From NCBI RefSeq assembly GCF_003752025.1, contig NZ_RJKR01000005.1, forward strand, positions 186,001 through 250,000: a stretch of 64,000 nucleotides of DNA, given 5' to 3'. Origin of the DNA: Curtobacterium sp. PhB115. GTDB taxonomy: Bacteria > Actinomycetota > Actinomycetes > Actinomycetales > Microbacteriaceae. Made by a program: the position numbers and the translations under genes. The notes beneath the pieces were generated by a model, which searched no databases, was not told where the DNA came from, and was given only the letters and a program-made list of their open reading frames with translations. Numbering within the stretch: position 1 is the stretch's first letter; every line of letters starts with the position of its first letter. Below are positions 1-64,000 of the stretch, piece after piece.

Positions 1-341
1 CTCGTTATGCCACCCGCGAGGGCGTCGCGGAAGCCCTCGTCGTCGATGTCGATCGCGTCGATGGCACGGACGCCGGCCATGTTCGGGCCGGTCATCTCGT
101 TGGTGTCGTTGCCGGCTTCGCCGTTCGCCTCCTCGTGGATACCGACGTGGCCGTGCGCCTCGACGAAGCCGGGGACGAGCCACGACCCGGCGGCATCGAT
201 GACCGTGATGCCCTCCGGCGGCGTGACGTCCGGGCCGATCGCGGTGATGCGGCCGTCCTCGACGACGACGGCACCGCCGTCGAAGGCGGGAGCGGAGACG
301 GGGACGACGTGGGCACCGGTGATCGCGAAGGAGTTGCTCAT
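1..341 (-). CDS. Amidohydrolase, N-terminal part (gene runs off the window)
   Basis: Only the first ~113 codons lie in the window; the rest is beyond position 1. The N-terminus carries the small beta-sandwich of the amidohydrolase superfamily followed by the start of the metal-binding barrel: VPGFVEAHGHVG contains the HxH pair that usually binds the first metal. After it comes an acidic stretch (HEEANGEAGNDTNEMTG) that I associate with a subgroup of amidohydrolases of unknown substrate. The ATG at 341 is chosen because a -10-like hexamer lies 6 nt upstream and no ribosome binding site is visible. The family hydrolyses amide or ester bonds; the substrate cannot be told from this fragment. Confidence 0.85.
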   Translation of the reverse strand, partial: MSNSFAITGAHVVPVSAPAFDGGAVVVEDGRITAIGPDVTPPEGITVIDAAGSWLVPGFVEAHGHVGIHEEANGEAGNDTNEMTGPNMAGVRAIDAIDIDDEGFRDALAGGIT

Positions 342-347
342 GACACC

Positions 348-353
348 ACGGTA
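348..353 (-). promoter_or_regulatory. -10 box of a leaderless promoter
   Basis: TACCGT on the minus strand ends 6 nt before the amidohydrolase ATG, so transcription would start at or next to the start codon. Confidence 0.45.
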
Positions 354-403
354 ACGCGTGCATGCGGAATACCGATTCCTCGCGTCGGGGGCGCTGGGGG
401 TCC

Positions 404-409
404 TACGGT
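404..409 (+). promoter_or_regulatory. -10 box upstream of the Fic gene
   Basis: TACGGT is 6 nt upstream of the ATG at 416 and supports that start for the Fic protein. Confidence 0.4.
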
Positions 410-415
410 CGGCGG

Positions 416-1711
416 ATGGCATCGCTCGTTCGTCCCACGTCGTCCGGTTCGTGGCCGGCTTCGTCGTCCGCGTCGTGGCCGGCTTCGTCGTCCGCGTCGT
501 CCGGTTCGTGGCCGGTCCACGGGTCCGTCGAGGTCCCGTGGCGGAGTGCGCGCCGGGGCAACCGGACCACCCGGATGACGACGAGCATCCGGGCGTCCGT
601 GCCACCGCGGATCGCCCACCGGCGCTGGGCAGCCGACCCGGGCACCCAGGCGCTCCTCGACCGCAGCACCGCAGCGCTGCGTTCACTCGACGCCCACCAC
701 GGCACCGGCCTCGCGCCGCTCGCCCTCGTGCTCGGCCGCACCGACGCGGTGGCGTCGTCCCGGATCGAGGACGAGTCCGCCTCCGTCGACGACGTCGCGC
801 GGGCGCTCGTGGGCAGCCGGGCGAACACCGGTGCCATCGCCGTCGTGCGAGCGGCCGACGCGATCGAGCGGCTGGTCTCGGCAGCCGACTCCGGCGTCGT
901 CACCGAGGGGGCGGTGCTCGACGCACACCGGCTGCTCATGCGCGACGACCCCCTCGACGGGCCGTCGGCGGGCCGGTACCGCGACGTGCAGAACTGGATC
1001 GGCGGCGGGGACTCCCCCGCGACCGCACTGTACGTCCCACCGCCGCCCGCACTGGTCGGGCCGCTGATGGCGGACCTGTTCGCGTTCCTCGACCGCACCG
1101 ACCTCGACCCGATCGCGCAGGCAGCCATCGGGCACGCGCAGTTCGAGTCGATCCACCCCTTCACCGACGGCAACGGACGGATCGGGCGTGCGTTGATCGG
1201 AGCGGTCCTCCGCCGCCGGTGCGTGACCACGACGGTGACCGCGCCCGTCGCGGTGGCGCTGGCCGCCGAGCGTTCCCGGTACTTTGGGCACCTCGAGGCC
1301 TTCCGGGACGGCCATGTGGACGCGTTCGTGGTGGACCTCGCGCTCGCCGTCGGCACGGTGTGCGACGAGACGACGGTCACGGCGCTGCTGCTCGACGAGT
1401 GCGCGGCGGGGATGGACGCGGTGGCTGCGCCGCACCTGGCGGTCGGTCGGGCGCTCGTCGCCGATCCGCTCCTGACCGAGGACCGCCTCGAGGCGCTGGT
1501 CGGTGCCGACCAGGTGGACGCGGTGGCCACCGACCTGGTGCGCACCGGAGTGCTCCGCGCCGTCACCGAGCGCCGACGCGACCGGGCCTGGGTCGCCCCG
1601 GCGGTCATCGCGGAGCTCGAGGCGTTCGAGGAGCGCGTCCGGGCAGTGGTCGGCGCGCGGGCACGGGACCACGGGGTGGTGCGCGGGCGCGGACTGCGGG
1701 TGGGTTCGTAG
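416..1711 (+). CDS. Fic family protein (putative AMP transferase)
   Basis: The Fic core motif HPFTDGNGRIGR is complete at about residues 247-258, with the catalytic His and the phosphate-binding DGNGR. An inhibitory-helix motif SSRIED at about residue 114 resembles the (S/T)xxxE(G/N) motif that keeps class II Fic enzymes auto-inhibited. The family usually transfers AMP from ATP to a hydroxyl side chain of a target protein; the target is unknown. The start is uncertain. ATG 416 fits a leaderless promoter but gives a Ser/Trp-rich N-terminus read through a tandem repeat (451-498). ATG 575 would give a more ordinary 378-residue protein. It stands alone between divergent amidohydrolase and downstream peptidase, without a visible antitoxin gene. 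Confidence 0.85.
   Translation: MASLVRPTSSGSWPASSSASWPASSSASSGSWPVHGSVEVPWRSARRGNRTTRMTTSIRASVPPRIAHRRWAADPGTQALLDRSTAALRSLDAHHGTGLAPLALVLGRTDAVASSRIEDESASVDDVARALVGSRANTGAIAVVRAADAIERLVSAADSGVVTEGAVLDAHRLLMRDDPLDGPSAGRYRDVQNWIGGGDSPATALYVPPPPALVGPLMADLFAFLDRTDLDPIAQAAIGHAQFESIHPFTDGNGRIGRALIGAVLRRRCVTTTVTAPVAVALAAERSRYFGHLEAFRDGHVDAFVVDLALAVGTVCDETTVTALLLDECAAGMDAVAAPHLAVGRALVADPLLTEDRLEALVGADQVDAVATDLVRTGVLRAVTERRRDRAWVAPAVIAELEAFEERVRAVVGARARDHGVVRGRGLRVGS
440..515 (+). repeat. Tandem 24-bp repeat with flanking direct repeats
   Basis: The 24-bp unit at 451-474 is repeated exactly at 475-498. An 18-bp word beginning CGTCCGGTTCG occurs on both sides, at about 441 and 497. It either lies in the upstream region or encodes the Ser/Trp-rich N-terminus of the Fic protein, depending on the true start. 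Confidence 0.8.
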
Positions 1712-1720
1712 GCGGACGAA

Positions 1721-1726
1721 TAGGGT
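1721..1726 (+). promoter_or_regulatory. -10 box of a leaderless promoter
   Basis: TAGGGT lies 6 nt upstream of the GTG at 1733; the same spacing recurs at other genes here. Confidence 0.45.
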
Positions 1727-1732
1727 GGGCAG

Positions 1733-3904
1733 GTGAGCAACGAGCACACCCAGGCCACCCCGCCCACCGCCGCCAAGCGGCCCGTGACGCGGACCCACCA
1801 CGGCATCGACTTCGTCGACGACTACGAGTGGCTGCGGGACAAGGAGTCACCCGACACCCTCGCCTACCTCGAGGCCGAGAACGCGTACACCGACGCCGCG
1901 ACCGAGCACCTCGGAGCGCTCCGCGACCGCGTCTTCGCCGAGGTGAAGGGCCGCGTGCAGGAGACCGACCTCTCCGTCCCCGTCCGCATGGGGTCGTGGT
2001 GGTACTTCACCCGCACCGCCGAGGGCAGCCAGTACGGCGTGCACTGCCGCGTTCCGATCACCGGCCCCGACGACTGGACCCCTCCGGCCGTCGTCGAGGG
2101 CGAGGCCACGCTCCCCGGTGAGCAGGTCGTCCTCGACGGCAACGCACTCGCGGACGGCCACGAGTTCTTCTCCCTCGGCACGTACGACATCAGCGACGAC
2201 GGCACCCGACTGGTGTACGGCATCGACGTCGAGGGCGACGAGCGGTACACCCTGCACGTGCGGGACCTGACGACCGGTTCCGACCTGGGCGACGCGATCC
2301 CGAACACCGGCGCCGGCGCCACGTTCGACCCGGCCGGCCGCTTCGTCTTCTACCCGACGGTCGACGAGTCGTGGCGGCCGGACAAGATCTGGCGCCACAC
2401 CGTCGGCAGCGCGGCTTCCGACGACGTCCTGGTGTTCGAGGAGCCCGACGACCGCTACTGGGTCGGCGTGGGCGTCACCCGTTCGTCGCAGTACATCGTC
2501 ATCGAGCTCGGCTCGAAGATCACCTCCGAGGCCCTGGTCCTCGACGCCGCCGACCCGACCGGCGAGTTCCAGGTCGTGTGGCCCCGGCGCGACGGCGTCG
2601 AGTACGAGATCGAGCACGCCATCGTCGGCGGCAGCGACCGCTTCCTGGTGCTGCACAACGACGGTGCCGAGAACTTCGAGCTCGTCGACGTGCCGGCCGA
2701 CGACCCGACCTCGGAGCGCGACCGCCGCGTCGTCGTCGCGCACCACACCGAGCGCCGCATCGAGTCCGTCGACGCCTTCGCCGGCCACCTCGCGCTCGAG
2801 TACCGGTCCGAGGCGCTCCCCCGCATCGCGATCATCCCGATCGAGGGCGACGGCTACGGCGACGCGCACGAGGTCCCGTTCGACGAGACCCTCTTCTCCG
2901 CGGGGCTCGGCGGCAACCCCGAGTGGGACCAGCCGACCCTCCGCATCGGGTTCACGTCCTTCGTGACCCCGTCCGAGGTGAGCGACCTCGACCTGGCGAC
3001 GGGCGAGGTCACCGTCCTGAAGCGCCAGCCCGTGCTCGGCGGCTACGACCCGGACGACTACGTGCAGGAGCGCGACTGGGCCACCGCGGACGACGGCACC
3101 CGCGTGCCGATCTCGTTGGTCTGGCGCCGCGACGCGGTCGACGCGGACATCCCTGCCCCGCTGCACCTGTACGGCTACGGCTCGTACGAGCACTCGATCG
3201 ACCCCGGCTTCAGCGTCATGCGCCTGTCGATGCTCGACCGTGGCGTGGTCTTCGCGGTCGCCCACGTCCGCGGCGGCGGTGAGCTCGGCCGGCACTGGTA
3301 CGAGAACGGCAAGACCCTGACGAAGAAGAACACCTTCACCGACTTCGTCGCGGTCGCCGACCACCTCATCGCCTCAGGTCGCACCACCGCCGAACGCCTC
3401 GTCGCCGAGGGCGGCAGCGCGGGCGGGCTGCTCATGGGTGCGGTGGCGAACCTCGCGCCGGACCGCTTCGCCGGGATCCTCGCGGCCGTGCCGTTCGTCG
3501 ACGCCCTGACGAGCATCCTCGACCCCGACCTGCCGCTGACGGTCATCGAGTGGGACGAGTGGGGCGACCCGCTGCACGACGCCGCGGTCTACCGCTACAT
3601 GAGCGAGTACACCCCGTACGAGAACGTGCGCTCCGACGTGCAGTACCCGCAGATCCTCGCGGTGACCTCCATCAACGACACCCGCGTGCTCTACGTCGAG
3701 CCGGCGAAGTGGACCGCGAAACTGCGCGAGGTCGGCGCACCGGTGCTCCTCAAGACCGAGATGTCCGCCGGGCACGGTGGCGTCAGCGGTCGGTACGCCT
3801 CGTGGAAGGAGCGGGCGTTCGAGCTCGCATGGCTCCTCGACGTCCTGGGCCTCGCCGACGTGAACCCCGCGGCCGCGAGCGCGGCACCGATCGCCGCCGG
3901 ATGA
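1733..3904 (+). CDS. S9 family peptidase, oligopeptidase B type
   Basis: The 723-residue protein has an N-terminal beta-propeller domain (about residues 70-420) and a C-terminal alpha/beta hydrolase domain. The nucleophile is Ser562 in GGSAGG; Asp of TSINDTRV (about 648) and His of SAGHGG (about 681) complete the triad. Length and the motif order [13 protein letters not shown] / [16 protein letters not shown] match protease II/oligopeptidase B, which cleaves short peptides after basic residues in the cytoplasm. No signal peptide is seen. GTG is the start; a -10-like box 6 nt upstream replaces a ribosome binding site. The next gene overlaps by 4 bp (ATGA), so the two are translationally coupled. 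Confidence 0.93.
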
Positions 3905-4434
3905 GCACCGCACTCCTGGTGATCGACGTCCAGGCCGGGGTGGTCCGCCCCTGTCTGGACGCCGACGCCGTGGTCGCACGCATCCACACACTCGTGTCGC
4001 GGGCTCGGTCCGCGGGCGTCCCCGTGGTCTGGGTGCAGGACGAGCAGGACTTCCCGTTCGGCACCGACGACTGGCAGCTCGCGGCACCGCTGATCCGGGA
4101 TGCCGGCGAACCGCTGGTGCGCAAGACCTACCGGGACTCGTTCGTCGACACGGACCTGCGCGCGGTGCTCGACGGGCTCGACGTCACGCACCTCGTCGTC
4201 ACCGGCGCGCAGACGGACTACTGCGTCCGGACCACCGCCGGGCGAGCGGCGGCCGAGGGGTACGACGTCTCACTCGTCGCCGACGCCCACACGACCACGG
4301 ATGCGCACCACGACGGCGTCACGGTGCCGGCGGCGCACGTCATCGCCCACACGAACATGTACTGGTCAGGGCTGCGCTACCCCGGGCGGCGGTTCCGGGT
4401 GCCGGAAGCGGCGGCGGTCGACTTCAGCGGCTGA
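3901..4434 (+). CDS. Isochorismatase-like cysteine hydrolase
   Basis: The 177-residue protein has the Rossmann-like isochorismatase fold. The expected catalytic triad is visible as Asp9 (LLVIDVQ), Lys75 (VRKTYRDSF) and Cys108 (TDYCVRTT), with the cis-peptide region TGAQ just before. The Cys nucleophile points to an amidase-like hydrolase (nicotinamidase/N-carbamoyl amidase group) rather than a true isochorismatase. The substrate is not determinable. It overlaps the S9 peptidase stop codon and ends just before a strong hairpin. Confidence 0.88.
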
Positions 4435-4442
4435 GCGCCAGG

Positions 4443-4505
4443 CGCTTCGTGAGCAGAGATGGTCGGGTGCCTGCGGGCGACCCGACCATTTCTGCTCACG
4501 AAGCG
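4443..4505. repeat. Long hairpin between convergent genes, family 1 palindrome (copy 1)
   Basis: Two 26-nt arms (4443-4468 and 4480-4505) pair with one mismatch around an 11-nt loop. The arm core GTGAGCAGAGATGGTCGGGT recurs with one change at 57826-57844 and, inverted, in the other arm there. It sits between the 3' ends of the cysteine hydrolase and the CYTH/CHAD gene, so it probably acts as a bidirectional terminator, although there is no T-run. Confidence 0.85.
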
Positions 4506-4552
4506 AGCGCGGCGCAGCGGGGCGCCCGCGGCGACCGCCACGCGCCCCCAGC

Positions 4553-6082
4553 TCACACGCGGTTGAGCGCGTGCACCGCCTCGTCGTAGGACTCCTCCGC
4601 CAACCGCACCCGGTCGCCCGCGAGCACGCCGTACCCGAACGTGCCCTCGCCCCCGCGCTCCGCGATCGCCGCGTTCGTGCGCAACGTGTCGAGGGCGTGC
4701 AGGGACCGCACCCGTTCGGTCAGGACGTCGGCCGCGGTTCCGATGCGCTGCCACAGTGCGTGCGGGAACGCGTCGTCACCGAGGACGTCCATCGCCATGC
4801 GCGCCCGCATCGTCGCCTGCCAGGCGGCCTCGGTCGTCGCCCGGTCAGCGGCCTCGCGCTCGGACGCGGTGTCCGAGGTGTCGTCGGCGACCGCGGCGCG
4901 CACGAGTTCACGGACGTGCGGCTTCACCACGGCACCGACGTCCTGCGCGACCTTCTTCGGCGATCGCAGTGCCCACTCGGTCGGTGCCGGACGCTCCACG
5001 GCGTCGTCGAGGGCGTCGAGGAGCTCGAGGAACGGCTCGCCGTGCAGGAACGCCACGACGTCGCGCACGGACTGGTCACGTCGTTCACGGGTGGCCGCGA
5101 GGATGCGCTCGCGCGTCATCGCGTCGACGAGGTCGTCCTGCGCCGGCGTCGATGCCCGCGGCAGTCGGTCGATGAGGTACTCCGCCAGCGCGGCACGTGC
5201 CGTGACGGCGGCGAGCCCGTCGGCTGCCTCCGCAGCACGGTCGACGGCGTCGCCCGCGGCGAACGCCGGCCGGTACGCCCCGAGGATCGCGGCGATCTCG
5301 AGCGTGGTCTCGGCTGCCTGTCGCAGGTCGGCGGTGTCGCCGGAGCGGAGTCGGGATTCCTGGCCGAGCAGCGCGGCGCGCAGCTTCCGCAGCCGCTTCA
5401 CGAGCACGCGTGCGGTCGTGCCCTTGGCGGGCTTCTCCTCGGTCTGGAGGCGCGGTGCGGCTGCTCCTGCCAGCCCGCGTGCCAGCTTGGACGCGACGGC
5501 GGCGGGGCCGGCCCCGACCGCTGCGAAGCGGCCGTCGAGTGCGGCGAAGAGCTCGTGGGCGATCTGGGCGTCGACCCCGTTGACGGTCTCGACCTCGACC
5601 TCGCGCCAGGTGCGCGGGGTCTCCGGAGCGTCGTCGTCCAGGCGCTGCGCGGTGACCTGGTCGTCGGCGAGTTCGGCGACCTGGTCGCCGTCCTCGTCCA
5701 GCAGCCGGGTGACGGTGCGGGTGGTGGCGATCCGGACGACGGGGCGCAGGCCACGTCCCCGTCGCTCGGTGAACAGCGACGCGAGGACCTCGGTCGGCAC
5801 CGTGTCCGCGTCGTCGGTGAGCGGGAAGTGCTCTTCGTGCCGGACGGTGTCCGACTCGGCCCGCTTGATGTGCCAGCCGGCATCGGGGCCACCGGTGCGT
5901 CGGCGGACCGTCACCCGCGCGGCCACGAGGTCGTACCGGGCGGTGTCCCAGTACGTCGCGTCGAGGTCGAACGGTTCCTGGTGCTCGGTTCGGAGGATGC
6001 CGCCCACGCCGACCAGGTCGGGCAGGGCACCACCCTCGGGCAGGTCGTAGGTGCGCTCGATCTCGAGGTGGGTGTCGCTCAC
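4553..6082 (-). CDS. CYTH and CHAD domain protein
   Basis: The 509-residue protein starts with a CYTH (triphosphate tunnel) domain, residues ~1-200, with beta strands rich in alternating charged residues (WREVEVETVNG, RVTVRRRTG). A helical CHAD region follows, ~210-509. CYTH domains hydrolyse or bind triphosphates and CHAD domains bind polyphosphate. The CYTH signature ExExK reads EIERT here (Glu7, Glu9, Thr11), so the conserved Lys is missing. The usual basic RRLR motif of CHAD is also weak. Start is GTG, overlapping the stop of the membrane protein gene (GTGA). It is the third gene of a PadR-led operon. Confidence 0.85.
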   Translation of the reverse strand: MSDTHLEIERTYDLPEGGALPDLVGVGGILRTEHQEPFDLDATYWDTARYDLVAARVTVRRRTGGPDAGWHIKRAESDTVRHEEHFPLTDDADTVPTEVLASLFTERRGRGLRPVVRIATTRTVTRLLDEDGDQVAELADDQVTAQRLDDDAPETPRTWREVEVETVNGVDAQIAHELFAALDGRFAAVGAGPAAVASKLARGLAGAAAPRLQTEEKPAKGTTARVLVKRLRKLRAALLGQESRLRSGDTADLRQAAETTLEIAAILGAYRPAFAAGDAVDRAAEAADGLAAVTARAALAEYLIDRLPRASTPAQDDLVDAMTRERILAATRERRDQSVRDVVAFLHGEPFLELLDALDDAVERPAPTEWALRSPKKVAQDVGAVVKPHVRELVRAAVADDTSDTASEREAADRATTEAAWQATMRARMAMDVLGDDAFPHALWQRIGTAADVLTERVRSLHALDTLRTNAAIAERGGEGTFGYGVLAGDRVRLAEESYDEAVHALNRV

Positions 6083-6891
6083 ACGCTCTTGTCTACCAGG
6101 GCTCGGGTGCGCGGTTCGACCACGACCGGTGCTGCTGTGGAGAACCGGCTCGCGATGACGCCGGCGAGGACCACGGCCAGGGTCGGCACCGCGACGACGA
6201 ACGGGTTCCACCGCACCGGCACCACCGTGAACAGGAACCCGCTCCACTCCAGCCCGAACGCGACGACCGGCAGCGCCAGGAGCGCCCACGTCCAGCGCGG
6301 CGAGTGCACCGCGACGAGCCAGCCGGCGAGGGCGAGCACGAGCGGGAGCACACCGACGGGCAGGTCCGTCGGAGGGGTGAGGAGCGGCTGCACCGCTCCC
6401 CCGACGGCAGCGGCGACGATCATGCTCGCGCCGAGACGCCGGCGCAGTGCCCCGGTGCGCAGGGCCAGCGCCGCGATGGCGACGGCGGCTCCCGGGATGA
6501 ACAGCACCAGGGTCCAGGTCCCGACCGTGCCGAGCCACACGTCGAGCGTGCTCGCGTACCCGTAGTTGGGCTGCAGGACGAGCCAGGCGCCCGACGCGAT
6601 CAGCGACACGACGGCGACGGCGACGAGCACCGGGACCGTCCGGATCGTGTGCGGCGGTGTCGGGCCGTGGAGCGGTGCTGCGGTCATGGGTTCCCCCCAG
6701 GTGGAACGGTGGCCGGCGCGTCGGTGGAAGAGCGCCGTGGTCAGTGCGCCGAAGGCGAGTGCCGTCGGCGAGAGGTCGAGTTCCTGTGCGTCGCGGACGT
6801 CGGCGAGCCACTGCTCCCGACGGGCGGCTCGGTGCGCGGCCGGCGACACCGCGACGGCTGCCCCGACGAGGATCTGGTCGAGCGCGCTCAC
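6079..6891 (-). CDS. Integral membrane protein of unknown function
   Basis: The 270-residue protein has a soluble, charged N-terminus (~65 residues, containing EQWLADVRDAQELDLS) and then about six hydrophobic segments, beginning with VPVLVAVAVVSLIASGAWLV. The GTG start overlaps the PadR stop codon and its own stop overlaps the CYTH/CHAD start, so the three genes are coupled. Membrane proteins with this kind of N-terminus commonly follow PadR regulator genes in actinobacteria. No transporter or enzyme motif is recognised. Confidence 0.8.
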   Translation of the reverse strand: MSALDQILVGAAVAVSPAAHRAARREQWLADVRDAQELDLSPTALAFGALTTALFHRRAGHRSTWGEPMTAAPLHGPTPPHTIRTVPVLVAVAVVSLIASGAWLVLQPNYGYASTLDVWLGTVGTWTLVLFIPGAAVAIAALALRTGALRRRLGASMIVAAAVGGAVQPLLTPPTDLPVGVLPLVLALAGWLVAVHSPRWTWALLALPVVAFGLEWSGFLFTVVPVRWNPFVVAVPTLAVVLAGVIASRFSTAAPVVVEPRTRALVDKSV

Positions 6892-7214
6892 GAGGTCACC
6901 GGCCGGTGGCTCGAGCGGGCCGGGCGAGCCGGGGTCGCGGCGGACGGACGCGCAGCGACGAGGTCCTGCGCGGCCGAGACGCCGTCGGGGGTGAACTCGT
7001 AGAGCCGACGGCGCGGCCCGGGGCGGTCGGTCTCGTCGTCCCACGACGACGTGATCCACCCCTGCCGCTCGAGTCGTTCGAGGATCGGGTAGACGGTGCC
7101 GGCCTGGCGCCCGGTGGCCTTGATGACGAGCAGCCCCCATGCCGGGCCGTCGACGGTCAGCAGTGCGTCGAGCACGTCGAGCGTCGGAGCGGTGATGCGT
7201 TGGATCGGATCCAT
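6888..7214 (-). CDS. PadR family transcriptional regulator
   Basis: The 108-residue protein is a minimal PadR winged helix: TLDVLDALLTVDGPAWGLLVIKATGRQAGTVYPILERLE (read as two parts, helix-turn-helix then recognition helix) followed by the wing GWITSSWDDE and the helix RRLYEFTPDG. PadR proteins repress transcription and often respond to phenolics or drugs. It probably autoregulates: the inverted repeat at 7219-7242 covers its own -10 region. First gene of the padR-membrane protein-CYTH/CHAD operon, with 4-bp overlaps downstream. Confidence 0.9.
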   Translation of the reverse strand: MDPIQRITAPTLDVLDALLTVDGPAWGLLVIKATGRQAGTVYPILERLERQGWITSSWDDETDRPGPRRRLYEFTPDGVSAAQDLVAARPSAATPARPARSSHRPVTS

Positions 7215-7218
7215 ACGG

Positions 7219-7242
7219 CTTAACCTAGCTATATCGGATAAG
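7219..7242 (-). promoter_or_regulatory. Candidate PadR operator over the operon promoter
   Basis: CTTAACC and GGATAAG form an inverted repeat with one mismatch and a 10-nt AT-rich spacer. The -10-like TAGGTT (7222-7227, minus strand) falls inside it, 7 nt from the padR ATG. This is unusually AT-rich for the region. Assigning it to PadR is inference from position. Confidence 0.5.
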
Positions 7243-7270
7243 CACGTCAAGGGCGTCCAGAAAGCGGGGT

Positions 7271-7276
7271 TAGCCT
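7271..7276 (+). promoter_or_regulatory. -10 box of the mycoredoxin gene
   Basis: TAGCCT stands 6 nt upstream of the ATG at 7283, consistent with a leaderless transcript. Confidence 0.45.
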
Positions 7277-7282
7277 GGCGCC

Positions 7283-7555
7283 ATGAGCGACACGATCACC
7301 CGCGAGCAGTTCACCCCCGAGGCCGGCGGCGTCACGATGTTCACGACCACGTGGTGCGGCTACTGCGCCCGCCTGAAGAACCAGATGTCGAAGGCCGGCG
7401 TGCCCTTCACCGAGGTCGACATCGAGCAGATCCCGGGGACGGCCGAACTCGTCGCCCAGGTCAACGGCGGCAACCAGACGGTCCCGACGCTCGTGTTCCC
7501 CGACGGCACGACGGCGACGAACCCGTCCCTGGCCGAGGTGCAGTCCCGCATCTGA
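7283..7555 (+). CDS. Mycoredoxin / glutaredoxin-like protein
   Basis: This 90-residue thioredoxin-fold protein carries the redox motif CGYC (Cys25, Cys28) in TTTWCGYCARLK and the cis-Pro region TVPTLVF. The Trp-Cys-Gly-Tyr-Cys context matches mycoredoxin-1 of actinobacteria, which reduces mycothiol mixed disulfides using mycothiol and mycothiol disulfide reductase. It is cytoplasmic (no signal). It is transcribed alone and faces the SNF2 helicase gene, separated by a long hairpin. Confidence 0.9.
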   Translation: MSDTITREQFTPEAGGVTMFTTTWCGYCARLKNQMSKAGVPFTEVDIEQIPGTAELVAQVNGGNQTVPTLVFPDGTTATNPSLAEVQSRI

Positions 7556-7578
7556 GCGGCGCACCCTGGCGCGCAGCC

Positions 7579-7640
7579 CGCACGACCGGAGTCCGTCCGA
7601 GCCACGTGATCGCGTGGTTCGGACGGACTTCGGTCGTGCG
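7579..7640. terminator. Long hairpin, bidirectional terminator candidate
   Basis: Arms 7579-7606 and 7613-7640 are 28 nt with two mismatches (both allowing wobble in RNA) and a 6-nt loop. It occupies the gap between the convergent mycoredoxin and helicase genes. There is no T-run on either side. Confidence 0.7.
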
Positions 7641-7684
7641 AGGCGGATGCGCGCCGGCGCCAGCGCCGGACGCAGCCCGGAGGC

Positions 7685-9811
7685 CTAGCCCCCGAGCGCC
7701 TCGGTCAGCAGTGCGACCATCGCGTCGAGCTGGATGTCGCCCGAGTCGGCGATCTCCTCGTCGGAGCCGTCCAGCGCGCGTGCGGCCAGGGACGCCTTCG
7801 AGTCGATGAGTTCGGCGATCTTGGTGTCGATCGTCTGCGCGGCGATGATCCGCCACGCGGTCACGGGCTCTTCCTGCCCGATGCGGTGCACACGGTCGAT
7901 CGCCTGCGTCTGCTCGGCGCTCGTCCACGACAGCTCGGCGAGCACGACGTTGGACGCCACCTGCAGGTTCAGGCCCACGCCGGCCGCGGTGAGCGAGCAG
8001 ACGATCACGGCGACGTCGGGGTCGTTCACGAACGAGTCGATCTCGGCAGTGCGCTGCGCGGCGGTCTGGTCGCCACGGATGGTGGCGGTGCGCAGGCCCC
8101 GGCGGGCGAAGACCTCTTCCGCCTGGTCCATCACGTCGAGGTGCTTCGCGAAGAACACGACCTTGCCGACGTTCGACGCGAGCTGCGCTGCGTAGTCCGC
8201 CGCGAGCTGGGCCTTGGCGCGGCCGATGCGACGCACCATCGAGAACACGTTCTCGCCGGTGGACGAGGCGTCCTGGTCCTCGAGCTCCCAGCGGGCGACC
8301 TGCCGGACCAGCTTGTGGTCGATGCCGACGACCGGGTCCTGCCCGGTGCGTGCGTCGAGCGCCTGGTGGTAGCGGCGGACGAGCTTCGCGGTGAGCTCGC
8401 GCTCGGCGTCGCGGATGGAACGACCCTCGTCGCCGTCGAGCTCGACGGGGATGTCGGCGATCCGGCGGGCCGGGATGTCCGCGGCGACGTCGACCTTGCG
8501 GCGTCGGACGATGCCCTGGTCGATGACGGCACGACGGGCCTCGACGAAGAAGCCCTGGTCGGCCGGCGTCAGGCCGATCTCCTCGAGCTCGTTCATGAGC
8601 TTCGCGCGCGGCTTCTTGTCGTCGATCCAGCCGAGGTACTCCCAGATGGTGCGGAAGTCCTCGACCGAGTTGATGAGCGGGGTGCCGGTGAGCGCCATCA
8701 GGAGCGGCGCCGCGGTGCGCTGCCGGATCCGGTCGGCGATCTGCAGCACGAACCGCGCACGCTGCGAGTCCTTGTTCTTGATGAAGTGCGCCTCGTCGAC
8801 GACCATGCCCTTGAACCCGAAGTTCCCGAGCCAGCCAGCGTGCCGGTCGAGGATCTCGTAGTTCACGATGATGATGTCCGCGAACCCGTCGAGGTCGTTG
8901 CCGTCCCCGTGGATCACGGTGGCGCGGTGGTTCGGCACCCAGCGCTCGGCCTCGCGCGCCCAGTTCGTCTTGACGACGTTCGGCACGACCACGAGCAGCG
9001 GGAACGCGTTGGCGGCGTCGGCGGCGAGCAGTGACTGCGCCGTCTTGCCGAGGCCCGGCTCGTCGGCGAGCAGGAAGGTCCGGTGCCCCTGCGAGGCCGC
9101 GGCGACCAGTTCGGCCTGGTGCTTCATCAGCGTGGTGCCCGAGCGGGAGTGCAGCGTCGCGGGCTCCGGCAGCGGCATCGTCGCCGCTCCCCCGCCTGCG
9201 CCGTACTCGAACGACTTGAACAGCGGGCCGAAGAGCTCCCAGTTCGCCAGGCGACGCGGGTGCGCGACGGGCTGGTCGGCGAGCGCGAAGTCCGGCGGCA
9301 GGAACGGGTTGGCGAGCTGTCGCTGCACGACGGCCTGCGGCACCACGGCGCGGACCGGGCTCTCGACGACGGGTGCGGGCTCCGACGCGATGACGAGGTC
9401 TTCGGGCTGGAGTTCCATCCCGCCGGCGATCATCATGTCGCGCTTGACCGCACGGGTCGCCTCGGGGACCTGCACCTCTTCCGCGAGGAGCTGGATCACG
9501 CTGGTGTCGCGCGCCGCCGTCTTCGCGAGGATGGTCGCGACGCCGTCGAGCCGCTTCAGCTGCTCCGCGCGCTGCGAGTCGGTGAGTTCGGTGTCGCCCT
9601 TCACCCGCGCGCGTTCCTCGCGCATGAGCAGTGCGACCGCCTGGAACTTCGTGCGGTTCGACGCCTTGAGCGGTCCACGCTGCGCTGCTGCCTCGACCTC
9701 GCGCACCGCGCGGGCGAGGACGGGGATGACGCCGTCGTTGTCCAGCGGCCTGGTCCGACGTGACGCGGTCCGCGTCCCGCCGGCAGCTCGCCGGGTGCCT
9801 GATCGAGCCAA
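7685..9811 (-). CDS. SNF2-family DEAD/DEAH box helicase
   Basis: This 708-residue SF2 ATPase shows the SNF2 set of motifs in order: Walker A DEPGLGKT (about residue 250), DEAH (VVDEAHFIKN, about 340), motif III ALTGTPLINS, and motif VI QAIDRVHRIGQ near the C-terminus. Such proteins translocate on double-stranded DNA and remodel protein-DNA or RNA polymerase complexes; the specific partner is unknown. I chose the TTG at 9811 because AGGAGG lies 4 nt upstream, the best Shine-Dalgarno in the area. The open frame continues further but with atypical composition. The first ~230 residues are a family-specific helical region without a recognised domain. Confidence 0.88.
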   Translation of the reverse strand: MARSGTRRAAGGTRTASRRTRPLDNDGVIPVLARAVREVEAAAQRGPLKASNRTKFQAVALLMREERARVKGDTELTDSQRAEQLKRLDGVATILAKTAARDTSVIQLLAEEVQVPEATRAVKRDMMIAGGMELQPEDLVIASEPAPVVESPVRAVVPQAVVQRQLANPFLPPDFALADQPVAHPRRLANWELFGPLFKSFEYGAGGGAATMPLPEPATLHSRSGTTLMKHQAELVAAASQGHRTFLLADEPGLGKTAQSLLAADAANAFPLLVVVPNVVKTNWAREAERWVPNHRATVIHGDGNDLDGFADIIIVNYEILDRHAGWLGNFGFKGMVVDEAHFIKNKDSQRARFVLQIADRIRQRTAAPLLMALTGTPLINSVEDFRTIWEYLGWIDDKKPRAKLMNELEEIGLTPADQGFFVEARRAVIDQGIVRRRKVDVAADIPARRIADIPVELDGDEGRSIRDAERELTAKLVRRYHQALDARTGQDPVVGIDHKLVRQVARWELEDQDASSTGENVFSMVRRIGRAKAQLAADYAAQLASNVGKVVFFAKHLDVMDQAEEVFARRGLRTATIRGDQTAAQRTAEIDSFVNDPDVAVIVCSLTAAGVGLNLQVASNVVLAELSWTSAEQTQAIDRVHRIGQEEPVTAWRIIAAQTIDTKIAELIDSKASLAARALDGSDEEIADSGDIQLDAMVALLTEALGG

Positions 9812-10145
9812 CGCTCCTCCTGTTCCGCCCACGCATCGGGGCGAGCCGCCCGTCAGGGCGGAAGTCCTGCACCGGGGCCTGACACGGCTCCGGTTCGGCT
9901 GCGGGCCACCGTGGCCCACCGCATCGCCGGTCCCCGCTTCGGGACGTCCGGTGGAGTCCCGCGGACCGTTCCACCGCGAGCGCCTGCTCGGCGCCGGGTG
10001 CGACGGTCCGCGCCGGGATCCGGCGTCGTCACACGCACGTGACGCCCCCGCGGGGCGGTCACGGCCCGGTTCCCGCGTCGATCAAGTGATCGACGGCTGC
10101 GTCCGGAATCGACGCGGCACGCGGGAACGCGGTGCGTGCGCACTC

Positions 10146-10151
10146 AGTTTA
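10146..10151 (-). promoter_or_regulatory. Possible -10 box for the SNF2 helicase
   Basis: TAAACT on the minus strand in an otherwise GC-rich gap. No good -35 is seen. Confidence 0.3.
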
Positions 10152-10286
10152 CTCCCCGACCCCCGACAGAGGCGACTCCACGTCGCCCGCGCGCGTCGCG
10201 CCTCCTGGAACGCCCCGCGTGACGGCCGGGAGGCACGGTGCGGGCCCGCCACGCGCCTCCCGTCCGACGCCGGGCGCGACCACCCC

Positions 10287-10337
10287 GCGAACGCGACAGA
10301 TCGCCGCGAACCTTCCGCGCAGATCTGTCGCTTTCGC
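10287..10337 (-). terminator. Hairpin downstream of the kinase gene
   Basis: GCGACAGAT and ATCTGTCGC pair, extended outward by GCGAA/TTCGC with a one-base bulge, around a ~21-nt loop. It lies ~20 bp after the kinase stop codon and probably ends that transcript. Confidence 0.55.
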
Positions 10338-10355
10338 GACGGGGACTGGGAGCCG

Positions 10356-11612
10356 TCAGACGCGGGGCGCGGACCGCGGACGGACCAGGCCGGCCGCCGG
10401 CGGGACCGGAGCAGCCTCGGCCAACGCGGCCCGCGTCGCGGCGAGGAGCTGCTCCGCCGTCTGGATGCCGTTCGCGGACCCGGTGGTCGCCTGACCGCCG
10501 GCGTGCGCCAGCAGCTGGGCGCCGATGGCGGGACCGATGCGGTCCGTCTCACGCGGGTTCCTGGCGACCCAGTCCCGCGCGATCGCATCGGCGAGTCGCT
10601 CTGCTGCGGCGCCACGCTCGGCGTCGCCACGGGATCGGTGCCACAGCCCGGTCACCACGAGGTGGGCGACGACCGCTCCGATGTCGCGCACCGGGAAGCC
10701 CCACCCGGCGGTGTCGATGTCGAGGAGCCCGGAGATGCGCCACGGCTCGTCCTCGTCGACGAAGACCTGTTCGAGGTGCAGGTCGCCGTGGACCACCTGC
10801 TTCGTCGCGGTGCCCCACCCGATCGACCGGCGGCCGATCGCGTCGTACAGGCGGTCGATCTCCTCGGCGTCCTGCGGCAGCGCGGCGACGAGGGTACGGC
10901 GGTGCCAGTCCGCGTGGTCCATCGCGTCCGCGCGGGCCTGCTGCGTCATCGGCACGGTCGCGACCCGACCACTCAGCGCCGCGAGGGACGCCACGAACCG
11001 CGGGTCGTCGGCGATGTCGAGGATGCGGCTGCCGGCGGGCACGCCCCGGATCCGTTCGAGCACGAGGAGGCCGTCGCCGCGACTCGAGAGCACCCGCGGC
11101 ACCGGCAGCCCGGCCGCGATGAACTGCTCGTGGGACCGGACGATGGGCGCGACCCGGTGCGGCCGGACGATCTTCAGGAAGACGGTGCGTTCCGGTGCGT
11201 CGACGCGGACCACCGCACGCTTGCCGGGGCGGTACGCCGCGACGGTCAGCACCGGGTCCGTCACGGGCATGCCGAGCGTGGTCAGGAGCTCGGCCACGGC
11301 GTCGCGGTAGGTCACCTGCGGCAACACCGGCAGACCGGGGTCGTTCGGGTACGCCCACACCGAGACGGGTTCGCCGGTCGCCGGGTCGGTGACGATCGCG
11401 CTGTTCTGGTCGTGGGTCCCGCCGGTGTCGACGTAGGTCAGGACGGTGGCACGCTGGCCGTTCCGGTCGACCGTGTCGACCTCGTAGCCGTACAGGTAGC
11501 CGTTGCCCGAGGGCTCGACCGAGTGCGCCCGCGCGGCCACCACGGAGGTCCCGGAGCCGGCGAAGGCCTGCGGGATGACGCGCTCATGGTTGGGCCACAC
11601 GCCATCAGTCAA
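10356..11612 (-). CDS. APH-fold phosphotransferase, unknown substrate
   Basis: This 418-residue protein has the aminoglycoside phosphotransferase/choline kinase fold. The nucleotide lobe includes YRPGKRAVVRVDAPERTVFLK (two parts). The catalytic loop VVHGDLHLEQ carries the Brenner-type HGDLH motif, and LLDIDTAGWG provides the metal-binding Asp. The ~130-residue N-terminal extension resembles the layout of maltokinase-like enzymes, but no specific substrate can be assigned. The start is uncertain: TTG 11612 gives the longest form and GTG 11600 is equally possible; neither has a ribosome binding site. Divergent from the FUSC transporter. Confidence 0.8.
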   Translation of the reverse strand: MTDGVWPNHERVIPQAFAGSGTSVVAARAHSVEPSGNGYLYGYEVDTVDRNGQRATVLTYVDTGGTHDQNSAIVTDPATGEPVSVWAYPNDPGLPVLPQVTYRDAVAELLTTLGMPVTDPVLTVAAYRPGKRAVVRVDAPERTVFLKIVRPHRVAPIVRSHEQFIAAGLPVPRVLSSRGDGLLVLERIRGVPAGSRILDIADDPRFVASLAALSGRVATVPMTQQARADAMDHADWHRRTLVAALPQDAEEIDRLYDAIGRRSIGWGTATKQVVHGDLHLEQVFVDEDEPWRISGLLDIDTAGWGFPVRDIGAVVAHLVVTGLWHRSRGDAERGAAAERLADAIARDWVARNPRETDRIGPAIGAQLLAHAGGQATTGSANGIQTAEQLLAATRAALAEAAPVPPAAGLVRPRSAPRV

Positions 11613-11667
11613 CCGTGTCCGGGCGGTTTCGTCGCGTTCGTGACCGGCTCGGCGTGCGGGCGATGGC

Positions 11668-11673
11668 TACCGT
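11668..11673 (+). promoter_or_regulatory. -10 box of the FUSC gene
   Basis: TACCGT lies 7 nt before the GTG at 11681 and decides that start over the ATG at 11663. Confidence 0.45.
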
Positions 11674-11680
11674 GGTCCGC

Positions 11681-12775
11681 GTGAACCCGGTCGCGCGTCT
11701 CCGCAGCTCCAGTCGCACGCCGTTCCTGCAGGTCGTGAAGACCGCGGTGGCGGTCGTGGCGGCCGTGCTCCTCTGTCGACTCGTCATCCAGGGGCCGTTC
11801 CCGACCTTCGCCGCCATCGCCGCCCTGCTCGTCGTGCAGCCGAGCATCAACCAGTCGTTCGTGAAGGGGTTGGAGCGGAGCGCCGGGGTCGTGCTCGGTG
11901 TCGTGCTCGCCACCGGCTTCCACCTGCTGCTCGGTGACGGCGTCTGGGTCGTGCTGCTCGTCATCGTGCTCGCGATCCTCATCGCCTGGGCGCTCCGGCT
12001 CACCCCCACCTCGGCGACCCAGGTCGGCATCAGCGGGATGCTCGTGCTCACTGCCGGGGTCGTGACGCCGAACTACTCGGCGGACCGCATCCTCGAGACC
12101 GTGATCGGTGCGGTCGTCGCCCTGGTCGTGAACGCGCTGATCATCCCGCCGGTCCTGCTCGAGCCCGCGCACCTGGCCGTCGCCCGGCTGGCCCGGGACA
12201 CCGCCGTGGCGTTCGAGCGCGTGGCGATCGGACTGACCGAAGGGTGGGACCACGACCGGTGGCACGAGGCACTCGTGCGGGCGCGGGCGCTCCGGCAGCA
12301 GCACGCGAAGACCGAGGCCTCGTTGAACGCCGCCCGCGAGTCCCTCACGATGAACCCCCGCGGCGGTCGGCACCGCGCGATCCTCGACCGCGACGTCGCC
12401 ATCACCGAGCACCTGCGGGTCCTCGTCACGCGGGTCACCGGCATGACGCGGGCGATCCAGGACAACACGGCTCCAGACCTGCGCGCCGACCCGGTCGTCG
12501 GGGGCATCGCCACCGAGGTCGCCCGGATCGGTGCGGACGTGCGGGCGCTCAGCGCTCGGGTGGAGGCGACGCGGCTCGACCCGGCGGGAGCAGACGCCGA
12601 CGACGACGACAGCTTCGCGGCTGGGGCGTCGTCGGGCTCGGGTGTCGGGGACGGCTCCGCGCTCACGGCGCCGATGGCGGTCATCCGGCCGAACTCGCGG
12701 CACTGGGTGCTCATCGGGGCGCTGCTCGAGGACATCCGGCGTGTGCGCGAGGAGCTGCTCGGCGAGGACGACTGA
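11681..12775 (+). CDS. FUSC family membrane protein (aromatic acid exporter type)
   Basis: The 364-residue protein has an N-terminal half of about five or six membrane helices (e.g. TAVAVVAAVLLCRLVIQ, WVVLLVIVLAILIAWAL) and a C-terminal cytoplasmic helical half. The early motif FPTFAAIAALLVVQPSINQS is typical of FUSC/ArAE proteins (fusaric acid and aromatic carboxylate efflux). The substrate is unknown. A short Asp-rich stretch (ADADDDDSFAAGASSGSG) interrupts the C-terminal part. The GTG start has a -10 box 7 nt upstream. Its 3' end nearly touches a convergent small gene. Confidence 0.85.
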   Translation: MNPVARLRSSSRTPFLQVVKTAVAVVAAVLLCRLVIQGPFPTFAAIAALLVVQPSINQSFVKGLERSAGVVLGVVLATGFHLLLGDGVWVVLLVIVLAILIAWALRLTPTSATQVGISGMLVLTAGVVTPNYSADRILETVIGAVVALVVNALIIPPVLLEPAHLAVARLARDTAVAFERVAIGLTEGWDHDRWHEALVRARALRQQHAKTEASLNAARESLTMNPRGGRHRAILDRDVAITEHLRVLVTRVTGMTRAIQDNTAPDLRADPVVGGIATEVARIGADVRALSARVEATRLDPAGADADDDDSFAAGASSGSGVGDGSALTAPMAVIRPNSRHWVLIGALLEDIRRVREELLGEDD

Positions 12776-12788
12776 GACGTCCGCCTGC

Positions 12789-13097
12789 TCAGCAGGTCGC
12801 GCGCGCCGCTTCCGCTGCCGTCCGCACGACGTCGTCCCAGATCACCGCGGTCGGGAAGGCCGGGTCGGACCCTGGCACCCCGACGCCGGCGAACCGGCTG
12901 ATCTCGGCGACGGCAGCCTCGGTCCCGACCTCACGAGCGGCCAGGCTCGCCACGTCCGGCACGGCCGTCCGGAGTTCGGCGACCACGCGGTCGCGTCGCC
13001 CGTCGTCCATCTGCGCGAGCGCGCCGATGCCCTTCCACGCGGCGTCCAGCTCAGCGCGCAGACGCACGATGGCAGGGTGATCGGTCGAGTCGTTCAT
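12789..13097 (-). CDS. Hypothetical protein, 102 residues
   Basis: I do not recognise this protein. It is acidic, mostly helical in appearance and ends in Cys. The ATG at 13097 is preceded by a purine-rich CTGGGGGC. Sequence such as HPAIVRLRAELDAAWKGIG suggests a short coiled or helical bundle. No signal peptide or membrane segment is present. It converges on the FUSC gene with 13 bp between the stops and is divergent from the two-component system. Confidence 0.65.
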   Translation of the reverse strand: MNDSTDHPAIVRLRAELDAAWKGIGALAQMDDGRRDRVVAELRTAVPDVASLAAREVGTEAAVAEISRFAGVGVPGSDPAFPTAVIWDDVVRTAAEAARATC

Positions 13098-13299
13098 GGT
13101 GCCCCCAGGTGCAACGGACAACCCTTCGGGTAAGCGCTGTCCGCTGCCGGAGCCTACCAATGACGCAAGAAGTCCTCATGTCCCTAGAACGTGGGACAGA
13201 CCGTTCTGCCCCTGTCCTGTGACGAGATTCAGCGAGTTCGGCACGGGCAGCGCCCCTCGCGAGGGGTTCGATGCCACGATGGGGTCGAGGAGGTCGAAC

Positions 13300-13977
13300 A
13301 TGCGGCTGTTGGTGGTCGAGGACGACGACGAGATGCGTGCCCTGATGGAGCGCGGTCTCGCTGCCGAGGGGTACCGCGTGACGGCGGTCGAGAACGGTGT
13401 CGAGGCGCTCATCGCCCTCGGCGAGCAGGCGTTCGACCTCGCCGTCGTGGACGTGATGATGCCCGGCATGTCCGGGTTCGAGCTCGCCCGGCGCATCCGC
13501 GAGCGTGAGGACCCGGTGCGGATCCTGCTCGTCACCGCGCGCGACGCCGTCGACGACCGGGTCTTCGGACTCGACGCCGGTGCCGACGACTACCTCACCA
13601 AGCCCTTCGCGTTCGCCGAGCTCACCGCCCGCCTGCGTGCCCTCGGCCGTCGCGAGTCCGCCGGCGCCCCGCGCACCATCGAGGTCGGTGACGTCTCGAT
13701 CGACTCCGAGGCACGTCGCATCTCGATCAAGGGCCAGCGTGTCGCCGTGAGCCCGACCGAGTTCGCCCTGCTCCGCCTGCTCGCCCGATCCGCCGGCACC
13801 GTCGTCGACCGCCCGAAGATCCTCGAAGAGGTCTGGGACGGCTCGCAGCACGTCGACCCGAACGTCGTCGAGCAGTACATCTCGTACCTCCGGAAGAAGC
13901 TCACCGCCCACGAGGCCACCGTCGCGATCGCCACCGTCCGTGGCCGCGGGTACCGCCTGGATCTGCTCGGGGCGTGA
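13300..13977 (+). CDS. OmpR/PhoB-type response regulator
   Basis: The 225-residue protein has a receiver domain (1-~115) with the acidic pair Glu7/Asp8-9, the phospho-acceptor Asp51 (LAVVDVMMPG), Thr79 and Lys101 (DDYLTKPF). A winged-helix DNA-binding domain follows (~130-225), with SPTEFALLRLLARSAG and VEQYISYLRKKL. GGAGG lies 8 nt upstream of the ATG at 13300. The kinase gene starts on the GTGA that contains its stop codon, so this is a cognate pair. The signal is unknown; the Asp-rich phosphorylation site is intact. Confidence 0.95.
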   Translation: MRLLVVEDDDEMRALMERGLAAEGYRVTAVENGVEALIALGEQAFDLAVVDVMMPGMSGFELARRIREREDPVRILLVTARDAVDDRVFGLDAGADDYLTKPFAFAELTARLRALGRRESAGAPRTIEVGDVSIDSEARRISIKGQRVAVSPTEFALLRLLARSAGTVVDRPKILEEVWDGSQHVDPNVVEQYISYLRKKLTAHEATVAIATVRGRGYRLDLLGA

Positions 13978-15485
13978 ACGGGGCCTCCGGCGTCCCCGGT
14001 CCGGACCGCGGACGGCGCGGGCTGATCCGGCCACTGCGGCTGCTGTCGCTGCGGGCGCGGATCACGATCGGTTCGACGGCGATCGCCGCGATCGTCATCG
14101 TCCTGCTCGTCCTGGTGATGCGGTTCCAGGTGGTCAGCGTCGTCGCGAGCGCCACCCGCACCCTGCTCGACGCCGACGCCGACCCGTACGTCGCGACGCT
14201 CGAGGTCGACAGCGACCCCGACCTGTCGCCACCCGGCAACGCGCAGCTCGTCGCGGTGGTCTCCCCCGCCGGCGACATCGTGCTCTCCACCATGCCGACC
14301 CGGGTCGAGCACGCCCTCGGCAGCCTGACCACGACCGATGCCGGCACCTCGGTGATCCGGGTGTCCGGCTCCGAGTACCGTGTCGTCGTCGAGCACCCGG
14401 TCAACCAGGCCGGCCGGTGGACGGTGGTGGCCGCCCGCAACTCGCAGGCCGAGGCCATCGTCGTCGACGACCTGACCTCCACCCTGTCGCTGACCGGGGT
14501 CGCCATCCTCATCGCCTTCGGCATCGCGTCCTGGGCACTGGCGACCGCGGCCCTCCGCCCCGTGAACCGGATGCGCCGCGAGGCCGAACGGCTCTCCGTC
14601 GCCCCGGAACGCGCCGAGTTGCCCGTCGGCCCCGCCCAGGACGAACTGGCGTCCCTCGCCACGACCCTGAACGCGTTCCTCGCCCGGACCCGGCAGGCCA
14701 CCGAGCGCGAACGCCAGATGGTCTCGGACGCCAGCCACGAACTCCGGACCCCCCTCGCGATCCTGACCACGCAGCTCGACCTGGCGTCGCTCGACGGCGA
14801 CGACGCCGCAGCGCTGGCCGCCCACATCGAGCGCGCGAAGCACAGCGTCGCGCGGTTGTCGCGGCTGGCGAACGACCTGCTCGCGTTGTCCCGGATCGAG
14901 GAGTCGGAGCGCCGCGAACAGGACGGTGACCGGCAGCCCGAGACCGGCTGGTCCGACCTCGGCGACGAGGTGATGGCCGCCGTCGACCGCGTCCGGCTGA
15001 TCGCATCGGCGAAGGACATCACCGTCGACTTCGACCTCGAGGCGCCCGTCGCCGTGGGGGGCTCCGGTCCGGGCATCGGCGGCGGCACCGTCGAACCGCG
15101 GTACCGGATCGACACCGGTGGCATGGCCCAGCTCGTGACGAACATCGCCGGCAACGCCGTGGCTGCGCTCCCCCGCGGTGGCGGCATCTTCGTTTCATGG
15201 CGCAGCACCGGCGGCGAGGGCGTGCTGCAGGTCACCGACGACGGACCCGGTGTGCCGGAGTCGTTCATCCCGGTGGCGTTCGACCGGTTCACCCGCCCCG
15301 ACGAGGCCCGGAAGTCGCGGCCGAACCCCGACCCGGCGACCGGTGCGATCGCCCTGCCCGGAGGCTCCGGCCTGGGGCTCGCGATCGTCCGCGCCGTCGC
15401 GGAGCGGGCCGGTGGCACGGCGTCGCTCCGGAACGTGCGGTCCGGTGGGCTCGAGGTCACCGTGCGGCTGCCGGAGGTCGGGTAG
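13974..15485 (+). CDS. Sensor histidine kinase, HisKA/HATPase type
   Basis: The 503-residue membrane kinase has a first membrane helix at about 28-50 and a second at about 172-196. The extracytoplasmic sensor region between them is ~120 residues. HAMP follows, then the HisKA box SDASHELRTPLA with His255. The ATPase has N box TNIAGNAVAALP, G1 DDGPGVP, F box DRFTRP and G2 GGSGLGLAIV. A long insertion after the F box (RKSRPNPDPATGAIALP) is unusual. The N box reads NIAGNA rather than NLLxNA. It overlaps the response regulator gene by 4 bp. Confidence 0.94.
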   Translation: MNGASGVPGPDRGRRGLIRPLRLLSLRARITIGSTAIAAIVIVLLVLVMRFQVVSVVASATRTLLDADADPYVATLEVDSDPDLSPPGNAQLVAVVSPAGDIVLSTMPTRVEHALGSLTTTDAGTSVIRVSGSEYRVVVEHPVNQAGRWTVVAARNSQAEAIVVDDLTSTLSLTGVAILIAFGIASWALATAALRPVNRMRREAERLSVAPERAELPVGPAQDELASLATTLNAFLARTRQATERERQMVSDASHELRTPLAILTTQLDLASLDGDDAAALAAHIERAKHSVARLSRLANDLLALSRIEESERREQDGDRQPETGWSDLGDEVMAAVDRVRLIASAKDITVDFDLEAPVAVGGSGPGIGGGTVEPRYRIDTGGMAQLVTNIAGNAVAALPRGGGIFVSWRSTGGEGVLQVTDDGPGVPESFIPVAFDRFTRPDEARKSRPNPDPATGAIALPGGSGLGLAIVRAVAERAGGTASLRNVRSGGLEVTVRLPEVG

Positions 15486-15542
15486 CCACGACCGGCACGG
15501 CACTCCCGGCACCGGCACCGGCACTGGCCACCGGCACGGCAC

Positions 15543-15569
15543 TGGCCGGGCGCCGGCACGCCCGGGCCA
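15543..15569. terminator. GC-rich hairpin between convergent genes
   Basis: TGGCCGGGCG pairs with CGCCCGGGCCA with one bulge, in the 103-bp gap between the kinase and dnaE2 stops. The rest of the gap is a run of GGCACCGGCACC-type direct repeats. Confidence 0.4.
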
Positions 15570-15588
15570 CGCCCAGCGCCGTCGTCGC

Positions 15589-18500
15589 TCACTGGAAGTC
15601 CCGCGACCGCGTCCGCACGGACAGCGACAGGTGCTCGATGCGGTCGGCCACCAGGTTCACCACGCCGTCCGGTGACCGCTCGAGGATCCCGCGGATGACC
15701 ACCGCCGGCGCCTCACGTGCGACCCGTCGGTAGCGCCCCCACACCCCGACGCTGCAGATCACGTTGACCAGCCCGGTCTCGTCCTCGACGTTCATGAACG
15801 TGATCCCCGACGCCGTCGCCGGGCGCTGCCGGTGCGTGACGATCCCACCGACCTCGACCCGTCGACCGGTCTCGGCCGTCGCGGTGTCCTGCACGCTCAG
15901 CACACCGCGGGCGACCAACCCGTCTCGCACGTGCCGCACCGGGTGGTCGTCGGTCGTCATCCCCGTCGACCACATGTCGGCGATCAGGACGTCACCGCTC
16001 GTCATCTGTCCGAACAACGGCGGCTGCACGACGACCTGGGTGTCCGGCAGCTGGTCCGGGCGCTCCGCGGCGGCCTGGGCGGCGGACCACATGCCGCCGC
16101 GGCGGTCGACCCCCATCGAGGCGAACGCGTCGGAGGCGGCGAGCGCCTCGAGCTGCGCGGTCGTCAGGCCGACCCGACGGGCCAGGTCGGACATGTCGGT
16201 GAAGGGTCCGTTGGCATCGCGCTCGGCGACGATCTTCTCGGCGCTCTTCCGGCTGAGCGAGGAGACCTCGGCGAGTCCGAGCCGCACCGCGAACCCGCCG
16301 TCACGGCGGTGCTCGGCGGTGTCGTCGGGTGTCTGACGGTCGAACGGCAGCACCGGCGGCTGCTCGGTCTCGAGGCAGGAGTCCTGCCCGCGGCCCTGCC
16401 CCGCCGCGTCGTCCGGCAGTGGCTCCAGTGTCGCGTCGACCCCGGACCGCAGGATGTCCGGCCGGAGCACCTGCACCCCGTGCCGTCGGGCGTCGGCCAC
16501 CAGGGTCTGCGGCGAGTAGAAGCCCATCGGCTGGGCGCGGAGCAGTGCCGCCAGGAACGCCCCGGGGTAGTGCAGCCGCATCCACGCGCTGGCGTAGACG
16601 ATGAGCGCGAAGCTGATCGAGTGGCTCTCCGCGAAGCCGAAGTTCGCGAACGCCTGGATCTTGGCGTAGATCGCGTCGGCGTCCTCGCCGTGGATGTCGT
16701 TCGCCGCCATCCCCTCGTAGAGCTTGGTGCGCAGCCGGTCGATCTTCTCGAGTCCGCGCTTCGACCCCATCGCCCGTCGGAGCAGGTCGGCGTCGTCCCC
16801 GCTGCAGCCGCCGACCGCGATGGCCATCTGCATGAGCTGTTCCTGGAACAGCGGCACCCCGAGCGTCCGTTCGAGCACCGGTTCGAGCGACGGGTGGATG
16901 TAGGTGATCGGTTCCTCTCCGGTGCGTCGCCGGATGTACGGGTGCACGGCGCCGCCCTGGATCGGCCCGGGGCGCACCAGCGCGACCTCGATCACCAGGT
17001 CGTAGAAGCGCCGCGGCAGCAGCCGGGGCAGCGTGCCCATCTGCGCGCGGGACTCGACCTGGAACACCCCGATCGTGTCCGCGCGGCAGAGCTGGTCGTA
17101 CACGCCCTGTTCTTCCTTCGGGATGGAGTGCATGTCCCACCGTTCGCCGCAGTGCTCGTCAGCGAGGTCGAACGAGTACTGCAGCGCCGCGAGCATCCCG
17201 AGGCCGAGCATGTCGAACTTCACGAGCCCCATGTAGGCGCAGTCGTCCTTGTCCCACTGCAGCACGGTGCGGCCGTCCATCCGGGCGTGCTCGATCGGCA
17301 CGACCTCGCCCACCGGACGGTCGGTGAGCACCATCCCGCCGGAGTGGATGCCGAGGTGCCGGGGGAACCCGAGCACCTGCTGCGCCATGTCCACCACGCC
17401 GTCGGGGATGTCGTGGTCCTCGCTCTCGGTGACCGAGCCCCACCGTTCGACCTGCTTCGACCAGGCGTCCTGCTGACCGGGGCTGTGCCCGAGCGCCTTC
17501 GCCATGTCGCGCACCGCGCCCTTCGGCCGGTAGGTGATGACGTTCGCCACCTGTGCGGCGTTGAACCGTCCGTACCGCTCGTAGACGTACTGGATCACTT
17601 CTTCGCGGCGGTCCGAGTCGAAGTCGACGTCGATGTCGGGCTCCTCGTCGCGCATCGCCGACAGGAACCGTTCGAACGGCAACCCGTACCGGATCGAGTC
17701 CACCGCGGTGATCTCGAGCAGGTAGCAGACCGCGGAGTTCGCCGCCGACCCGCGCCCCTGGCAGAGGATGCCGCGGTCGCGGGCGAACTGCACCATGTCG
17801 CGGACGATGAGGAAGTAGCCGGGGAAGTCCTTGTCCTGGATCACCGACAGCTCGCGCTCGATCCGTTCGCGCTTGTGCGGGTCGACGCCGTCGGCGCTGC
17901 CCGGGTAGAACCGGCGGGCCCCGCGCCAGGTGAGCTCGCGCAGCCAGGACATCGTGGTGTGCCCCTCGGGGACCTCGATGTCGGGCAGACCGGGCTTGAC
18001 GGTCTTCAGCCGGAACCCGAGCTCGTCGGCCATGGTCACGCTGTGCTCGACCGCTCCGGGGTACCGCGCGAACCGACGGGCCATCTCGGCCCCGGAGCGC
18101 AGGTGCGCCGTGGGTGCCGCGGGCAGCCAGCCGTCGATCTCGTCGAGGCTCCGGCGTGCCCGGACGGCTGCGAGCGCCGTCGCCACCGGGAACCGGTCGG
18201 GGGTGGCGTAGTGCACGTTCCCCGTCGCGACCACGGGCAGCGCGTGCCGCTCGGCCAGGGCGGCGAGCACGTCGTTCCGCACGGTGTCGGTGGGGTCGCC
18301 GTGGTCGGTGAGCTCGACGACCACCCCGGCGGTGCCGAACCGGTCGAGGAGGGCTCGCAGGGCAGCGTCCGCGGCGGACTCCCCGCCGTGCTCGAGCGCC
18401 TGCCGGACCGTGCCCTTGCGGCAGCCGGTCAGCACCCGCCAGTGCCCGTCGGCGCGCGCGGCGAGGTCGTCGAGGTCGTACTGCGGACGGCCCTTCTCGG

Positions 18501-19011
18501 CCCCGGCGGCGAGGTGGGCGCTCGTCACCGCCCCGGCGAGCCGGTGGTAGCCGTCCTGGCCGTCGGCGAGCAGCAGCAGGTGGGTGCCCTCGGGGTCGGG
18601 GACGCCGTTCTGCGGTTCGGTGAGCCCGAGGGACAGTTCGGTGCCGTACACGGTCGTCACGTCGGGGTACGCCTCGGCCACCTCGGCCATCCGCGCGGCG
18701 CCGTAGAACCCGTCGTGGTCGGTCAGCGCCAGGCCGTGCAGGTGCAGCCGTGCGGCTTCCTCGAGGAGGTGCTCGGGCTGGCTGGCGCCGTCGAGGAAGC
18801 TGAAGGTCGAGTGCGCGTGCAGCTCGGCGTACGGCACGACGGGCGCACGGTCGTCGTCGACCACCGGGGTCGTCGGTTCGTACGGCGAGCGCTTCCGGGA
18901 CCACGCCGGGCTGTCGCCGCCGTCGCCCTCGTGCGTGCTCCCGGGGCTCCGCTTGTCGGACAGGGCGCGCTCGAACTGCGACCACGGGATGGGTGGGTTG
19001 CTGTAGCCCAT
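15589..19011 (-). CDS. dnaE2: Error-prone DNA polymerase III alpha subunit DnaE2
   Basis: This 1140-residue C-family polymerase has a PHP domain (YAELHAHSTFSFLDGAS, ~60-76), palm and fingers with the catalytic acidic cluster PDIDVDFDSDRREE, then helix-hairpin-helix and OB regions (GGIVTHRQRPATASGITFMN). Length and the missing exonuclease/tau-binding tail fit DnaE2, the translesion polymerase that works with ImuA and ImuB under SOS control. GGAG precedes the ATG by 7 nt. The start overlaps the stop of a 17-codon frame that begins on the imuB stop codon, so translation may pass directly from imuB to dnaE2. Confidence 0.95.
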   Translation of the reverse strand: MGYSNPPIPWSQFERALSDKRSPGSTHEGDGGDSPAWSRKRSPYEPTTPVVDDDRAPVVPYAELHAHSTFSFLDGASQPEHLLEEAARLHLHGLALTDHDGFYGAARMAEVAEAYPDVTTVYGTELSLGLTEPQNGVPDPEGTHLLLLADGQDGYHRLAGAVTSAHLAAGAEKGRPQYDLDDLAARADGHWRVLTGCRKGTVRQALEHGGESAADAALRALLDRFGTAGVVVELTDHGDPTDTVRNDVLAALAERHALPVVATGNVHYATPDRFPVATALAAVRARRSLDEIDGWLPAAPTAHLRSGAEMARRFARYPGAVEHSVTMADELGFRLKTVKPGLPDIEVPEGHTTMSWLRELTWRGARRFYPGSADGVDPHKRERIERELSVIQDKDFPGYFLIVRDMVQFARDRGILCQGRGSAANSAVCYLLEITAVDSIRYGLPFERFLSAMRDEEPDIDVDFDSDRREEVIQYVYERYGRFNAAQVANVITYRPKGAVRDMAKALGHSPGQQDAWSKQVERWGSVTESEDHDIPDGVVDMAQQVLGFPRHLGIHSGGMVLTDRPVGEVVPIEHARMDGRTVLQWDKDDCAYMGLVKFDMLGLGMLAALQYSFDLADEHCGERWDMHSIPKEEQGVYDQLCRADTIGVFQVESRAQMGTLPRLLPRRFYDLVIEVALVRPGPIQGGAVHPYIRRRTGEEPITYIHPSLEPVLERTLGVPLFQEQLMQMAIAVGGCSGDDADLLRRAMGSKRGLEKIDRLRTKLYEGMAANDIHGEDADAIYAKIQAFANFGFAESHSISFALIVYASAWMRLHYPGAFLAALLRAQPMGFYSPQTLVADARRHGVQVLRPDILRSGVDATLEPLPDDAAGQGRGQDSCLETEQPPVLPFDRQTPDDTAEHRRDGGFAVRLGLAEVSSLSRKSAEKIVAERDANGPFTDMSDLARRVGLTTAQLEALAASDAFASMGVDRRGGMWSAAQAAAERPDQLPDTQVVVQPPLFGQMTSGDVLIADMWSTGMTTDDHPVRHVRDGLVARGVLSVQDTATAETGRRVEVGGIVTHRQRPATASGITFMNVEDETGLVNVICSVGVWGRYRRVAREAPAVVIRGILERSPDGVVNLVADRIEHLSLSVRTRSRDFQ

Positions 19012-19064
19012 CAGGTCTCCTCGTCACGGGTCACGTCGTCACGGGTCACGTCGGCACGGGTCAC
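19011..19064 (-). CDS. Possible 17-codon coupling ORF between imuB and dnaE2
   Basis: GTG at 19064 overlaps the imuB stop (GTGA) and the TGA at 19013-19011 overlaps the dnaE2 start (TGATG). The frame reads VTRADVTRDDVTRDEET and consists of three 15-bp repeats. It may serve only to carry ribosomes from imuB to dnaE2. Whether the peptide itself matters is unknown. Confidence 0.35.
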   Translation of the reverse strand: MTRADVTRDDVTRDEET

Positions 19065-19065
19065 G
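19021..19065. repeat. Three tandem 15-bp repeats in the imuB-dnaE2 junction
   Basis: Units at 19021-19035, 19036-19050 and 19051-19065 read TCGTCACGGGTCACG with one change in the third. They fill the whole spacer and keep frame (5 codons each). Confidence 0.9.
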
Positions 19066-20767
19066 TCGCCACCGCCTCGGCCCACCACCGGTGGTCGGCG
19101 AGCACCAGGTACCAGGCGCGACCGTCGGCGTCGACGAGCTGCAGCCGGTGCAGCCGTCGGCCGCCCGACTCCCACCACCGCACGACGAGCGGCCAGGGTC
19201 CCGCCCACGCGGTGACGGCGGCGAACCGGCCGCCGCGGTCGCCGTCGGCGCGGAACCGCTCGGGTTCACCGACCAGGGTGCCGCGGTCGTCCACGTCGAC
19301 CGTCCCGCCGTCGGCGGACACGACGTCCACCGGGCGCGGACGCTCGAGCACGGTCCCCGGCGGCGGCCCGGGCAGCCGGCCGGGCCACGGGCGGTCGCGG
19401 ACGGTCGCCAGGGCACGCTCGCCACCGGCCGGGGCGTCGCCCCACGGCACGAGCACGATCCGCTCGGCCAGGGTGCGTCCGCCACCGATGCGCGGCGTGA
19501 CGACACCGTCGTGCCCGACGAGCCCCTGCACCCGGGCGAGACCGTGGTGCACGCGTTCGTCCGGGCCCGAACCCCACAGCCCGCGTTCGTGGTTGGCCAT
19601 GTCGTCGACCGCGACCGGTTCGAGCACGACCGAGACCACGGGTGCCTCGAGCCCCGTCGGGTCGACGCCGCCGGCGAGCTGCCACCGCACGCGGTCGACG
19701 ACGTCGGCTGCGTCGAACCAGCGCGGGTGTGCCCAGGTGCGTTCGAGCAGGATGTCCCGCTCGTCGACGATGCCGACGCGGATGGTCGTCGCGACGAGTC
19801 CGGCGGCACGGAGCCGTGCGGCGAAGTCGTCGGCGGACCGCCGGAACGCGAACGCGATCTGGTCGGCACGGTCGAGCGGGGGTTCGAACGCCGCCTCGAC
19901 CCGGAGCTCGGGTGGGACGTCACGCGCCGAGACCTCGCGCGGGTCACGGCCGCCGGCGAGTCGGTGCAGGAACGCCCCGGGCACGCCGAACCGGTCGCGC
20001 ACCTGTTCGTCGCTGAGCGCCGCGAACCCGCCGAGCGTGGTGACGCCGAGCCGGCCGAGCAGCATCGCGAGGTCGGAGTCGCCGAGCACCCCGAGCGGCA
20101 GCCCGGACAGGAACGCCCCGGAGCCGTCGACCGGCACGATCCGGACGCGCTCCCCCGGCCGCTGTGGTCGTGCACGTGCCGCCTGTTCGGCCGCGAACGG
20201 GGTGTCGGCCACGCCGGCACGGACACCCGGCGCACCGTGGTCGGCGGCGATCCCGGCGAGGGTGGCCGCCGCCGCACGCTCGCCGCCGTAGTACCGGGCT
20301 GGCCCGCGGGAGCGCAGCGCGACGGTGCCGGGCCGCAGGACCTCGACCCCCGGCACGGCGGACTCGATCGCACGGATGACGGGTTCGAACGCCCGGTGGT
20401 CGAGAGCGTCGTCGTAGGGCTGCACGACCAGGTCGGGGCAGCGCGCCTGGGCCTCGCGCACCCGGATGCCACGCACCACACCCTGCTGTCGTGCGCTCTC
20501 GGAGCTGGCGTAGACCTGCCCCTTCGCCACCAGGGCGAACGGGTGCTCGGGCGGGGAGCCGGCGGCACGGGCCGCGGCGATGACCGGCCAGTCCGGGCAC
20601 CACAGCACGATCGTCCGGGTGGGTGGGGGTTCCGGCAGGGCACCGCCGCGGGCGACCGCGTCGGCCCGGATCGTCCCGGCGTCGGGCACCCCGGCTCCGG
20701 CGCTCCCCCGGCTCGTGGCCACGGCAGGCCCCGCGACACGACCCCGTGCCCGACCGCGCGGACTCAC
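19061..20767 (-). CDS. imuB: ImuB, inactive Y-family polymerase-like mutasome protein
   Basis: This 568-residue protein has the Y-family fold, but the N-terminal catalytic motif is replaced by IVLWCPDWPVIAA, as in ImuB proteins that lack polymerase activity. The little-finger region (EAAFEPPLDRADQIAFAF) and a C-terminal tail follow. ImuB bridges the beta clamp and DnaE2 at stalled forks. The GTG at 20767 overlaps the imuA stop (GTGA). It is the second gene of the imuA-imuB-dnaE2 operon, so SOS boxes upstream of imuA should control it. Confidence 0.92.
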   Translation of the reverse strand: MSPRGRARGRVAGPAVATSRGSAGAGVPDAGTIRADAVARGGALPEPPPTRTIVLWCPDWPVIAAARAAGSPPEHPFALVAKGQVYASSESARQQGVVRGIRVREAQARCPDLVVQPYDDALDHRAFEPVIRAIESAVPGVEVLRPGTVALRSRGPARYYGGERAAAATLAGIAADHGAPGVRAGVADTPFAAEQAARARPQRPGERVRIVPVDGSGAFLSGLPLGVLGDSDLAMLLGRLGVTTLGGFAALSDEQVRDRFGVPGAFLHRLAGGRDPREVSARDVPPELRVEAAFEPPLDRADQIAFAFRRSADDFAARLRAAGLVATTIRVGIVDERDILLERTWAHPRWFDAADVVDRVRWQLAGGVDPTGLEAPVVSVVLEPVAVDDMANHERGLWGSGPDERVHHGLARVQGLVGHDGVVTPRIGGGRTLAERIVLVPWGDAPAGGERALATVRDRPWPGRLPGPPPGTVLERPRPVDVVSADGGTVDVDDRGTLVGEPERFRADGDRGGRFAAVTAWAGPWPLVVRWWESGGRRLHRLQLVDADGRAWYLVLADHRWWAEAVAT

Positions 20768-21543
20768 GACGCCACCGCCACGGGCCGCAGGACGGCGGGT
20801 GCCGCCCCGGAACCGGTCGTCCCGGCACCCGACGCCGCCGCCGGTGCCACGGCCCGCACGGAGCCGTCAGCCGCCGGCAGGAGCAGTTCGGCGGTGACCG
20901 GACGCACCGCTCCGGCACGCCCCGACGCCGTCACGGTTGCCCGACGCTCGGTCAGGTACCCGTGGCCACGGCCGATGCCGCTCCACTCGGAAGCGGTCAC
21001 CCGCAGCGACACGTCGGCCCCGGGCCAGGCGCCGAGGGCGACGAGGGCCCCGCCGCGCTGGCGCAACCGTGCGGAGAGCCGGGAGACGTCGCCGGGGGTC
21101 ACCCGGCCGAGCGGGCGGGTGAGGACGATCTGGGCGACGTCGGCGAGCGCGGCCGTCACGGTGAGCCACTGGTCGCCCGGGTCCGGCACGAGCACGAGCC
21201 GTTCGAGGTCGATGCCGGCGGCCGCCGCGGCTTCGACCCCGAAGGACGGCACCCCGACGACGGCACACCAGGCCCCGGCAGCCGAGGCCGCCTGCAGCAT
21301 GGTGATCGCGAGCAGCACGGACTCCTGCACCGCGTACGCGCCGCCGACCCGGATCGATCCGCCGGGCAGCAGGGGCGCCAGGGCGTCGGCCGTCGGCAAC
21401 CCGACCGTGTCGACGCGGGTGGACTCCATCTCGGTCACCCGCGACCGGAGCGCGGTGATCCGTTCGAGTGCGGCCTGGGCGTCCCCCAGGTGGTCGACAC
21501 GACGCACTGGTCGCGTGGACCGGGGTGCCGTGGCCGTCTGCAT
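20764..21543 (-). CDS. imuA: ImuA, RecA-like SOS mutagenesis protein
   Basis: The 259-residue protein lies directly upstream of imuB and has the ImuA plan: an N-terminal helix (LGDAQAALERITALRSRV), a degenerate RecA-like core (LPGGSIRVGGAYAVQ in place of a Walker A; LVLVPDPGDQWLTVTAAL), and an Ala/Gly-rich C-terminus. ImuA is needed with ImuB and DnaE2 for damage-induced mutagenesis. The ATG at 21543 is chosen. A longer frame from MFEYEG would put the LexA box inside the gene. A -10-like GAATAT (21550-21555) lies 6 nt upstream and overlaps the first SOS box. Confidence 0.85.
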   Translation of the reverse strand: MQTATAPRSTRPVRRVDHLGDAQAALERITALRSRVTEMESTRVDTVGLPTADALAPLLPGGSIRVGGAYAVQESVLLAITMLQAASAAGAWCAVVGVPSFGVEAAAAAGIDLERLVLVPDPGDQWLTVTAALADVAQIVLTRPLGRVTPGDVSRLSARLRQRGGALVALGAWPGADVSLRVTASEWSGIGRGHGYLTERRATVTASGRAGAVRPVTAELLLPAADGSVRAVAPAAASGAGTTGSGAAPAVLRPVAVAS

Positions 21544-21553
21544 GCCCTCATAT

Positions 21554-21569
21554 TCGAACATGTGTTCGA
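21554..21569 (-). promoter_or_regulatory. SOS box 1 (LexA operator) at the imuA promoter
   Basis: TCGAACATGTGTTCGA is a perfect palindromic match to the actinobacterial LexA operator TCGAAC-N4-GTTCGA. It overlaps the proposed -10 box, so LexA would block RNA polymerase directly. Confidence 0.93.
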
Positions 21570-21607
21570 TGATGTCAATCGGGACCGACATCCTGTGGAC
21601 AGTTGCC

Positions 21608-21623
21608 TCGAACACCCGTTCGA
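21608..21623 (-). promoter_or_regulatory. SOS box 2 (LexA operator) upstream of imuA
   Basis: TCGAACACCCGTTCGA, also with perfect half-sites, is centred 54 bp upstream of box 1, about five helical turns. It lies just before the pabB stop codon. Confidence 0.9.
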
Positions 21624-21628
21624 TCAGG

Positions 21629-23200
21629 TCACCAGTGTGCCACCGCCCCCACAGCGCCGAGGACCGACCTGGTCTTCGTCTCGACCTCGTCCGCTTCGTC
21701 CGCCGCGACCGAGGACCACGTCACCGCGCCGCCCGCACCGAGCGTCCGGCGCACCACCGGCGGGCCGGACGCGCCGGACGAGCCGGACGAGCCGGATGGG
21801 TCGACCACCGTCACCAGTGTGCGGATCGCCACCGACAAGTCCACCGCCCCGCTGGCGGAGAAGTACCCGATCGCGCCCGAGTAGACCCCACGAGGAGCGT
21901 CCTCGAGCCGGTCGGCGATCGCCATCGCGCTGATCTTCGGCGCACCGGTCATCGACCCCGGCGGGAAGGCCGCCCGCACCACGTCCGCCCGCGAGGTCCC
22001 CTCCGGCAGCACCGCACCGATCGTGGAGACCATCTGGTGCACGCTCGCGTAGGTCTCGACGTCGCACAACCGGTCGACGTGCACCGACCCCGGCAGCGCC
22101 GTCCGCAGCAGGTCGTTCCGCAGCAGGTCGACGATCATCACGTTCTCGGCACGGTCCTTCGCGCTCGCCGCGAGCGCGGCACGCACCACCTGGTCGGCCA
22201 CCGGGTCCCCGACCCGTCGCCGCGTGCCCTTGATCGGCTCCGCGAGCACGCCGCCGTCGGCGTCGACCCGGAGGAACCGCTCCGGCGACCGGCTCGCGAC
22301 GCGCAGCGGGCCGAGTCGCAGGTACGCACCGAACGGGACGGGGTCCGCCGCGCGCATCCGCACGTAGTCGGCCAGGTGCGGGTCGTCCAGGTGCGGGTCC
22401 CCACCGGAGCCGACCCGCGCCTCCCGGCCACCGCCAGGCACGGAGAAGGCGGTCGTGAGGCACACCTGGAACGCGTTGCCCTCGCGGATCTCGGCGCGGC
22501 ACGCGTCGACCGCGTGTTCGTACGCGGCGCGCGACACGCGCCCGGTCGCTGCTGCAACCCCGGCCGGGAGGCCCGTGGCCGCGTCCCCGACGCAGCCGGG
22601 CGTCACGGGGGCGGTCACCGATTCGAGCCACGCCCGGTTCGCCGCGTCGGCCGCCGGTTCCGCGTCGTCGAGCAGGGCCAGTGCCCACGCACCTCCGGCG
22701 TGGTCGACGACCACCGCGCGGTCGACGAACCGCAGGTCGGCGTCCGCGTGGCCCTCCGCGGTGCGGTCCGGTCCGCCTGATTCCCGTCCGAGTTCGTAGC
22801 CGAGGAACCCGACCCACCCGAGCGCGAAGCCGCACCCGGCGACCGGCTCCGGCAGCCGAGGGGTCCGCGCGAGCAGGTCCGCCAGCACCGTGAAGGCCGG
22901 TCGGTCGTCCGACCAGGACCGCCCGAACCAGCGTTCGGCCGGCGCGGCGACCTGGAGGTGTGCACGCCGGTCCTGGTGCCGGAACCGGGTCGCGAACGGG
23001 CCGTCGGTCCACGCCAGCACCGACCAGCGGGCCCGCGGTCGTGCCGTGGCCGGTGCGCCGTCCGGCAGCGCGGAGTCGAACCACACCAGGTCACCGTCGA
23101 CCGCGACCGCCAGGGCCGCGAGGTCGGGCACCGGATCGAGCCGGCGGACCTCGGTACGGGCGCCGGCTGGCTGCCCGGTCAGATCGCGGAGATCGTCCAT
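21629..23200 (-). CDS. pabB: Aminodeoxychorismate synthase component I
   Basis: The 523-residue chorismate-binding enzyme has EGNAFQVCLTT, PIKGTRRR, DLLRNDL and PGSMTGAPK in order. The Lys in PIKGT is the residue that marks PabB (anthranilate synthase has Ala there), so the product should be aminodeoxychorismate for folate synthesis. No glutaminase domain is fused, and pabA and pabC are not adjacent. ATG 23200 lies inside the end of the aldose epimerase gene (22-bp overlap), indicating coupled translation. A Gly/Ser-rich insert (DPSGSSGSSGASGPP) near the C-terminus is unusual. Confidence 0.88.
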   Translation of the reverse strand: MDDLRDLTGQPAGARTEVRRLDPVPDLAALAVAVDGDLVWFDSALPDGAPATARPRARWSVLAWTDGPFATRFRHQDRRAHLQVAAPAERWFGRSWSDDRPAFTVLADLLARTPRLPEPVAGCGFALGWVGFLGYELGRESGGPDRTAEGHADADLRFVDRAVVVDHAGGAWALALLDDAEPAADAANRAWLESVTAPVTPGCVGDAATGLPAGVAAATGRVSRAAYEHAVDACRAEIREGNAFQVCLTTAFSVPGGGREARVGSGGDPHLDDPHLADYVRMRAADPVPFGAYLRLGPLRVASRSPERFLRVDADGGVLAEPIKGTRRRVGDPVADQVVRAALAASAKDRAENVMIVDLLRNDLLRTALPGSVHVDRLCDVETYASVHQMVSTIGAVLPEGTSRADVVRAAFPPGSMTGAPKISAMAIADRLEDAPRGVYSGAIGYFSASGAVDLSVAIRTLVTVVDPSGSSGSSGASGPPVVRRTLGAGGAVTWSSVAADEADEVETKTRSVLGAVGAVAHW

Positions 23201-24102
23201 GCGGCGACGTGGGACGCACCGGGGGCGAGCACCACGAGGCCACGGTCGACCCCGTCGTTGAACGCGTCCGGGGCGCAGGTCATCGGCTCGACCGCGAGCC
23301 CGGCACGGTGGTACTCGGGGACCACGTGGTCGGCGGTGTGCACCTGGACCCACGCGCACTCGGTGCCGAACGCGGCGCGGACACCGTGTCCGTCCGCGGC
23401 CGTGAGCTCGATCGTCGCGATCCCGTCGGCGTCGCGGTCGAAGCCCGTGAAGGCGTGGTCGATGAACCGGTCGCCGATGACCGTCGGGGTCCGCAGGTCG
23501 AACTCGTCGTGCACGGGCACCAGGTCGGTCGGGATCAACCGGTCCGGCGTGACCTCGAGCACCTCGGCCGCCGGCAGCGTGAGCGTCCAGTCGTCGACCG
23601 TGCCCGCGCCCGCCACGAGGTACGGGTGCGGACCGGTCCCCCACGGCGCGTCCTCGGCACCGGTGTTCGTGCCGGTCACGCTCTGGTGCAGCCCGTCGGC
23701 GTCGAGGCGGTACTCCACGGTCACCGTGACGCGGTACGGGTAGCCCGCCTGCGCCTGGACGGTCGTGCTGAGCACCACCCGGTCGTCCGCCTGCTCCTCG
23801 ACCCGGAAGTCCGTCCACGCGACGAGCCCGTGCAGGGCGTGCTGCCGGGTCGGCTCCGTGAGCGCGAGCTCGTGGTCGGTGCCACCGAAGGAGTAGTGCC
23901 CGTCGACGACACGGTTCGGCCAGGGCGCGAGGACGGCCCCACGGAAGGCCGGACGGACCTCGTCCGCGTCGAACGGCACGACCAGGTCACGGCCCTCGTA
24001 CCGGAGCGTCCGCAGGGTCGCACCCACCGAGGCGATGTCGGCCGTGTAGCCGGCGGAGGCGATCGTCAGCGGGGACCCGGACAGCGGCGCATCGTTGCTC
24101 AT
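23179..24102 (-). CDS. Aldose 1-epimerase family protein
   Basis: The 307-residue beta-sandwich protein is of the galactose mutarotase family. Catalytic residues are visible in context: Asn/Arg of APWPNRV, His of QHALHGLV, His of GTGPHPYL and Glu of AVEPMTC. It interconverts alpha and beta anomers of aldoses; the exact sugar is not shown. It has no signal peptide. It starts with ATG 6 nt after a TACGCT box and overlaps pabB, with which it is transcribed. Confidence 0.9.
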   Translation of the reverse strand: MSNDAPLSGSPLTIASAGYTADIASVGATLRTLRYEGRDLVVPFDADEVRPAFRGAVLAPWPNRVVDGHYSFGGTDHELALTEPTRQHALHGLVAWTDFRVEEQADDRVVLSTTVQAQAGYPYRVTVTVEYRLDADGLHQSVTGTNTGAEDAPWGTGPHPYLVAGAGTVDDWTLTLPAAEVLEVTPDRLIPTDLVPVHDEFDLRTPTVIGDRFIDHAFTGFDRDADGIATIELTAADGHGVRAAFGTECAWVQVHTADHVVPEYHRAGLAVEPMTCAPDAFNDGVDRGLVVLAPGASHVAAWTISAI

Positions 24103-24108
24103 GCGCTC

Positions 24109-24114
24109 AGCGTA
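24109..24114 (-). promoter_or_regulatory. -10 box of the epimerase-pabB transcript
   Basis: TACGCT on the minus strand ends 6 nt before the epimerase ATG. Confidence 0.45.
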
Positions 24115-24142
24115 TCGGGGCGACGGGCGCCTTCGCACCGAC

Positions 24143-24180
24143 GAGAAAACCCCCGCCGTTCCGCGGAACGACGGGGGTTC
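24143..24180 (-). terminator. Rho-independent terminator after tRNA-Ala
   Basis: AACCCCCGTCGTT pairs with AACGGCGGGGGTT around CCGCGG (minus strand), followed by TTTTC. It starts 2 nt after the CCA end of the tRNA. Confidence 0.9.
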
Positions 24181-24181
24181 T

Positions 24182-24257
24182 TGGTGGATCTGAGGGGACT
24201 CGAACCCCTGACCCCCTGCATGCCATGCAGGTGCGCTACCAGCTGCGCCACAGACCC
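24182..24257 (-). tRNA. tRNA-Ala (anticodon GGC)
   Basis: A full cloverleaf is readable on the minus strand. The acceptor stem GGGTCTG/CAGATCC has one G-U pair. The anticodon stem CCTGC/GCAGG encloses ATGGCAT with GGC at positions 34-36. The T arm is AGGGGTTCGAGTCCCCT, and CCA is encoded. It follows rsfS. Confidence 0.97.
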
Positions 24258-24322
24258 AGATGCCTTGCTTCGGTACCAGCCGGTTCCCCGGAGGCACCAT
24301 GAAAGCGTACACCATGCGAACG

Positions 24323-24352
24323 CCGGGTGACGAAATCGAAGCCGTCACCCGG
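24323..24352 (-). terminator. Stem-loop downstream of rsfS
   Basis: CCGGGTGACG and CGTCACCCGG form a perfect 10-bp stem with a 10-nt loop, 13 bp after the rsfS stop. No T-run follows, so it may be a processing or stability element between rsfS and the tRNA. Confidence 0.6.
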
Positions 24353-24364
24353 GCGAGTCGCACG

Positions 24365-24739
24365 CTAGGCGGTGTGGTCCACCGGGAGCTCGAGCGGGAT
24401 GGTCGGGCAGTCGGCCCAGAGTCGCTCGAGCGAGTAGTACTGACGGTCCTCGTCGTGGAACACGTGCACGACGATGTCACCGAAGTCGATGAGGACCCAA
24501 CGGCCCTCGCTCCGGCCTTCGCGGCGGAGGGTCTTGGCGCCGAGCTCGAGGAGGCGTTCCTCGACGGCGTCGGCGATGGACTGCACGTTGCGCTCGTTCC
24601 GACCGGTTGCGAGCAGGAACACGTCCGTGAGCTGCAACGGCCCGGTCACATCGAGCGCGACGAGGTCCTCGGCCTGCTTGGCGTCCGCCGCGAGAGCGGC
24701 GGCCTGCACGAGTTCCAGTGCGCGAGTGGAGGCGGTCAC
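24365..24739 (-). CDS. rsfS: Ribosomal silencing factor RsfS
   Basis: The 124-residue RsfS/Iojap/YbeB protein has LDVTGPLQLTDVFLLATGRNERNVQSI (two parts) and the signature GRWVLIDFGDIVVHVFHDEDRQYYSLERLW (two parts). It binds L14 of the large subunit and blocks subunit joining in starvation. The GTG at 24739 is preceded by GGAAGGA at 5 nt. An upstream in-frame GTG at 24805 lacks such a site. It is transcribed from its own -10 (24795-24800) downstream of the nadD block, which matches the usual nadD-rsfS neighbourhood. Confidence 0.95.
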   Translation of the reverse strand: MTASTRALELVQAAALAADAKQAEDLVALDVTGPLQLTDVFLLATGRNERNVQSIADAVEERLLELGAKTLRREGRSEGRWVLIDFGDIVVHVFHDEDRQYYSLERLWADCPTIPLELPVDHTA

Positions 24740-24794
24740 GGATTCCTTCCGGTCGTCGAGCCGGCCGAGAGCCGGATCGTTTGATGGGTCACGA

Positions 24795-24800
24795 TCATAA
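24795..24800 (-). promoter_or_regulatory. -10 box of rsfS
   Basis: TATGAT on the minus strand, near-consensus; the leader would be about 50 nt. A -35 is not evident. Confidence 0.5.
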
Positions 24801-24870
24801 GCCACCCCGCCGACGCACGGCCAGGCCGCGGCCGACGGGGCGTCGGGATCGGTCGTTCGGGACGACGGCG

Positions 24871-26409
24871 TCAGCCGCCGAACGTGTGGGTGGTCACGAG
24901 CGCGACGATGATCACGGCTGCTGCCGCGACACCGACCGCGCCGACCGTGACGCCGAGGATGAGCGGCGTGCGCGATTCCTTCGGCTTGGCGGCGGCGAGC
25001 ACGACCTGACGGGTCGAGGTGTGGCTCGACACCGCACGGCTGGCACGCACCGGGCTGGCGTCGGTGTCCGGCTGCTCGTCGTGCTGCTCGAGCAGGCGGT
25101 CGACCTCGGCGCCGTCGATCGGCCGGTGCGACCCGGTCGACGACAACGACGCCGGCAGGTCGATCGAGCCGGTGAGGATGACCTCACCGGTCGCGTTGAG
25201 CGCACCGGTCGGGTCGGCGAGGGCCGAGTTCGGCAGGATGATCGCGTTCGTGTTCGTCACGGCGACACGGCGCGTGCCGGTCTCGGCGTCGTGGACCTCG
25301 GAGTCGTTCGAGTCGTGGGCCTGCTGGGACCAGTGCCCCACCGGCGGCTCGAAGGCCGTCGTCAGGGGCTTCGGCTCGGAGGGCCGCTGGAAGGCTGCTG
25401 GGACCTTCGGGGCGTCCGTCGCGGGCTCGGGGATCGGGACCTCGTTGGTGTCGTCGTCCTCGGCGTCGAGCGAGAGCGGGAACACCCCGGGCGTCGAGGC
25501 GGCACTGGCCGGGATGACCGGTGCCGGCTGCGGCGCCGCGGCGGCGTCCGGCGCGGATCCGGGTCGCTCGGCTGCGGCCCGGGAAGCGGTGGTGCCGGCG
25601 ACGCCGGAGTCAGCCGGACCAGCGGCTGCGGGCGCGGTCGGGTCCGCGGCGTCGGCCTGGTCCGTGGTGGCGGTCGGGTCCGCGGCGGAGGCCGGGTCCG
25701 TAGCGGCGTCGGCCTGGTCCGCGACGGCGTCCTCGGACTCTGCGTCGTCCTCGAACTCCGCGTCGCTCTCGGACGGCGGCGACCAGGTCGAGCGGTGGCG
25801 GCGGGGCTCCTCGGCGTGCGCCGCAGCCTCGTCCAGGGGCTCGAGCGCGTCGGGCGAGCCGTCCGCCTCGGTCGCCTGGGCGACGGCGGCCTGGTCGAGC
25901 ACGGCGTCGCGCTCGGACTCGTGCGCGACCGGTGCGCTCGTCGGCTCGGGGGCGCTGCGCGAGGGGACGACGGGGTCGATCGTGTCGACCGAGCCGAGCA
26001 CGTCCTCCACGGTGCGGTCCGAGGACTGCGGCGTCGGGTTCTGCAGCGGCACCGGTAGCCCGGTCTGGCGCTCGGCGGCACGCAGCTCGCGGATCTGCCG
26101 ACGGGTCAGGCCACCGCTGCCGGGGACGATCTCGGTCGCCGACGCAGGCGGGAACGGCGGCACACCGGCCGCGGACTCAGGAGCCGACGGCACGGACGGC
26201 CGGGCCGCCGAGGCGGGGACGGACGACTGCGCGGCACCGGCCGGCGCGGGGGCGACGTGCGACCCCGGACGACGGCGCGACTCCGCGGACTCGACGGGGG
26301 CAGCGACGGTGGGCGGCGGCGTGGCGGGCTGCGAACCGGCCGCGGCGGCACGCTCCCGCTCGCGCGCCTGGCGCCGCGACAGGGGCGGCTGCGCGTCGGA
26401 CGAACTCAT
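24871..26409 (-). CDS. Long disordered protein with one C-terminal membrane helix
   Basis: I do not recognise a domain in this 512-residue protein. The N-terminus has two RRQ/RELR-type basic helices ([31 protein letters not shown]). Then come ~300 residues of Ala/Pro/Asp/Glu-rich low complexity, a more ordered region with [22 protein letters not shown], and a single C-terminal membrane segment ([23 protein letters not shown]). That suggests a tail-anchored protein with a cytoplasmic disordered body. Its ATG overlaps the nadD stop (ATGA), so it belongs to the proA-nadD operon. Confidence 0.75.
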
Positions 26410-27005
26410 GCAACGCTCCGATACAGATGGTGCTTGGAGATGTACTGGACGACACCGTCGGGGACCAAGTACCAGACGGGCGATCCGCGTCTCACCCGGT
26501 CACGGCAATCAGTCGAGGAGATGGCCAGTGCGGGGACTTCGAGCAAGCTTACGTCGCGTTCGGGCAGTCCGGTGATGCTGAGCGCGTGTCCCGGACGTGT
26601 CACGGCGACGAAGTGCGCGAGGTCCCAGAGCCCATCATGGTCTTTCCAGTCGACAATCTGCTGAACGGCGTCTGCGCCCGAGATGAAGACGAGCTGCGCG
26701 TCCGGGCGCTGTTCGTGCAGGTCGCGGAGCGTGTCGACCGTGTACGTCGGGCCCGGCCGGTCGATGTCGACCCGGCTCACCGTGAACATCGGGTTCGACG
26801 CGGTCGCGATGACGGTCATCAGGTACCGGTGTTCGGCGTCGGTGACGCCGGACTTCATGTACGGCTGACCGGTGGGGACGAACACCACCTCGTCCAGATC
26901 GAACGCGCGCGCGACCTCGGATGCCGCGACGAGGTGACCGTGGTGGATGGGATCGAACGTGCCGCCCATCACCCCGATGCGCGGTCGTCCGGTGCTCTCG
27001 AGCAT
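26406..27005 (-). CDS. nadD: Nicotinate-nucleotide adenylyltransferase
   Basis: The 199-residue nucleotidyltransferase has [11 protein letters not shown] (residues 14-24) and the C-terminal [21 protein letters not shown] (two parts; the ISST-xx-R motif). It joins nicotinate mononucleotide and ATP to form deamido-NAD. The start at 27005 gives the usual length. The gap to the upstream 66-residue gene is 10 bp. The downstream gene overlaps by 4 bp. Confidence 0.95.
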
Positions 27006-27015
27006 CGAGTGCGGG

Positions 27016-27216
27016 TCAGATCTTGGTGTGACCGAACTCGTCGACACCCGTCTCGTTGTGGCGGGTGGCCTCGAACTTCTGGGAGTGGCGGTACGCCACG
27101 TCACGGAAGCTCCAGGTGACGAAGCCCAGGAAGATGAAGAACAGCGCACCGACGAGGGGGAACACGAACGCCGGGGCCCCGGACGCGTGCTCAGCAGCTT
27201 CTGCGAGGAAGGTCAT
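27016..27216 (-). CDS. Small membrane protein, 66 residues
   Basis: One membrane helix ([19 protein letters not shown]) is followed by a basic/His-containing tail ([20 protein letters not shown]). I know no function; a protein like this commonly sits next to nadD in Microbacteriaceae (from memory, unverified). GGAG is ~10 nt upstream of the ATG. It lies 41 bp after proA and 10 bp before nadD. Confidence 0.8.
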
Positions 27217-27257
27217 CGTTCGGTGCTCCGTTCGGTCGGGGAAAGACGGCGTTCAGT

Positions 27258-28523
27258 CTAGCCGCGGATCTGGCCGGTCCCGCGCACGATCCACTTGGTG
27301 CTGGTGAGTTCCGGCAGGCCCATCGGTCCGCGAGCGTGCAGCTTCTGCGTCGAGATGCCCACCTCGGCGCCGAACCCGAACTCGCCACCGTCGGTGAACC
27401 GCGTCGAGGCATTGACCATCACGACCGCCGAGTCGACGGTCGCGAGGAAGCGTTCGGCGGTGTCGACGTCGTTCGTCACGATCGACTCGGTGTGGTGCGT
27501 GGACCACCGCGCGATGTGCGCCATCGCGGCGTCGACGTCCGGCACGACCCGGATCGACAGGTCCAGGTCCATCGACTCGGTCGCCCAGTCGTCGTCGGTG
27601 GCGCGGAGGACGCCCGGCACGATCGCCCGCGTGGCGTCGTCACCGCGGAGCGTCACACCAGAGGCCCGGAGGCGGTCCGCCAGCACCGGCAGGAGGCGTT
27701 CGGCCGCCTGCTCGTGCACGAGCAGCGTCTCGAGGGCGTTGCACACGCTCGGGCGCTGGACCTTGCTGTTCAGGACGATGTCGACGGCACGCTGCTCGGG
27801 TGCGGACGCGTCGAGGAACACGTGCACCACACCGGCGCCGGTCTCGATGACGGGCACCTGCGACTCGGTGACGACGGTCTGGATCAGTGAGGCGCTCCCC
27901 CGCGGGATGAGCACGTCGACGAGTCCTCGCGCCCGCATCAGCTCGGTCGCACCGGCACGACCGAACTCGTCGATGGTCTGGACGAGCTCGTGTGGCAGCC
28001 CGACCGACTCGACGGCGTCCTGGATGGTCGCGACCAGCACGGCGTTGGTCCGCTCCGCCGCCGATCCGCCACGGAGCACGACGGCGTTGCCGGACTTCAG
28101 CGCGAGCGAGGCGATGTCGACGGTGACGTTCGGCCGGGCCTCGTAGATGGCACCGACGACGCCGAAGGGCACCCGGACCTGCGCCAGCTGGATCCCGTTC
28201 GGCAGCAGCGAGCCGCGGACGTGCTCGCCGACGGGGTCCTGCAGACCGACGACGTGCTCGACGGCGGCGGCCAGGGCGTCGATCCGCGCAGGGTCGAGAC
28301 GCAGACGGTCGACGAGTCCGGAGGACAGCCCGCTCTCCTCACCGGCGACGAGGTCCCCGTGGTTCGCGGCGATGACCTCGTCGGTCGCGGCCCGCACCGC
28401 GGCGGCGATGGCCGTCAGCGCGGCGTCCTTGACCGCCGTCGTCGCGGTCGCGAGCACCGACGATGCGGCACGGGCGGCGACGAGCTTGTCCGTCAGGGTC
28501 GGGGCGGGGGCGGTCAGCGACAT
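27258..28523 (-). CDS. proA: Gamma-glutamyl phosphate reductase
   Basis: The 421-residue aldehyde dehydrogenase-fold enzyme carries the catalytic Cys261 in QRPSVCNALETLL and the family region FGVVGAIYEARPNVTVD. It reduces gamma-glutamyl phosphate to the semialdehyde in proline synthesis, following ProB. The ATG is 6 nt after TACAAT and has no ribosome binding site, so it appears leaderless. proB lies upstream on the same strand, but 531 bp of repeat-rich DNA separates the two. Confidence 0.96.
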   Translation of the reverse strand: MSLTAPAPTLTDKLVAARAASSVLATATTAVKDAALTAIAAAVRAATDEVIAANHGDLVAGEESGLSSGLVDRLRLDPARIDALAAAVEHVVGLQDPVGEHVRGSLLPNGIQLAQVRVPFGVVGAIYEARPNVTVDIASLALKSGNAVVLRGGSAAERTNAVLVATIQDAVESVGLPHELVQTIDEFGRAGATELMRARGLVDVLIPRGSASLIQTVVTESQVPVIETGAGVVHVFLDASAPEQRAVDIVLNSKVQRPSVCNALETLLVHEQAAERLLPVLADRLRASGVTLRGDDATRAIVPGVLRATDDDWATESMDLDLSIRVVPDVDAAMAHIARWSTHHTESIVTNDVDTAERFLATVDSAVVMVNASTRFTDGGEFGFGAEVGISTQKLHARGPMGLPELTSTKWIVRGTGQIRG

Positions 28524-28529
28524 GGACCG

Positions 28530-28535
28530 ATTGTA
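28530..28535 (-). promoter_or_regulatory. -10 box of proA
   Basis: TACAAT (minus strand), close to the sigma-70 consensus, 6 nt from the proA ATG. Confidence 0.6.
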
Positions 28536-28691
28536 GGTCCGCCGTGCGCCCGTGTGACGGACCCGCCCACGGACCCCTCCGGCGGGTCAGGACACGTCGC
28601 ACCACGAACGCCGAGTGGTCGCGCCGCGTCGCTCCGCGCCGACCCCGTCGACTGATCCCGACCGTCCGACGGCGTCCCGTCGGTGAGCCGT

Positions 28692-28748
28692 GACCGCCTG
28701 GAGGCCCGGCACCGGTCCCTGGGACCCGCGCCGGGCCTCCAGGCGGTC
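28692..28748. repeat. Perfect 19-bp inverted repeat, family 2 palindrome (copy 1)
   Basis: GACCGCCTGGAGGCCCGGC at 28692-28710 is exactly complementary to 28730-28748, with a 19-nt loop that can pair further. The GGAGGCCCGG core and its complement recur in the hairpin at 52966-53008. Confidence 0.9.
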
Positions 28749-28763
28749 GCGTTCACTCCGCCG

Positions 28764-28967
28764 ACCGGTCACGACACGTCGTCCCGCGCCACGCGAGCGG
28801 TCGCAGACCGATCCACCGGTCACGACACGTCGTCCCGCGCCACGCGAGCGGTCGCAGACCGTTCGACCGGTCACGACACGTCGTCCCGCGCCACGCGAGC
28901 GGTCGCAGACCGTTCGACCGGTCACGACACGTCGTCCCGCGCCACGCGAGCGGTCGCAGACCGTCGC
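28764..28967. repeat. Four tandem copies of a 51-bp repeat
   Basis: Units start at 28764, 28815, 28866 and 28917 with exact 51-bp spacing. Each contains CACGACACGTCGTCCCGCGC and GCGAGCGGTCGCAGACCG. Only the last few bases vary. The block is bounded by two near-identical ~28-bp words ending GAGCCGTGACCGC (about 28672-28699 and 29006-29033). The 531-bp gap between proB and proA holds no gene. Frames run through it because the unit is a multiple of three. Confidence 0.95.
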
Positions 28968-29054
28968 TCCGCGACGTCTGCGCCGACGGTCCCCGACCAG
29001 TCGGCGCCGTCCCGACGGCGAGCCGTGACCGCTCCGGGGGCGGTGCGGGCTGCG

Positions 29055-29873
29055 TCAGCGACGCGGCGCGGCGTGGAACCAGGTACCGACGTGCTCGCCC
29101 GCGAGGGCACGGTCCACCAGCGCCGTGGCGGTGACGAGCACGGAGGTGCCCGCTTCGGCGGCGAGCCGTGCGGCGGCGACCTTCGTCCCCGCTCCCCCGG
29201 TGCCCACGCCTGCCTTGCCGATCGACCCGAAGGTGACCCCGGCGAGCTCGTCGCCGAACGGGACCTCGTCGATGCGCTCGGCACCGGGCTGCTCGGGCGG
29301 GCGGGTGTACAACGCCTCGACGTCGGAGAGCAGCACGAGGGCATCGGCCCCGAGGAGCCGCGCGACGAGCGCCGCCAGCCGGTCGTTGTCGCCGAAGCGG
29401 ATCTCGTGCGTGGCGACCGTGTCGTTCTCGTTGACGATCGGCAGCACCCGCAGGGCGAGCAGCCGGTCGATCGCTCGCTGCGCGTTCACCCGGTGCGTCG
29501 GGTTCTGCAGGTCCCCCGCGGTCAGCAGGATCTGCGCGGCGACGATCCCGTGCCGGTCGAGCTCCTTCTGGTACCGGAACATCAGCACGTTCTGGCCGGT
29601 GGCCGCCGCCGCCTGCTGGGTCGCGAGGTCGTCCGGTCGGCCCTCGAGCCCGAGGAACGGGAACCCGGTGGCGATCGCCCCGGAGGACACCAGGACGACC
29701 TCGGTGCCGCGACCGTACGCGGCCGACAGGGCGTCGACCAACGGACCGATCTGCCCGGCGGCGTCACCGCTGACCGACGACGACCCGACCTTGACCACGA
29801 TCCGCCGCGCACGCGGGATGTCCCCGCGCTTGGTGACGGGGCCCAGGTCGGTGCGAGCGGTCGTGTCGGTCAT
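29055..29873 (-). CDS. proB: Glutamate 5-kinase
   Basis: The 272-residue amino acid kinase has VVKVGSSSVSG at the N-terminus, LVSSGAIATG, IVNENDTVATHEIRFGDND (substrate loop) and FGSIGKAGVGTGGAGTKVAA (nucleotide region). It lacks the C-terminal PUA domain that many ProB proteins have. It phosphorylates glutamate, the first step of proline synthesis. It lies 7 bp after obgE and must be co-transcribed with it. Confidence 0.95.
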   Translation of the reverse strand: MTDTTARTDLGPVTKRGDIPRARRIVVKVGSSSVSGDAAGQIGPLVDALSAAYGRGTEVVLVSSGAIATGFPFLGLEGRPDDLATQQAAAATGQNVLMFRYQKELDRHGIVAAQILLTAGDLQNPTHRVNAQRAIDRLLALRVLPIVNENDTVATHEIRFGDNDRLAALVARLLGADALVLLSDVEALYTRPPEQPGAERIDEVPFGDELAGVTFGSIGKAGVGTGGAGTKVAAARLAAEAGTSVLVTATALVDRALAGEHVGTWFHAAPRR

Positions 29874-29880
29874 GCCGCGG

Positions 29881-31446
29881 TCAGTCCTTGTCGTCCGTCG
29901 TGCCGGCGCCGTCCGCCGCGCCCGCGTCCATCGTGCCGACCACGTCGTCGTCGTCCGCCCAGAGCCCGGAGACGCGCTCCTGCTCGAGCTCGGCGCGGGC
30001 GGCCGCCTTGGCGTCCATCCGCTCGAAGTACTCCTCGCGGCGCTCGTTGCGGGTCGGACGCGAGGTCGCCCCGATGCGGGCGTCGGTGCCACGGGCACTC
30101 GTGATGAGCTCCGCGGTCGAGGTGAGCGTCGGCTCCCAGTCGAAGACCATGCCGCCGTCGCCACCGATGACCACGGTCGAGCCGGCCACCGCACCGGCCT
30201 TGAACAGGCCGTCCTCGACGCCGAGCTTCGCGAGCCGGTCCGCGAGGAAGCCGATCGCCTCTTCGTTGGTGAAGTCGGTCTGCTGGATCCAACGCTCCGG
30301 CTTCGCGCCGCGGACGCGGTAGAAGCGGTGCTCCTCGCCGCCCTCGGCGCGGACCGTGAAGCCCTGGTCGTTGACGGCCTTCGGGCGGATGACGATGCGC
30401 TCCTGGACCGGCTCGGCGGCACGGGCCGCACGGGCCTGCTCGACGATGTCGGCCAGCGCGAACGTCAGCTCGCGGAGCCCCTTGTGCGACGCGGTCGAGA
30501 TCGGGAACACGCGGTAGCCGCGGCTCTCCAGCTCGGCGGTCACGAACTCGGCGAGCTCGGCGGCGTCCGGCACGTCGATCTTGTTGAGCGCGATGAGCTG
30601 CGGGCGCTCGAGCAGCGGGACCTGGCCCTCCGGCACGGGGTAGCGCTCGAGTTCGCCGAGGATCACGTCGAGGTCGCTGATCGGGTCGCGACCCGGATCC
30701 ATCGTGGCGCAGTCGATGACGTGCAGGAGCGCCTCGCAGCGCTCGACGTGCCGCAGGAACTCGAGCCCGAGGCCCTTGCCCTCCGAAGCGCCCTCGATCA
30801 GACCGGGGACGTCGGCCACGGTGAAGCGGGTCTCCCCGGACTCGACGACGCCGAGGTTCGGCGTGAGCGTCGTGAACGGGTAGTCGGCGATCTTCGGCTT
30901 GGCCGCGGAGATCGCCGCGATGAGCGAGGACTTGCCGGCGCTCGGGAACCCGACGAGGGCGACGTCGGCGATGGTCTTCAGCTCGAGGCTGATGTCACCA
31001 GCCCAGCCCTCGGTGCCGAGGAGCGCGAAGCCCGGGGCCTTGCGCTTGGTGGTGGAGAGCGCCGCGTTGCCGAGACCGCCCTGGCCACCAGGGGCCACGA
31101 CGACGCGCATGCCGGGCTCGGTGAGGTCGGCGATGACCTCGCCGGACTCGTCGTACACCACGGTGCCGATGGGGAGCGGGAGCTCGAGGACCTCGCCGCT
31201 GACGCCACTGCGGTGGTCGCCCATGCCGGGCTGCCCGTTCTTCGAGGAACGGTGCGGCGAGCGGTGGTAGCCGAGCAGCGTGGTGACCTGCGGGTCGGCC
31301 ACGAGCACGATGTCGCCGCCGTCACCGCCGTTGCCGCCGTCGGGCCCGGCGAGGGGCTTGAACTTCTCACGGCGGACCGACACGCAGCCGTTGCCGCCGT
31401 GCCCCGCGCTGAGGTGCAGGGTCACGCGGTCGACGAAGGTCGCCAT
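29881..31446 (-). CDS. obgE: Obg GTPase
   Basis: The 521-residue protein has the glycine-rich Obg fold ([17 protein letters not shown]), a GTPase domain with G1 [10 protein letters not shown]3 DVPGLIEGA and G4 NKID, and the C-terminal OCT domain typical of Gram-positive Obg. A ~60-residue charged tail follows. It assists large-subunit maturation and the stringent response. GGAG is found 9 nt before the ATG. Its place after rplU-rpmA is the conserved arrangement. Confidence 0.96.
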
Positions 31447-31481
31447 GGGTCCACTCCAGGTGTTTCGATGTGCCGACGGGG

Positions 31482-31538
31482 GTGTCGGCAGGGCCGACGG
31501 GTGTCGGCAGGGCCGACGGGTGTCGGCAGGGCCGACGG
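31482..31538. repeat. Three tandem 19-bp repeats upstream of obgE
   Basis: GTGTCGGCAGGGCCGACGG is repeated exactly at 31482, 31501 and 31520. Each unit contains a small inverted repeat (TCGGC/GCCGA). They lie in the obgE leader. Confidence 0.92.
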
Positions 31539-31551
31539 GATCGTCGGCGGG

Positions 31552-31589
31552 AAAAGCGAAGGAGGGGCGGGCACTCGGCCCGCCCCTCC
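31552..31589 (-). terminator. Terminator of the rplU-rpmA transcript
   Basis: A perfect 11-bp stem (GGAGGGGCGGG with its complement, 31561-31589) is followed on the minus strand by TTCGCTTTTC. It lies 21 bp after the rpmA stop. Confidence 0.85.
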
Positions 31590-31609
31590 CGCTGCAGTCG
31601 TTCGAACGA

Positions 31610-31861
31610 CTACGCGTTGACGATGTTGATGACCTTGCGGCCACCCTTGGTGCCGAACTCGACCGAACCGGACGAGAGGGCGAACAGCGTGTCGTCGCCA
31701 CCGCGGCCGACGTTGGCGCCCGGGTGGAAGTGGGTCCCACGCTGGCGGACGATGATCTCGCCGGCGTTCACGACCTCGCCACCGAAGCGCTTCACGCCGA
31801 GGCGCTGTGCGTTCGAGTCACGACCGTTGCGAGTCGAACTCGCACCCTTCTTGTGTGCCAT
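31610..31861 (-). CDS. rpmA: 50S ribosomal protein L27
   Basis: The 83-residue protein begins [20 protein letters not shown], the mature-type N-terminus without a cleaved leader. Conserved residues [17 protein letters not shown] and FHPGANVG follow. It is 12 bp after rplU. Confidence 0.98.
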
Positions 31862-31873
31862 GAGTTGACTCCC

Positions 31874-32182
31874 TTACGCGATCTTGGTGATCTTGACGCG
31901 GGTCAGCTCAGCGCGGAAACCCTGGCGCTTCTTGTACCCGGTCTTGTTCTTGAACTTCTGGATGATGACCTTCGGACCGCGCAGGTCGTCGAGCACCTCG
32001 GCGGTGACCGTCACGTTGGCGAGCTCGGAAGCCGCCGACGTGATCTTGTCACCGTCCACGAGGAGCACGGGGGCGAGGTCGATGTTGCCCTTGTCGTCCG
32101 CCTTGACACGGTCGACGGTCAGGATGGTGCCGACCTCGACCTTTTCCTGACGGCCGCCGGCGCGCACTACTGCGTAAACCAC
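31874..32182 (-). CDS. rplU: 50S ribosomal protein L21
   Basis: The 102-residue protein starts [18 protein letters not shown] and ends with [19 protein letters not shown], both typical of L21. GTG 32182 is chosen for length and for AAGGA 8 nt upstream. The leader of ~117 nt from the promoter at 32306-32335 has room for regulation, but I recognise no known leader motif. Confidence 0.97.
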
Positions 32183-32305
32183 GTGGAAATCCTTACGTAA
32201 CTCTGCTTGAGGGAAGTCTCGGGTGCCCACTTCTGCACGAGCGGCTCCCGGAGGCCGGGCCCGATCGGCGACGCAGGCAGAACGGCCCGCTGACACCAGG
32301 GATCG

Positions 32306-32335
32306 AGAATACTCGATCCCCCTGGGTCCGGTCAA
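32306..32335 (-). promoter_or_regulatory. rplU promoter (-35 and -10)
   Basis: TTGACC (32330-32335) and TATTCT (32306-32311) with an 18-bp spacer on the minus strand. The -10 sits in a small palindrome, GATCGAGAATACTCGATC. Confidence 0.75.
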
Positions 32336-32348
32336 ACGGCGACACACG

Positions 32349-32354
32349 TACGAT
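32349..32354 (+). promoter_or_regulatory. -10 box of the DUF4031 gene
   Basis: TACGAT ends 6 nt before the GTG at 32361; divergent from the rplU promoter. Confidence 0.5.
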
Positions 32355-32360
32355 TGCACG

Positions 32361-32633
32361 GTGACCGTGTTGATCGACCCACCGACGTGGCCCGCTCACG
32401 ACACTCTGTGGTCGCACCTCGTCAGTGATGAATCCTACGCGGAACTCCACGCGTTCGCTGCACGTGCCGGTGTGCCGCGTCGTGCGTTCGACCATGACCA
32501 CTACGACGTGCCCCTCTCGCGGTACGACGAACTCGTGGCCGCGGGGGCGTCTGCGGTGACCGGCCGGGAGCTCGTCCTGCGCCTGATCGCGAGCGGACTG
32601 CGGGTCGCGCAGCGGGACAAGCGCGCGCTCTGA
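32361..32633 (+). CDS. DUF4031 domain protein
   Basis: The 90-residue protein starting [20 protein letters not shown] belongs to the DUF4031 family, small actinobacterial proteins of unknown function. His and Asp residues ([10 protein letters not shown]) are conserved-looking. The GTG start has a -10 box 6 nt upstream. It is alone on the plus strand, divergent from rplU, and ends at the edge of the repeat cluster. Confidence 0.85.
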
Positions 32634-33307
32634 CGCGGGGTCGGGCGCGGGCGCACCGTGCGAGGGTCCGCACGGCGCACGTCCGCACCGCACGGCAGCT
32701 CGCACGGTGCGACGCGAGCTCACGAGCGCGGCCGCACCGTGCGAGGGTCCGCACAGTGTGCGAGGCGAAACGCGCCGCACCCTGCGACGCCGGCTCACGG
32801 GCGCGGGCGCACCGTGCGAGGGTCCGCACAGTGTGCGAGGCGAAACGCGTCGCACCGTGCACGCAACCTCGCACACTGCGGGGCGCGGCACACGGTCCGG
32901 CGGCCCGGCACGCGGTCCGGCAGCGCCAGCACCCGGAGCTCGGCCTGGAGGCACGGCGCACGTCCGCAGCGCACGGCACCTCGCACGGTGCGACGCGGCC
33001 CACCGTGCGCGGGCGCACCGTGCGAGGTTCCGCACAGTGTGCGAGGCGAAACGCGTCGCACCATGCACGGAACCTCGCACACTGCGTTCGCGGCACAGCG
33101 CCAGCGCACCGCGCGAGGCCTGGAGGCACGGCGCACGTCCGCACCGCACGGAACCTCGCACGGTGCGACGCCGGCTCACGGGCGCGGGCGCACCGTGCGA
33201 GGGTCCGCACAGTGTGCGAGGCGAAACGCGCCGCACCGTGCGCGGAACCTCGCACACTGCGGTCGCAGCACGGCACAGCGCCGGCGCGGCACACGGTCCA
33301 GCGGCGC
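32634..33307. repeat. Cluster of alternating inverted GTGCGA modules, gene-free
   Basis: The 674-bp gap between two convergent genes is filled by two module types in the order B-A-A-B-A-B-A. A (~73 bp; about 32733 hybrid, 32808-32880, 33014-33086, 33189-33261) contains GTGCGAGGTTCCGCACAG (GGGTCC in some copies), then GTGCGAGGCGAAACGCG and CGGAACCTCGCACACTGCG, so it folds on itself. B (about 32671-32715, 32943-32996, 33118-33170) contains GGCGCACGTCCGC and CCTCGCACGGTGCGACG, whose end is complementary to the start of the next A. GTGCGA or its complement occurs 20 times. No coding frame is convincing. Confidence 0.9.
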
Positions 33308-34147
33308 TCAGCGCGGCGCTGGGCCGCCCCACGGGGCCGCGGGCGGCTGCTGGCCGCCGGACTGCCCGTACGGGTGCTGCTGCGGCGGCTGCGGGGCCTC
33401 CGCGGGTCGCACGGTCGCCGGCGGGACCGCATCGGCGGGTCGCACGGTGCCGGGTCGGCCGGACGTCGGCGCCGGAGCACCTCCTCGACGCGGACGACCG
33501 AGCCAGAGCCACGCGGCCGTCGCGGTCGCCAGGAGCATCACCGTGAACGGGACCCCGTTCCGGAGCGGCGTCGTGACGACGTCGATGACGAGACGCGAGC
33601 CTCCGGAGCTGATCGCCCCGAACGACCCGGTGAACACCCCGACGAGGGCGAGTGCGATCGTGCCGGCAGCGCCGGCCAGCACGGCACGGAGCAGCACGGT
33701 CGGCAGCGGGCTGCGACGGTTGATGGGCGTCAGGAACGCCAGCGCCAGGAACGCCCCGGCGTAGAACGGGAACGGCGCGAGGAACACCCCGGTGACGAAG
33801 CTGCTGACGAGGCTCGCCCCGGCGCCGTAGTGCGAGAACGGGCTGACCACGAGCGAGGTGCCGATCAGCCCGATCAGGCCGGACACGAACTCGACGAGCA
33901 CGAGCGACACCACGGCGATGAGCGCCCCGGCGGTGTTCGTGACCGAGGCTCCCGGCGCGAACGCCCGGCGCGGGTCGGCCGGCACCCGTGGGGGTCGCGG
34001 CGGAGCGTAGGGGACCCCGGCGGCCGGCTGTCCACCGTACGGCGGCACCTGCGCCGGCCCCTGCGAGGACGGCGGGGGCGGTGCGGGCTGGTTCCAGCCC
34101 GCACCGTAGTACCCACGATCGTGCTGCGGGTCGCCGGGGTTCGACAC
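33308..34147 (-). CDS. Membrane protein with proline-rich tails
   Basis: The 279-residue protein has a Pro/Gly/Gln-rich cytoplasmic N-terminus (~60 residues), about four membrane helices (e.g. GALIAVVSLVLVEFVSGLIG, LLRAVLAGAAGTIALALVGV) and a Pro-rich C-terminus. The C-terminal tail repeats TVRPA, encoded by the word CCGTGCGACCCGC, twice. This is the same GTGCGA word that makes up the adjacent repeat cluster. I do not recognise a family. The GTG start is 2 bp after the RNase E/G stop, so the two are co-transcribed. Confidence 0.7.
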   Translation of the reverse strand: MSNPGDPQHDRGYYGAGWNQPAPPPPSSQGPAQVPPYGGQPAAGVPYAPPRPPRVPADPRRAFAPGASVTNTAGALIAVVSLVLVEFVSGLIGLIGTSLVVSPFSHYGAGASLVSSFVTGVFLAPFPFYAGAFLALAFLTPINRRSPLPTVLLRAVLAGAAGTIALALVGVFTGSFGAISSGGSRLVIDVVTTPLRNGVPFTVMLLATATAAWLWLGRPRRGGAPAPTSGRPGTVRPADAVPPATVRPAEAPQPPQQHPYGQSGGQQPPAAPWGGPAPR

Positions 34148-34149
34148 CG

Positions 34150-37119
34150 TCAGCTCCCCAGGATCACGGAGCCGTCGGCGTCGTCGCCATCGGACGTCGC
34201 CGGAGCGCTGATGCTCGGCGCCGAGACCCGGCGCGACCGCGAACGGCCCTGCCCCGGCTGCTTCGGCTCCGGCAGTGCCTGGAGCACCGAGTCGAGGAGC
34301 GACTCGGCGTCCGGGGCGACCGTGCGCGGCTCGCGCTTGGGTGCCGCCGTGATCGGGATGTCGAGGATCGCGACCGAGTTCTCGGTCGGCGTCACCGTGG
34401 CGCTCGAGCTGACCCGACGACGGGCCGGGGCCTTGGCCTTCGGCTCGGCAGCGGCGGGCTCGACGACGGCCTTCGGCTCGGCACGCTTCGGCGCGTCGGC
34501 GGCAGGCGCGACGACGGCAGGCGCGACGACGGCGGTGTCGACCGCGGCCGGCTCGACAGCAGGGCGCTCGGCGGCGGCGGACCCGACGGACCCGACGGAC
34601 TCGACGGACGACGAACCCGACGTCGAGGAGTCAGCCGGAGCCGACGTGGTCTCAGCGGCCTGCTGCTCACCACCACGTCCACCTCGGCCGCGACGACGGC
34701 GCTTCGACCCGGTCGGCTGCTCGCCTGCACCGTCCGTGCTCGTCGACGAACCAGCCGAGGCCGGGGCCGGAGCCGACGCGGGCGTCGCCGGCGAACCAGC
34801 GGCGTCGTGCTCGTCGTGCGGGATCGTCGACGCGGCGATCCGCGACAACGCGTTCTTCACGTCGTCGGTGATCTGGTGCGCCTGGCTCGACGCCCCGTTC
34901 GACGAACTCGAGGAACCGCCGTTGCCGTTCCCGCCGCCGCCGTTGCCGTTGCCGCCACCAGCGTTGCCGCCGTTGCCGGCACCGTTGCCACCGTTGCCGG
35001 AGCGGCCGTTCTCGTTGCCGCCACGACCCTTGCGGCGCCCCTTCGAGGGCCCGGGGTCGGCGTTGTTGTCGTTCACCTTGGCGTTGACCTCGTCGAGGGA
35101 CTCACGGAGCCCCACGCCGATCTTCTTGCGGGTCATCTGCACGAGGCCGAGCGAGGTGACCTCGGCGACCTGGTGCTTCGTGCGGTCACGGCTCAGGCAC
35201 TCGATGAGGCGACGGAGCACGAGGTCGCGGTTGTCCTCGAGGACCATGTCGATGAAGTCGACGACGATGATGCCGCCGATGTCGCGCAGGCGGAGCTGGC
35301 GGACGAGCTCCTCGGCGGCCTCGAGGTTGTTCTTCGTGACCGTCTCTTCGAGGTTGCCGCCGGACCCGACGAACTTGCCGGTGTTGACGTCGACGACCGT
35401 CATGGCCTCGGTGCGGTCGATGACGAGCGAGCCACCGGACGGCAGCCAGACCTTGCGGTCGAGCGCCTTGTCGATCTGCTCGTTGAGGCGGTACTCCTCG
35501 AACGAGTCCGGGCCCTCGTAGCGCACGACGCGGTCCTTGAGGTCCGGTGCGACGGCCGACAGGTACTCGTCGATCGTGGCGCCGGCGGTCTCGCCGTCGA
35601 TGATGAGCTTCGTGAAGTCCTCGTTGAAGACGTCACGGACGATCTTGATGAGCAGGTCGGGCTCGGAGTGCAGCATGACCGGGGCGTGGCCACCGGCGAC
35701 CTTCTTCTGGATGGCCTCCCACTGGCTGGTGAGGCGCTGCACGTCGCGGGTGAGCTGCTCCTCGGTCGCGCCCTCCGCAGCGGTGCGGACGATGACGCCC
35801 GCGTGCTCCGGCAGGACCTCCTTGAGGATCTTCTTGAGGCGCGCGCGCTCGGTGTCCGGCAGCTTGCGCGAGATGCCGTTCATCGAGCCGTTCGGCACGT
35901 ACACCAGGTAGCGGCCCGGCAGCGAGATCTGGCTCGTGAGACGGGCACCCTTGTGGCCGACCGGGTCCTTCGTGACCTGCACGAGCACCTTGTCGCCGGG
36001 CTTCAGGGCAGCCTCGATGCGACGGCCGTGGTTGCCGGTCTCGACGGAGTTCCAGTCGACCTCGCCGGCGTAGAGCACGGCGTTGCGGCCGCGGCCGATG
36101 TCGACGAAGGCAGCCTCCATCGAGGGCAGGACGTTCTGCACCTTGCCGAGGTAGACGTTGCCGATGAGGGACACGTTCTCGGACTTGGTGATGTAGTGCT
36201 CGGCGAGGATGCCGTCCTCGAGCACGCCGATCTCGATGGTCGAGGAGCTCGACCGCACGATCATCTGGCGGTCGACGCTCTCGCGGCGGGCGAGGAACTC
36301 GTCCTCGCTCACGACCTGGCGGCGGCGTCCGGCGTCACGGCCGTCGCGGCGGCGCTGCTTCTTGGCCTCGAGCCGGGTCGAGCCCTTGATGCGCTGCGGC
36401 TCGGTGATGAGCTCGGGCTCGCGGCGGCGCGGCTCCTGGTGGTCGCGGGGCTCACGCGGTTCGCGCGGCTCGCGGGCCTCGCGGTCGGCGCTCGACCCAC
36501 GGCGACGCGAACGGCGGCGGGACCCACCCTGCTCGTCGCGGTCCTCGCGCTCGTCCCGGTCGTAGCCGTCCTGGCGGTCGTAGCGGTCGTCCTCGTCGCG
36601 GTCGTACCGGGCGGCACGCTGCGGCAGCTCCGGCAGGACCGGCGCGTGGAAGATCAGGCTGAGCGTGCTCGTCGCCTTCGGCACGTACGGCTCCGCGGGT
36701 GTACTGGTCGGCTCGGTCGCGTCCGTCGTCGGCTCGGCATCGACCGGCCGGGAGGCGTTGCTCGCGTCGGGCGCGTCGGCGGCGGTGTCCGTCGCCTCGG
36801 CCGTCACCACCGGCAGGTCACCGGTCAGCGTGCTCACGTCGTCCGGCTCGGCGCTCTGCGCGGAGACGGCCTCGACCGCGACGGAGACCGCCCCGGTGTC
36901 GGTCGGCTCGGCAGCCGCTGCCACGTCGGCCGCCGGGGCCGCCGTCGGCTCCGTCGTGCCGTCCGTGATCGCGACGGTCTCGTCGACGGGAGGTGCCTGC
37001 ACGGCGCCCCCGCGCGGTTCCTGGCCGGACGACCGGGCGCGGCGCCCGCCGAAGAGGCGGGTCCGACGCTTCGGCGCGTTCTCGTCGTTGGTCGTGTTGT
37101 CGTTGTTCTGCTCCACCAT
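34150..37119 (-). CDS. rne: Ribonuclease E/G
   Basis: The 989-residue protein has a ~250-residue acidic, then Arg-rich disordered N-terminus and an S1-like domain (NVYLGKVQNVLPSMEAAFVDIG, ~320). The nuclease core has catalytic Asp residues in VVDVNTGKF (~576) and IIVVDFIDM (~620). A Gly/Asn-rich and Ala/Pro-rich tail follows, with a basic patch SKRRRRGRGGRGG. The flanking disordered arms are as in mycobacterial RNase E. The CPxC Zn-link expected soon after TRKKIGVGL is absent; the sequence runs into RESLDEVNAKVNDNNADPG instead. It processes mRNA, rRNA and tRNA. GAGGAG lies ~12 nt upstream of the ATG. Confidence 0.93.
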   Translation of the reverse strand: MVEQNNDNTTNDENAPKRRTRLFGGRRARSSGQEPRGGAVQAPPVDETVAITDGTTEPTAAPAADVAAAAEPTDTGAVSVAVEAVSAQSAEPDDVSTLTGDLPVVTAEATDTAADAPDASNASRPVDAEPTTDATEPTSTPAEPYVPKATSTLSLIFHAPVLPELPQRAARYDRDEDDRYDRQDGYDRDEREDRDEQGGSRRRSRRRGSSADREAREPREPREPRDHQEPRRREPELITEPQRIKGSTRLEAKKQRRRDGRDAGRRRQVVSEDEFLARRESVDRQMIVRSSSSTIEIGVLEDGILAEHYITKSENVSLIGNVYLGKVQNVLPSMEAAFVDIGRGRNAVLYAGEVDWNSVETGNHGRRIEAALKPGDKVLVQVTKDPVGHKGARLTSQISLPGRYLVYVPNGSMNGISRKLPDTERARLKKILKEVLPEHAGVIVRTAAEGATEEQLTRDVQRLTSQWEAIQKKVAGGHAPVMLHSEPDLLIKIVRDVFNEDFTKLIIDGETAGATIDEYLSAVAPDLKDRVVRYEGPDSFEEYRLNEQIDKALDRKVWLPSGGSLVIDRTEAMTVVDVNTGKFVGSGGNLEETVTKNNLEAAEELVRQLRLRDIGGIIVVDFIDMVLEDNRDLVLRRLIECLSRDRTKHQVAEVTSLGLVQMTRKKIGVGLRESLDEVNAKVNDNNADPGPSKGRRKGRGGNENGRSGNGGNGAGNGGNAGGGNGNGGGGNGNGGSSSSSNGASSQAHQITDDVKNALSRIAASTIPHDEHDAAGSPATPASAPAPASAGSSTSTDGAGEQPTGSKRRRRGRGGRGGEQQAAETTSAPADSSTSGSSSVESVGSVGSAAAERPAVEPAAVDTAVVAPAVVAPAADAPKRAEPKAVVEPAAAEPKAKAPARRRVSSSATVTPTENSVAILDIPITAAPKREPRTVAPDAESLLDSVLQALPEPKQPGQGRSRSRRVSAPSISAPATSDGDDADGSVILGS

Positions 37120-37366
37120 GGACTGGTGCACTCCTCGGCCCCACTCGCACCCGTGAGGGCGGCGGGAATTCTTTGGTTGTGGCGGTGGCGTCGACGCCCC
37201 GCGCTCGCTGTCTTCGTGACCGGTCTGCGTCAACTTCGCGTTGCGCCCGCGGCCGTTCCGCCCGGACACCCGGCCCGGGACGAAAGCTCTCTTCGGTGTG
37301 CGGTTGCCCGCACGACCTCCGGCCAGTATCGCATGCCGGACACGGAAAGGACCGGAACCCGCGTGC

Positions 37367-37372
37367 GATGAT
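37367..37372 (+). promoter_or_regulatory. -10-like box of the VKOR gene
   Basis: GATGAT, 6 nt before the GTG at 37379. Weak match but same geometry as other leaderless genes here. Confidence 0.35.
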
Positions 37373-37378
37373 GACGGC

Positions 37379-37981
37379 GTGAGACCGTCTGCGCCTGCCC
37401 CCCGTCGTCCGATCGCGATGGCCGTCTTCCTGCTGGTCACCGGGCTCGTCGGCCTGTACGGGTCCTTCTCGCTCGTGCTCGACGAGTTCAAGAAGTACGC
37501 GGACCCCGACACCGTGCTCTCGTGCGACGTGAACCCGTTCATCAGCTGCTCGGACGTGATGGCCAGCTGGCAGGGTCACCTGTTCGGCTTCCCGAACCCG
37601 CTGCTCGGCGTGATGGGCTTCGTGGCACCGATCGCCGTCGGGGTCATCATGCTCGCCGGCTTCCGGAACGGCTCCCGCTGGTTCTGGATCACGTTCAACG
37701 CCGGCGTCTTCCTCGCCTGGGTGTTCGTGACGTGGCTCTTCACGCAGACCGTCTGGTTCATCGGCGCGCTCTGCCCCTGGTGCATGCTCGTCTGGTCGAT
37801 GACGATCCCGCTGTTCTGGGTGTTCACGATCTGGAACGCCGCACAGGGTCGCTTCGGCGCCGGGACCCAGCGCGTCGGCAAGGCCCTGCTCCCGTTCTGC
37901 TGGGCGTTCCCGCTGGCGAACTACCTCTTCATCATCGTGACGATCATCATCAAGTTCCCGACGATCCTGACGGTCTTCTGA
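37379..37981 (+). CDS. Vitamin K epoxide reductase (VKOR) family protein
   Basis: The 200-residue protein has four to five membrane helices. Loop cysteines Cys49 and Cys57 (LSCDVNPFISCSD) and the CPWC pair Cys132/Cys135 (GALCPWCML) form the VKOR electron path. It re-oxidises DsbA-like proteins outside the membrane and passes electrons to quinone. The gene for a DsbA-like protein follows 111 bp later and a second one faces it, which fits an oxidative folding module. GTG is the likely start; Met14 is an alternative. Confidence 0.93.
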   Translation: MRPSAPAPRRPIAMAVFLLVTGLVGLYGSFSLVLDEFKKYADPDTVLSCDVNPFISCSDVMASWQGHLFGFPNPLLGVMGFVAPIAVGVIMLAGFRNGSRWFWITFNAGVFLAWVFVTWLFTQTVWFIGALCPWCMLVWSMTIPLFWVFTIWNAAQGRFGAGTQRVGKALLPFCWAFPLANYLFIIVTIIIKFPTILTVF

Positions 37982-38078
37982 TCCGTCGCTGGACGTTGCC
38001 CAAGACGCTTCGATGACGCGTCACCGAATTGGTGGGTGCTTCTCAGCCAGGACGACCGATCGGCTTCGCGGCAGCACA

Positions 38079-38084
38079 TACGCT
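38079..38084 (+). promoter_or_regulatory. -10 box of the first DsbA-like gene
   Basis: TACGCT, 8 nt before the ATG at 38093. Confidence 0.4.
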
Positions 38085-38092
38085 CGGATTCG

Positions 38093-38944
38093 ATGAGCGA
38101 GAACGAGAGCAAGAAGGTCCGTCGGGACGCCGCGCGGGAACGCGCCCGCGAAGCCCGTGAGAAGCAGCAGGCGCGTCGTCGCCGCAACCGTACACTGGGC
38201 ATCAGCGGCATCATCGTCGGCAGCCTCGCGGTGATCGCGGTCGTCGTCGTGGTGATCGCCGGGTCGGTGCAACCGGCGGGCCCCGGGCCGAAGAACATGG
38301 CGAGCGACGGGGTCCTGCTGACCGGGCAGGACGGGAAGATCGTGCCCGTGGCGACGAAGGCGACACCCGACGGCGGCACCCCGACGCCGACGAAGCAGGA
38401 CGACTCGGTGGCGAACATCACCGTGTACTCGGACTACATGTGCCCGTACTGCAACCAGTTCGAGACCAGCCAGATGTCCCAGATCGAGCAGTGGGTGGAG
38501 GACGGCTCGGCGACGCTCGAGCTGCATCCGTTCAACCTGCTCGACCGGGTGTCGCTCGGCTCGAAGTACTCGACCCGCTCCGCCGCCGCGGCCGCCTGCG
38601 TCGCGAACTACGACCCCGACGCGTTCCTGGCGTACAACACCTCGCTCTACGAGAACCAGCCGTCCGAGAGCACCCGCGGCCTCACGAACGACAAGCTCGC
38701 ATCCCTGGCGGAGGCAGCCGGTGCGACGAACAGCAAGGTCGCGTCCTGCATCACCGACCAGACGTTCGCCGGGTGGGTCGCCGACGCCACGAACCGCGTG
38801 ATGAACGACCCGATCCCGAACTCGTCGCTCGACAAGGTCACCGGCACCCCGACGGTGATCGTGAACGGGAAGCAGTACAGCGGCTCACTGACCGACACCG
38901 ACGCGTTCGCCACCTTCGTCGAGGCGAACGGCGGCACCGCGTAG
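38093..38944 (+). CDS. Membrane-tethered DsbA-like thioredoxin protein (CPYC)
   Basis: The 283-residue protein has a very basic N-terminus (RRDAARERAREAREKQQARR), one membrane helix (ISGIIVGSLAVIAVVVVVIA) and an extracytoplasmic thioredoxin fold with CPYC at Cys117/Cys120 and cis-Pro in GTPTVIVNG. Two more Cys (CVANYD, SCITDQ) may form the second disulfide seen in actinobacterial DsbA proteins. It probably oxidises exported proteins and is recharged by the VKOR upstream. About 43% similar in plan to the facing 39019-39867 product (plan only, not computed). Confidence 0.9.
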   Translation: MSENESKKVRRDAARERAREAREKQQARRRRNRTLGISGIIVGSLAVIAVVVVVIAGSVQPAGPGPKNMASDGVLLTGQDGKIVPVATKATPDGGTPTPTKQDDSVANITVYSDYMCPYCNQFETSQMSQIEQWVEDGSATLELHPFNLLDRVSLGSKYSTRSAAAAACVANYDPDAFLAYNTSLYENQPSESTRGLTNDKLASLAEAAGATNSKVASCITDQTFAGWVADATNRVMNDPIPNSSLDKVTGTPTVIVNGKQYSGSLTDTDAFATFVEANGGTA

Positions 38945-38964
38945 GCGCCCGGCAACGCAACGGA

Positions 38965-39000
38965 GAAGGCCCCCGCTTCCGGATGGAAGCGGGGGCCTTC
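38965..39000. terminator. Bidirectional terminator between the two DsbA-like genes
   Basis: GAAGGCCCCCGCTTCC and GGAAGCGGGGGCCTTC form a perfect 16-bp stem with a 4-nt loop (GGAT). T-rich bases follow on the plus strand. Confidence 0.9.
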
Positions 39001-39018
39001 TGTCGCCCGGGTGGCGGG

Positions 39019-39867
39019 CTACTTCGCCGCGGCGTCGATCGCGGTGATGACGGTGCTGAGGTCGTCCAGGCGCTTGCCGTCGACGACGACCGTCGGCGTA
39101 CCGAAGCCCTGCGTGCCCTGCAGCGCCTCGTCCGCGGTCACGAGGTTCGTGGACTTGGTCACCCAGCCCTTGAACTGCTCGCTCGAGAGGCACTCCGAGA
39201 CGTTCGACCCGGTCGCACCGCCCGCCTTGACGAGCTTCGCGATCTCGGCGTTCGTCAGACCCGACGTGCCCTCGGTGGGCTGGTTGTCGAAGAACTGCGT
39301 CTGCACGTCCAAGAACTTGTCCGGCGCGTAGTTCGCGACGCACATGGCGGCGTTCGCGGCACGGCTGGCGTACCGCGAGCTCTGGTAGCTGCGGTCGAGG
39401 ATCGACACCGGCTGGATGGCCAGCGTCGCCTCGCCGGACTTCACCTTGTCGAGGATCTGGTCGGCGTAGGTGGCCTCGAACTGCTTGCAGACCGGGCATG
39501 CCCAGTCGACGTACTCGGTCACCGCGACCGCGCCGTCCGAGTTCGACGTCGGGACGGCCGACGGGGTCCCCTTCGCGGAGACGGCCTTCGTGGTCACCGG
39601 GGTGACGTCGCCGCTCTCACCGGTGAACTGGATCGCGCCGGTGGCCATGTTCTTCGGCCCGGCCGCGGAGACCGCCGGCTGGTTGTTCACGTTCACCACG
39701 ACGATGGCGATGATCGCGGCGATGGCCACGATGCCGAGGCCGATGCCGCCCTGCAGGAACCACTTGTTGCGACGCTTGCGTCGTCGCTCGGCGTCGGCGC
39801 GGGCCCGGGCGACGTCACGCGCGTGCGCGCGCCGCTCGTTCTTGGTCGGTCGGTCGTTGTTCGTCAC
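39019..39867 (-). CDS. Membrane-tethered DsbA-like thioredoxin protein (CPVC)
   Basis: The 282-residue protein has the same architecture as the facing gene: basic N-terminus, membrane helix (GIGLGIVAIAAIIAIVVVNV), and a thioredoxin fold with CPVC at Cys124/Cys127 and cis-Pro in GTPTVVVDG. The second Cys pair (MCVANY, ECLSSEQ) is also kept. The two are probably ancient paralogues acting on different substrates with the shared VKOR. It starts with GTG 14 bp after the ndk stop and belongs to the ileS-folC-DUF4233-ndk transcript. Confidence 0.9.
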   Translation of the reverse strand: MTNNDRPTKNERRAHARDVARARADAERRRKRRNKWFLQGGIGLGIVAIAAIIAIVVVNVNNQPAVSAAGPKNMATGAIQFTGESGDVTPVTTKAVSAKGTPSAVPTSNSDGAVAVTEYVDWACPVCKQFEATYADQILDKVKSGEATLAIQPVSILDRSYQSSRYASRAANAAMCVANYAPDKFLDVQTQFFDNQPTEGTSGLTNAEIAKLVKAGGATGSNVSECLSSEQFKGWVTKSTNLVTADEALQGTQGFGTPTVVVDGKRLDDLSTVITAIDAAAK

Positions 39868-39881
39868 GCTGTCCCCGTCGC

Positions 39882-40301
39882 TCAGGCGAACCAGAGCGCG
39901 AGCTCGCGCGCCGACGACTCGGTACTGTCCGAGCCGTGCACCAGGTTCTGCTGCACCTTGAGGCCCCAGTCACGACCGAGGTCGCCACGGATGGTGCCCG
40001 GTGCGGCCGAGGTCGGGTCGGTGGTGCCGGCGAGCGAACGGAAGCCCGCGATGACACCGTTGCCGGCGACGCGCACCGCGACGACGGGACCGGACTGCAT
40101 GAACTCGACGAGCGGTTCGAAGAACGGCTTGCCCTGGTGCTCCTCGTAGTGCGCGTCCAGCAGGTCGCGCGGCGCGGTGAGCATCTTCAGGTCGACGATC
40201 TCGTAGCCCTTCGCCTCGATCCGGCGCAGGATCTCACCGGTGAGCTGGCGGGCGACGCCGTCGGGCTTGACGAGGACGAGGGTCTCTTCGAGGTCGGACA
40301 C
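39882..40301 (-). CDS. ndk: Nucleoside diphosphate kinase
   Basis: The 139-residue enzyme has the phospho-acceptor His122 in QNLVHGSDS, the N-terminal VLVKPDGV and MSGPV-like MQSGPVVA. It balances nucleoside triphosphates. AGGAG lies 6 nt before the GTG at 40301. It follows the DUF4233 gene by 41 bp. Confidence 0.97.
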   Translation of the reverse strand: MSDLEETLVLVKPDGVARQLTGEILRRIEAKGYEIVDLKMLTAPRDLLDAHYEEHQGKPFFEPLVEFMQSGPVVAVRVAGNGVIAGFRSLAGTTDPTSAAPGTIRGDLGRDWGLKVQQNLVHGSDSTESSARELALWFA

Positions 40302-40342
40302 GCAGTACTCCTAGTGTGTTCGCGGGATCGGAGGGGGGAAGG

Positions 40343-40759
40343 TCAGTCCTCGCCCATGGCGGCCCGGCGCGCGGCGTTCTGACGGTCGAGCTGACCGCCC
40401 TTGGCGAAGCAGAAGACCCACAGCGCCAGGAACACCACGGCGACCGCGAACATGAACGGTTCGATGAACCCGGTGGCGAGGATGGCCGCCTGCAGCAGCC
40501 ACCCGAACCATACACCGGCGCGGTTGCCGGTCAGGCGAGAGGCCAGGGCGAGCACGATCATCGCGCCGATGCCGCCGCCGAACGCGGCAGCCGGCGGCAG
40601 GGTCCCCTTGCCGAAGACGACGAGCATCGGGAAGAAGAACATGATCGCCTCGAGGATGAGCGTGATCGAGAGCAGGCTCTCCTGTGCCCCGCGGTCACGT
40701 CGCGGCTTGCGGGTGCGCGGCGCGCGACCCGGCCGGGAGGCACGTGGTGCGTCCGTCAC
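40343..40759 (-). CDS. DUF4233 membrane protein
   Basis: The 138-residue protein has a basic N-terminus and about four membrane helices (ESLLSITLILEAIMFFFPML, GGIGAMIVLALASRL, WLLQAAILATGFIEPFMFAV). DUF4233 proteins sit next to folC in many actinobacteria; the function is unknown. The GTG start overlaps the folC stop (GTGA). Confidence 0.9.
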   Translation of the reverse strand: MTDAPRASRPGRAPRTRKPRRDRGAQESLLSITLILEAIMFFFPMLVVFGKGTLPPAAAFGGGIGAMIVLALASRLTGNRAGVWFGWLLQAAILATGFIEPFMFAVAVVFLALWVFCFAKGGQLDRQNAARRAAMGED

Positions 40760-42231
40760 TTCGTCTCGCCTTCCCGGTGGACCAGGTCCATGACGGCGCC
40801 CACCATCACGATGGAGCCCGCGACGAGCACGAGGGCGTCCTCGGCGTCCGCCTCGTCCGCGAGGTCACGGGCTTCCTGCAGCGCGGCGGCGAGCGACGGC
40901 TCGACGACGACGCGGTCCTCGCCGACCTCGTCGACGACGATCCGGGCGAACTCGTCCGCGTCGAGCGCACGCTCCCCCGGCGGCTGCGTGACGACGAAGG
41001 TCGCGACGGTCTCCTTGAGCGCACGGACGAAGCCGCGTGCGTCCTTGTCGCCGAGGATCCCGACGACACCGACGACGTGCTCCGACGGGAACGCCACGGG
41101 CAGCGCGTCCGCCAGGGCCTTCGCGCCGTGCGGGTTGTGCGCGGCGTCGACGACGACGGTCGGTTCGGTGGCGATCGGCTGGAGGCGGCCCGGGCTGGTC
41201 GCGCCCGCGAGGCCCTCCGACAGGACGTCCTCGTCGAGGGCCTGCGTGCCCCGGCCGAGGAACGACTCCACCGCGGCGATCGCGACGGCGGCGTTGTGCG
41301 CCTGGTGCTGGCCGAAGAGCGGCAGGAAGAGGTCGTCGTAGCGGCCGGCGATGCCCTGCACGGTGATGAGCTGTCCGCCCACTGCCGGCGTCACGTCCAC
41401 GACGCTGAAGCCGGTGCCCTCGACCGCGAGGGTCGACTCGGTGAGCTCGGCCGCGCGCTCGAGTTCGACGAGTGCCTCGGGGACCTGCGCGCTGGACACC
41501 ACGGCGGAGGACGGCTTGACGATGCCGGACTTGGTGCGGGCGATCTCGGCGACCGTGGCGCCGAGCTGCTTCGCGTGGTCGATGGCGATCGGCGTGAACA
41601 CCGCGACCTGGCTCTGCACGACGTTCGTGGAGTCCCACTCACCGCCCATGCCGACCTCGATCACCGCGACGTCGACCGGCGCTTCGGCGAAGCACGCCAG
41701 CGCGAGGACGGTCAGGGCCTCGAAGAAGGTCAGCGGGAGCTCGCCCTTGTCGGTGAGCTCCTTGTCGGTCAGCTCGAGGACGGGGGCGATGTCGTCCCAG
41801 TTCTCCACGAACCGGTCCGCCGCGATCGGCTGCCCGTCGACGACGATGCGCTCGCGGATGGACACCAGGTGCGGACTCGTCATGAGCCCCGTGCGGAGCC
41901 CGTGGGCGCGGACGATGCTCTCGGCGATCCGCGCGGTCGACGTCTTGCCGTTCGTGCCCGTCACGTGGATCACCGGGTACGCCAGGTGCGGGTCGCCGAG
42001 GAGCTCGACGGCGCGACGGGTGGCGGTCAGGCGGTGCTCGGGCGACTGCTCGCCGATCCGGGCGTACAGCGCTGCCTCGACGCGCTTGACCTCGTCGTCG
42101 TCCCCGCCGTACGGCACGGCGTCGATCGGAGCGTCACCGGACGGACCCACCGGGATCCGGATGCCGTCCTCGTCGTGCTGCTCCTGCTCGTCGTGCTGGT
42201 CGTGCTGGTCGTACTGGTCGTCGTCGCTCAT
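40756..42231 (-). CDS. folC: Folylpolyglutamate synthase / dihydrofolate synthase
   Basis: This 491-residue Mur-ligase-fold enzyme has the ATP loop [12 protein letters not shown] (GTNGKTS 92-98), [23 protein letters not shown] and [14 protein letters not shown]. It adds glutamate to folates. The first ~22 residues are low-complexity Asp/Gln/His ([19 protein letters not shown]), from a GACCAGCAC-type DNA repeat, and have no place in the family fold. The ATG overlaps the ileS stop (ATGA). Confidence 0.95.
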
Positions 42232-45200
42232 GCGCGTGACACCTCCACGGTCACCTTCGCACCGTCACCGACATCGGTGGTGGCGCCTGCCCCGAGGGGC
42301 ACGATCTCGACGCTCGTCGCCAGGGTCTCCCCCGCGATGAGCTGCTGGTGGGTGCGCACCGACGCGTCGGCGGCCTCGTCGACCCCGAGGGTCAGGGCGA
42401 TCCGGTCGCTGACGTCGAGGTCGGCGTCGCGACGGGCCTGCTGCACGGCACGGACGACGTCGCGGGCCAGCCCCTCGGCCTCGAGCTCGGGCGAGGTCAC
42501 GGTGTCGAGCACCACGAAGCCGCCCTCGTCGAGGAACGCCACGGCCACCGACGGGTCGGCGACGGTGAGGTCGAGCGTGTACTCGCCCTCGATCAGGTCG
42601 ACGCCGCCGACGGTGACGCCGGACTCGGTCGCGGTCCAGTCGCCCTTCTTGGCGGCCGGGATCACCTGCTGCACCTGCTTGCCGATGCGGGGGCCGGCGA
42701 CCCGGGCGTTGACGGTGAGCTTCCGCTCGATGCCGTACTGCGCCAGGGACTCCTCGGCCTGGGGTTCGAGGACGACCCGCTTGACGTTGAGTTCGTCGCG
42801 GAGGATGTCGGCGAACGGTTCGACCGCCGCCGGGTCCGGCACCACCAGGGTCAGCGTCGCGAGCGGCAGGCGGACGCGCTTGCCGGTCGCCTTGCGGAGC
42901 GCGAGGCCCTTCGAGGCGACGTCGCGGACCCGGTCCATCGCGTCGACGAGGGCATCGTCGGCGGGGAACTCGGCAGCGTCCGGGAAGTCCGTCAGGTGCA
43001 CGCTCCGACCACCGGTCAGGCCCTTCCAGATCTCCTCGGTGACGAGCGGGGCGAGCGGGGCCGCGACACGGGTGAGCGTCTCGAGCACCGTGTAGAGCGT
43101 GTCGAACGCGGCACGGGTCTCGAGGCCGGCGTCCGCGTCGGCGCCCGTCCAGAACTTGTCACGCGACCGGCGGACGTACCAGTTCGTCAGCACGTCGGCG
43201 AAGTCCCGCACGGCCTGGGCGGCGAGCGGTGTGTCGAGCGCGTCGAGGTGCGTGGTGACGTCCTCGACGAGCACCCGGGTCTTCGCGAGCAGGTACCGGT
43301 CGAGCACGTCGGTGCTGTCCGTGCGGCGGGTGGCCTGGTAGCCCTCCGGCCCGGAGGCGTTCGCGTACAGGGTGAAGAAGTAGTACGTCGACCACAGCGG
43401 GAGCATGAACTCGCGGACGCCCTGCCGGATGCCCTCTTCCGTGACGACGAGGTTGCCGCCGCGGATCACCGACGAGGACATCAGGAACCAGCGCATGGCG
43501 TCGGCCCCGTCGCGGTCGAAGACCTCGGAGACGTCCGGGTAGTTCCGGAGCGACTTCGACATCTTCTGGCCGTCCGAGCCGAGGACGATGCCGTGGCTGA
43601 TGACGTTCTTGAAAGCAGGCCGGTCGAACAGCGCCGTGGACAGCACGTGCATGACGTAGAACCAGCCGCGGGTCTGCCCGATGTACTCGACGATGAAGTC
43701 GGCCGGGTTGTGCGACTCGAACCACTCCCGGTTCTCGAACGGGTAGTGCACCTGGGCGTACGGCATCGACCCGGAGTCGAACCAGACGTCGAACACGTCG
43801 GTGATCCGGCGCATCGTCGAGTTCCCGGTCGGGTCGTCGGGGTTCGGGCGGGTCAGGTCGTCGATGAACGGGCGGTGCAGGTCGACGTCGCCGTCGGCGT
43901 TCCGGGGCAGGCGGCCGAAGTCGCGCTCGATGTCCTCGAGCGAGCCGTACACGTCGGTGCGCGGGTACTCCGGGTCGTCGGACTGCCACACCGGGATCGG
44001 CGTGCCGAAGTAGCGGTTGCGCGACACCGACCAGTCGATGGCGTTGCCGACCCACTTGCCGAACTGGCCGTCCTTGACGTTCTCCGGAACCCAGTTGATG
44101 TCCTGGTTGAGCTCGCCCATCCGGTCGCGGAAGTCGGTGACCCGGACGAACCACGACGACACGGCCTTGTAGATGAGGGGCTTCCGGCACCGCCAGCAGT
44201 GCGGGTAGCTGTGCTCGTACGACGCCTGGCGCAGCAGCCGACCGGCCTCGCGCACGGCCCGGGTGAGCGGCTTGTTGGCGTCCGACCAGAGCATGCCGGC
44301 GACCTCGCCGAACTGCGAGGTGAAGACACCGCCCTCGTCGAGGGAGAGGACGACCGGGATGCCCGCGGCAGCGCAGACGACCTGGTCGTCGGCGCCGTAG
44401 GCCGGAGCCTGGTGCACGATGCCGGTGCCCTCACCGGTCTCCACGTAGTCCGCGACGAGGATCCGCCAGGCGTTCTCCATGCCCTCGGCGTCGGCGAGGA
44501 AGTCGAACAGGCGCTCGTACTCGACGCCGTCGAGCTCCGCACCCGCCAGGGTGCGGACGACCGCGGCAGCGGCGTCCTCCGCCGTCTCGTAGCCGAGGTC
44601 CTTCGCGTAGGCGGCCACGGTGTCCGAAGCCAAGAGGTACGAGACGGAACCGGCGGCACCACCGTCAGCCGCGCCTCCAGGCCCGGCCGGCAGCACCACG
44701 TACGAGACCGCAGGCCCGACGGCCAGCGCGGCGTTCGTGGGCAGGGTCCAGGGGGTCGTCGTCCAGGCGAGCGCACGCACGCCGTCGAGCCCGAGCTCCG
44801 TGGCTCGAGCACCGTGCAGCGGGAAGGAGACCGTGACGGACTGGTCCTGGCGCATCTTGTAGACGTCGTCGTCCATGCGCAGCTCGTGGTTCGACAGCGG
44901 CGTCTGGTCGTTCCAGCAGTACGGCAGGACCCGGAAGCCCTCGTACGCCAGGTCCTTGTCCCAGAGCTGCTTCCACGCCCAGAGCACGCTCTCCATGAAC
45001 GTGACGTCGAGCGTCTTGTAGTCGTTCTCGAAGTCGACCCAGCGCGCCTGCCGGGTGACGTACTGCTGCCACTCGTCGGTGTACTGCAGCACGGACTTCT
45101 TGGCGGCGGCGTTGAAGACGTCGACGCCCATCTCGTCGATCTCGTGCTTCTCGGTGATGCCGAGCTGGCGCATCGCCTCGAGCTCGGCGGGCAGGCCGTG

Positions 45201-45482
45201 GGTGTCCCAGCCGAAGCGGCGGTGCACCTGCTTGCCGCGCATCGTCTGGTAGCGCGGGAAGACGTCCTTCGCGTAGCCGGTCAGCAGGTGCCCGTAGTGC
45301 GGCAGGCCGTTCGCGAACGGCGGGCCGTCGTAGAAGGTCCACTCATCGCAGCCCTGGCGTTGGTCGATGGACGCCTGGAACGTGTCGTCGCCCTTCCAGA
45401 AGGCGAGGATGCCCCGCTCGACGGCGGGGAACGACGGCGAGGGGACGACGCCATCGGCATCGGCGTTCAACGGGTACGGCAC
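42228..45482 (-). CDS. ileS: Isoleucyl-tRNA synthetase (type 2)
   Basis: The 1084-residue class I synthetase has HYGH at 62-65 in [16 protein letters not shown] and KMSKS at about 638. The editing domain ([11 protein letters not shown]), anticodon-binding domain and a C-terminal extension are present. The [12 protein letters not shown] form is typical of the eukaryote-like type 2 IleRS, which is less sensitive to mupirocin. The GTG at 45482 has AAGGAG 5 nt upstream. Expression is set by the T-box leader. It is the first gene of ileS-folC-DUF4233-ndk-dsbA-like. Confidence 0.97.
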
Positions 45483-45494
45483 CGGGACTCCTTG

Positions 45495-45692
45495 TGGGTT
45501 CGCTCGATCTCCACGAGGACGGAGCACGCTCCGCGGTACCACCTCGCTTGCCACGCCGTGCTGTCCGCACGTCACGACCGCTCGTGTTCGGGTTCGGTGC
45601 GGCCCGGTCCGCCCGGTTCTACTGACGAGCCGCTCGCGCGGACCGCGTTCTTCCGGGAGCTCCCCGGTGATGGCCGGATCGACGCTCGTGTG
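45495..45692 (-). promoter_or_regulatory. T-box riboswitch of ileS
   Basis: The minus-strand leader contains the T-box core GGTGGTACCGCGG (45531-45543), followed by the paired GAGCGTGCTC and CGTCCTC typical of T-boxes. A specifier-hairpin region is present in which GGCCATCACCGGGGAGCTCC offers the Ile codon ATC (45669-45671; a second ATC lies at about 45678). No terminator T-run is present before the AAGGAG of ileS. Regulation is therefore expected at translation, as known for actinobacterial ileS T-boxes: uncharged tRNA-Ile frees the ribosome binding site. Confidence 0.93.
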
Positions 45693-45697
45693 ACACG

Positions 45698-45703
45698 AGT
45701 TTA
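45698..45703 (-). promoter_or_regulatory. -10 box of the ileS T-box transcript
   Basis: TAAACT on the minus strand, just before the first stem CTCGTG-T-CACACGAG of the leader. Confidence 0.6.
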
Positions 45704-45714
45704 GCGGACGGGAG

Positions 45715-45720
45715 CATGCT
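45715..45720 (+). promoter_or_regulatory. -10-like box of the CDF transporter gene
   Basis: CATGCT, 6 nt before the ATG at 45727; divergent from the ileS promoter. Confidence 0.35.
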
Positions 45721-45726
45721 GGAGTG

Positions 45727-46761
45727 ATGCCCGACGACTCTGCCTCCGGCGAACGCCCGGAGTCCTCCCTCACCGTCATCATCGCCTTCGGTGCGAACCT
45801 GCTCGTCGCGATCGCGAAGACCGTCGCGTCGCTCATCTCCGGGTCCGCATCCATGGTGGCCGAGGCGGCACACTCGTGGGCGGACACCGGGAACGAGATC
45901 TTCCTGCTCGTCGCCGAACGACGGGGTGCCCGGAAGCGCGACACGGCCCACCCGCTCGGGTACGGCCGCGAGACCTACATCTGGTCGATGTTCGCCGCGT
46001 TCGGCCTGTTCACGGCCGGTGCCATCGTGTCGATCTACCACGGCATCTCGGAGCTCGGGGACACCGGCCCGGCCGAGGACGTGACGCTCAACTACATCGT
46101 GCTGGCGCTGTCGTTCTGCCTCGAGGGCACGAGCTTCCTGCAGGCCTACCGTCAGGCGCACGGTGCCGCGACCAAGCGGAAGGTGCCGGTGCTTCGGCAC
46201 GTGCTGCAGTCGTCGAACCCGACCCTGCGCGCCGTGTTCGCCGAGGACGCCGCCGCGCTCATCGGCCTCGTCGTCGCGTTCCTCGGGGTGTTCCTGCACC
46301 AGATCACCGGCCTGGCGATCTTCGACGCGATCGGCTCGATCGCGATCGGCGTGCTGCTCGGGGTCGTCGCGATCATCCTGATCGACCGCAATCGCCGGTT
46401 CCTGCTCGGCGAGAGCACCTCGCCGGAGCTCGAGAACGCCGTGCTCGTCGAACTGCTCGGCCGGTCGCAGGTCGAGCGCGTCACGTACCTGCACCTGGAG
46501 TTCGTCGGGCCGTCCCGGGTGTACCTCGTCGCGGCGGTCGACCTGACCGGGAACGACACCGAGGAGCACGTCGCCGTGCGGCTGCGGGCGGTCGAGGCAT
46601 CGCTCGAGGAGAGCCCGTACATCGAGGAGGCCGTGCTCACCCTGAGCCTGCCGGGTGACGCCTCGCTGCGGCCGACCACGTCGGACGTGCCCGAGGTCGT
46701 GCGCGACGGGACGGTCGAGGATGTGTCGGCGGGTGGTGCGGGGACCCTGCGCACCGACTGA
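45727..46761 (+). CDS. Cation diffusion facilitator transporter
   Basis: The 344-residue protein has six membrane helices. The CDF metal site signatures are [16 protein letters not shown] (helix II; HxxxD-like) and [14 protein letters not shown] (helix V). [15 protein letters not shown] covers the family motif of helix III. Such transporters export Zn, Co, Mn or Fe using protons. The His-Asp/Glu-Asp set suggests Zn or a broader divalent range but does not prove it. The C-terminal ferredoxin-like domain (~205-300) is followed by a short acidic tail. Confidence 0.9.
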
Positions 46762-46779
46762 GCGGCGGCGAATCGGGCG

Positions 46780-47379
46780 TCAGTGCGCGTCGAGGCCGGC
46801 GGTGACGGGGGTGAGCGCCGCGCCGACGTACTCGACGAGCGGGCGACGCCCCACACCGTCGCGGACCCACACCCCGAACCCCGCAGCGGCGGCCCCGAGC
46901 ATCGCGCCCGACACCGTCTGCGGCCAGAGCGACCCAGGCTGCTCCCCCGTGCGCGCGGCCACGAACGCCGCGACCGCCGCGTGCTGCGCCATCACCCGCA
47001 CGGCGACCCCGGCCACCAGCTCGGAGCCGATGCCCATCACCTCGGCCTGCGCGACGGCCCACGGCACCCGCTCGGGGTCGTGCGCCCGGGCGGCGGCGAG
47101 CAGGGCTTCCTCCACCGCACGCACCGCACTCGGTTCGGTCGAGGCCGCCAGGTGCGCCGGCAGCTCACGGACGGCGGCGTCGAGCTCGAGCCACATGACG
47201 TCGGACTTCGCCGTGAAGTAGTTGAAGAACGTGGCGCGGCTCACCCCGGCCCGCGCGGCGATCTGGTCCACGGTGGTGCGGCCGTACCCCTGCTCGAGGA
47301 AGAGCTCGGCGGCGGCGTCGGCGAGCACGTCCGCGCTCGATCGTCGGGGGCGCCCACCTCGGCGGATCGGTTCGTCCAT
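46780..47379 (-). CDS. TetR family regulator
   Basis: The 199-residue protein has the TetR helix-turn-helix TTVDQIAARAGVSRATFFNYFTAKSDV (two parts, ~35-62) and an all-helical ligand domain. Only 32 bp separate its ATG from the start of the divergent peptide ABC operon. It is therefore the likely regulator of that operon and of itself. I see no clear palindrome in that short gap. Confidence 0.92.
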   Translation of the reverse strand: MDEPIRRGGRPRRSSADVLADAAAELFLEQGYGRTTVDQIAARAGVSRATFFNYFTAKSDVMWLELDAAVRELPAHLAASTEPSAVRAVEEALLAAARAHDPERVPWAVAQAEVMGIGSELVAGVAVRVMAQHAAVAAFVAARTGEQPGSLWPQTVSGAMLGAAAAGFGVWVRDGVGRRPLVEYVGAALTPVTAGLDAH

Positions 47380-47396
47380 GGGCCCCAGTAAACCGC

Positions 47397-47402
47397 TAGA
47401 CT
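47397..47402 (+). promoter_or_regulatory. -10 box of the peptide ABC operon
   Basis: TAGACT, 9 nt before the ATG at 47412, in the 32-bp gap shared with the tetR gene. Confidence 0.45.
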
Positions 47403-47411
47403 CGTCCAGCC

Positions 47412-49031
47412 ATGATCTTGGACTCAGTACAGAAAACCGTCGCCGCCGTCGCGAGCGCCACCGCCGTCGTCCTCGTCCTCGCCGCGTGCAGCGGTGCGGG
47501 GACGACCACCACGAGCAGCGAGCCGGTCAACGGCGGGACCCTGACGTACGCCTCCGGCGACGCCGAGCCCACCTGCCTCGACCCGCACGTCGGCGGCAAC
47601 TACCCGCAGGCGCTCCTGGCGACGCAGTACATCGAGGAGCTCGTCGGGCTCGAGGACGGCAAGCCGACCCCCGAGCTCGCGACGAAGTGGACCACGAGCG
47701 ACGACGGGAAGACCCTGACGTTCACGCTCCGCGACGATGTCTCCTTCACCGACGGCACCCCGTTCGACGCCGCCGCCGTCGTGGCGAACATCGAGCACGT
47801 GCAGGACCCGGCCACCGCATCGAGCACCGGGTACCTCGCGCTGCAGTCGATCACGAAGGCGACCGCCACCGACGACCACACCGTGACGCTCACCCTGAGC
47901 CGTCCGGACAGCGCGCTGCTCGAGTCGTTCTCACAGCCCTGGGTCGGCATGGAGTCCCCGAAGGCCCTCGAGCGCAAGCAGGCGACGAACTGCGAGTCGC
48001 CCGTCGGCACCGGCCCCTTCGAGGTCACCGGCTGGAAGCACGGCGACCGCGTCACCCTGACGAAGAACAGCGAGTACTGGGGGAAGACGAAGCCGCGCCT
48101 GTCCGGGATCACGTGGCGCTTCCTGCCCGACTCGACCTCGCGGTACGCCGCGCTGCAGTCCGGACAGGTCGACGTGATCGACAACGCCCAGCCCGACCAG
48201 CTCAAGGCGGCGTCGTCGAAGGGGTCGATCCGCGACCTCGACGCCCCACGCCCCGGCGCCTCGAACCGGCTCGAGCTCAACTCCGGCCACGGCGTCTTCC
48301 GCGACCAGGCGGTCCGCCAGGCGTTCATCGCCGGAGCCGAGATCGACCCCGGCCTGCAGTCGCTGTTCCTCGGCACCGCGAAGCGCTCGTACTCGGTGCT
48401 CTCCAGTGCCGAACCGCTGGCCTACTCGGAGAAGAGCCGGTTCGACTACTCGCCGAAGAAGGCGGAGCAGCTGCTCGACGACGCCGGGTGGAAGGTCGGG
48501 TCCGACGGCATCCGCGAGAAGGACGGCCAGCAGCTCACCGTGACGTTCCCGGTCTCGACGAACCAGTCGGTCCCCGCCGAACGCAGCCTGTTCCAGCAGA
48601 TCCAGGCATCCGAGAAGGCCGTCGGCTTCAAGGTGGTGCTCGACGAGCTCGACCTCTCCAGCTGGTACGCCGCCCTCGCTGCGAACGAGTACGACGTCGT
48701 CAGCGCCCCGTACACGAAGGTCGGCCCGGACGTCCTGCGCATCCTGTACGACAGCGCGAGCATCACGCCGGCACCGTCCGGGTACTTCGCGAACCTCGCC
48801 CAGCTCGACGACCCGGCGCTCGACGACCTGCTCGAACAAGCCGCCCGGACCTCCGACGCCGACGAGCGCGCCGACCTCTACGAGCAGGCGCAGAAGACGA
48901 TCCTGGCGAGCGACACCGTGCTGCCGCTCTACGACCAGCAGAACCACTTCCTGGTGCGGTCCGCCGTGCACGGCATCTCCACCACCTCGGTGTCCACGCC
49001 GTGGTTCGGCACGGCCTGGATCGACCGCTGA
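47412..49031 (+). CDS. Peptide ABC transporter substrate-binding lipoprotein
   Basis: The 539-residue family 5 solute-binding protein has a lipoprotein signal peptide with lipobox LAAC (Cys26). The motif GGTLTYASGDAEPTCLDPHV opens the mature part, followed by LRDDVSFTDGTPFDAAAVVANIE (two parts). Members bind oligopeptides, nickel or similar ligands. The cysteine in EPTCLDPH and another in TNCESPVG may pair. First gene of a four-gene import operon; the permease starts 6 bp after the stop. Confidence 0.93.
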   Translation: MILDSVQKTVAAVASATAVVLVLAACSGAGTTTTSSEPVNGGTLTYASGDAEPTCLDPHVGGNYPQALLATQYIEELVGLEDGKPTPELATKWTTSDDGKTLTFTLRDDVSFTDGTPFDAAAVVANIEHVQDPATASSTGYLALQSITKATATDDHTVTLTLSRPDSALLESFSQPWVGMESPKALERKQATNCESPVGTGPFEVTGWKHGDRVTLTKNSEYWGKTKPRLSGITWRFLPDSTSRYAALQSGQVDVIDNAQPDQLKAASSKGSIRDLDAPRPGASNRLELNSGHGVFRDQAVRQAFIAGAEIDPGLQSLFLGTAKRSYSVLSSAEPLAYSEKSRFDYSPKKAEQLLDDAGWKVGSDGIREKDGQQLTVTFPVSTNQSVPAERSLFQQIQASEKAVGFKVVLDELDLSSWYAALAANEYDVVSAPYTKVGPDVLRILYDSASITPAPSGYFANLAQLDDPALDDLLEQAARTSDADERADLYEQAQKTILASDTVLPLYDQQNHFLVRSAVHGISTTSVSTPWFGTAWIDR

Positions 49032-49036
49032 CGCAG

Positions 49037-50110
49037 ATGGGCTGGGTCTGGTGGGCCGTCCGACGGCTCGCGGGCGGCATCGGCGTGCTCTGGGCCGTCG
49101 CGACGATCGTGTTCGTCGCGATCCGGCTCATCCCCGGCGACCCGGCCCTCGCGATCCTCGGCGGGCCGGGGTCCCAGGCCTCGGCGGAGGCCGTCGCCCA
49201 GGTCCGGCACGAGTACGGCCTCGACCAACCGGTGCTCGTGCAGTACGCGGTGTTCCTCGGCCGGCTCGCGACCGGGCAGCTCGGGGACTCGTACGCGTTC
49301 CGCACCCCGGTCGCGACGCTCCTCGGCCAGCAGCTGCCCGTCACGCTGACCCTGGCGGTGGCCGGGCTGCTCGTCGCCTGGGTCCTGGCGATCGTCGCCG
49401 CCTGGTGGTCGACGCAGCGCGGACGCGTCGCCGCGGGGCTGACCAGCGCGTTGAGCGTGACGGCGAGCGTGATGCCGCACTTCTGGCTCGGCAGCGTGCT
49501 CATCGTCGTGTTCGCCAGCGCACTCGGATGGGTGCCCGCGGTCAGTGACGGCACCGCACGGGGCTGGGTGCTGCCGGTGGTCACCGTCGCCGTCCCGGTC
49601 GCGGGGTACCTCGCCGAGACGGTGCGGGACGGGGTCGTCGACGCGCAGCGGTCCGCGTTCGCGCTCGCCGCGCGGGGGCGTGGTGAGACGCGCTTCGGGC
49701 TCTTCTGGCGGCACCTGCTCCGGCACGCCGCCCTGCCCGGGATCGCACTGTCCGCCTGGGCGTTCGGGTCCCTCGTGTCCGGGGCGGTCGTCGTCGAGTC
49801 GGTGTTCGCGCTGCCCGGCATCGGCCGCGCCCTCGTCACCGCGGTGACGCAGCGGGACATGCCCCTCGTCGCGGGCATCGCCCTGGTCTCGGCTGCGGCG
49901 TACGTCGTCGTGCTCGCGGTCGCCGACCTCGTCGAACGGGCGGTCGACCCGCGCAGCGGGGGCGCAGGCAGCGGAGGCCCGCGCACCGGGGGCGCACGCA
50001 CCGGAGGCCCGCGCACCGGACGCCCACGCCTCGGACGCCTACGCACCGGTGGCGCGCGCACGCGAGCCGACCAGCGCCGTGGGCCCAGCCACGAGGCGGA
50101 GGCACGATGA
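49037..50110 (+). CDS. Peptide ABC transporter permease (DppB type)
   Basis: The 357-residue membrane protein has the DppB opening (IVFVAIRLIPGDPA), six helices and an EAA loop (AFALAARGRGETRFGLFWRH). The last ~45 residues are an unusual Gly/Arg/Thr-rich repeat tail (GGPRTGGARTGGPRTGRPR), encoded by a 12-15-bp DNA repeat at 49962-50060. It is not part of the fold. It overlaps the next permease by 4 bp. Confidence 0.92.
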   Translation: MGWVWWAVRRLAGGIGVLWAVATIVFVAIRLIPGDPALAILGGPGSQASAEAVAQVRHEYGLDQPVLVQYAVFLGRLATGQLGDSYAFRTPVATLLGQQLPVTLTLAVAGLLVAWVLAIVAAWWSTQRGRVAAGLTSALSVTASVMPHFWLGSVLIVVFASALGWVPAVSDGTARGWVLPVVTVAVPVAGYLAETVRDGVVDAQRSAFALAARGRGETRFGLFWRHLLRHAALPGIALSAWAFGSLVSGAVVVESVFALPGIGRALVTAVTQRDMPLVAGIALVSAAAYVVVLAVADLVERAVDPRSGGAGSGGPRTGGARTGGPRTGRPRLGRLRTGGARTRADQRRGPSHEAEAR

Positions 50111-51000
50111 GCGGCATCGCCGAGCCGAGCCTCCAGGCCGGTGGTCCCAGCCGCCCGCCCGTCGCAGGCCTCCGACACCCCCACGCGCTCACGGTGCCCG
50201 CCGTCGTGGCGGGGGTCGTCGTCCTGCTCGCCGTCGTCGCGGCGGCCTGGCCAGCGGTCCTCGGCGGCGCCGACCCACTCGCGGTGCACCCAGCCGATGC
50301 CCTCCAGCCCCCCGGTGCCGCACACCCGTTCGGCACCGACGAGTCCGGGCGCGACGTCCTGGCGCGGGTCGTCGCCGGCACCCGCGCATCTCTGGTGGTC
50401 GGCGTCGTCGCGACCCTGGTCGGCGGCGGGACCGGCGTCGTGCTCGGGGTCGTCGCCGGCCTCGGTGCGGGTGCCGGTCGGGTCGGCAGGCTCCTCGACG
50501 CGGTGATCGGCCGCGTCACCGAGGTCGCCTTCGCCCTGCCGCTGCTCCTCGTCGCCCTCGTCGTCATCGCCGTCACCGGCCCCGGTCCGGTCCCCGCGAT
50601 GCTCGCCGTCGGGTTCGCCACCGCGCCCGGCTACGCCCGGATCGTCCGGGGGCTCGTCCGTGCGGCGCGCGGATCCCAGGTGGTCGAGACGGCCGTCGTC
50701 CTCGGCCGCTCCCCCGCCCGCATCCTGCTCCGACACGTCCTGCCGACCGCGCTCTGGCCCGTCGTCGCCGTCGGCACGCTCGGCGTCGGGCAGGCGATCG
50801 TGTGGGCCTCGGCACTGAGCTACCTCGGCGTCGGCACGCCACCACCCGCTCCCGAGTGGGGCGCGATGCTCGCCGACGGCCGGACCTACCTGCAGACCGC
50901 ACCGTGGATGAGCACCTTCCCCGGGCTCGCCATCGTGGTGCTCGCGACCGCCGTCACCGTGCTCGGTCGCGCGATCCGACGAACAGGAGTCACGCGATGA
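50107..51000 (+). CDS. Peptide ABC transporter permease (DppC type)
   Basis: The 297-residue protein has the DppC features: HPFGTDESGRDVLARVVAG, about six membrane helices and an EAA loop (ETAVVLGRSPARILLRHVLP). It pairs with the DppB-type permease. It overlaps both neighbours by 4 bp (ATGA). Confidence 0.94.
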   Translation: MSGIAEPSLQAGGPSRPPVAGLRHPHALTVPAVVAGVVVLLAVVAAAWPAVLGGADPLAVHPADALQPPGAAHPFGTDESGRDVLARVVAGTRASLVVGVVATLVGGGTGVVLGVVAGLGAGAGRVGRLLDAVIGRVTEVAFALPLLLVALVVIAVTGPGPVPAMLAVGFATAPGYARIVRGLVRAARGSQVVETAVVLGRSPARILLRHVLPTALWPVVAVGTLGVGQAIVWASALSYLGVGTPPPAPEWGAMLADGRTYLQTAPWMSTFPGLAIVVLATAVTVLGRAIRRTGVTR

Positions 51001-52820
51001 CCCGCGTCCTCGACATCCGCGGCCTCACGGTCGCCATCGACCGCGTCCCGATCGTGCACGGCGTCGACCTGCACGTCGAGGCCGGCGAGTGCGTCGCCCT
51101 CGTCGGCGCCTCCGGGTCCGGCAAGACCGTCACCGCTCGTGCCGCGCTCGGCCTGTCCGCACCCGGCTCCGCCGTGCGCGCGGAGGCACTCACCGTCGCC
51201 GGCCTCGACGTCCGCGCGTTCTCCGACCGGCGCTGGCGGCAGGTGCGCGGGTCGCGGGTCGGCTACGTCGGCCAGGAGGCACTGGGCGCCTTGGACCCGC
51301 TGCGTCCGGTCGGGCGCGAGGTCGCCGACACCCTCCGCCTCCACACCGAGATGGGTGCGGCTGAGCGCGTGTCCGCCGTGCGTGATGCCCTGCGTGCGGT
51401 CGGGCTCGACCCGGCCATCGCCACCGACGGCCGACTCGCGGGGACCCTGTCCGGCGGGATGCGGCAGCGGGCACTCATCGCCGCGGCGACCGTCGGGTCC
51501 CCAGCGCTCCTCGTCGCGGACGAGCCGACGACTGCGCTGGACGCCGGGATCGCGGTCACCGTGATGGAGCAGCTCCGGTCGGCGCAGCAGCGGGGAGCGG
51601 GGCTGCTCGTGATCACGCACGACCTCGGGTTGGTGGCGGGGTGGGCCGATCGCGTGGCGGTCGTCCACGAGGGCCGGATTGTCGAGCAGGGACCGGTGGA
51701 GTCGGTGCTGCGGGAGCCGCAGCACGAGGCGACGCGGGCGCTGGTGCGTGCGGCGTCGCACGGTGCGAGGGCGGGCGGGGCTGGTGGCGCGCCGGGGTCG
51801 CACGGTGCGAGGCCGGGCGAGGCTGGTGGCGCGCCGGGGTCGCACGGTGCGAGGGCGGGCGGGGCGGCGGCCGCAGTGTGCGAGGTTCCGAGCACTGTGC
51901 GAGGCGCCGCGGGTCGCACGGAGCGCGGAACCTCGCACAGTGCGGAGTCCGGTGCGGAGTCGGGTGCGGAGCCGACCTCGCACGGTGCGACGGGAGTCCT
52001 CGTGGCGGAGGGGCTCTCGCGCGCCTTCGACGGGGTGCCCGCGGTCGACCGGGTGTCGTTCGAGCTCGATCGGGGCCGGGTCCTCGGGGTGATCGGGGCC
52101 TCCGGGTCCGGCAAGACCACGCTGGCGCGCATGCTCCTCGGCCTCGAGACCCCCGACGCCGGCACCGTGACCCTGGCCGGCGAACCGTGGGCACCACTGC
52201 CCGAGCGCGACCGGCGACCCCGGCGGCACCGGCTGGCCGCCGTCGTGCAGGACCCCGGCGCCACGTTCGACGAGCGGTGGTCGGTGGAGCGGGTGCTCGC
52301 CGATGCGCTGTCACGGGGCGACGAACGCCGGGCGCGCGGATCCCTCGCCGATCGGGTGGACGCAGCCCTCCGACAGGTCGACCTCGATCCGGCACTGCGC
52401 TCGCGGTCCCCGCTCACGTTGTCGGGCGGACAGCGGCAACGGCTCGCGATCGCCCGGGCACTGGCGACCGACCCCGAGGTGATCGTGCTCGACGAGCCGG
52501 TCACCGCGCTCGACGCCACCGTGCAGGACGCCGTGCTGTCGCTGCTCGAACGGCTCCGTGACGAGACCGGTGTGGCGATGGTGTTCGTGTCGCACGACCT
52601 GCGTGCCGTGCGACGGATGGCCGACGACGTGCTCGTCCTGCACGAGGGCGCGGTCGTCGAGCAGGGCTCAGCGACCCAGGTGTTCGAGCACCCGGCACAC
52701 CCGGTGACCGCACACCTGCTCCAGGCCGCCGAGCAGCTCGCCGCGGGCCCACTGGCTGTGGCCGGCACGGCGATCGGCACCCCGCCCGGCACCGCGACCG
52801 GCACCGACGTTTCGCGCTGA
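50997..52820 (+). CDS. Fused double ATPase of the peptide ABC transporter
   Basis: The 607-residue protein joins two ATPase domains of the DppD and DppF kinds. The first has Walker A GASGSGKT (37-44), signature LSGGMRQRA and Walker B LLVADEPTT. The second has Walker A GASGSGKT (~367), signature LSGGQRQRLA and Walker B VIVLDEPVT. Both have the H-loop (VITHDLG, VSHDLRA), so both should be active. The linker (~254-333) is Gly/Ala/Ser-rich low complexity with SHGARAGG repeats. It is encoded by the same repeat module as the cluster at 32.6-33.3 kb. The stop codon lies in a hairpin. Confidence 0.93.
   Translation: MTRVLDIRGLTVAIDRVPIVHGVDLHVEAGECVALVGASGSGKTVTARAALGLSAPGSAVRAEALTVAGLDVRAFSDRRWRQVRGSRVGYVGQEALGALDPLRPVGREVADTLRLHTEMGAAERVSAVRDALRAVGLDPAIATDGRLAGTLSGGMRQRALIAAATVGSPALLVADEPTTALDAGIAVTVMEQLRSAQQRGAGLLVITHDLGLVAGWADRVAVVHEGRIVEQGPVESVLREPQHEATRALVRAASHGARAGGAGGAPGSHGARPGEAGGAPGSHGARAGGAAAAVCEVPSTVRGAAGRTERGTSHSAESGAESGAEPTSHGATGVLVAEGLSRAFDGVPAVDRVSFELDRGRVLGVIGASGSGKTTLARMLLGLETPDAGTVTLAGEPWAPLPERDRRPRRHRLAAVVQDPGATFDERWSVERVLADALSRGDERRARGSLADRVDAALRQVDLDPALRSRSPLTLSGGQRQRLAIARALATDPEVIVLDEPVTALDATVQDAVLSLLERLRDETGVAMVFVSHDLRAVRRMADDVLVLHEGAVVEQGSATQVFEHPAHPVTAHLLQAAEQLAAGPLAVAGTAIGTPPGTATGTDVSR
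51757..51995 (+). repeat. GTGCGA repeat module inside the ABC ATPase gene
   Basis: Three exact-period 42-bp repeats start at 51757, 51799 and 51841, each beginning TCGCACGGTGCGA. They are followed by a full A-type module (GTGCGAGGTTCCG ... CGGAACCTCGCACAGTGCGG, about 51884-51950) and a B-type end CCTCGCACGGTGCGACG (~51981). The reading frame stays open across the ~240 bp and GTGCGA/TCGCAC occurs 12 times. Confidence 0.92.
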
Positions 52821-52859
52821 GCGACACTTCACGGGGCGCGGGACCCGTGAATTGTCGCT
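52820..52859. terminator. Hairpin at the end of the ABC operon
   Basis: AGCGACACTTCACGGG and CCCGTGAATTGTCGCT pair with one mismatch. The first base is the last base of the ATPase stop codon. Confidence 0.7.
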
Positions 52860-52868
52860 GAGCGCGAA

Positions 52869-52928
52869 GCGCGGCCGAGCGGTGCGCGGCCGAGCGGTGC
52901 GCGGCCGAGCGAAGCGCGGCCGAGCGGC
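52869..52928. repeat. Four tandem 15-bp repeats
   Basis: GCGCGGCCGAGCGGT at 52869, 52884, 52899 and 52914, with changes in the last two bases of units three and four. The gap is intergenic. Confidence 0.92.
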
Positions 52929-52965
52929 TCGCAGGCGGGCCCGCACCACGGCCCTGAACGTGACC

Positions 52966-53008
52966 GGAGGCCCGGCGCGCGTCCGTGGCGGACGTGCACC
53001 GGGCCTCC
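52966..53008 (-). terminator. Hairpin after the MHS gene, family 2 palindrome (copy 2)
   Basis: GGAGGCCCGG and CCGGGCCTCC enclose an inner stem (GCGCGTCCG/CGGACGTGC). It lies 20 bp after the stop of the minus-strand transporter gene. The outer core is shared with 28692-28748. Confidence 0.7.
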
Positions 53009-53028
53009 AAGGCGGGTCTGACCGGGGG

Positions 53029-54615
53029 TCAGGAGTCCGCGGACTCCTTCTTCGGGACGTCACCCGAGATGATCGGGATCTCGCTCGTCGAGAAGTCCTT
53101 CGCCCAGTCGGACTGCGCGAGCTCCGAGGTCGGGTCGTTGTAGTCGTCGATGACCCCGGCGACCTCGTCCTCCGAGCCGACCGTCGGGCCGGAGCCCATC
53201 AGCGGGGACGCGGCGGTCTCCTTGGTGAAGTACACCGCGACGAGCCCGATGACGGCAGCCGCCATCAGGTAGAACGCCGGGATGTCCTCGGCCCAGCCGA
53301 AGCCGGCTTCCTTCGCGCCGTTGATCAGCGCGGCGGTCGCGAGCGGCGTGGTGCCACCGAACAGGGACACCGAGACGTTGAACGCGATGGCGAGGGCGCC
53401 GTAGCGGATGATCGTCGGGAACAGCGCGGGCAGCGTCGACGGCATGGTCGAGGTGAACGTGACGAGCACGACGCCGAGGATGAGCAGCCCGGCGAACACG
53501 CCGACACCGGTGCCGGTCTGGACGAGCTTGAGGGCCGGCCAGGACAGCAGGATGAAGCCGATGCAGCCAGCGGCGAGCACCGGACGACGGCCGAACCGGT
53601 CGGACAGGCGACCGCCGAAGGTGATCACGACCATCATGAGCAGCATCACGACGACGATCAGGATCAGGCCGAACGTGGCGTTCTGGCCGAGGTTCTGCTC
53701 GAGGTAGGTCGGCATGTACGACAGCAGCATGTAGTCGGTCACGTTGAAGACCAGGACCAGGCCGATGCAGATGATGAGCGAGCGCCAGTTCTCGGCGAAG
53801 AGCTTGAGGAACGGCGTCTTCTGCCCCTCGCGCTCGGCGGCCTGCTCCTGCTGCTTCTGGAAGGCCGGGGTCTCCTCGAGCTTGAGGCGCAGGTACAGCC
53901 CGATCAGACCGAGCGGGCCGGCGATGATGAACGGGATGCGCCAGCCCCAGCTGAGCAGTGCGTCCTCGGACAGGCCGAACTGCAGGCCGGTGACGATCGA
54001 CGCGCCGAGCACGTAGCCGGCGAGCGTGCCGAACTCGAGCCACGAGCCCATGAACCCGCGGCGCTTGTCGGGCGAGTACTCGGCGATGAACGTCGCGGCG
54101 CCGCCGTACTCACCACCGGTCGAGAAGCCCTGCACGAAGCGGGCGACGAGCAGCAGGATCGGCGCCCAGAAGCCGATCGAGTCGTACGAGGGGATCAGGC
54201 CGATCATCAGCGTGCCGGCGGCCATCAGGATCATCGTCAGCGCGAGGACCTTCTGGCGGCCGATCTTGTCGCCGATCGGGCCGAAGACGGCACCACCGAT
54301 CGGGCGGACGATGAAGGCCGCGGCGAAGAACCCGAAGGTCGCGACGATGTTCGCGGCCGGGTCGCCCTGCGGCAGGAAGACCTGCGAGATCGTGACCGTG
54401 AGGTACGCGAAGATGCCGAAGTCGAACCACTCCATCGCGTTGCCGAGCGCGGCGGCGGCCACGGCACGCTTGAGCAGCGACTCCTCGACGACGGTGACGT
54501 CGTCCTTCGTCAGGTTGCGCCGAGCGCGCTTCGCAGCGCCCTTCGTGCGCATCGGCCGGTCGCCGTGCGGCGCCGGCCGGTCGCCGTGCGGGTGGGGTGC
54601 GTCGTTCGGTGCCAA
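53029..54615 (-). CDS. MFS transporter, metabolite:H+ symporter (ProP-like) family
   Basis: The 528-residue protein has twelve membrane helices. MHS signatures are GNAMEWFDFGIFAYL at the first helix, the loop GDKIGRQKVL, and the mid-protein RFVQGFSTGGEYGGAATFIAEY. The family takes up osmolytes, proline/betaine or organic acids with protons. A ~60-residue acidic C-terminus follows the last helix. TTG 54615 is preceded by GGAGG at 7 nt. The extra N-terminus includes a repeated PHGDRP. ATG of MRTKG is the alternative. Confidence 0.9.
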   Translation of the reverse strand: MAPNDAPHPHGDRPAPHGDRPMRTKGAAKRARRNLTKDDVTVVEESLLKRAVAAAALGNAMEWFDFGIFAYLTVTISQVFLPQGDPAANIVATFGFFAAAFIVRPIGGAVFGPIGDKIGRQKVLALTMILMAAGTLMIGLIPSYDSIGFWAPILLLVARFVQGFSTGGEYGGAATFIAEYSPDKRRGFMGSWLEFGTLAGYVLGASIVTGLQFGLSEDALLSWGWRIPFIIAGPLGLIGLYLRLKLEETPAFQKQQEQAAEREGQKTPFLKLFAENWRSLIICIGLVLVFNVTDYMLLSYMPTYLEQNLGQNATFGLILIVVVMLLMMVVITFGGRLSDRFGRRPVLAAGCIGFILLSWPALKLVQTGTGVGVFAGLLILGVVLVTFTSTMPSTLPALFPTIIRYGALAIAFNVSVSLFGGTTPLATAALINGAKEAGFGWAEDIPAFYLMAAAVIGLVAVYFTKETAASPLMGSGPTVGSEDEVAGVIDDYNDPTSELAQSDWAKDFSTSEIPIISGDVPKKESADS

Positions 54616-54710
54616 GAGAGTTCCTCCGGTGTGCGGTGCGTCCTTCGGGCGTCCGGCGGACGGCAACGGTGCAGCTCCTGCGAACCCGCGCTCGCCGGAC
54701 AAACTCCGAC

Positions 54711-54716
54711 AGACTA
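54711..54716 (-). promoter_or_regulatory. -10 box of the MHS transporter gene
   Basis: TAGTCT on the minus strand, giving a ~90-nt leader. Confidence 0.4.
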
Positions 54717-54792
54717 TCAGGCGACCGGCGTGTCTGGTAGGCCCGTGTGCTAGAGCGCCGGAACCGGCCAGCGACGGGCACGGGGTGGCCGC

Positions 54793-54798
54793 TACGAT
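54793..54798 (+). promoter_or_regulatory. -10 box of valS
   Basis: TACGAT, ~80 nt before valS. The leader shows no T-box core. Confidence 0.45.
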
Positions 54799-54881
54799 TG
54801 GGGGCACCGCGCGTCAGGCGTGGACACTCAGGCACCTCATCACGGACTCGGTGCCGCACATAGCGATCGAAAGGCGCAGCC

Positions 54882-57476
54882 ATGACCAAACCCATGCCCG
54901 AGAAGCCGAGCGTCGACGGACTGGAGCAGGTCTGGGGGCCGGTCTGGGAGCAGGACGGCACCTACCGCTTCGACCGCGACGCCGCCGGCCACCGTGACGC
55001 CGTCTACTCGATCGACACCCCGCCGCCGACGGCCTCCGGCTCGCTGCACATCGGTCACGTGTTCTCGTACACGCACACCGACCTCAAGGCCCGGTTCGAG
55101 CGCATGCGCGGCAAGCACGTCTTCTACCCGATGGGCTGGGACGACAACGGCCTGCCCACCGAGCGCCGTGTGCAGAACTACTACGGGGTCCGCTGTGACC
55201 CGACGCTCCCCTACGACCCCGGCTTCACGCCGCCGTTCGAGGGCGGCGACGGCAAGTCGTCGAAGGCCGCCGACCAGCTGCCGATCTCGCGCCGCAACTT
55301 CATCGAGCTGTGCGACCAGCTGACCGTGCAGGACGAGCAGCAGTTCGAGGAGCTCTTCCGCACCCTCGGCCTGTCGGTCGACTGGACCCAGTCGTACCGC
55401 ACCATCGACGACACCTCGCGGGCGAGCGCGCAGCGTGCCTTCCTCCGCAACCTCGAGCGCGGCGAGGCCTACCAGGCCGACGCCCCGACCCTGTGGGACG
55501 TGACGTTCCGCACCGCGGTCGCGCAGGCCGAGCTCGAGGACAAGGAGATGCCCGGCGCCTACCACGGCATCGCGTTCCACCGTGCGGACGGCGGCGACGA
55601 CGTCGTCATCCAGACGACCCGCCCCGAGCTGCTGCCGGCGTGCGTCGCCCTCGTCGCGCACCCGGACGACGAGCGGTTCCAGGACCTCTTCGGCACCACG
55701 GTCCGCTCCCCACTGTTCGACGTCGAGGTCCCGGTGCTCGCACACCACCTGGCGCAGAAGGACAAGGGCGCCGGCATCGCGATGGTCTGCACCTTCGGTG
55801 ACACCACCGACGTGGTCTGGTGGCGTGAGCTGCAGTTGCCGAACCGCGCGATCCTCGGCTTCGACGGCCGCGTGCGCTCCGAGCAGCCCGCCTGGATCGA
55901 GTCGCCCCGTGGCCAGGAGCTCTACGCCGAGATGGCCGGCAAGACCGTGTTCTCGGCGAAGAAGGTCGTCGTGGACGCCCTCACCGAGTCGGGCGGCCTG
56001 ATCGGCGACGTGAAGACGATCCAGCACCCGGTGAAGTTCTTCGAGAAGGGCGACAAGCCCCTCGAGATCGTCTCGACCCGCCAGTGGTACATCGTCAACG
56101 GCGCCCGCGACGAGGCCCTCAAGGCGAAGCTCCGTGCCCGCGGCGAGGAGATCGCGTTCCACCCGGACTTCATGCGCGTCCGGTACGACAACTGGGTCGG
56201 TGGCCTGTCCGGCGACTGGCTCATCTCCCGCCAGCGCTTCTTCGGTGTGCCGATCCCGGTCTGGTACCCCCTCGACGCCGACGGCAACCCGGTGTTCGAC
56301 CAGCCGATCGTCCCGACCGAGGCACAGTTGCCCGTCGACCCGTCGTCCGACCCGGCTCCCGGCTACTCCGAGGACCAGCGCGGCGTCGCCGGTGGGTTCC
56401 AGGGCGAGCTCGACGTGATGGACACCTGGGCCACCTCGTCGCTGACCCCGCAGCTCGCGGGCAAGTGGGAGACCGACCCGGAGCTCTACGGCCTCGTCTA
56501 CCCGTACGACGTCCGCCCGCAGGCGCAGGACATCATCCGGACGTGGCTCTTCACGACGGTGCTCCGCAGCCAGCTCGAGGCCGACGTGGTGCCGTGGAAG
56601 CACGCGAGCATCTCCGGCTTCATCGTCGACCCCGACCGCAAGAAGATGTCGAAGTCGAAGGGCAACGTCGTCACGCCGCTGTCGATCCTCGAGCAGCACG
56701 GTGCGGACGCGGTCCGGTACTGGGCGGCCTCGTCGAAGCTCGGCACCGACGCGGCGTTCGACCCGCAGAACCCGAAGCAGATCAAGGTCGGCCGACGTCT
56801 GGCGATCAAGGTCCTGAACGCGGCGAAGTTCGTCTACGGCTTCCCGCTGCCCGAGGGCGCCACGAGCGTCACCGAGGCACTCGACGTCGACATGCTCGCC
56901 GAGCTCGGTTCGGTCGTCGAGCAGGCCACCACGGCGTTCGACGGGTTCGACCACGCCCGCGCCCTCGAGATCACCGAGCGCTTCTTCTGGACGTTCTGCG
57001 ACGACTACCTCGAGCTCGTGAAGGAGCGTGCCTACGGCACCGCTGCCGACGCGACGCACGAGACGCAGGCGAGCGCCGTCCTGGCGCTCCGCGCCGCCAT
57101 CGACGTGCAGCTGCGTCTCCTGGCACCGTTCCTGCCGTTCGCGACGGAGGAAGTGTGGGCCTGGACCCACGAGACGAGCGTGCACCGGGCCTCCTGGCCG
57201 ACCGCTGCCGACCTGCCCACCGACGCGGCCCCCACCGGGCTGCTCGCGGCCGTCGGACAGGCGCTCATCGGGATCCGCGGTGCGAAGACGGCGGCGAAGG
57301 CGTCCCAGAAGACGCCCGTGACCCGCGCGGTCGTCGCGGCCCCGGCCGAGACGCGCGTGCTCATCGAGCAGGCTGCGGTGGACCTGGCGGCCGTCGGCCG
57401 CATCGAGAACCTGTCGTTCGTCGACGGCGCGGAGCTCGAGGTCACCGAGATCGAGCTCGCGGAGCAGCAGGCGTAA
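54882..57476 (+). CDS. valS: Valyl-tRNA synthetase
   Basis: The 864-residue class I synthetase has HIGH at 56-59 (PPPTASGSLHIGHVFSYTH), KMSKS at 588-592, editing domain motif VVIQTTRPELLPACVALVAH (two parts) and tRNA-binding helices. It lacks the long C-terminal coiled coil of E. coli ValRS but keeps a short one (~790-864). AAGG lies 8 nt upstream of the ATG. It is followed by a small gene on the same strand. Confidence 0.97.
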   Translation: MTKPMPEKPSVDGLEQVWGPVWEQDGTYRFDRDAAGHRDAVYSIDTPPPTASGSLHIGHVFSYTHTDLKARFERMRGKHVFYPMGWDDNGLPTERRVQNYYGVRCDPTLPYDPGFTPPFEGGDGKSSKAADQLPISRRNFIELCDQLTVQDEQQFEELFRTLGLSVDWTQSYRTIDDTSRASAQRAFLRNLERGEAYQADAPTLWDVTFRTAVAQAELEDKEMPGAYHGIAFHRADGGDDVVIQTTRPELLPACVALVAHPDDERFQDLFGTTVRSPLFDVEVPVLAHHLAQKDKGAGIAMVCTFGDTTDVVWWRELQLPNRAILGFDGRVRSEQPAWIESPRGQELYAEMAGKTVFSAKKVVVDALTESGGLIGDVKTIQHPVKFFEKGDKPLEIVSTRQWYIVNGARDEALKAKLRARGEEIAFHPDFMRVRYDNWVGGLSGDWLISRQRFFGVPIPVWYPLDADGNPVFDQPIVPTEAQLPVDPSSDPAPGYSEDQRGVAGGFQGELDVMDTWATSSLTPQLAGKWETDPELYGLVYPYDVRPQAQDIIRTWLFTTVLRSQLEADVVPWKHASISGFIVDPDRKKMSKSKGNVVTPLSILEQHGADAVRYWAASSKLGTDAAFDPQNPKQIKVGRRLAIKVLNAAKFVYGFPLPEGATSVTEALDVDMLAELGSVVEQATTAFDGFDHARALEITERFFWTFCDDYLELVKERAYGTAADATHETQASAVLALRAAIDVQLRLLAPFLPFATEEVWAWTHETSVHRASWPTAADLPTDAAPTGLLAAVGQALIGIRGAKTAAKASQKTPVTRAVVAAPAETRVLIEQAAVDLAAVGRIENLSFVDGAELEVTEIELAEQQA

Positions 57477-57541
57477 CGTCGGCGATCCGGGCCGGGTCGC
57501 GTCTGCGACCCGGCCCGTCAACCACCGGACTGGAGGCACGG

Positions 57542-57793
57542 ATGCAGTTGGGCACACGCTGGAACGTGGGTGGGGAACCGCCTGCGCGGCTGCCCGAGGC
57601 GATGGTCGTCGCCGTGCGGGAGGTCGAGGACGAGCTCGCGACGGAGTCCGTCGACACGGCAACGTGGGGCTGGACCCTGACGTTCCTCGAGGGCAAGCCG
57701 ATCGTCGAGCTCGACGACGGCACCTCGATCCACCTCGACGCGCTCGGGCACGCCCAGGTGACGGACCCGGACGACGCCGCGGAAGAGGACTGA
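57542..57793 (+). CDS. Small hypothetical protein, 83 residues
   Basis: I do not recognise this protein. It is acidic with a conserved-looking core WGWTLTFLEGKPIVELDDGT and a C-terminus of DPDDAAEED. GGAGG is found 5 nt before the ATG, the clearest evidence that it is real. It lies 65 bp after valS. Confidence 0.75.
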   Translation: MQLGTRWNVGGEPPARLPEAMVVAVREVEDELATESVDTATWGWTLTFLEGKPIVELDDGTSIHLDALGHAQVTDPDDAAEED

Positions 57794-57814
57794 CGCGGGC
57801 GCGCTCGCCCGCTG

Positions 57815-57884
57815 CGCTCGCTTGGTGAGCAGAAATGGTCGGGTCCCGTGCGGAACCCGACCATTTCTGCTCACGATGCGAGCG
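57815..57884. repeat. Long hairpin between convergent genes, family 1 palindrome (copy 2)
   Basis: Arms 57815-57844 and 57855-57884 are 30 nt with two mismatches and a 10-nt loop. The inner 19 bp (TGAGCAGAAATGGTCGGGT) is exact and is shared with 4443-4505. The flanks (AAGCGAGCGC) are shared too. Located between a small plus-strand gene and the alpha/beta hydrolase. Confidence 0.9.
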
Positions 57885-57885
57885 C

Positions 57886-58776
<891 letters not shown>

Positions 58777-58777
58777 C

Positions 58778-58783
58778 TACACT
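58778..58783 (+). promoter_or_regulatory. -10 box of the tetR gene
   Basis: TACACT abuts operator 2, so a bound repressor would cover the start of transcription. Confidence 0.5.
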
Positions 58784-58784
58784 A

Positions 58785-58800
58785 GAGAACGATCGTTCCC
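58785..58800. promoter_or_regulatory. TetR operator 2
   Basis: GAGAACGATCGTTCCC repeats operator 1 with one mismatch, 37 bp further on. Both promoters of the divergent pair are within reach. Confidence 0.8.
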
Positions 58801-58845
58801 GGCGCAAGTCGAGAATGGTGGACACGCAGTGAACGGGGTACGCAC

Positions 58846-59436
58846 ATGGCAACCAGCACCGTCGAACCGGACGTCCGCGCCCACATCGTGGACGTCGCCG
58901 ACCAGCTGTTCTACGCGCGCGGCATCCAGTCGGTCGGCATGGACGAGATCCGCACCGGCGCCGGCGTCTCGCTGAAGAAGCTCTACGCCGCGTTCCCCGG
59001 CAAGGAGCAACTCATCGCCGCGGTCCTGTCCGGCCGCCACGACCTCTGGGAACGGGGCGTGCACGGCGCTGTCGAGACCGCCACGACGCCCCGCGACAAG
59101 CTGCTCGCGATGTACGACTTCCTCGAGTCCTGGTTCGGGGACGACACCTTCCGCGGCTGCGGGTTCATCAACGCCTTCGGGGAGCTCGGCGCGACCTCCC
59201 CCGCGGTCGCCGAGATCGCCCGCCAGCACAAGGACTCCTTCCAGCAGTTCGTGCAGCAGCTCACCGCCGACGTCGTCGCCGACCCGGCACGCGCCGAGGA
59301 ACTCGCCGCACAGCTCGCGCTGCTCGCCGAGGGCGCGCAGACCACCGCCGCCATCGCCGGCACCACGGAGCCCGCGGCGCACGCCCGCCGTGCCGCGTCG
59401 ACGCTGATCGACGCAGCCACGGGGCCGTCCCGCTGA
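58846..59436 (+). CDS. TetR family regulator
   Basis: The 196-residue protein has the helix-turn-helix VGMDEIRTGAGVSLKKLYAAFPGKEQL (two parts) and a C-terminal helical ligand-binding domain (FESW-like FLESWFGDDTFRGCGFIN). It most likely represses itself and the divergent hydrolase through the two GAGAACG palindromes. The inducer is unknown. No strong ribosome binding site; ATG is clear. Confidence 0.92.
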   Translation: MATSTVEPDVRAHIVDVADQLFYARGIQSVGMDEIRTGAGVSLKKLYAAFPGKEQLIAAVLSGRHDLWERGVHGAVETATTPRDKLLAMYDFLESWFGDDTFRGCGFINAFGELGATSPAVAEIARQHKDSFQQFVQQLTADVVADPARAEELAAQLALLAEGAQTTAAIAGTTEPAAHARRAASTLIDAATGPSR

Positions 59437-59487
59437 CCTGGTCGTTCCCACGGGCCTCCCGTCCGCCCCGTCGCGGCGCGACGTCCG

Positions 59488-59493
59488 TAGGGT
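59488..59493 (+). promoter_or_regulatory. -10 box of the M3 peptidase gene
   Basis: TAGGGT, 7 nt before the ATG at 59501, leaderless geometry. Confidence 0.5.
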
Positions 59494-59500
59494 GGTTGCC

Positions 59501-61528
59501 ATGGCAACCCCGTTCGACGTCCCGAGCACCCTCCCCTACGCCCTGCCGCCCTTCGGCGACGTGCGACTCGACCACTACCGCCCGGCCTTCGACGCCGGCA
59601 TGGCCGAGCAGCGCGCCGAGGTCGAGGCCATCGCCACCGATCCGGACGCACCGACGTTCGAGAACACCCTCGTCGCACTGGAGCGCACGGGGCAGCTGCT
59701 CGCACGCGTCAGCCACGTGTTCTTCACGCTGTCGTCCGCCGACTCCACGCCCGAGCTCCACGACCTCGAGGCCGAGGTCTCGCCGCTCCTCGCCGCACAC
59801 CGCGACGCGATCACGCTGGACTCCCGGCTCTACGCCCGCGTCGATGCGGTGCTCGCCTCGCTCGACGAGCGGGCCGACCTCAGCGACGAAGACCGTCGCC
59901 TGGTCGAGCGCACCCACACCGAGATGACCCTCGCCGGAGCCGGGCTCGACGACGCCGGCAAGGAGCGGCTGACCGCGATCAACCAGGAACTCTCGACGCT
60001 CACCACCACCTTCGAGCGCAACCTGCTCGAGGACACGAACGACTCCGCCGTGCACGTGACCTCGGAGGACGAGCTCCAGGGACTCGACGACGGCGCGAAG
60101 TCGGCAGCAGCCGGCGCCGCAGCCGACCGAGGGCTCGAGGGCTGGCTCATCACGCTGCCGCTCTACACCGGGCACCCGTGGTTGGCGTCGCTGGCGAACC
60201 GCGACCTGCGCGAACGGATCATGCGCGCGTCCCTCGCCCGCGGCCGACGCGGCAACGAGCACGACAACCGCGACGTCCTGCTCCGCATCGTGCGGCTCCG
60301 CGCCGAGCGCGCCGAACTCCTCAGGTTCCCGAACCACGCCGCCGTCGTGACCGCCGACGAGACCGCGAAGACCCCGGAGGCCGTCGACGGCCTGCTGTCC
60401 TCGCTCGTGGGCGCCGCCGCACGGAACGCCGACGACGAGCGCGCCGTCCGGTCCCGTACCGTCGGGTACGACATCGAGTCGTGGGACTGGGCGTACGCCA
60501 CCGAGATCCTGCGCGGTGAGCAGTTCGCCGCCGACAGCTCCGCCCTCCGGCCGTACTTCGAGGCCGACCGGGTGCTGCGCGACGGTGTCTTCCACGCCGC
60601 CGGCGCCCTGTACGGCCTGACCTTCACCGAGCGCCCGGACCTGCACGGCTACAACGACGAGGTCCGCGTCTTCGAGGTCACCGGCGAGGACGGCGAACCC
60701 GTCGGGCTCTACCTGCTCGACCTCTACACGCGCGACGGCAAGCGCGGCGGCGCGTGGATGAACCCCGTCGTCGAGCAGTCCGAGCTCCTCGGCACGCTGC
60801 CGGTCGTCGTGAACAACCTCAACGCGGCGAAGCCGGCGGCGGGCTCCCCCACCCTGCTCATCCAGGACGAGGTCGAGACGCTCTTCCACGAGTTCGGCCA
60901 CGCACTGCACGGCCTCATCGCCCGTACCAACTACCCGCGGTTCTCCGGCACGAACGTCGAGCGGGACTTCGTCGAGTTCCCGAGCCAGGTGAACGAGATG
61001 TGGGTGTCGTGGCCGTCGGTGCTCGCGAACTACGCCAAGCACCACGAGACCGGCGCTCCCCTGCCGCCCGAGCTCGTCCTCGGGCTCAGCGACTCCGCCG
61101 GGTTCAACGAGGGCTTCGGGACCACCGAGTACCTGGCCGCGGCGCTGCTCGACCAGGCGTGGCACCGACTCTCGGCAGCGGACGCCGCTGCGGTCACCTC
61201 CGTCGAGGACTTCGAGCGAGACGCCCTCGCCGCCGCCGGGATCGCCGTCGAGGCCGTGCCGCCGCGGTACTCGTCGACGTACTTCGCGCACACGTTCTCG
61301 GGCGGGTACGACGCCGGGTACTACGGCTACATCTGGTCCGAGGTGCTCGACGCCGACACCGTCGAGTGGTTCCGCGACAACGGTGGGCTCTCCCGCGACG
61401 CCGGGCGCCGGTTCGCCGAGCGGCTGCTCGGGGTCGGCGGCGCGAAGGACCCGCTCGAGGCGTACCGCGACTTCCGCGGCCGTGACGCCGAGGTCGGGCC
61501 GCTGCTGCGTCGCCGCGGGCTGGAGTAG
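59501..61528 (+). CDS. M3 family metallopeptidase (peptidyl-dipeptidase Dcp type)
   Basis: The 675-residue protein carries the zinc motif HEFGH at 463-467 (LFHEFGHALHG) with the third ligand Glu in the following helix (VEFPSQVNEMWVSWP). The C-terminal FSGGYDAGYYGYIWSEV is typical of oligopeptidase A/Dcp. It degrades short peptides in the cytoplasm; no signal peptide is present. It ends before a 44-bp perfect palindrome. Confidence 0.95.
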   Translation: MATPFDVPSTLPYALPPFGDVRLDHYRPAFDAGMAEQRAEVEAIATDPDAPTFENTLVALERTGQLLARVSHVFFTLSSADSTPELHDLEAEVSPLLAAHRDAITLDSRLYARVDAVLASLDERADLSDEDRRLVERTHTEMTLAGAGLDDAGKERLTAINQELSTLTTTFERNLLEDTNDSAVHVTSEDELQGLDDGAKSAAAGAAADRGLEGWLITLPLYTGHPWLASLANRDLRERIMRASLARGRRGNEHDNRDVLLRIVRLRAERAELLRFPNHAAVVTADETAKTPEAVDGLLSSLVGAAARNADDERAVRSRTVGYDIESWDWAYATEILRGEQFAADSSALRPYFEADRVLRDGVFHAAGALYGLTFTERPDLHGYNDEVRVFEVTGEDGEPVGLYLLDLYTRDGKRGGAWMNPVVEQSELLGTLPVVVNNLNAAKPAAGSPTLLIQDEVETLFHEFGHALHGLIARTNYPRFSGTNVERDFVEFPSQVNEMWVSWPSVLANYAKHHETGAPLPPELVLGLSDSAGFNEGFGTTEYLAAALLDQAWHRLSAADAAAVTSVEDFERDALAAAGIAVEAVPPRYSSTYFAHTFSGGYDAGYYGYIWSEVLDADTVEWFRDNGGLSRDAGRRFAERLLGVGGAKDPLEAYRDFRGRDAEVGPLLRRRGLE

Positions 61529-61551
61529 GAGCCGACCGGCGGAACACCCGG

Positions 61552-61595
61552 AAACGGACAGAACACCTCGGGATCCCGAGGTGTTCTGTCCGTTT
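61552..61595. terminator. Perfect 44-bp palindrome between M3 peptidase and clpX
   Basis: AAACGGACAGAACACCTCGG at the left is followed by its exact complement with no spacer (centre GGATCC). In RNA it gives A-runs and T-runs on both sides of the stem, so it can end transcription from either gene. Confidence 0.9.
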
Positions 61596-61632
61596 GGTGG
61601 TGCGAATCGCCCCGCGCCGCTCGGACGGAGCG

Positions 61633-62913
61633 CTACGCCGACTTCTCGACGCGCTTCGCCCGGGGCCGCGGAACGATCGTCGGCGCAGCGTTCTCGAGCA
61701 CGGACTCGCGAGTGATCACCACGCGGGCGACGTCGTCGTCGGACGGCACGTCGAACATCACCGGCCCGAGGACCTCTTCGAGGATGGCGCGGAGCCCACG
61801 GGCACCGGTCTGGCGCAGCACCGCGAGGTCCGCGATGGCCTCGAGCGCGCCCTGGTCGAACTCGAGCTCGACGCCGTCGATCTGGAACATCCGCTGGTAC
61901 TGCTTGACCAGGGCGTTCTTCGGTTCGGTCAGGATCTGCATGAGCGCCGCCTGGTCGAGCTGCGACACCGTGGTGACGACGGGCAGACGACCGATGAACT
62001 CGGGGATCAAGCCGAACTTGTGCAGGTCTTCCGGCAGCACCTCGGAGTACAGGTCCTGGTGGTCGTTCGCGCTGTGGAGCGGGGCGCCGAAGCCGATCCC
62101 CCGCTTGCCGACGCGGGACGACACGATGTCCTCGAGCCCGGCGAACGCACCGGCGACGATGAACAGCACGTTCGTCGTGTCGATCTGGATGAACTCCTGG
62201 TGCGGGTGCTTCCGACCGCCCTGCGGCGGGACCGAGGCGACGGTGCCCTCGAGGATCTTGAGGAGCGCCTGCTGGACGCCTTCGCCCGAGACGTCACGCG
62301 TGATCGACGGGTTCTCGGCCTTGCGGGCGATCTTGTCGACCTCGTCGATGTAGATGATGCCGGTCTCGGCGCGCTTCACGTCGTAGTCGGCGGCCTGGAT
62401 GAGCTTGAGGAGGATGTTCTCGACGTCCTCACCCACGTAGCCGGCCTCGGTCAGCGCGGTGGCGTCGGCAACGGCGAACGGCACGTTGAGGCGCTTCGCC
62501 AGGGTCTGCGCGAGGTACGTCTTGCCGCAGCCCGTCGGGCCGATGAGCAGGATGTTCGACTTCGCGATCTCGATGTCGTCGCGGTCCTCGGCCGCGGTGA
62601 TCTGCCCCTGGGCGCGGATGCGCTTGTAGTGGTTGTAGACGGCGACCGCGAGGGCGCGCTTCGCCGGGTCCTGCCCGATGACGTACTCCTGCAGGAAGTC
62701 GAAGATCTCGCGCGGCTTCGGGAGCTCGAAGTCACCGCTCGTGGTGTCCTCGCCCGCCTCGGCCAGACGCTCTTCGATGATCTCGTTGCACAGCTCGACG
62801 CACTCGTCGCAGATGTACACGCCGGGACCGGCGATCAGCTGCTGCACCTGCTTCTGGCTCTTGCCGCAGAAGGAGCACTTCAGGAGGTCACCGCTCTCTC
62901 CGATGCGTGCCAT
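61633..62913 (-). CDS. clpX: ClpX, ATPase subunit of the Clp protease
   Basis: The 426-residue AAA+ unfoldase has an N-terminal zinc finger (Cys13, Cys16, Cys35, Cys38), Walker A GPTGCGKT (125-132), Walker [10 protein letters not shown] and pore loop GYVGEDVEN. The IGF loop for ClpP binding is present as IGFGAP. It delivers substrates to ClpP; clpP genes are not in the window. GGAGG precedes the ATG by 8 nt. Confidence 0.98.
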
Positions 62914-63083
62914 TCCAGTGCCTCCCGTGGTCGGACGTGTCGGTCGCGCCGTCGCGACGACCGTTGGTGCACCGTGGTGGTGGGCACCTCGTCGTGCACA
63001 CGAGCCTAACCGCAACCGGTGACACCGACCGCGATGCCCCTCGGGATTTCGCCGGCGCGTTCGCCCAGGGCGTTCGATCCTGC

Positions 63084-63089
63084 TACGGT
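63084..63089 (+). promoter_or_regulatory. -10 box of the ycnI-copC operon
   Basis: TACGGT in a GC-rich region, ~45 nt before the ATG of the first gene. Confidence 0.4.
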
Positions 63090-63102
63090 GATCCGGTCTC
63101 CT

Positions 63103-63115
63103 CTACAAGTTGTAG
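63103..63115 (+). promoter_or_regulatory. Candidate metal-repressor operator
   Basis: CTACAAGTTGTAG is a perfect palindrome around one base, placed just downstream of the expected transcription start. Half-sites TACA/TGTA resemble BlaI/CopY-type operators, with a 3-nt instead of 2-nt centre. No regulator gene is in view. Confidence 0.5.
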
Positions 63116-63135
63116 AAACATCCGGAAGGAACTCC

Positions 63136-63861
63136 ATGCACAACCGACTCGTCGCCGGCGGCGCCGTCACCCTCGGCATCACCGCCGCGATCGTCCTCGG
63201 CTCCGCCGCGTCGGCCAGCGCACACGTGTCCGCGACCGCGACGTCCACCGCGGCGAACTCGTACACGACGGCGACGTTCTCGGTCCCGCACGGCTGCGAC
63301 GGCTCCCCCACGACGAAGATCGAGTTCCAGGTGCCGGAGTCCGTGATCGAGGTCACCCCGACGGTGAACCCGAACTGGACGATCCGCAAGGCCACCGAGC
63401 CCTACACCGACCCGTCGGCATCCGCGTCCGACGACGAGGCCGAGGCCGCCGCCGAGCGCGTCACGAGCATCACCTACACCGCGAAGACCCCGCTCCCCGC
63501 GGACGAGCGCGACACCTTCGCCCTCTCCTTCTCGCTGCCGGACGGCAAGGCCGGCGACCTGGTCGAGTTCCCCGCCCTGCAGACCTGCGAGAAGGGCTCC
63601 GTCGAGTGGAACCAGGAGCAGGTCGCCGGTGAGGCCGAGCCCGAGCACCCGGCGCCCTCGATCACCCTGACCGCGGCCGAGGCCACGGACGACGACGGTG
63701 ACCCCATCGCCGCCACCCCCACGACCGAGGCCGCCGCTGCGACCGCCCCCGCCGACCCCGACCTGGTCGGCCGCTTCCTCGGCCTCGGCGGCCTGGTGCT
63801 CGGCGCCGTCGCCCTGGTCGTCGCCGTCGCGAACACGCGTCGTCGGGGCTCCGTCAAGTGA
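63136..63861 (+). CDS. YcnI-like (DUF1775) copper-associated exported protein
   Basis: The 241-residue protein has a signal peptide ending ASASA, leaving a mature N-terminal His (HVSATATS). That is the residue that binds Cu(II) together with a Trp in YcnI; a Trp is present in NPNWTIRK. A DUF1775 beta domain is followed by an acidic, Ala-rich spacer and a C-terminal membrane helix (FLGLGGLVLGAVALVVAVA). AAGGA lies 5 nt before the ATG. It overlaps the copC start by 4 bp. Confidence 0.92.
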   Translation: MHNRLVAGGAVTLGITAAIVLGSAASASAHVSATATSTAANSYTTATFSVPHGCDGSPTTKIEFQVPESVIEVTPTVNPNWTIRKATEPYTDPSASASDDEAEAAAERVTSITYTAKTPLPADERDTFALSFSLPDGKAGDLVEFPALQTCEKGSVEWNQEQVAGEAEPEHPAPSITLTAAEATDDDGDPIAATPTTEAAAATAPADPDLVGRFLGLGGLVLGAVALVVAVANTRRRGSVK

Positions 63862-64000
63862 CGCAGCGCGGCTCGCGTCGGTCCCGGCTGCGGTCCTCTG
63901 CCTGGAGGCTCGTGGCCGGGTCCGCCGCGGCCGTCGCGATCGCGGGCGGTGCCGTCCTCGGGCTCGCCAGCCCGGCCAGCGCGCACAACTACCTGATCGC
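63858..64000 (+). CDS. CopC-like copper-binding protein, N-terminal part (gene runs off the window)
   Basis: The first ~47 codons show a basic N-terminus (RGSRRSRLRSSAWR), a signal peptide and the cleavage region PASAHNYLI. A mature start with HNYLI fits CopC, whose N-terminal His binds copper. The GTG overlaps the ycnI stop (GTGA). The copper-import partner CopD would be expected downstream. Confidence 0.8.
   Translation, partial: MTQRGSRRSRLRSSAWRLVAGSAAAVAIAGGAVLGLASPASAHNYLI

Follow-up and report, generated by a model that had tools for sequence, protein, structure and literature searches.

A REP-like hairpin family of Curtobacterium with one copy translated in frame within a transporter ATPase

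The transporter operon and its composite linker

The window considered here – the whole stretch of DNA analysed, 64,000 nucleotides in length, from a 3.97-Mb genome of the genus Curtobacterium (family Microbacteriaceae) – contains an operon for a peptide-type transporter. Its genes for a substrate-binding protein (47412–49031; PF00496) and a permease (50107–51000; PF00528), both on the forward strand, are followed downstream, on the same strand, by the gene for a fused DppD/DppF-type ABC ATPase (50997–52820). This protein of 607 amino acids has two ABC_tran domains (Pfam PF00005, two stretches) and an oligo_HPY tail that is matched by E-value, without a stretch of its own; its best named matches are Curtobacterium records, with 62–85% identity in the best segment. 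Another gene called in the same operon (49037–50110) has a low-complexity 3' coding end made of tandem 15/30-bp repeats (49948–50061; CGCACCGGAGGCGCA).

The two ATPase domains are joined by a linker of 255 nt, or 85 residues (51741–51995, forward strand), which varies more in length than any other inner part of the protein in an alignment of 23 orthologues (alignment A4). Three in-frame 42-bp tandem repeats (51751–51876, forward strand; 100, 93 and 83% identity to the first copy), each with an CGCACGGTGCGA palindrome read as SHGAR, are followed by a 61-bp core hairpin (GTGCGAGGTT...AACCTCGCAC; 51878–51938), by 12-bp tandem repeats on the forward strand (51940–51971) and by a closing 12-bp satellite palindrome, again CGCACGGTGCGA (51979–51990). 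A sequence-only reading of this DNA had described the linker as three 42-bp repeats with one full inverted module and a B-type end, set within a preserved reading frame; this make-up is borne out in its main points, and the frame 50997–52820 is uninterrupted, linker repeats included.

The arms of the core are complementary at 22 of 25 positions (a different search reports a 37-nt arm pair at 84%), its predicted RNA minimum free energy is -43.4 kcal/mol, and a covariance model derived from 84 dispersed copies gives it 74.8 bits. The same reading had identified it with a module lying 18 kb away, correctly so: an intergenic array at 32642–33271 holds three 61-bp cores of the same family (32814–32874, 33020–33080 and 33195–33255). 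An Rfam search of 50900–53000 returned only matches far below gathering scores. Elsewhere in the window, four nearly perfect 51-bp tandem repeats (28762–28964; 98% matches) look unrelated to the GTGCGAGG module.

A dispersed hairpin family that favours gene 3' ends

The members of this family share one layout – GTGCGAGG, a variable stretch, GTG, a loop, CAC, a variable stretch and CCTCGCAC – with a total length of 60 or 61 bp. The inner GTG/CAC (positions 20–22 and 40–42), which formed no part of the search pattern, is invariant in all 84 aligned dispersed 61-bp copies (alignment A2, 84 of 130 references) and paired in 124–125 of the 126 copies of a larger set. For the motif CGCACNGTGCGA, the window yields 20 strand matches where 0.27 are expected, and the whole genome 302, compared with three for the reversed control; one site is often counted on both strands because the motif is near-palindromic. 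The spaced pattern GTGCGAGGT-N42/43-ACCTCGCAC was located 66 times genome-wide, and its control not once. Chance is ruled out as the origin of the repeat matches by these counts, and the proposed spread of the module over the genome finds ample support, further copies being abundant.

Across the genus, a version of the pattern with a wider gap finds the family in 32 of 66 genomes (control 0), and the covariance model, built without linker copies, has matches in 35 and none in 31. Four of the former (G034, G056, G060 and G064) have two strand hits each and the other 31 have from 8 to 82, where both strands of a palindrome count and where the maximum equals the number of candidates scored, so that the top counts are to be read as at least 82. 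Intergenic copies of the hairpin occur in roughly half of the species of Curtobacterium, and one transport-protein gene holds it in frame as well. In a scan of Microbacteriaceae, the 60/61-bp pattern appears in five of ten Curtobacterium genomes and in none of the 388 sampled genomes of other genera.

Many cores have a companion: a 17-bp satellite palindrome, CCTCGCACNGTGCGAGG, sought with up to three mismatches, lies within 40 nt of 78 of the 121 dispersed cores, against 43 of 2000 random 40-mers. The modules of the genome studied here (G000) often stand in tandem, at a spacing of about 110–205 bp (e.g. at loci L128, L167, L292, L302 and L306); most sampled loci of G008, G003 and G018 have a single module. 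At two loci of G003 (L197 and L204), modules lie less than 50 bases from assembly contig ends, so that the family may break short-read assemblies and its copy numbers may be undercounted.

Membership in such a family bears directly on the idea of a local origin, namely that a GC-rich, slippage-prone linker formed the palindrome by itself. The tandem repeats within the linker, together with the repetitive Gly/Ala linkers of several species, would suit this idea; the 61-bp length, the invariant GTG at positions 20–22 and the dozens of family copies per genome do not. Family membership refutes it, and we find it scarcely credible.

Counting copies in genes against copies in gaps also speaks against a spread into genes generally, of the kind known from Rickettsia palindromic elements (RPEs), which the sequence-only reading had suspected. 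Of the 59 copies examined in the genome studied here, a set that takes its strict copies from the earlier contigs, a single one falls in a gene, and this is the linker copy; none of the 73 copies sampled from four other genomes is, in a sample drawn from strict-pattern listings that miss the linker copies of those four genomes; and when one locus per genome (the first listed place) is taken, one of 38 rows falls in a gene, which is once more this linker (L116, a G015 sequence). Among gaps of the five sampled genomes, those with a module are convergent in 38 cases, co-directional in 50 and divergent in nine (n = 97), and those without a module at the same loci 8, 44 and 28 (n = 80), so that divergent gaps are depleted (9/97 vs 28/80; Fisher p 3e-5), with genes called by a simple codon-based caller written for this analysis. 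In the co-directional gaps, the module is closer to the upstream stop than to the downstream start in 36 of 50, at a median distance of 55.5 nt from the stop codon. The dispersed copies favour gene 3' ends, a REP-like behaviour, and their most likely role would be as hairpins at the 3' ends of transcripts.

One convergent gap was compared across 30 genomes, the best-matching loci of the 66, with the same gene caller. It holds a module in 16 of 22 carriers of the family, 28–75 nt past the left stop, and in none of eight non-carriers. Without the module the gap is mostly shorter (21–139 nt vs 111–212 nt), and most boundaries seen on comparing species are blurred. One satellite palindrome remains in G020 when it is set against its relative G018, which fits deletion between satellites.

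The family is a REP-like hairpin specific to Curtobacterium, without a known transposase. It shares with REP elements the form of dispersed stable hairpins, the location in convergent or co-directional gaps near gene 3' ends, the frequent clustering and, as far as the accessible part of one account goes, the occasional copy inside a gene (PMC3733652). That part discusses REPs inside genes as perhaps neutral in linkers or loops and describes different REPs at about the same recB site in two Xanthomonas species; palindromic repeats within genes outside Rickettsia are thus already published there (PMC3733652). The Curtobacterium hairpin differs from REP elements in its near-fixed 60/61 bp, in having two boxes per arm and no GTAG tag – GTAG abuts 0 and CGTC eight of the 121 cores, in raw counts – and in having its coding copy in one gene common to many species rather than in assorted genes. 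At an E-value of 0.001, the RAYT domain Y1_Tnp (PF01797) is matched in none of the 66 Curtobacterium genomes, the one studied here included, in a search whose control matched in 5 of 14 known genomes; a RAYT-driven REPIN was rejected on this basis.

Other known systems are likewise only partly similar. In RPEs, too, a palindrome is translated in frame within a protein-coding gene that is left intact; these elements are about 150 bp long and, in the portion of the source available, genes of various kinds contain nearly half of the 44 copies (PMC10969869), whereas in the Curtobacterium genome this holds for a single one of the 59 examined. MITEs are similarly short and numerous, with inverted-repeat ends, but no target duplication abuts the Curtobacterium core – direct repeats there are at chance level in 121 copies for k = 2, 3, 4, 5, 6, 8 and 9 – and no parent transposon was found: the 25 commonest of 117 Pfam families near modules (82 of 112 neighbour genes) include no transposase, though one may be hidden among the other 92 families. 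Intrinsic terminators combine a GC hairpin with a U-tract, whereas a T-rich tract (at least five T in a window of 8 nt, sought up to 15 nt away on both sides) accompanies none of 121 copies; the reading of the family as canonical terminators was rejected accordingly.

A literature search covering few subscription journals found neither an actinobacterial report of palindromic repeats inside genes nor a paper on this family. The case is real and unusual: the family is REP-like, did not turn up in the literature searched and has one coding copy that retains its DNA pattern. A Curtobacterium genome note, in the part accessible, mentions 13 potential CRISPRs (PMC4698388); it is our guess that these might be module arrays.

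The linker copy across species: one insertion or many

A search with the ATPase gives some match in all 66 genomes, paralogues included. The orthologous stretch was taken for 61 of them (all but G022, G049, G057, G061 and G065), and 60 linkers were parsed, that of G026 being unparsable and that of G002 doubtful. The tree includes neither of these two, and the comparison of carriers omits G026 and counts G002 as a non-carrier. The core is present in the linkers of 21 of the 60 species read. Among the 28 carriers defined by the strict pattern, the linker holds the core in 21, a satellite palindrome only in five and nothing in two, while neither core nor satellite occurs in any linker of the 32 species without strict dispersed copies, three of which (G034, G056 and G060) have one residual dispersed copy each by the covariance model (two strand hits). 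A satellite lies within 60 nt of the linker core, on at least one side, in 13 of the 21 species, a distance wider than the 40 nt used with the control above.

Linkers with the core measure 114–258 nt (median 165; 21 linkers) and those without it 66–273 nt (median 90; 39 linkers). The orthologue comparison thus upholds part of what the sequence-only reading expected: element-free linkers occupy the same place and are mostly shorter, rather than being of equal length and unrelated sequence in all relatives, but no clean empty site with a target duplication was found.

A single open frame spans both domains in element-free species, as it does in Frigoribacterium and Cryobacterium, which means that the element neither fused nor split the gene; the suggestion that it had fused or separated dppD- and dppF-like genes falls, and the element is ruled out as the cause of the fusion. 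The same fact weighs on another possibility: that the dispersed family consists of canonical terminators, and that the linker copy was captured as one from a gap that once separated dppD and dppF. Such a history would accord with the short distance from stop codons to copies in co-directional gaps, and with the two family-free species (G011 and G062) that hold another, unrelated inverted repeat in the convergent gap described above, as judged by eye. Set against the open frame in module-free species and other genera, and the missing T-rich tracts, it is very improbable.

The linker is best explained as a composite copy, made up of a 61-bp core and satellite palindromes of the REP-like family, which leaves the number of arrivals to be weighed. 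On a tree of the ATPase domains (59 rows), the distribution of the core takes nine changes to explain, where shuffled labels require 17.4 and none of 500 shuffles goes so low, and at least eight of these gains or losses are forced by well-supported branches; a single gain therefore implies many losses, or exchange between species. Nine changes might instead reflect recurrent insertion, with the linker as a preferred landing site and a separate arrival in every clade, drawn from the dispersed copies of that clade. Such recurrence would fit the 60-bp cores in the linkers of three species, G003, G015 and G047, that are not sisters on the tree, as well as the likeness of linker arms to each lineage's own dispersed family (see below).

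Other features of the linker cores tell against it. In all 21 species they occupy one and the same site and codon phase, which is informative because the frames of dispersed 61-bp copies are mostly open: stops occur in only 4, 8 and 18 of 252 readings in the three frames (about 93% or more open), and in 11, 2 and 1 of 42 readings for the dispersed 60-bp copies. The loops (positions 23–39) of linker copies from different clades are 0.64 identical, compared with 0.51 among dispersed copies, a background that rises to 0.555 when the better orientation of each copy is chosen, and the value for eight clade representatives is reached by five of 5000 random sets; as linker copies share one frame, this loop likeness may reflect protein constraint. 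Arm identity is similar between linkers (0.572) and between linkers and dispersed copies (0.577). Finally, no other gene is hit among the copies sampled. Recurrent insertion is, in our judgement, unlikely while deserving serious attention, and one insertion with losses is about twice as credible.

A single in-frame arrival of the composite copy in the linker, early in the history of the carrier lineages, would then have been followed by loss of the core in some of them, plausibly via deletion between satellites; the five carriers that keep a satellite only may be the products of such losses. The linker tolerates changes of both length and sequence, so that a translated copy appears harmless, and we take the coding copy to be probably a passenger.

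Persistence of the coding hairpin at the DNA level

The linker copy keeps its hairpin shape though the protein changes. Codon usage already points to the DNA: the valine codon GTT, which makes up 0.5% of 9852 valine codons (this region, 16 sequences), stands at positions 8–10 in 15 of the 18 linker 61-bp cores, with at least one member in seven of eight clades, and the glycine codon GGA, 4.9% of glycines, stands at positions 50–52 in 13 of the 18. Paired changes agree. Cells with a both-sided pair change number 28 in the linker cores against 11.9 after shuffling (0/500), and the covariation score is 0.171 against 0.090 (0/500), sliding the partners giving 0.061 at most; pairs with both-sided change (9 vs 6.7; 43/500 shuffles) and pair types (20 vs 18.8; 193/500) do not stand out, so that two of five measures are unremarkable, and the counts can be inflated by relatedness of the rows. 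Dispersed copies have 118 cells with both-sided change, against 74.3 (0/500).

Close relatives illustrate the pattern. G053 and G033 differ at three positions; two of these, 9 and 53, pair with each other and have changed jointly, keeping the pair and altering both amino acids. Between G008 and G016 the only differences are at positions 45, 47 and 53 of the right arm, each of which decides arm pairing, and either state may be the older. In the variable arm part, a linker's own arms match at 8.1 of 11 positions and arms swapped between clades at 6.0.

These features could mean that the core in the gene is itself selected, as a DNA site or an RNA hairpin – a protein-binding site, for instance, or a means of tuning translation between the domains. 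The boxes GTGCGAGG and the inner GTG/CAC are indeed kept at the DNA level together with a codon that is very rare, and hairpins in linkers pair as well as those between genes (arm complementarity 21.2 vs 20.5 out of 25; only the linkers had been filtered for at least 15 matches). However, the core is absent from all 32 non-carrier linkers and from seven of 28 carriers, and dozens of intergenic loci maintain this DNA pattern as well; selection of the core for a role in this gene strikes us as improbable.

The coding arms also resemble the dispersed arms of their own lineage. The consensus of dispersed arms is GTTCCGCGCAC in G000 and G018 and GTTCCGTACTCC in G008 and G003, the seven copies of G007 being unlike both types. 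Linker arms are closer to the dispersed copies of their own group in five of five cases in clades E/F and four of four in clade H, the groups with samples of their own (clades A, B, C, D and G have none). Over the whole core, the linkers of G000, G008 and G018 are nearest on average to their own dispersed copies, whereas that of G007 is at 0.606 to its own (n = 7) and 0.637 to those of G008. With up to two mismatches, the clade-B linker arm has 26, 22, 9 and 32 matches in four clade-B genomes, linker included; elsewhere it has none in G018 or G020, two in G000, one in G048, two in G051 and 7 to 13 in five clade-H genomes. Arms that track lineage indicate either genome-wide concerted evolution that includes the coding copy or a separate insertion in each clade, from which likeness to the own family would also follow.

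On the reading that we prefer, to which we give slightly better than even chances, a REP-like hairpin was long ago inserted in frame into a permissive linker and has since been rewritten together with its family. The coding arms would have changed along with the dispersed copies rather than by selection on the protein, the candidate routes being template switching between arms, conversion and recognition by some factor. In their accessible parts, two studies report that template switching rewrites inverted repeats of coding genes in yeast (PMC8604942) and preserves RNA stems (PMC8794818); as described there, the resulting repeats resemble the present case in their homogenised arms and in multi-base, amino-acid-changing substitutions in coding DNA (PMC8604942, PMC8794818). 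The Curtobacterium copy differs in belonging to a dispersed family with nearly invariant boxes. Such boxes, together with a lineage-wide arm type, point to sequence-specific recognition or copying, template switching explaining the paired changes only.

Since the coding copy cannot end its own transcript and nonetheless keeps the family pattern, the rare codon and lineage-like arms, it argues for copying or recognition at the DNA level, and not only for selection at RNA ends. A stronger proposal, which we offer tentatively and consider rather doubtful as it stands, is that a trans-acting, non-RAYT system working on DNA recognises the four-box 60/61-bp hairpin and rewrites its arms genome-wide, dragging the coding copy along and thereby changing the protein; loss of the system would let nearly all copies vanish, the coding one included. 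With the coding copy, nature provides a test of how such dispersed hairpins persist in bacteria, and the sharp split between carriers and non-carriers within one genus, in which no known REP transposase was found, opens a way of searching for the responsible gene by way of sister species.

Directly at the end of the ATPase gene, a different inverted repeat (TTTCGCGCTGAGCGACA...TGTCGCTGAGCGCGAA; 52810–52868) spans the stop codon. The 17-mer TGTCGCTGAGCGCGAAA of such an arm occurs in 22 of the 66 genomes of the genus, ten times in the genome studied here, the window copy having a different last base, and a relative of this inverted repeat is present in one orthologous gap of G011 and G062. Immediately behind it lie about four copies of a 15-bp tandem repeat, GCGCGGCCGAGCGGT (52869–52927).
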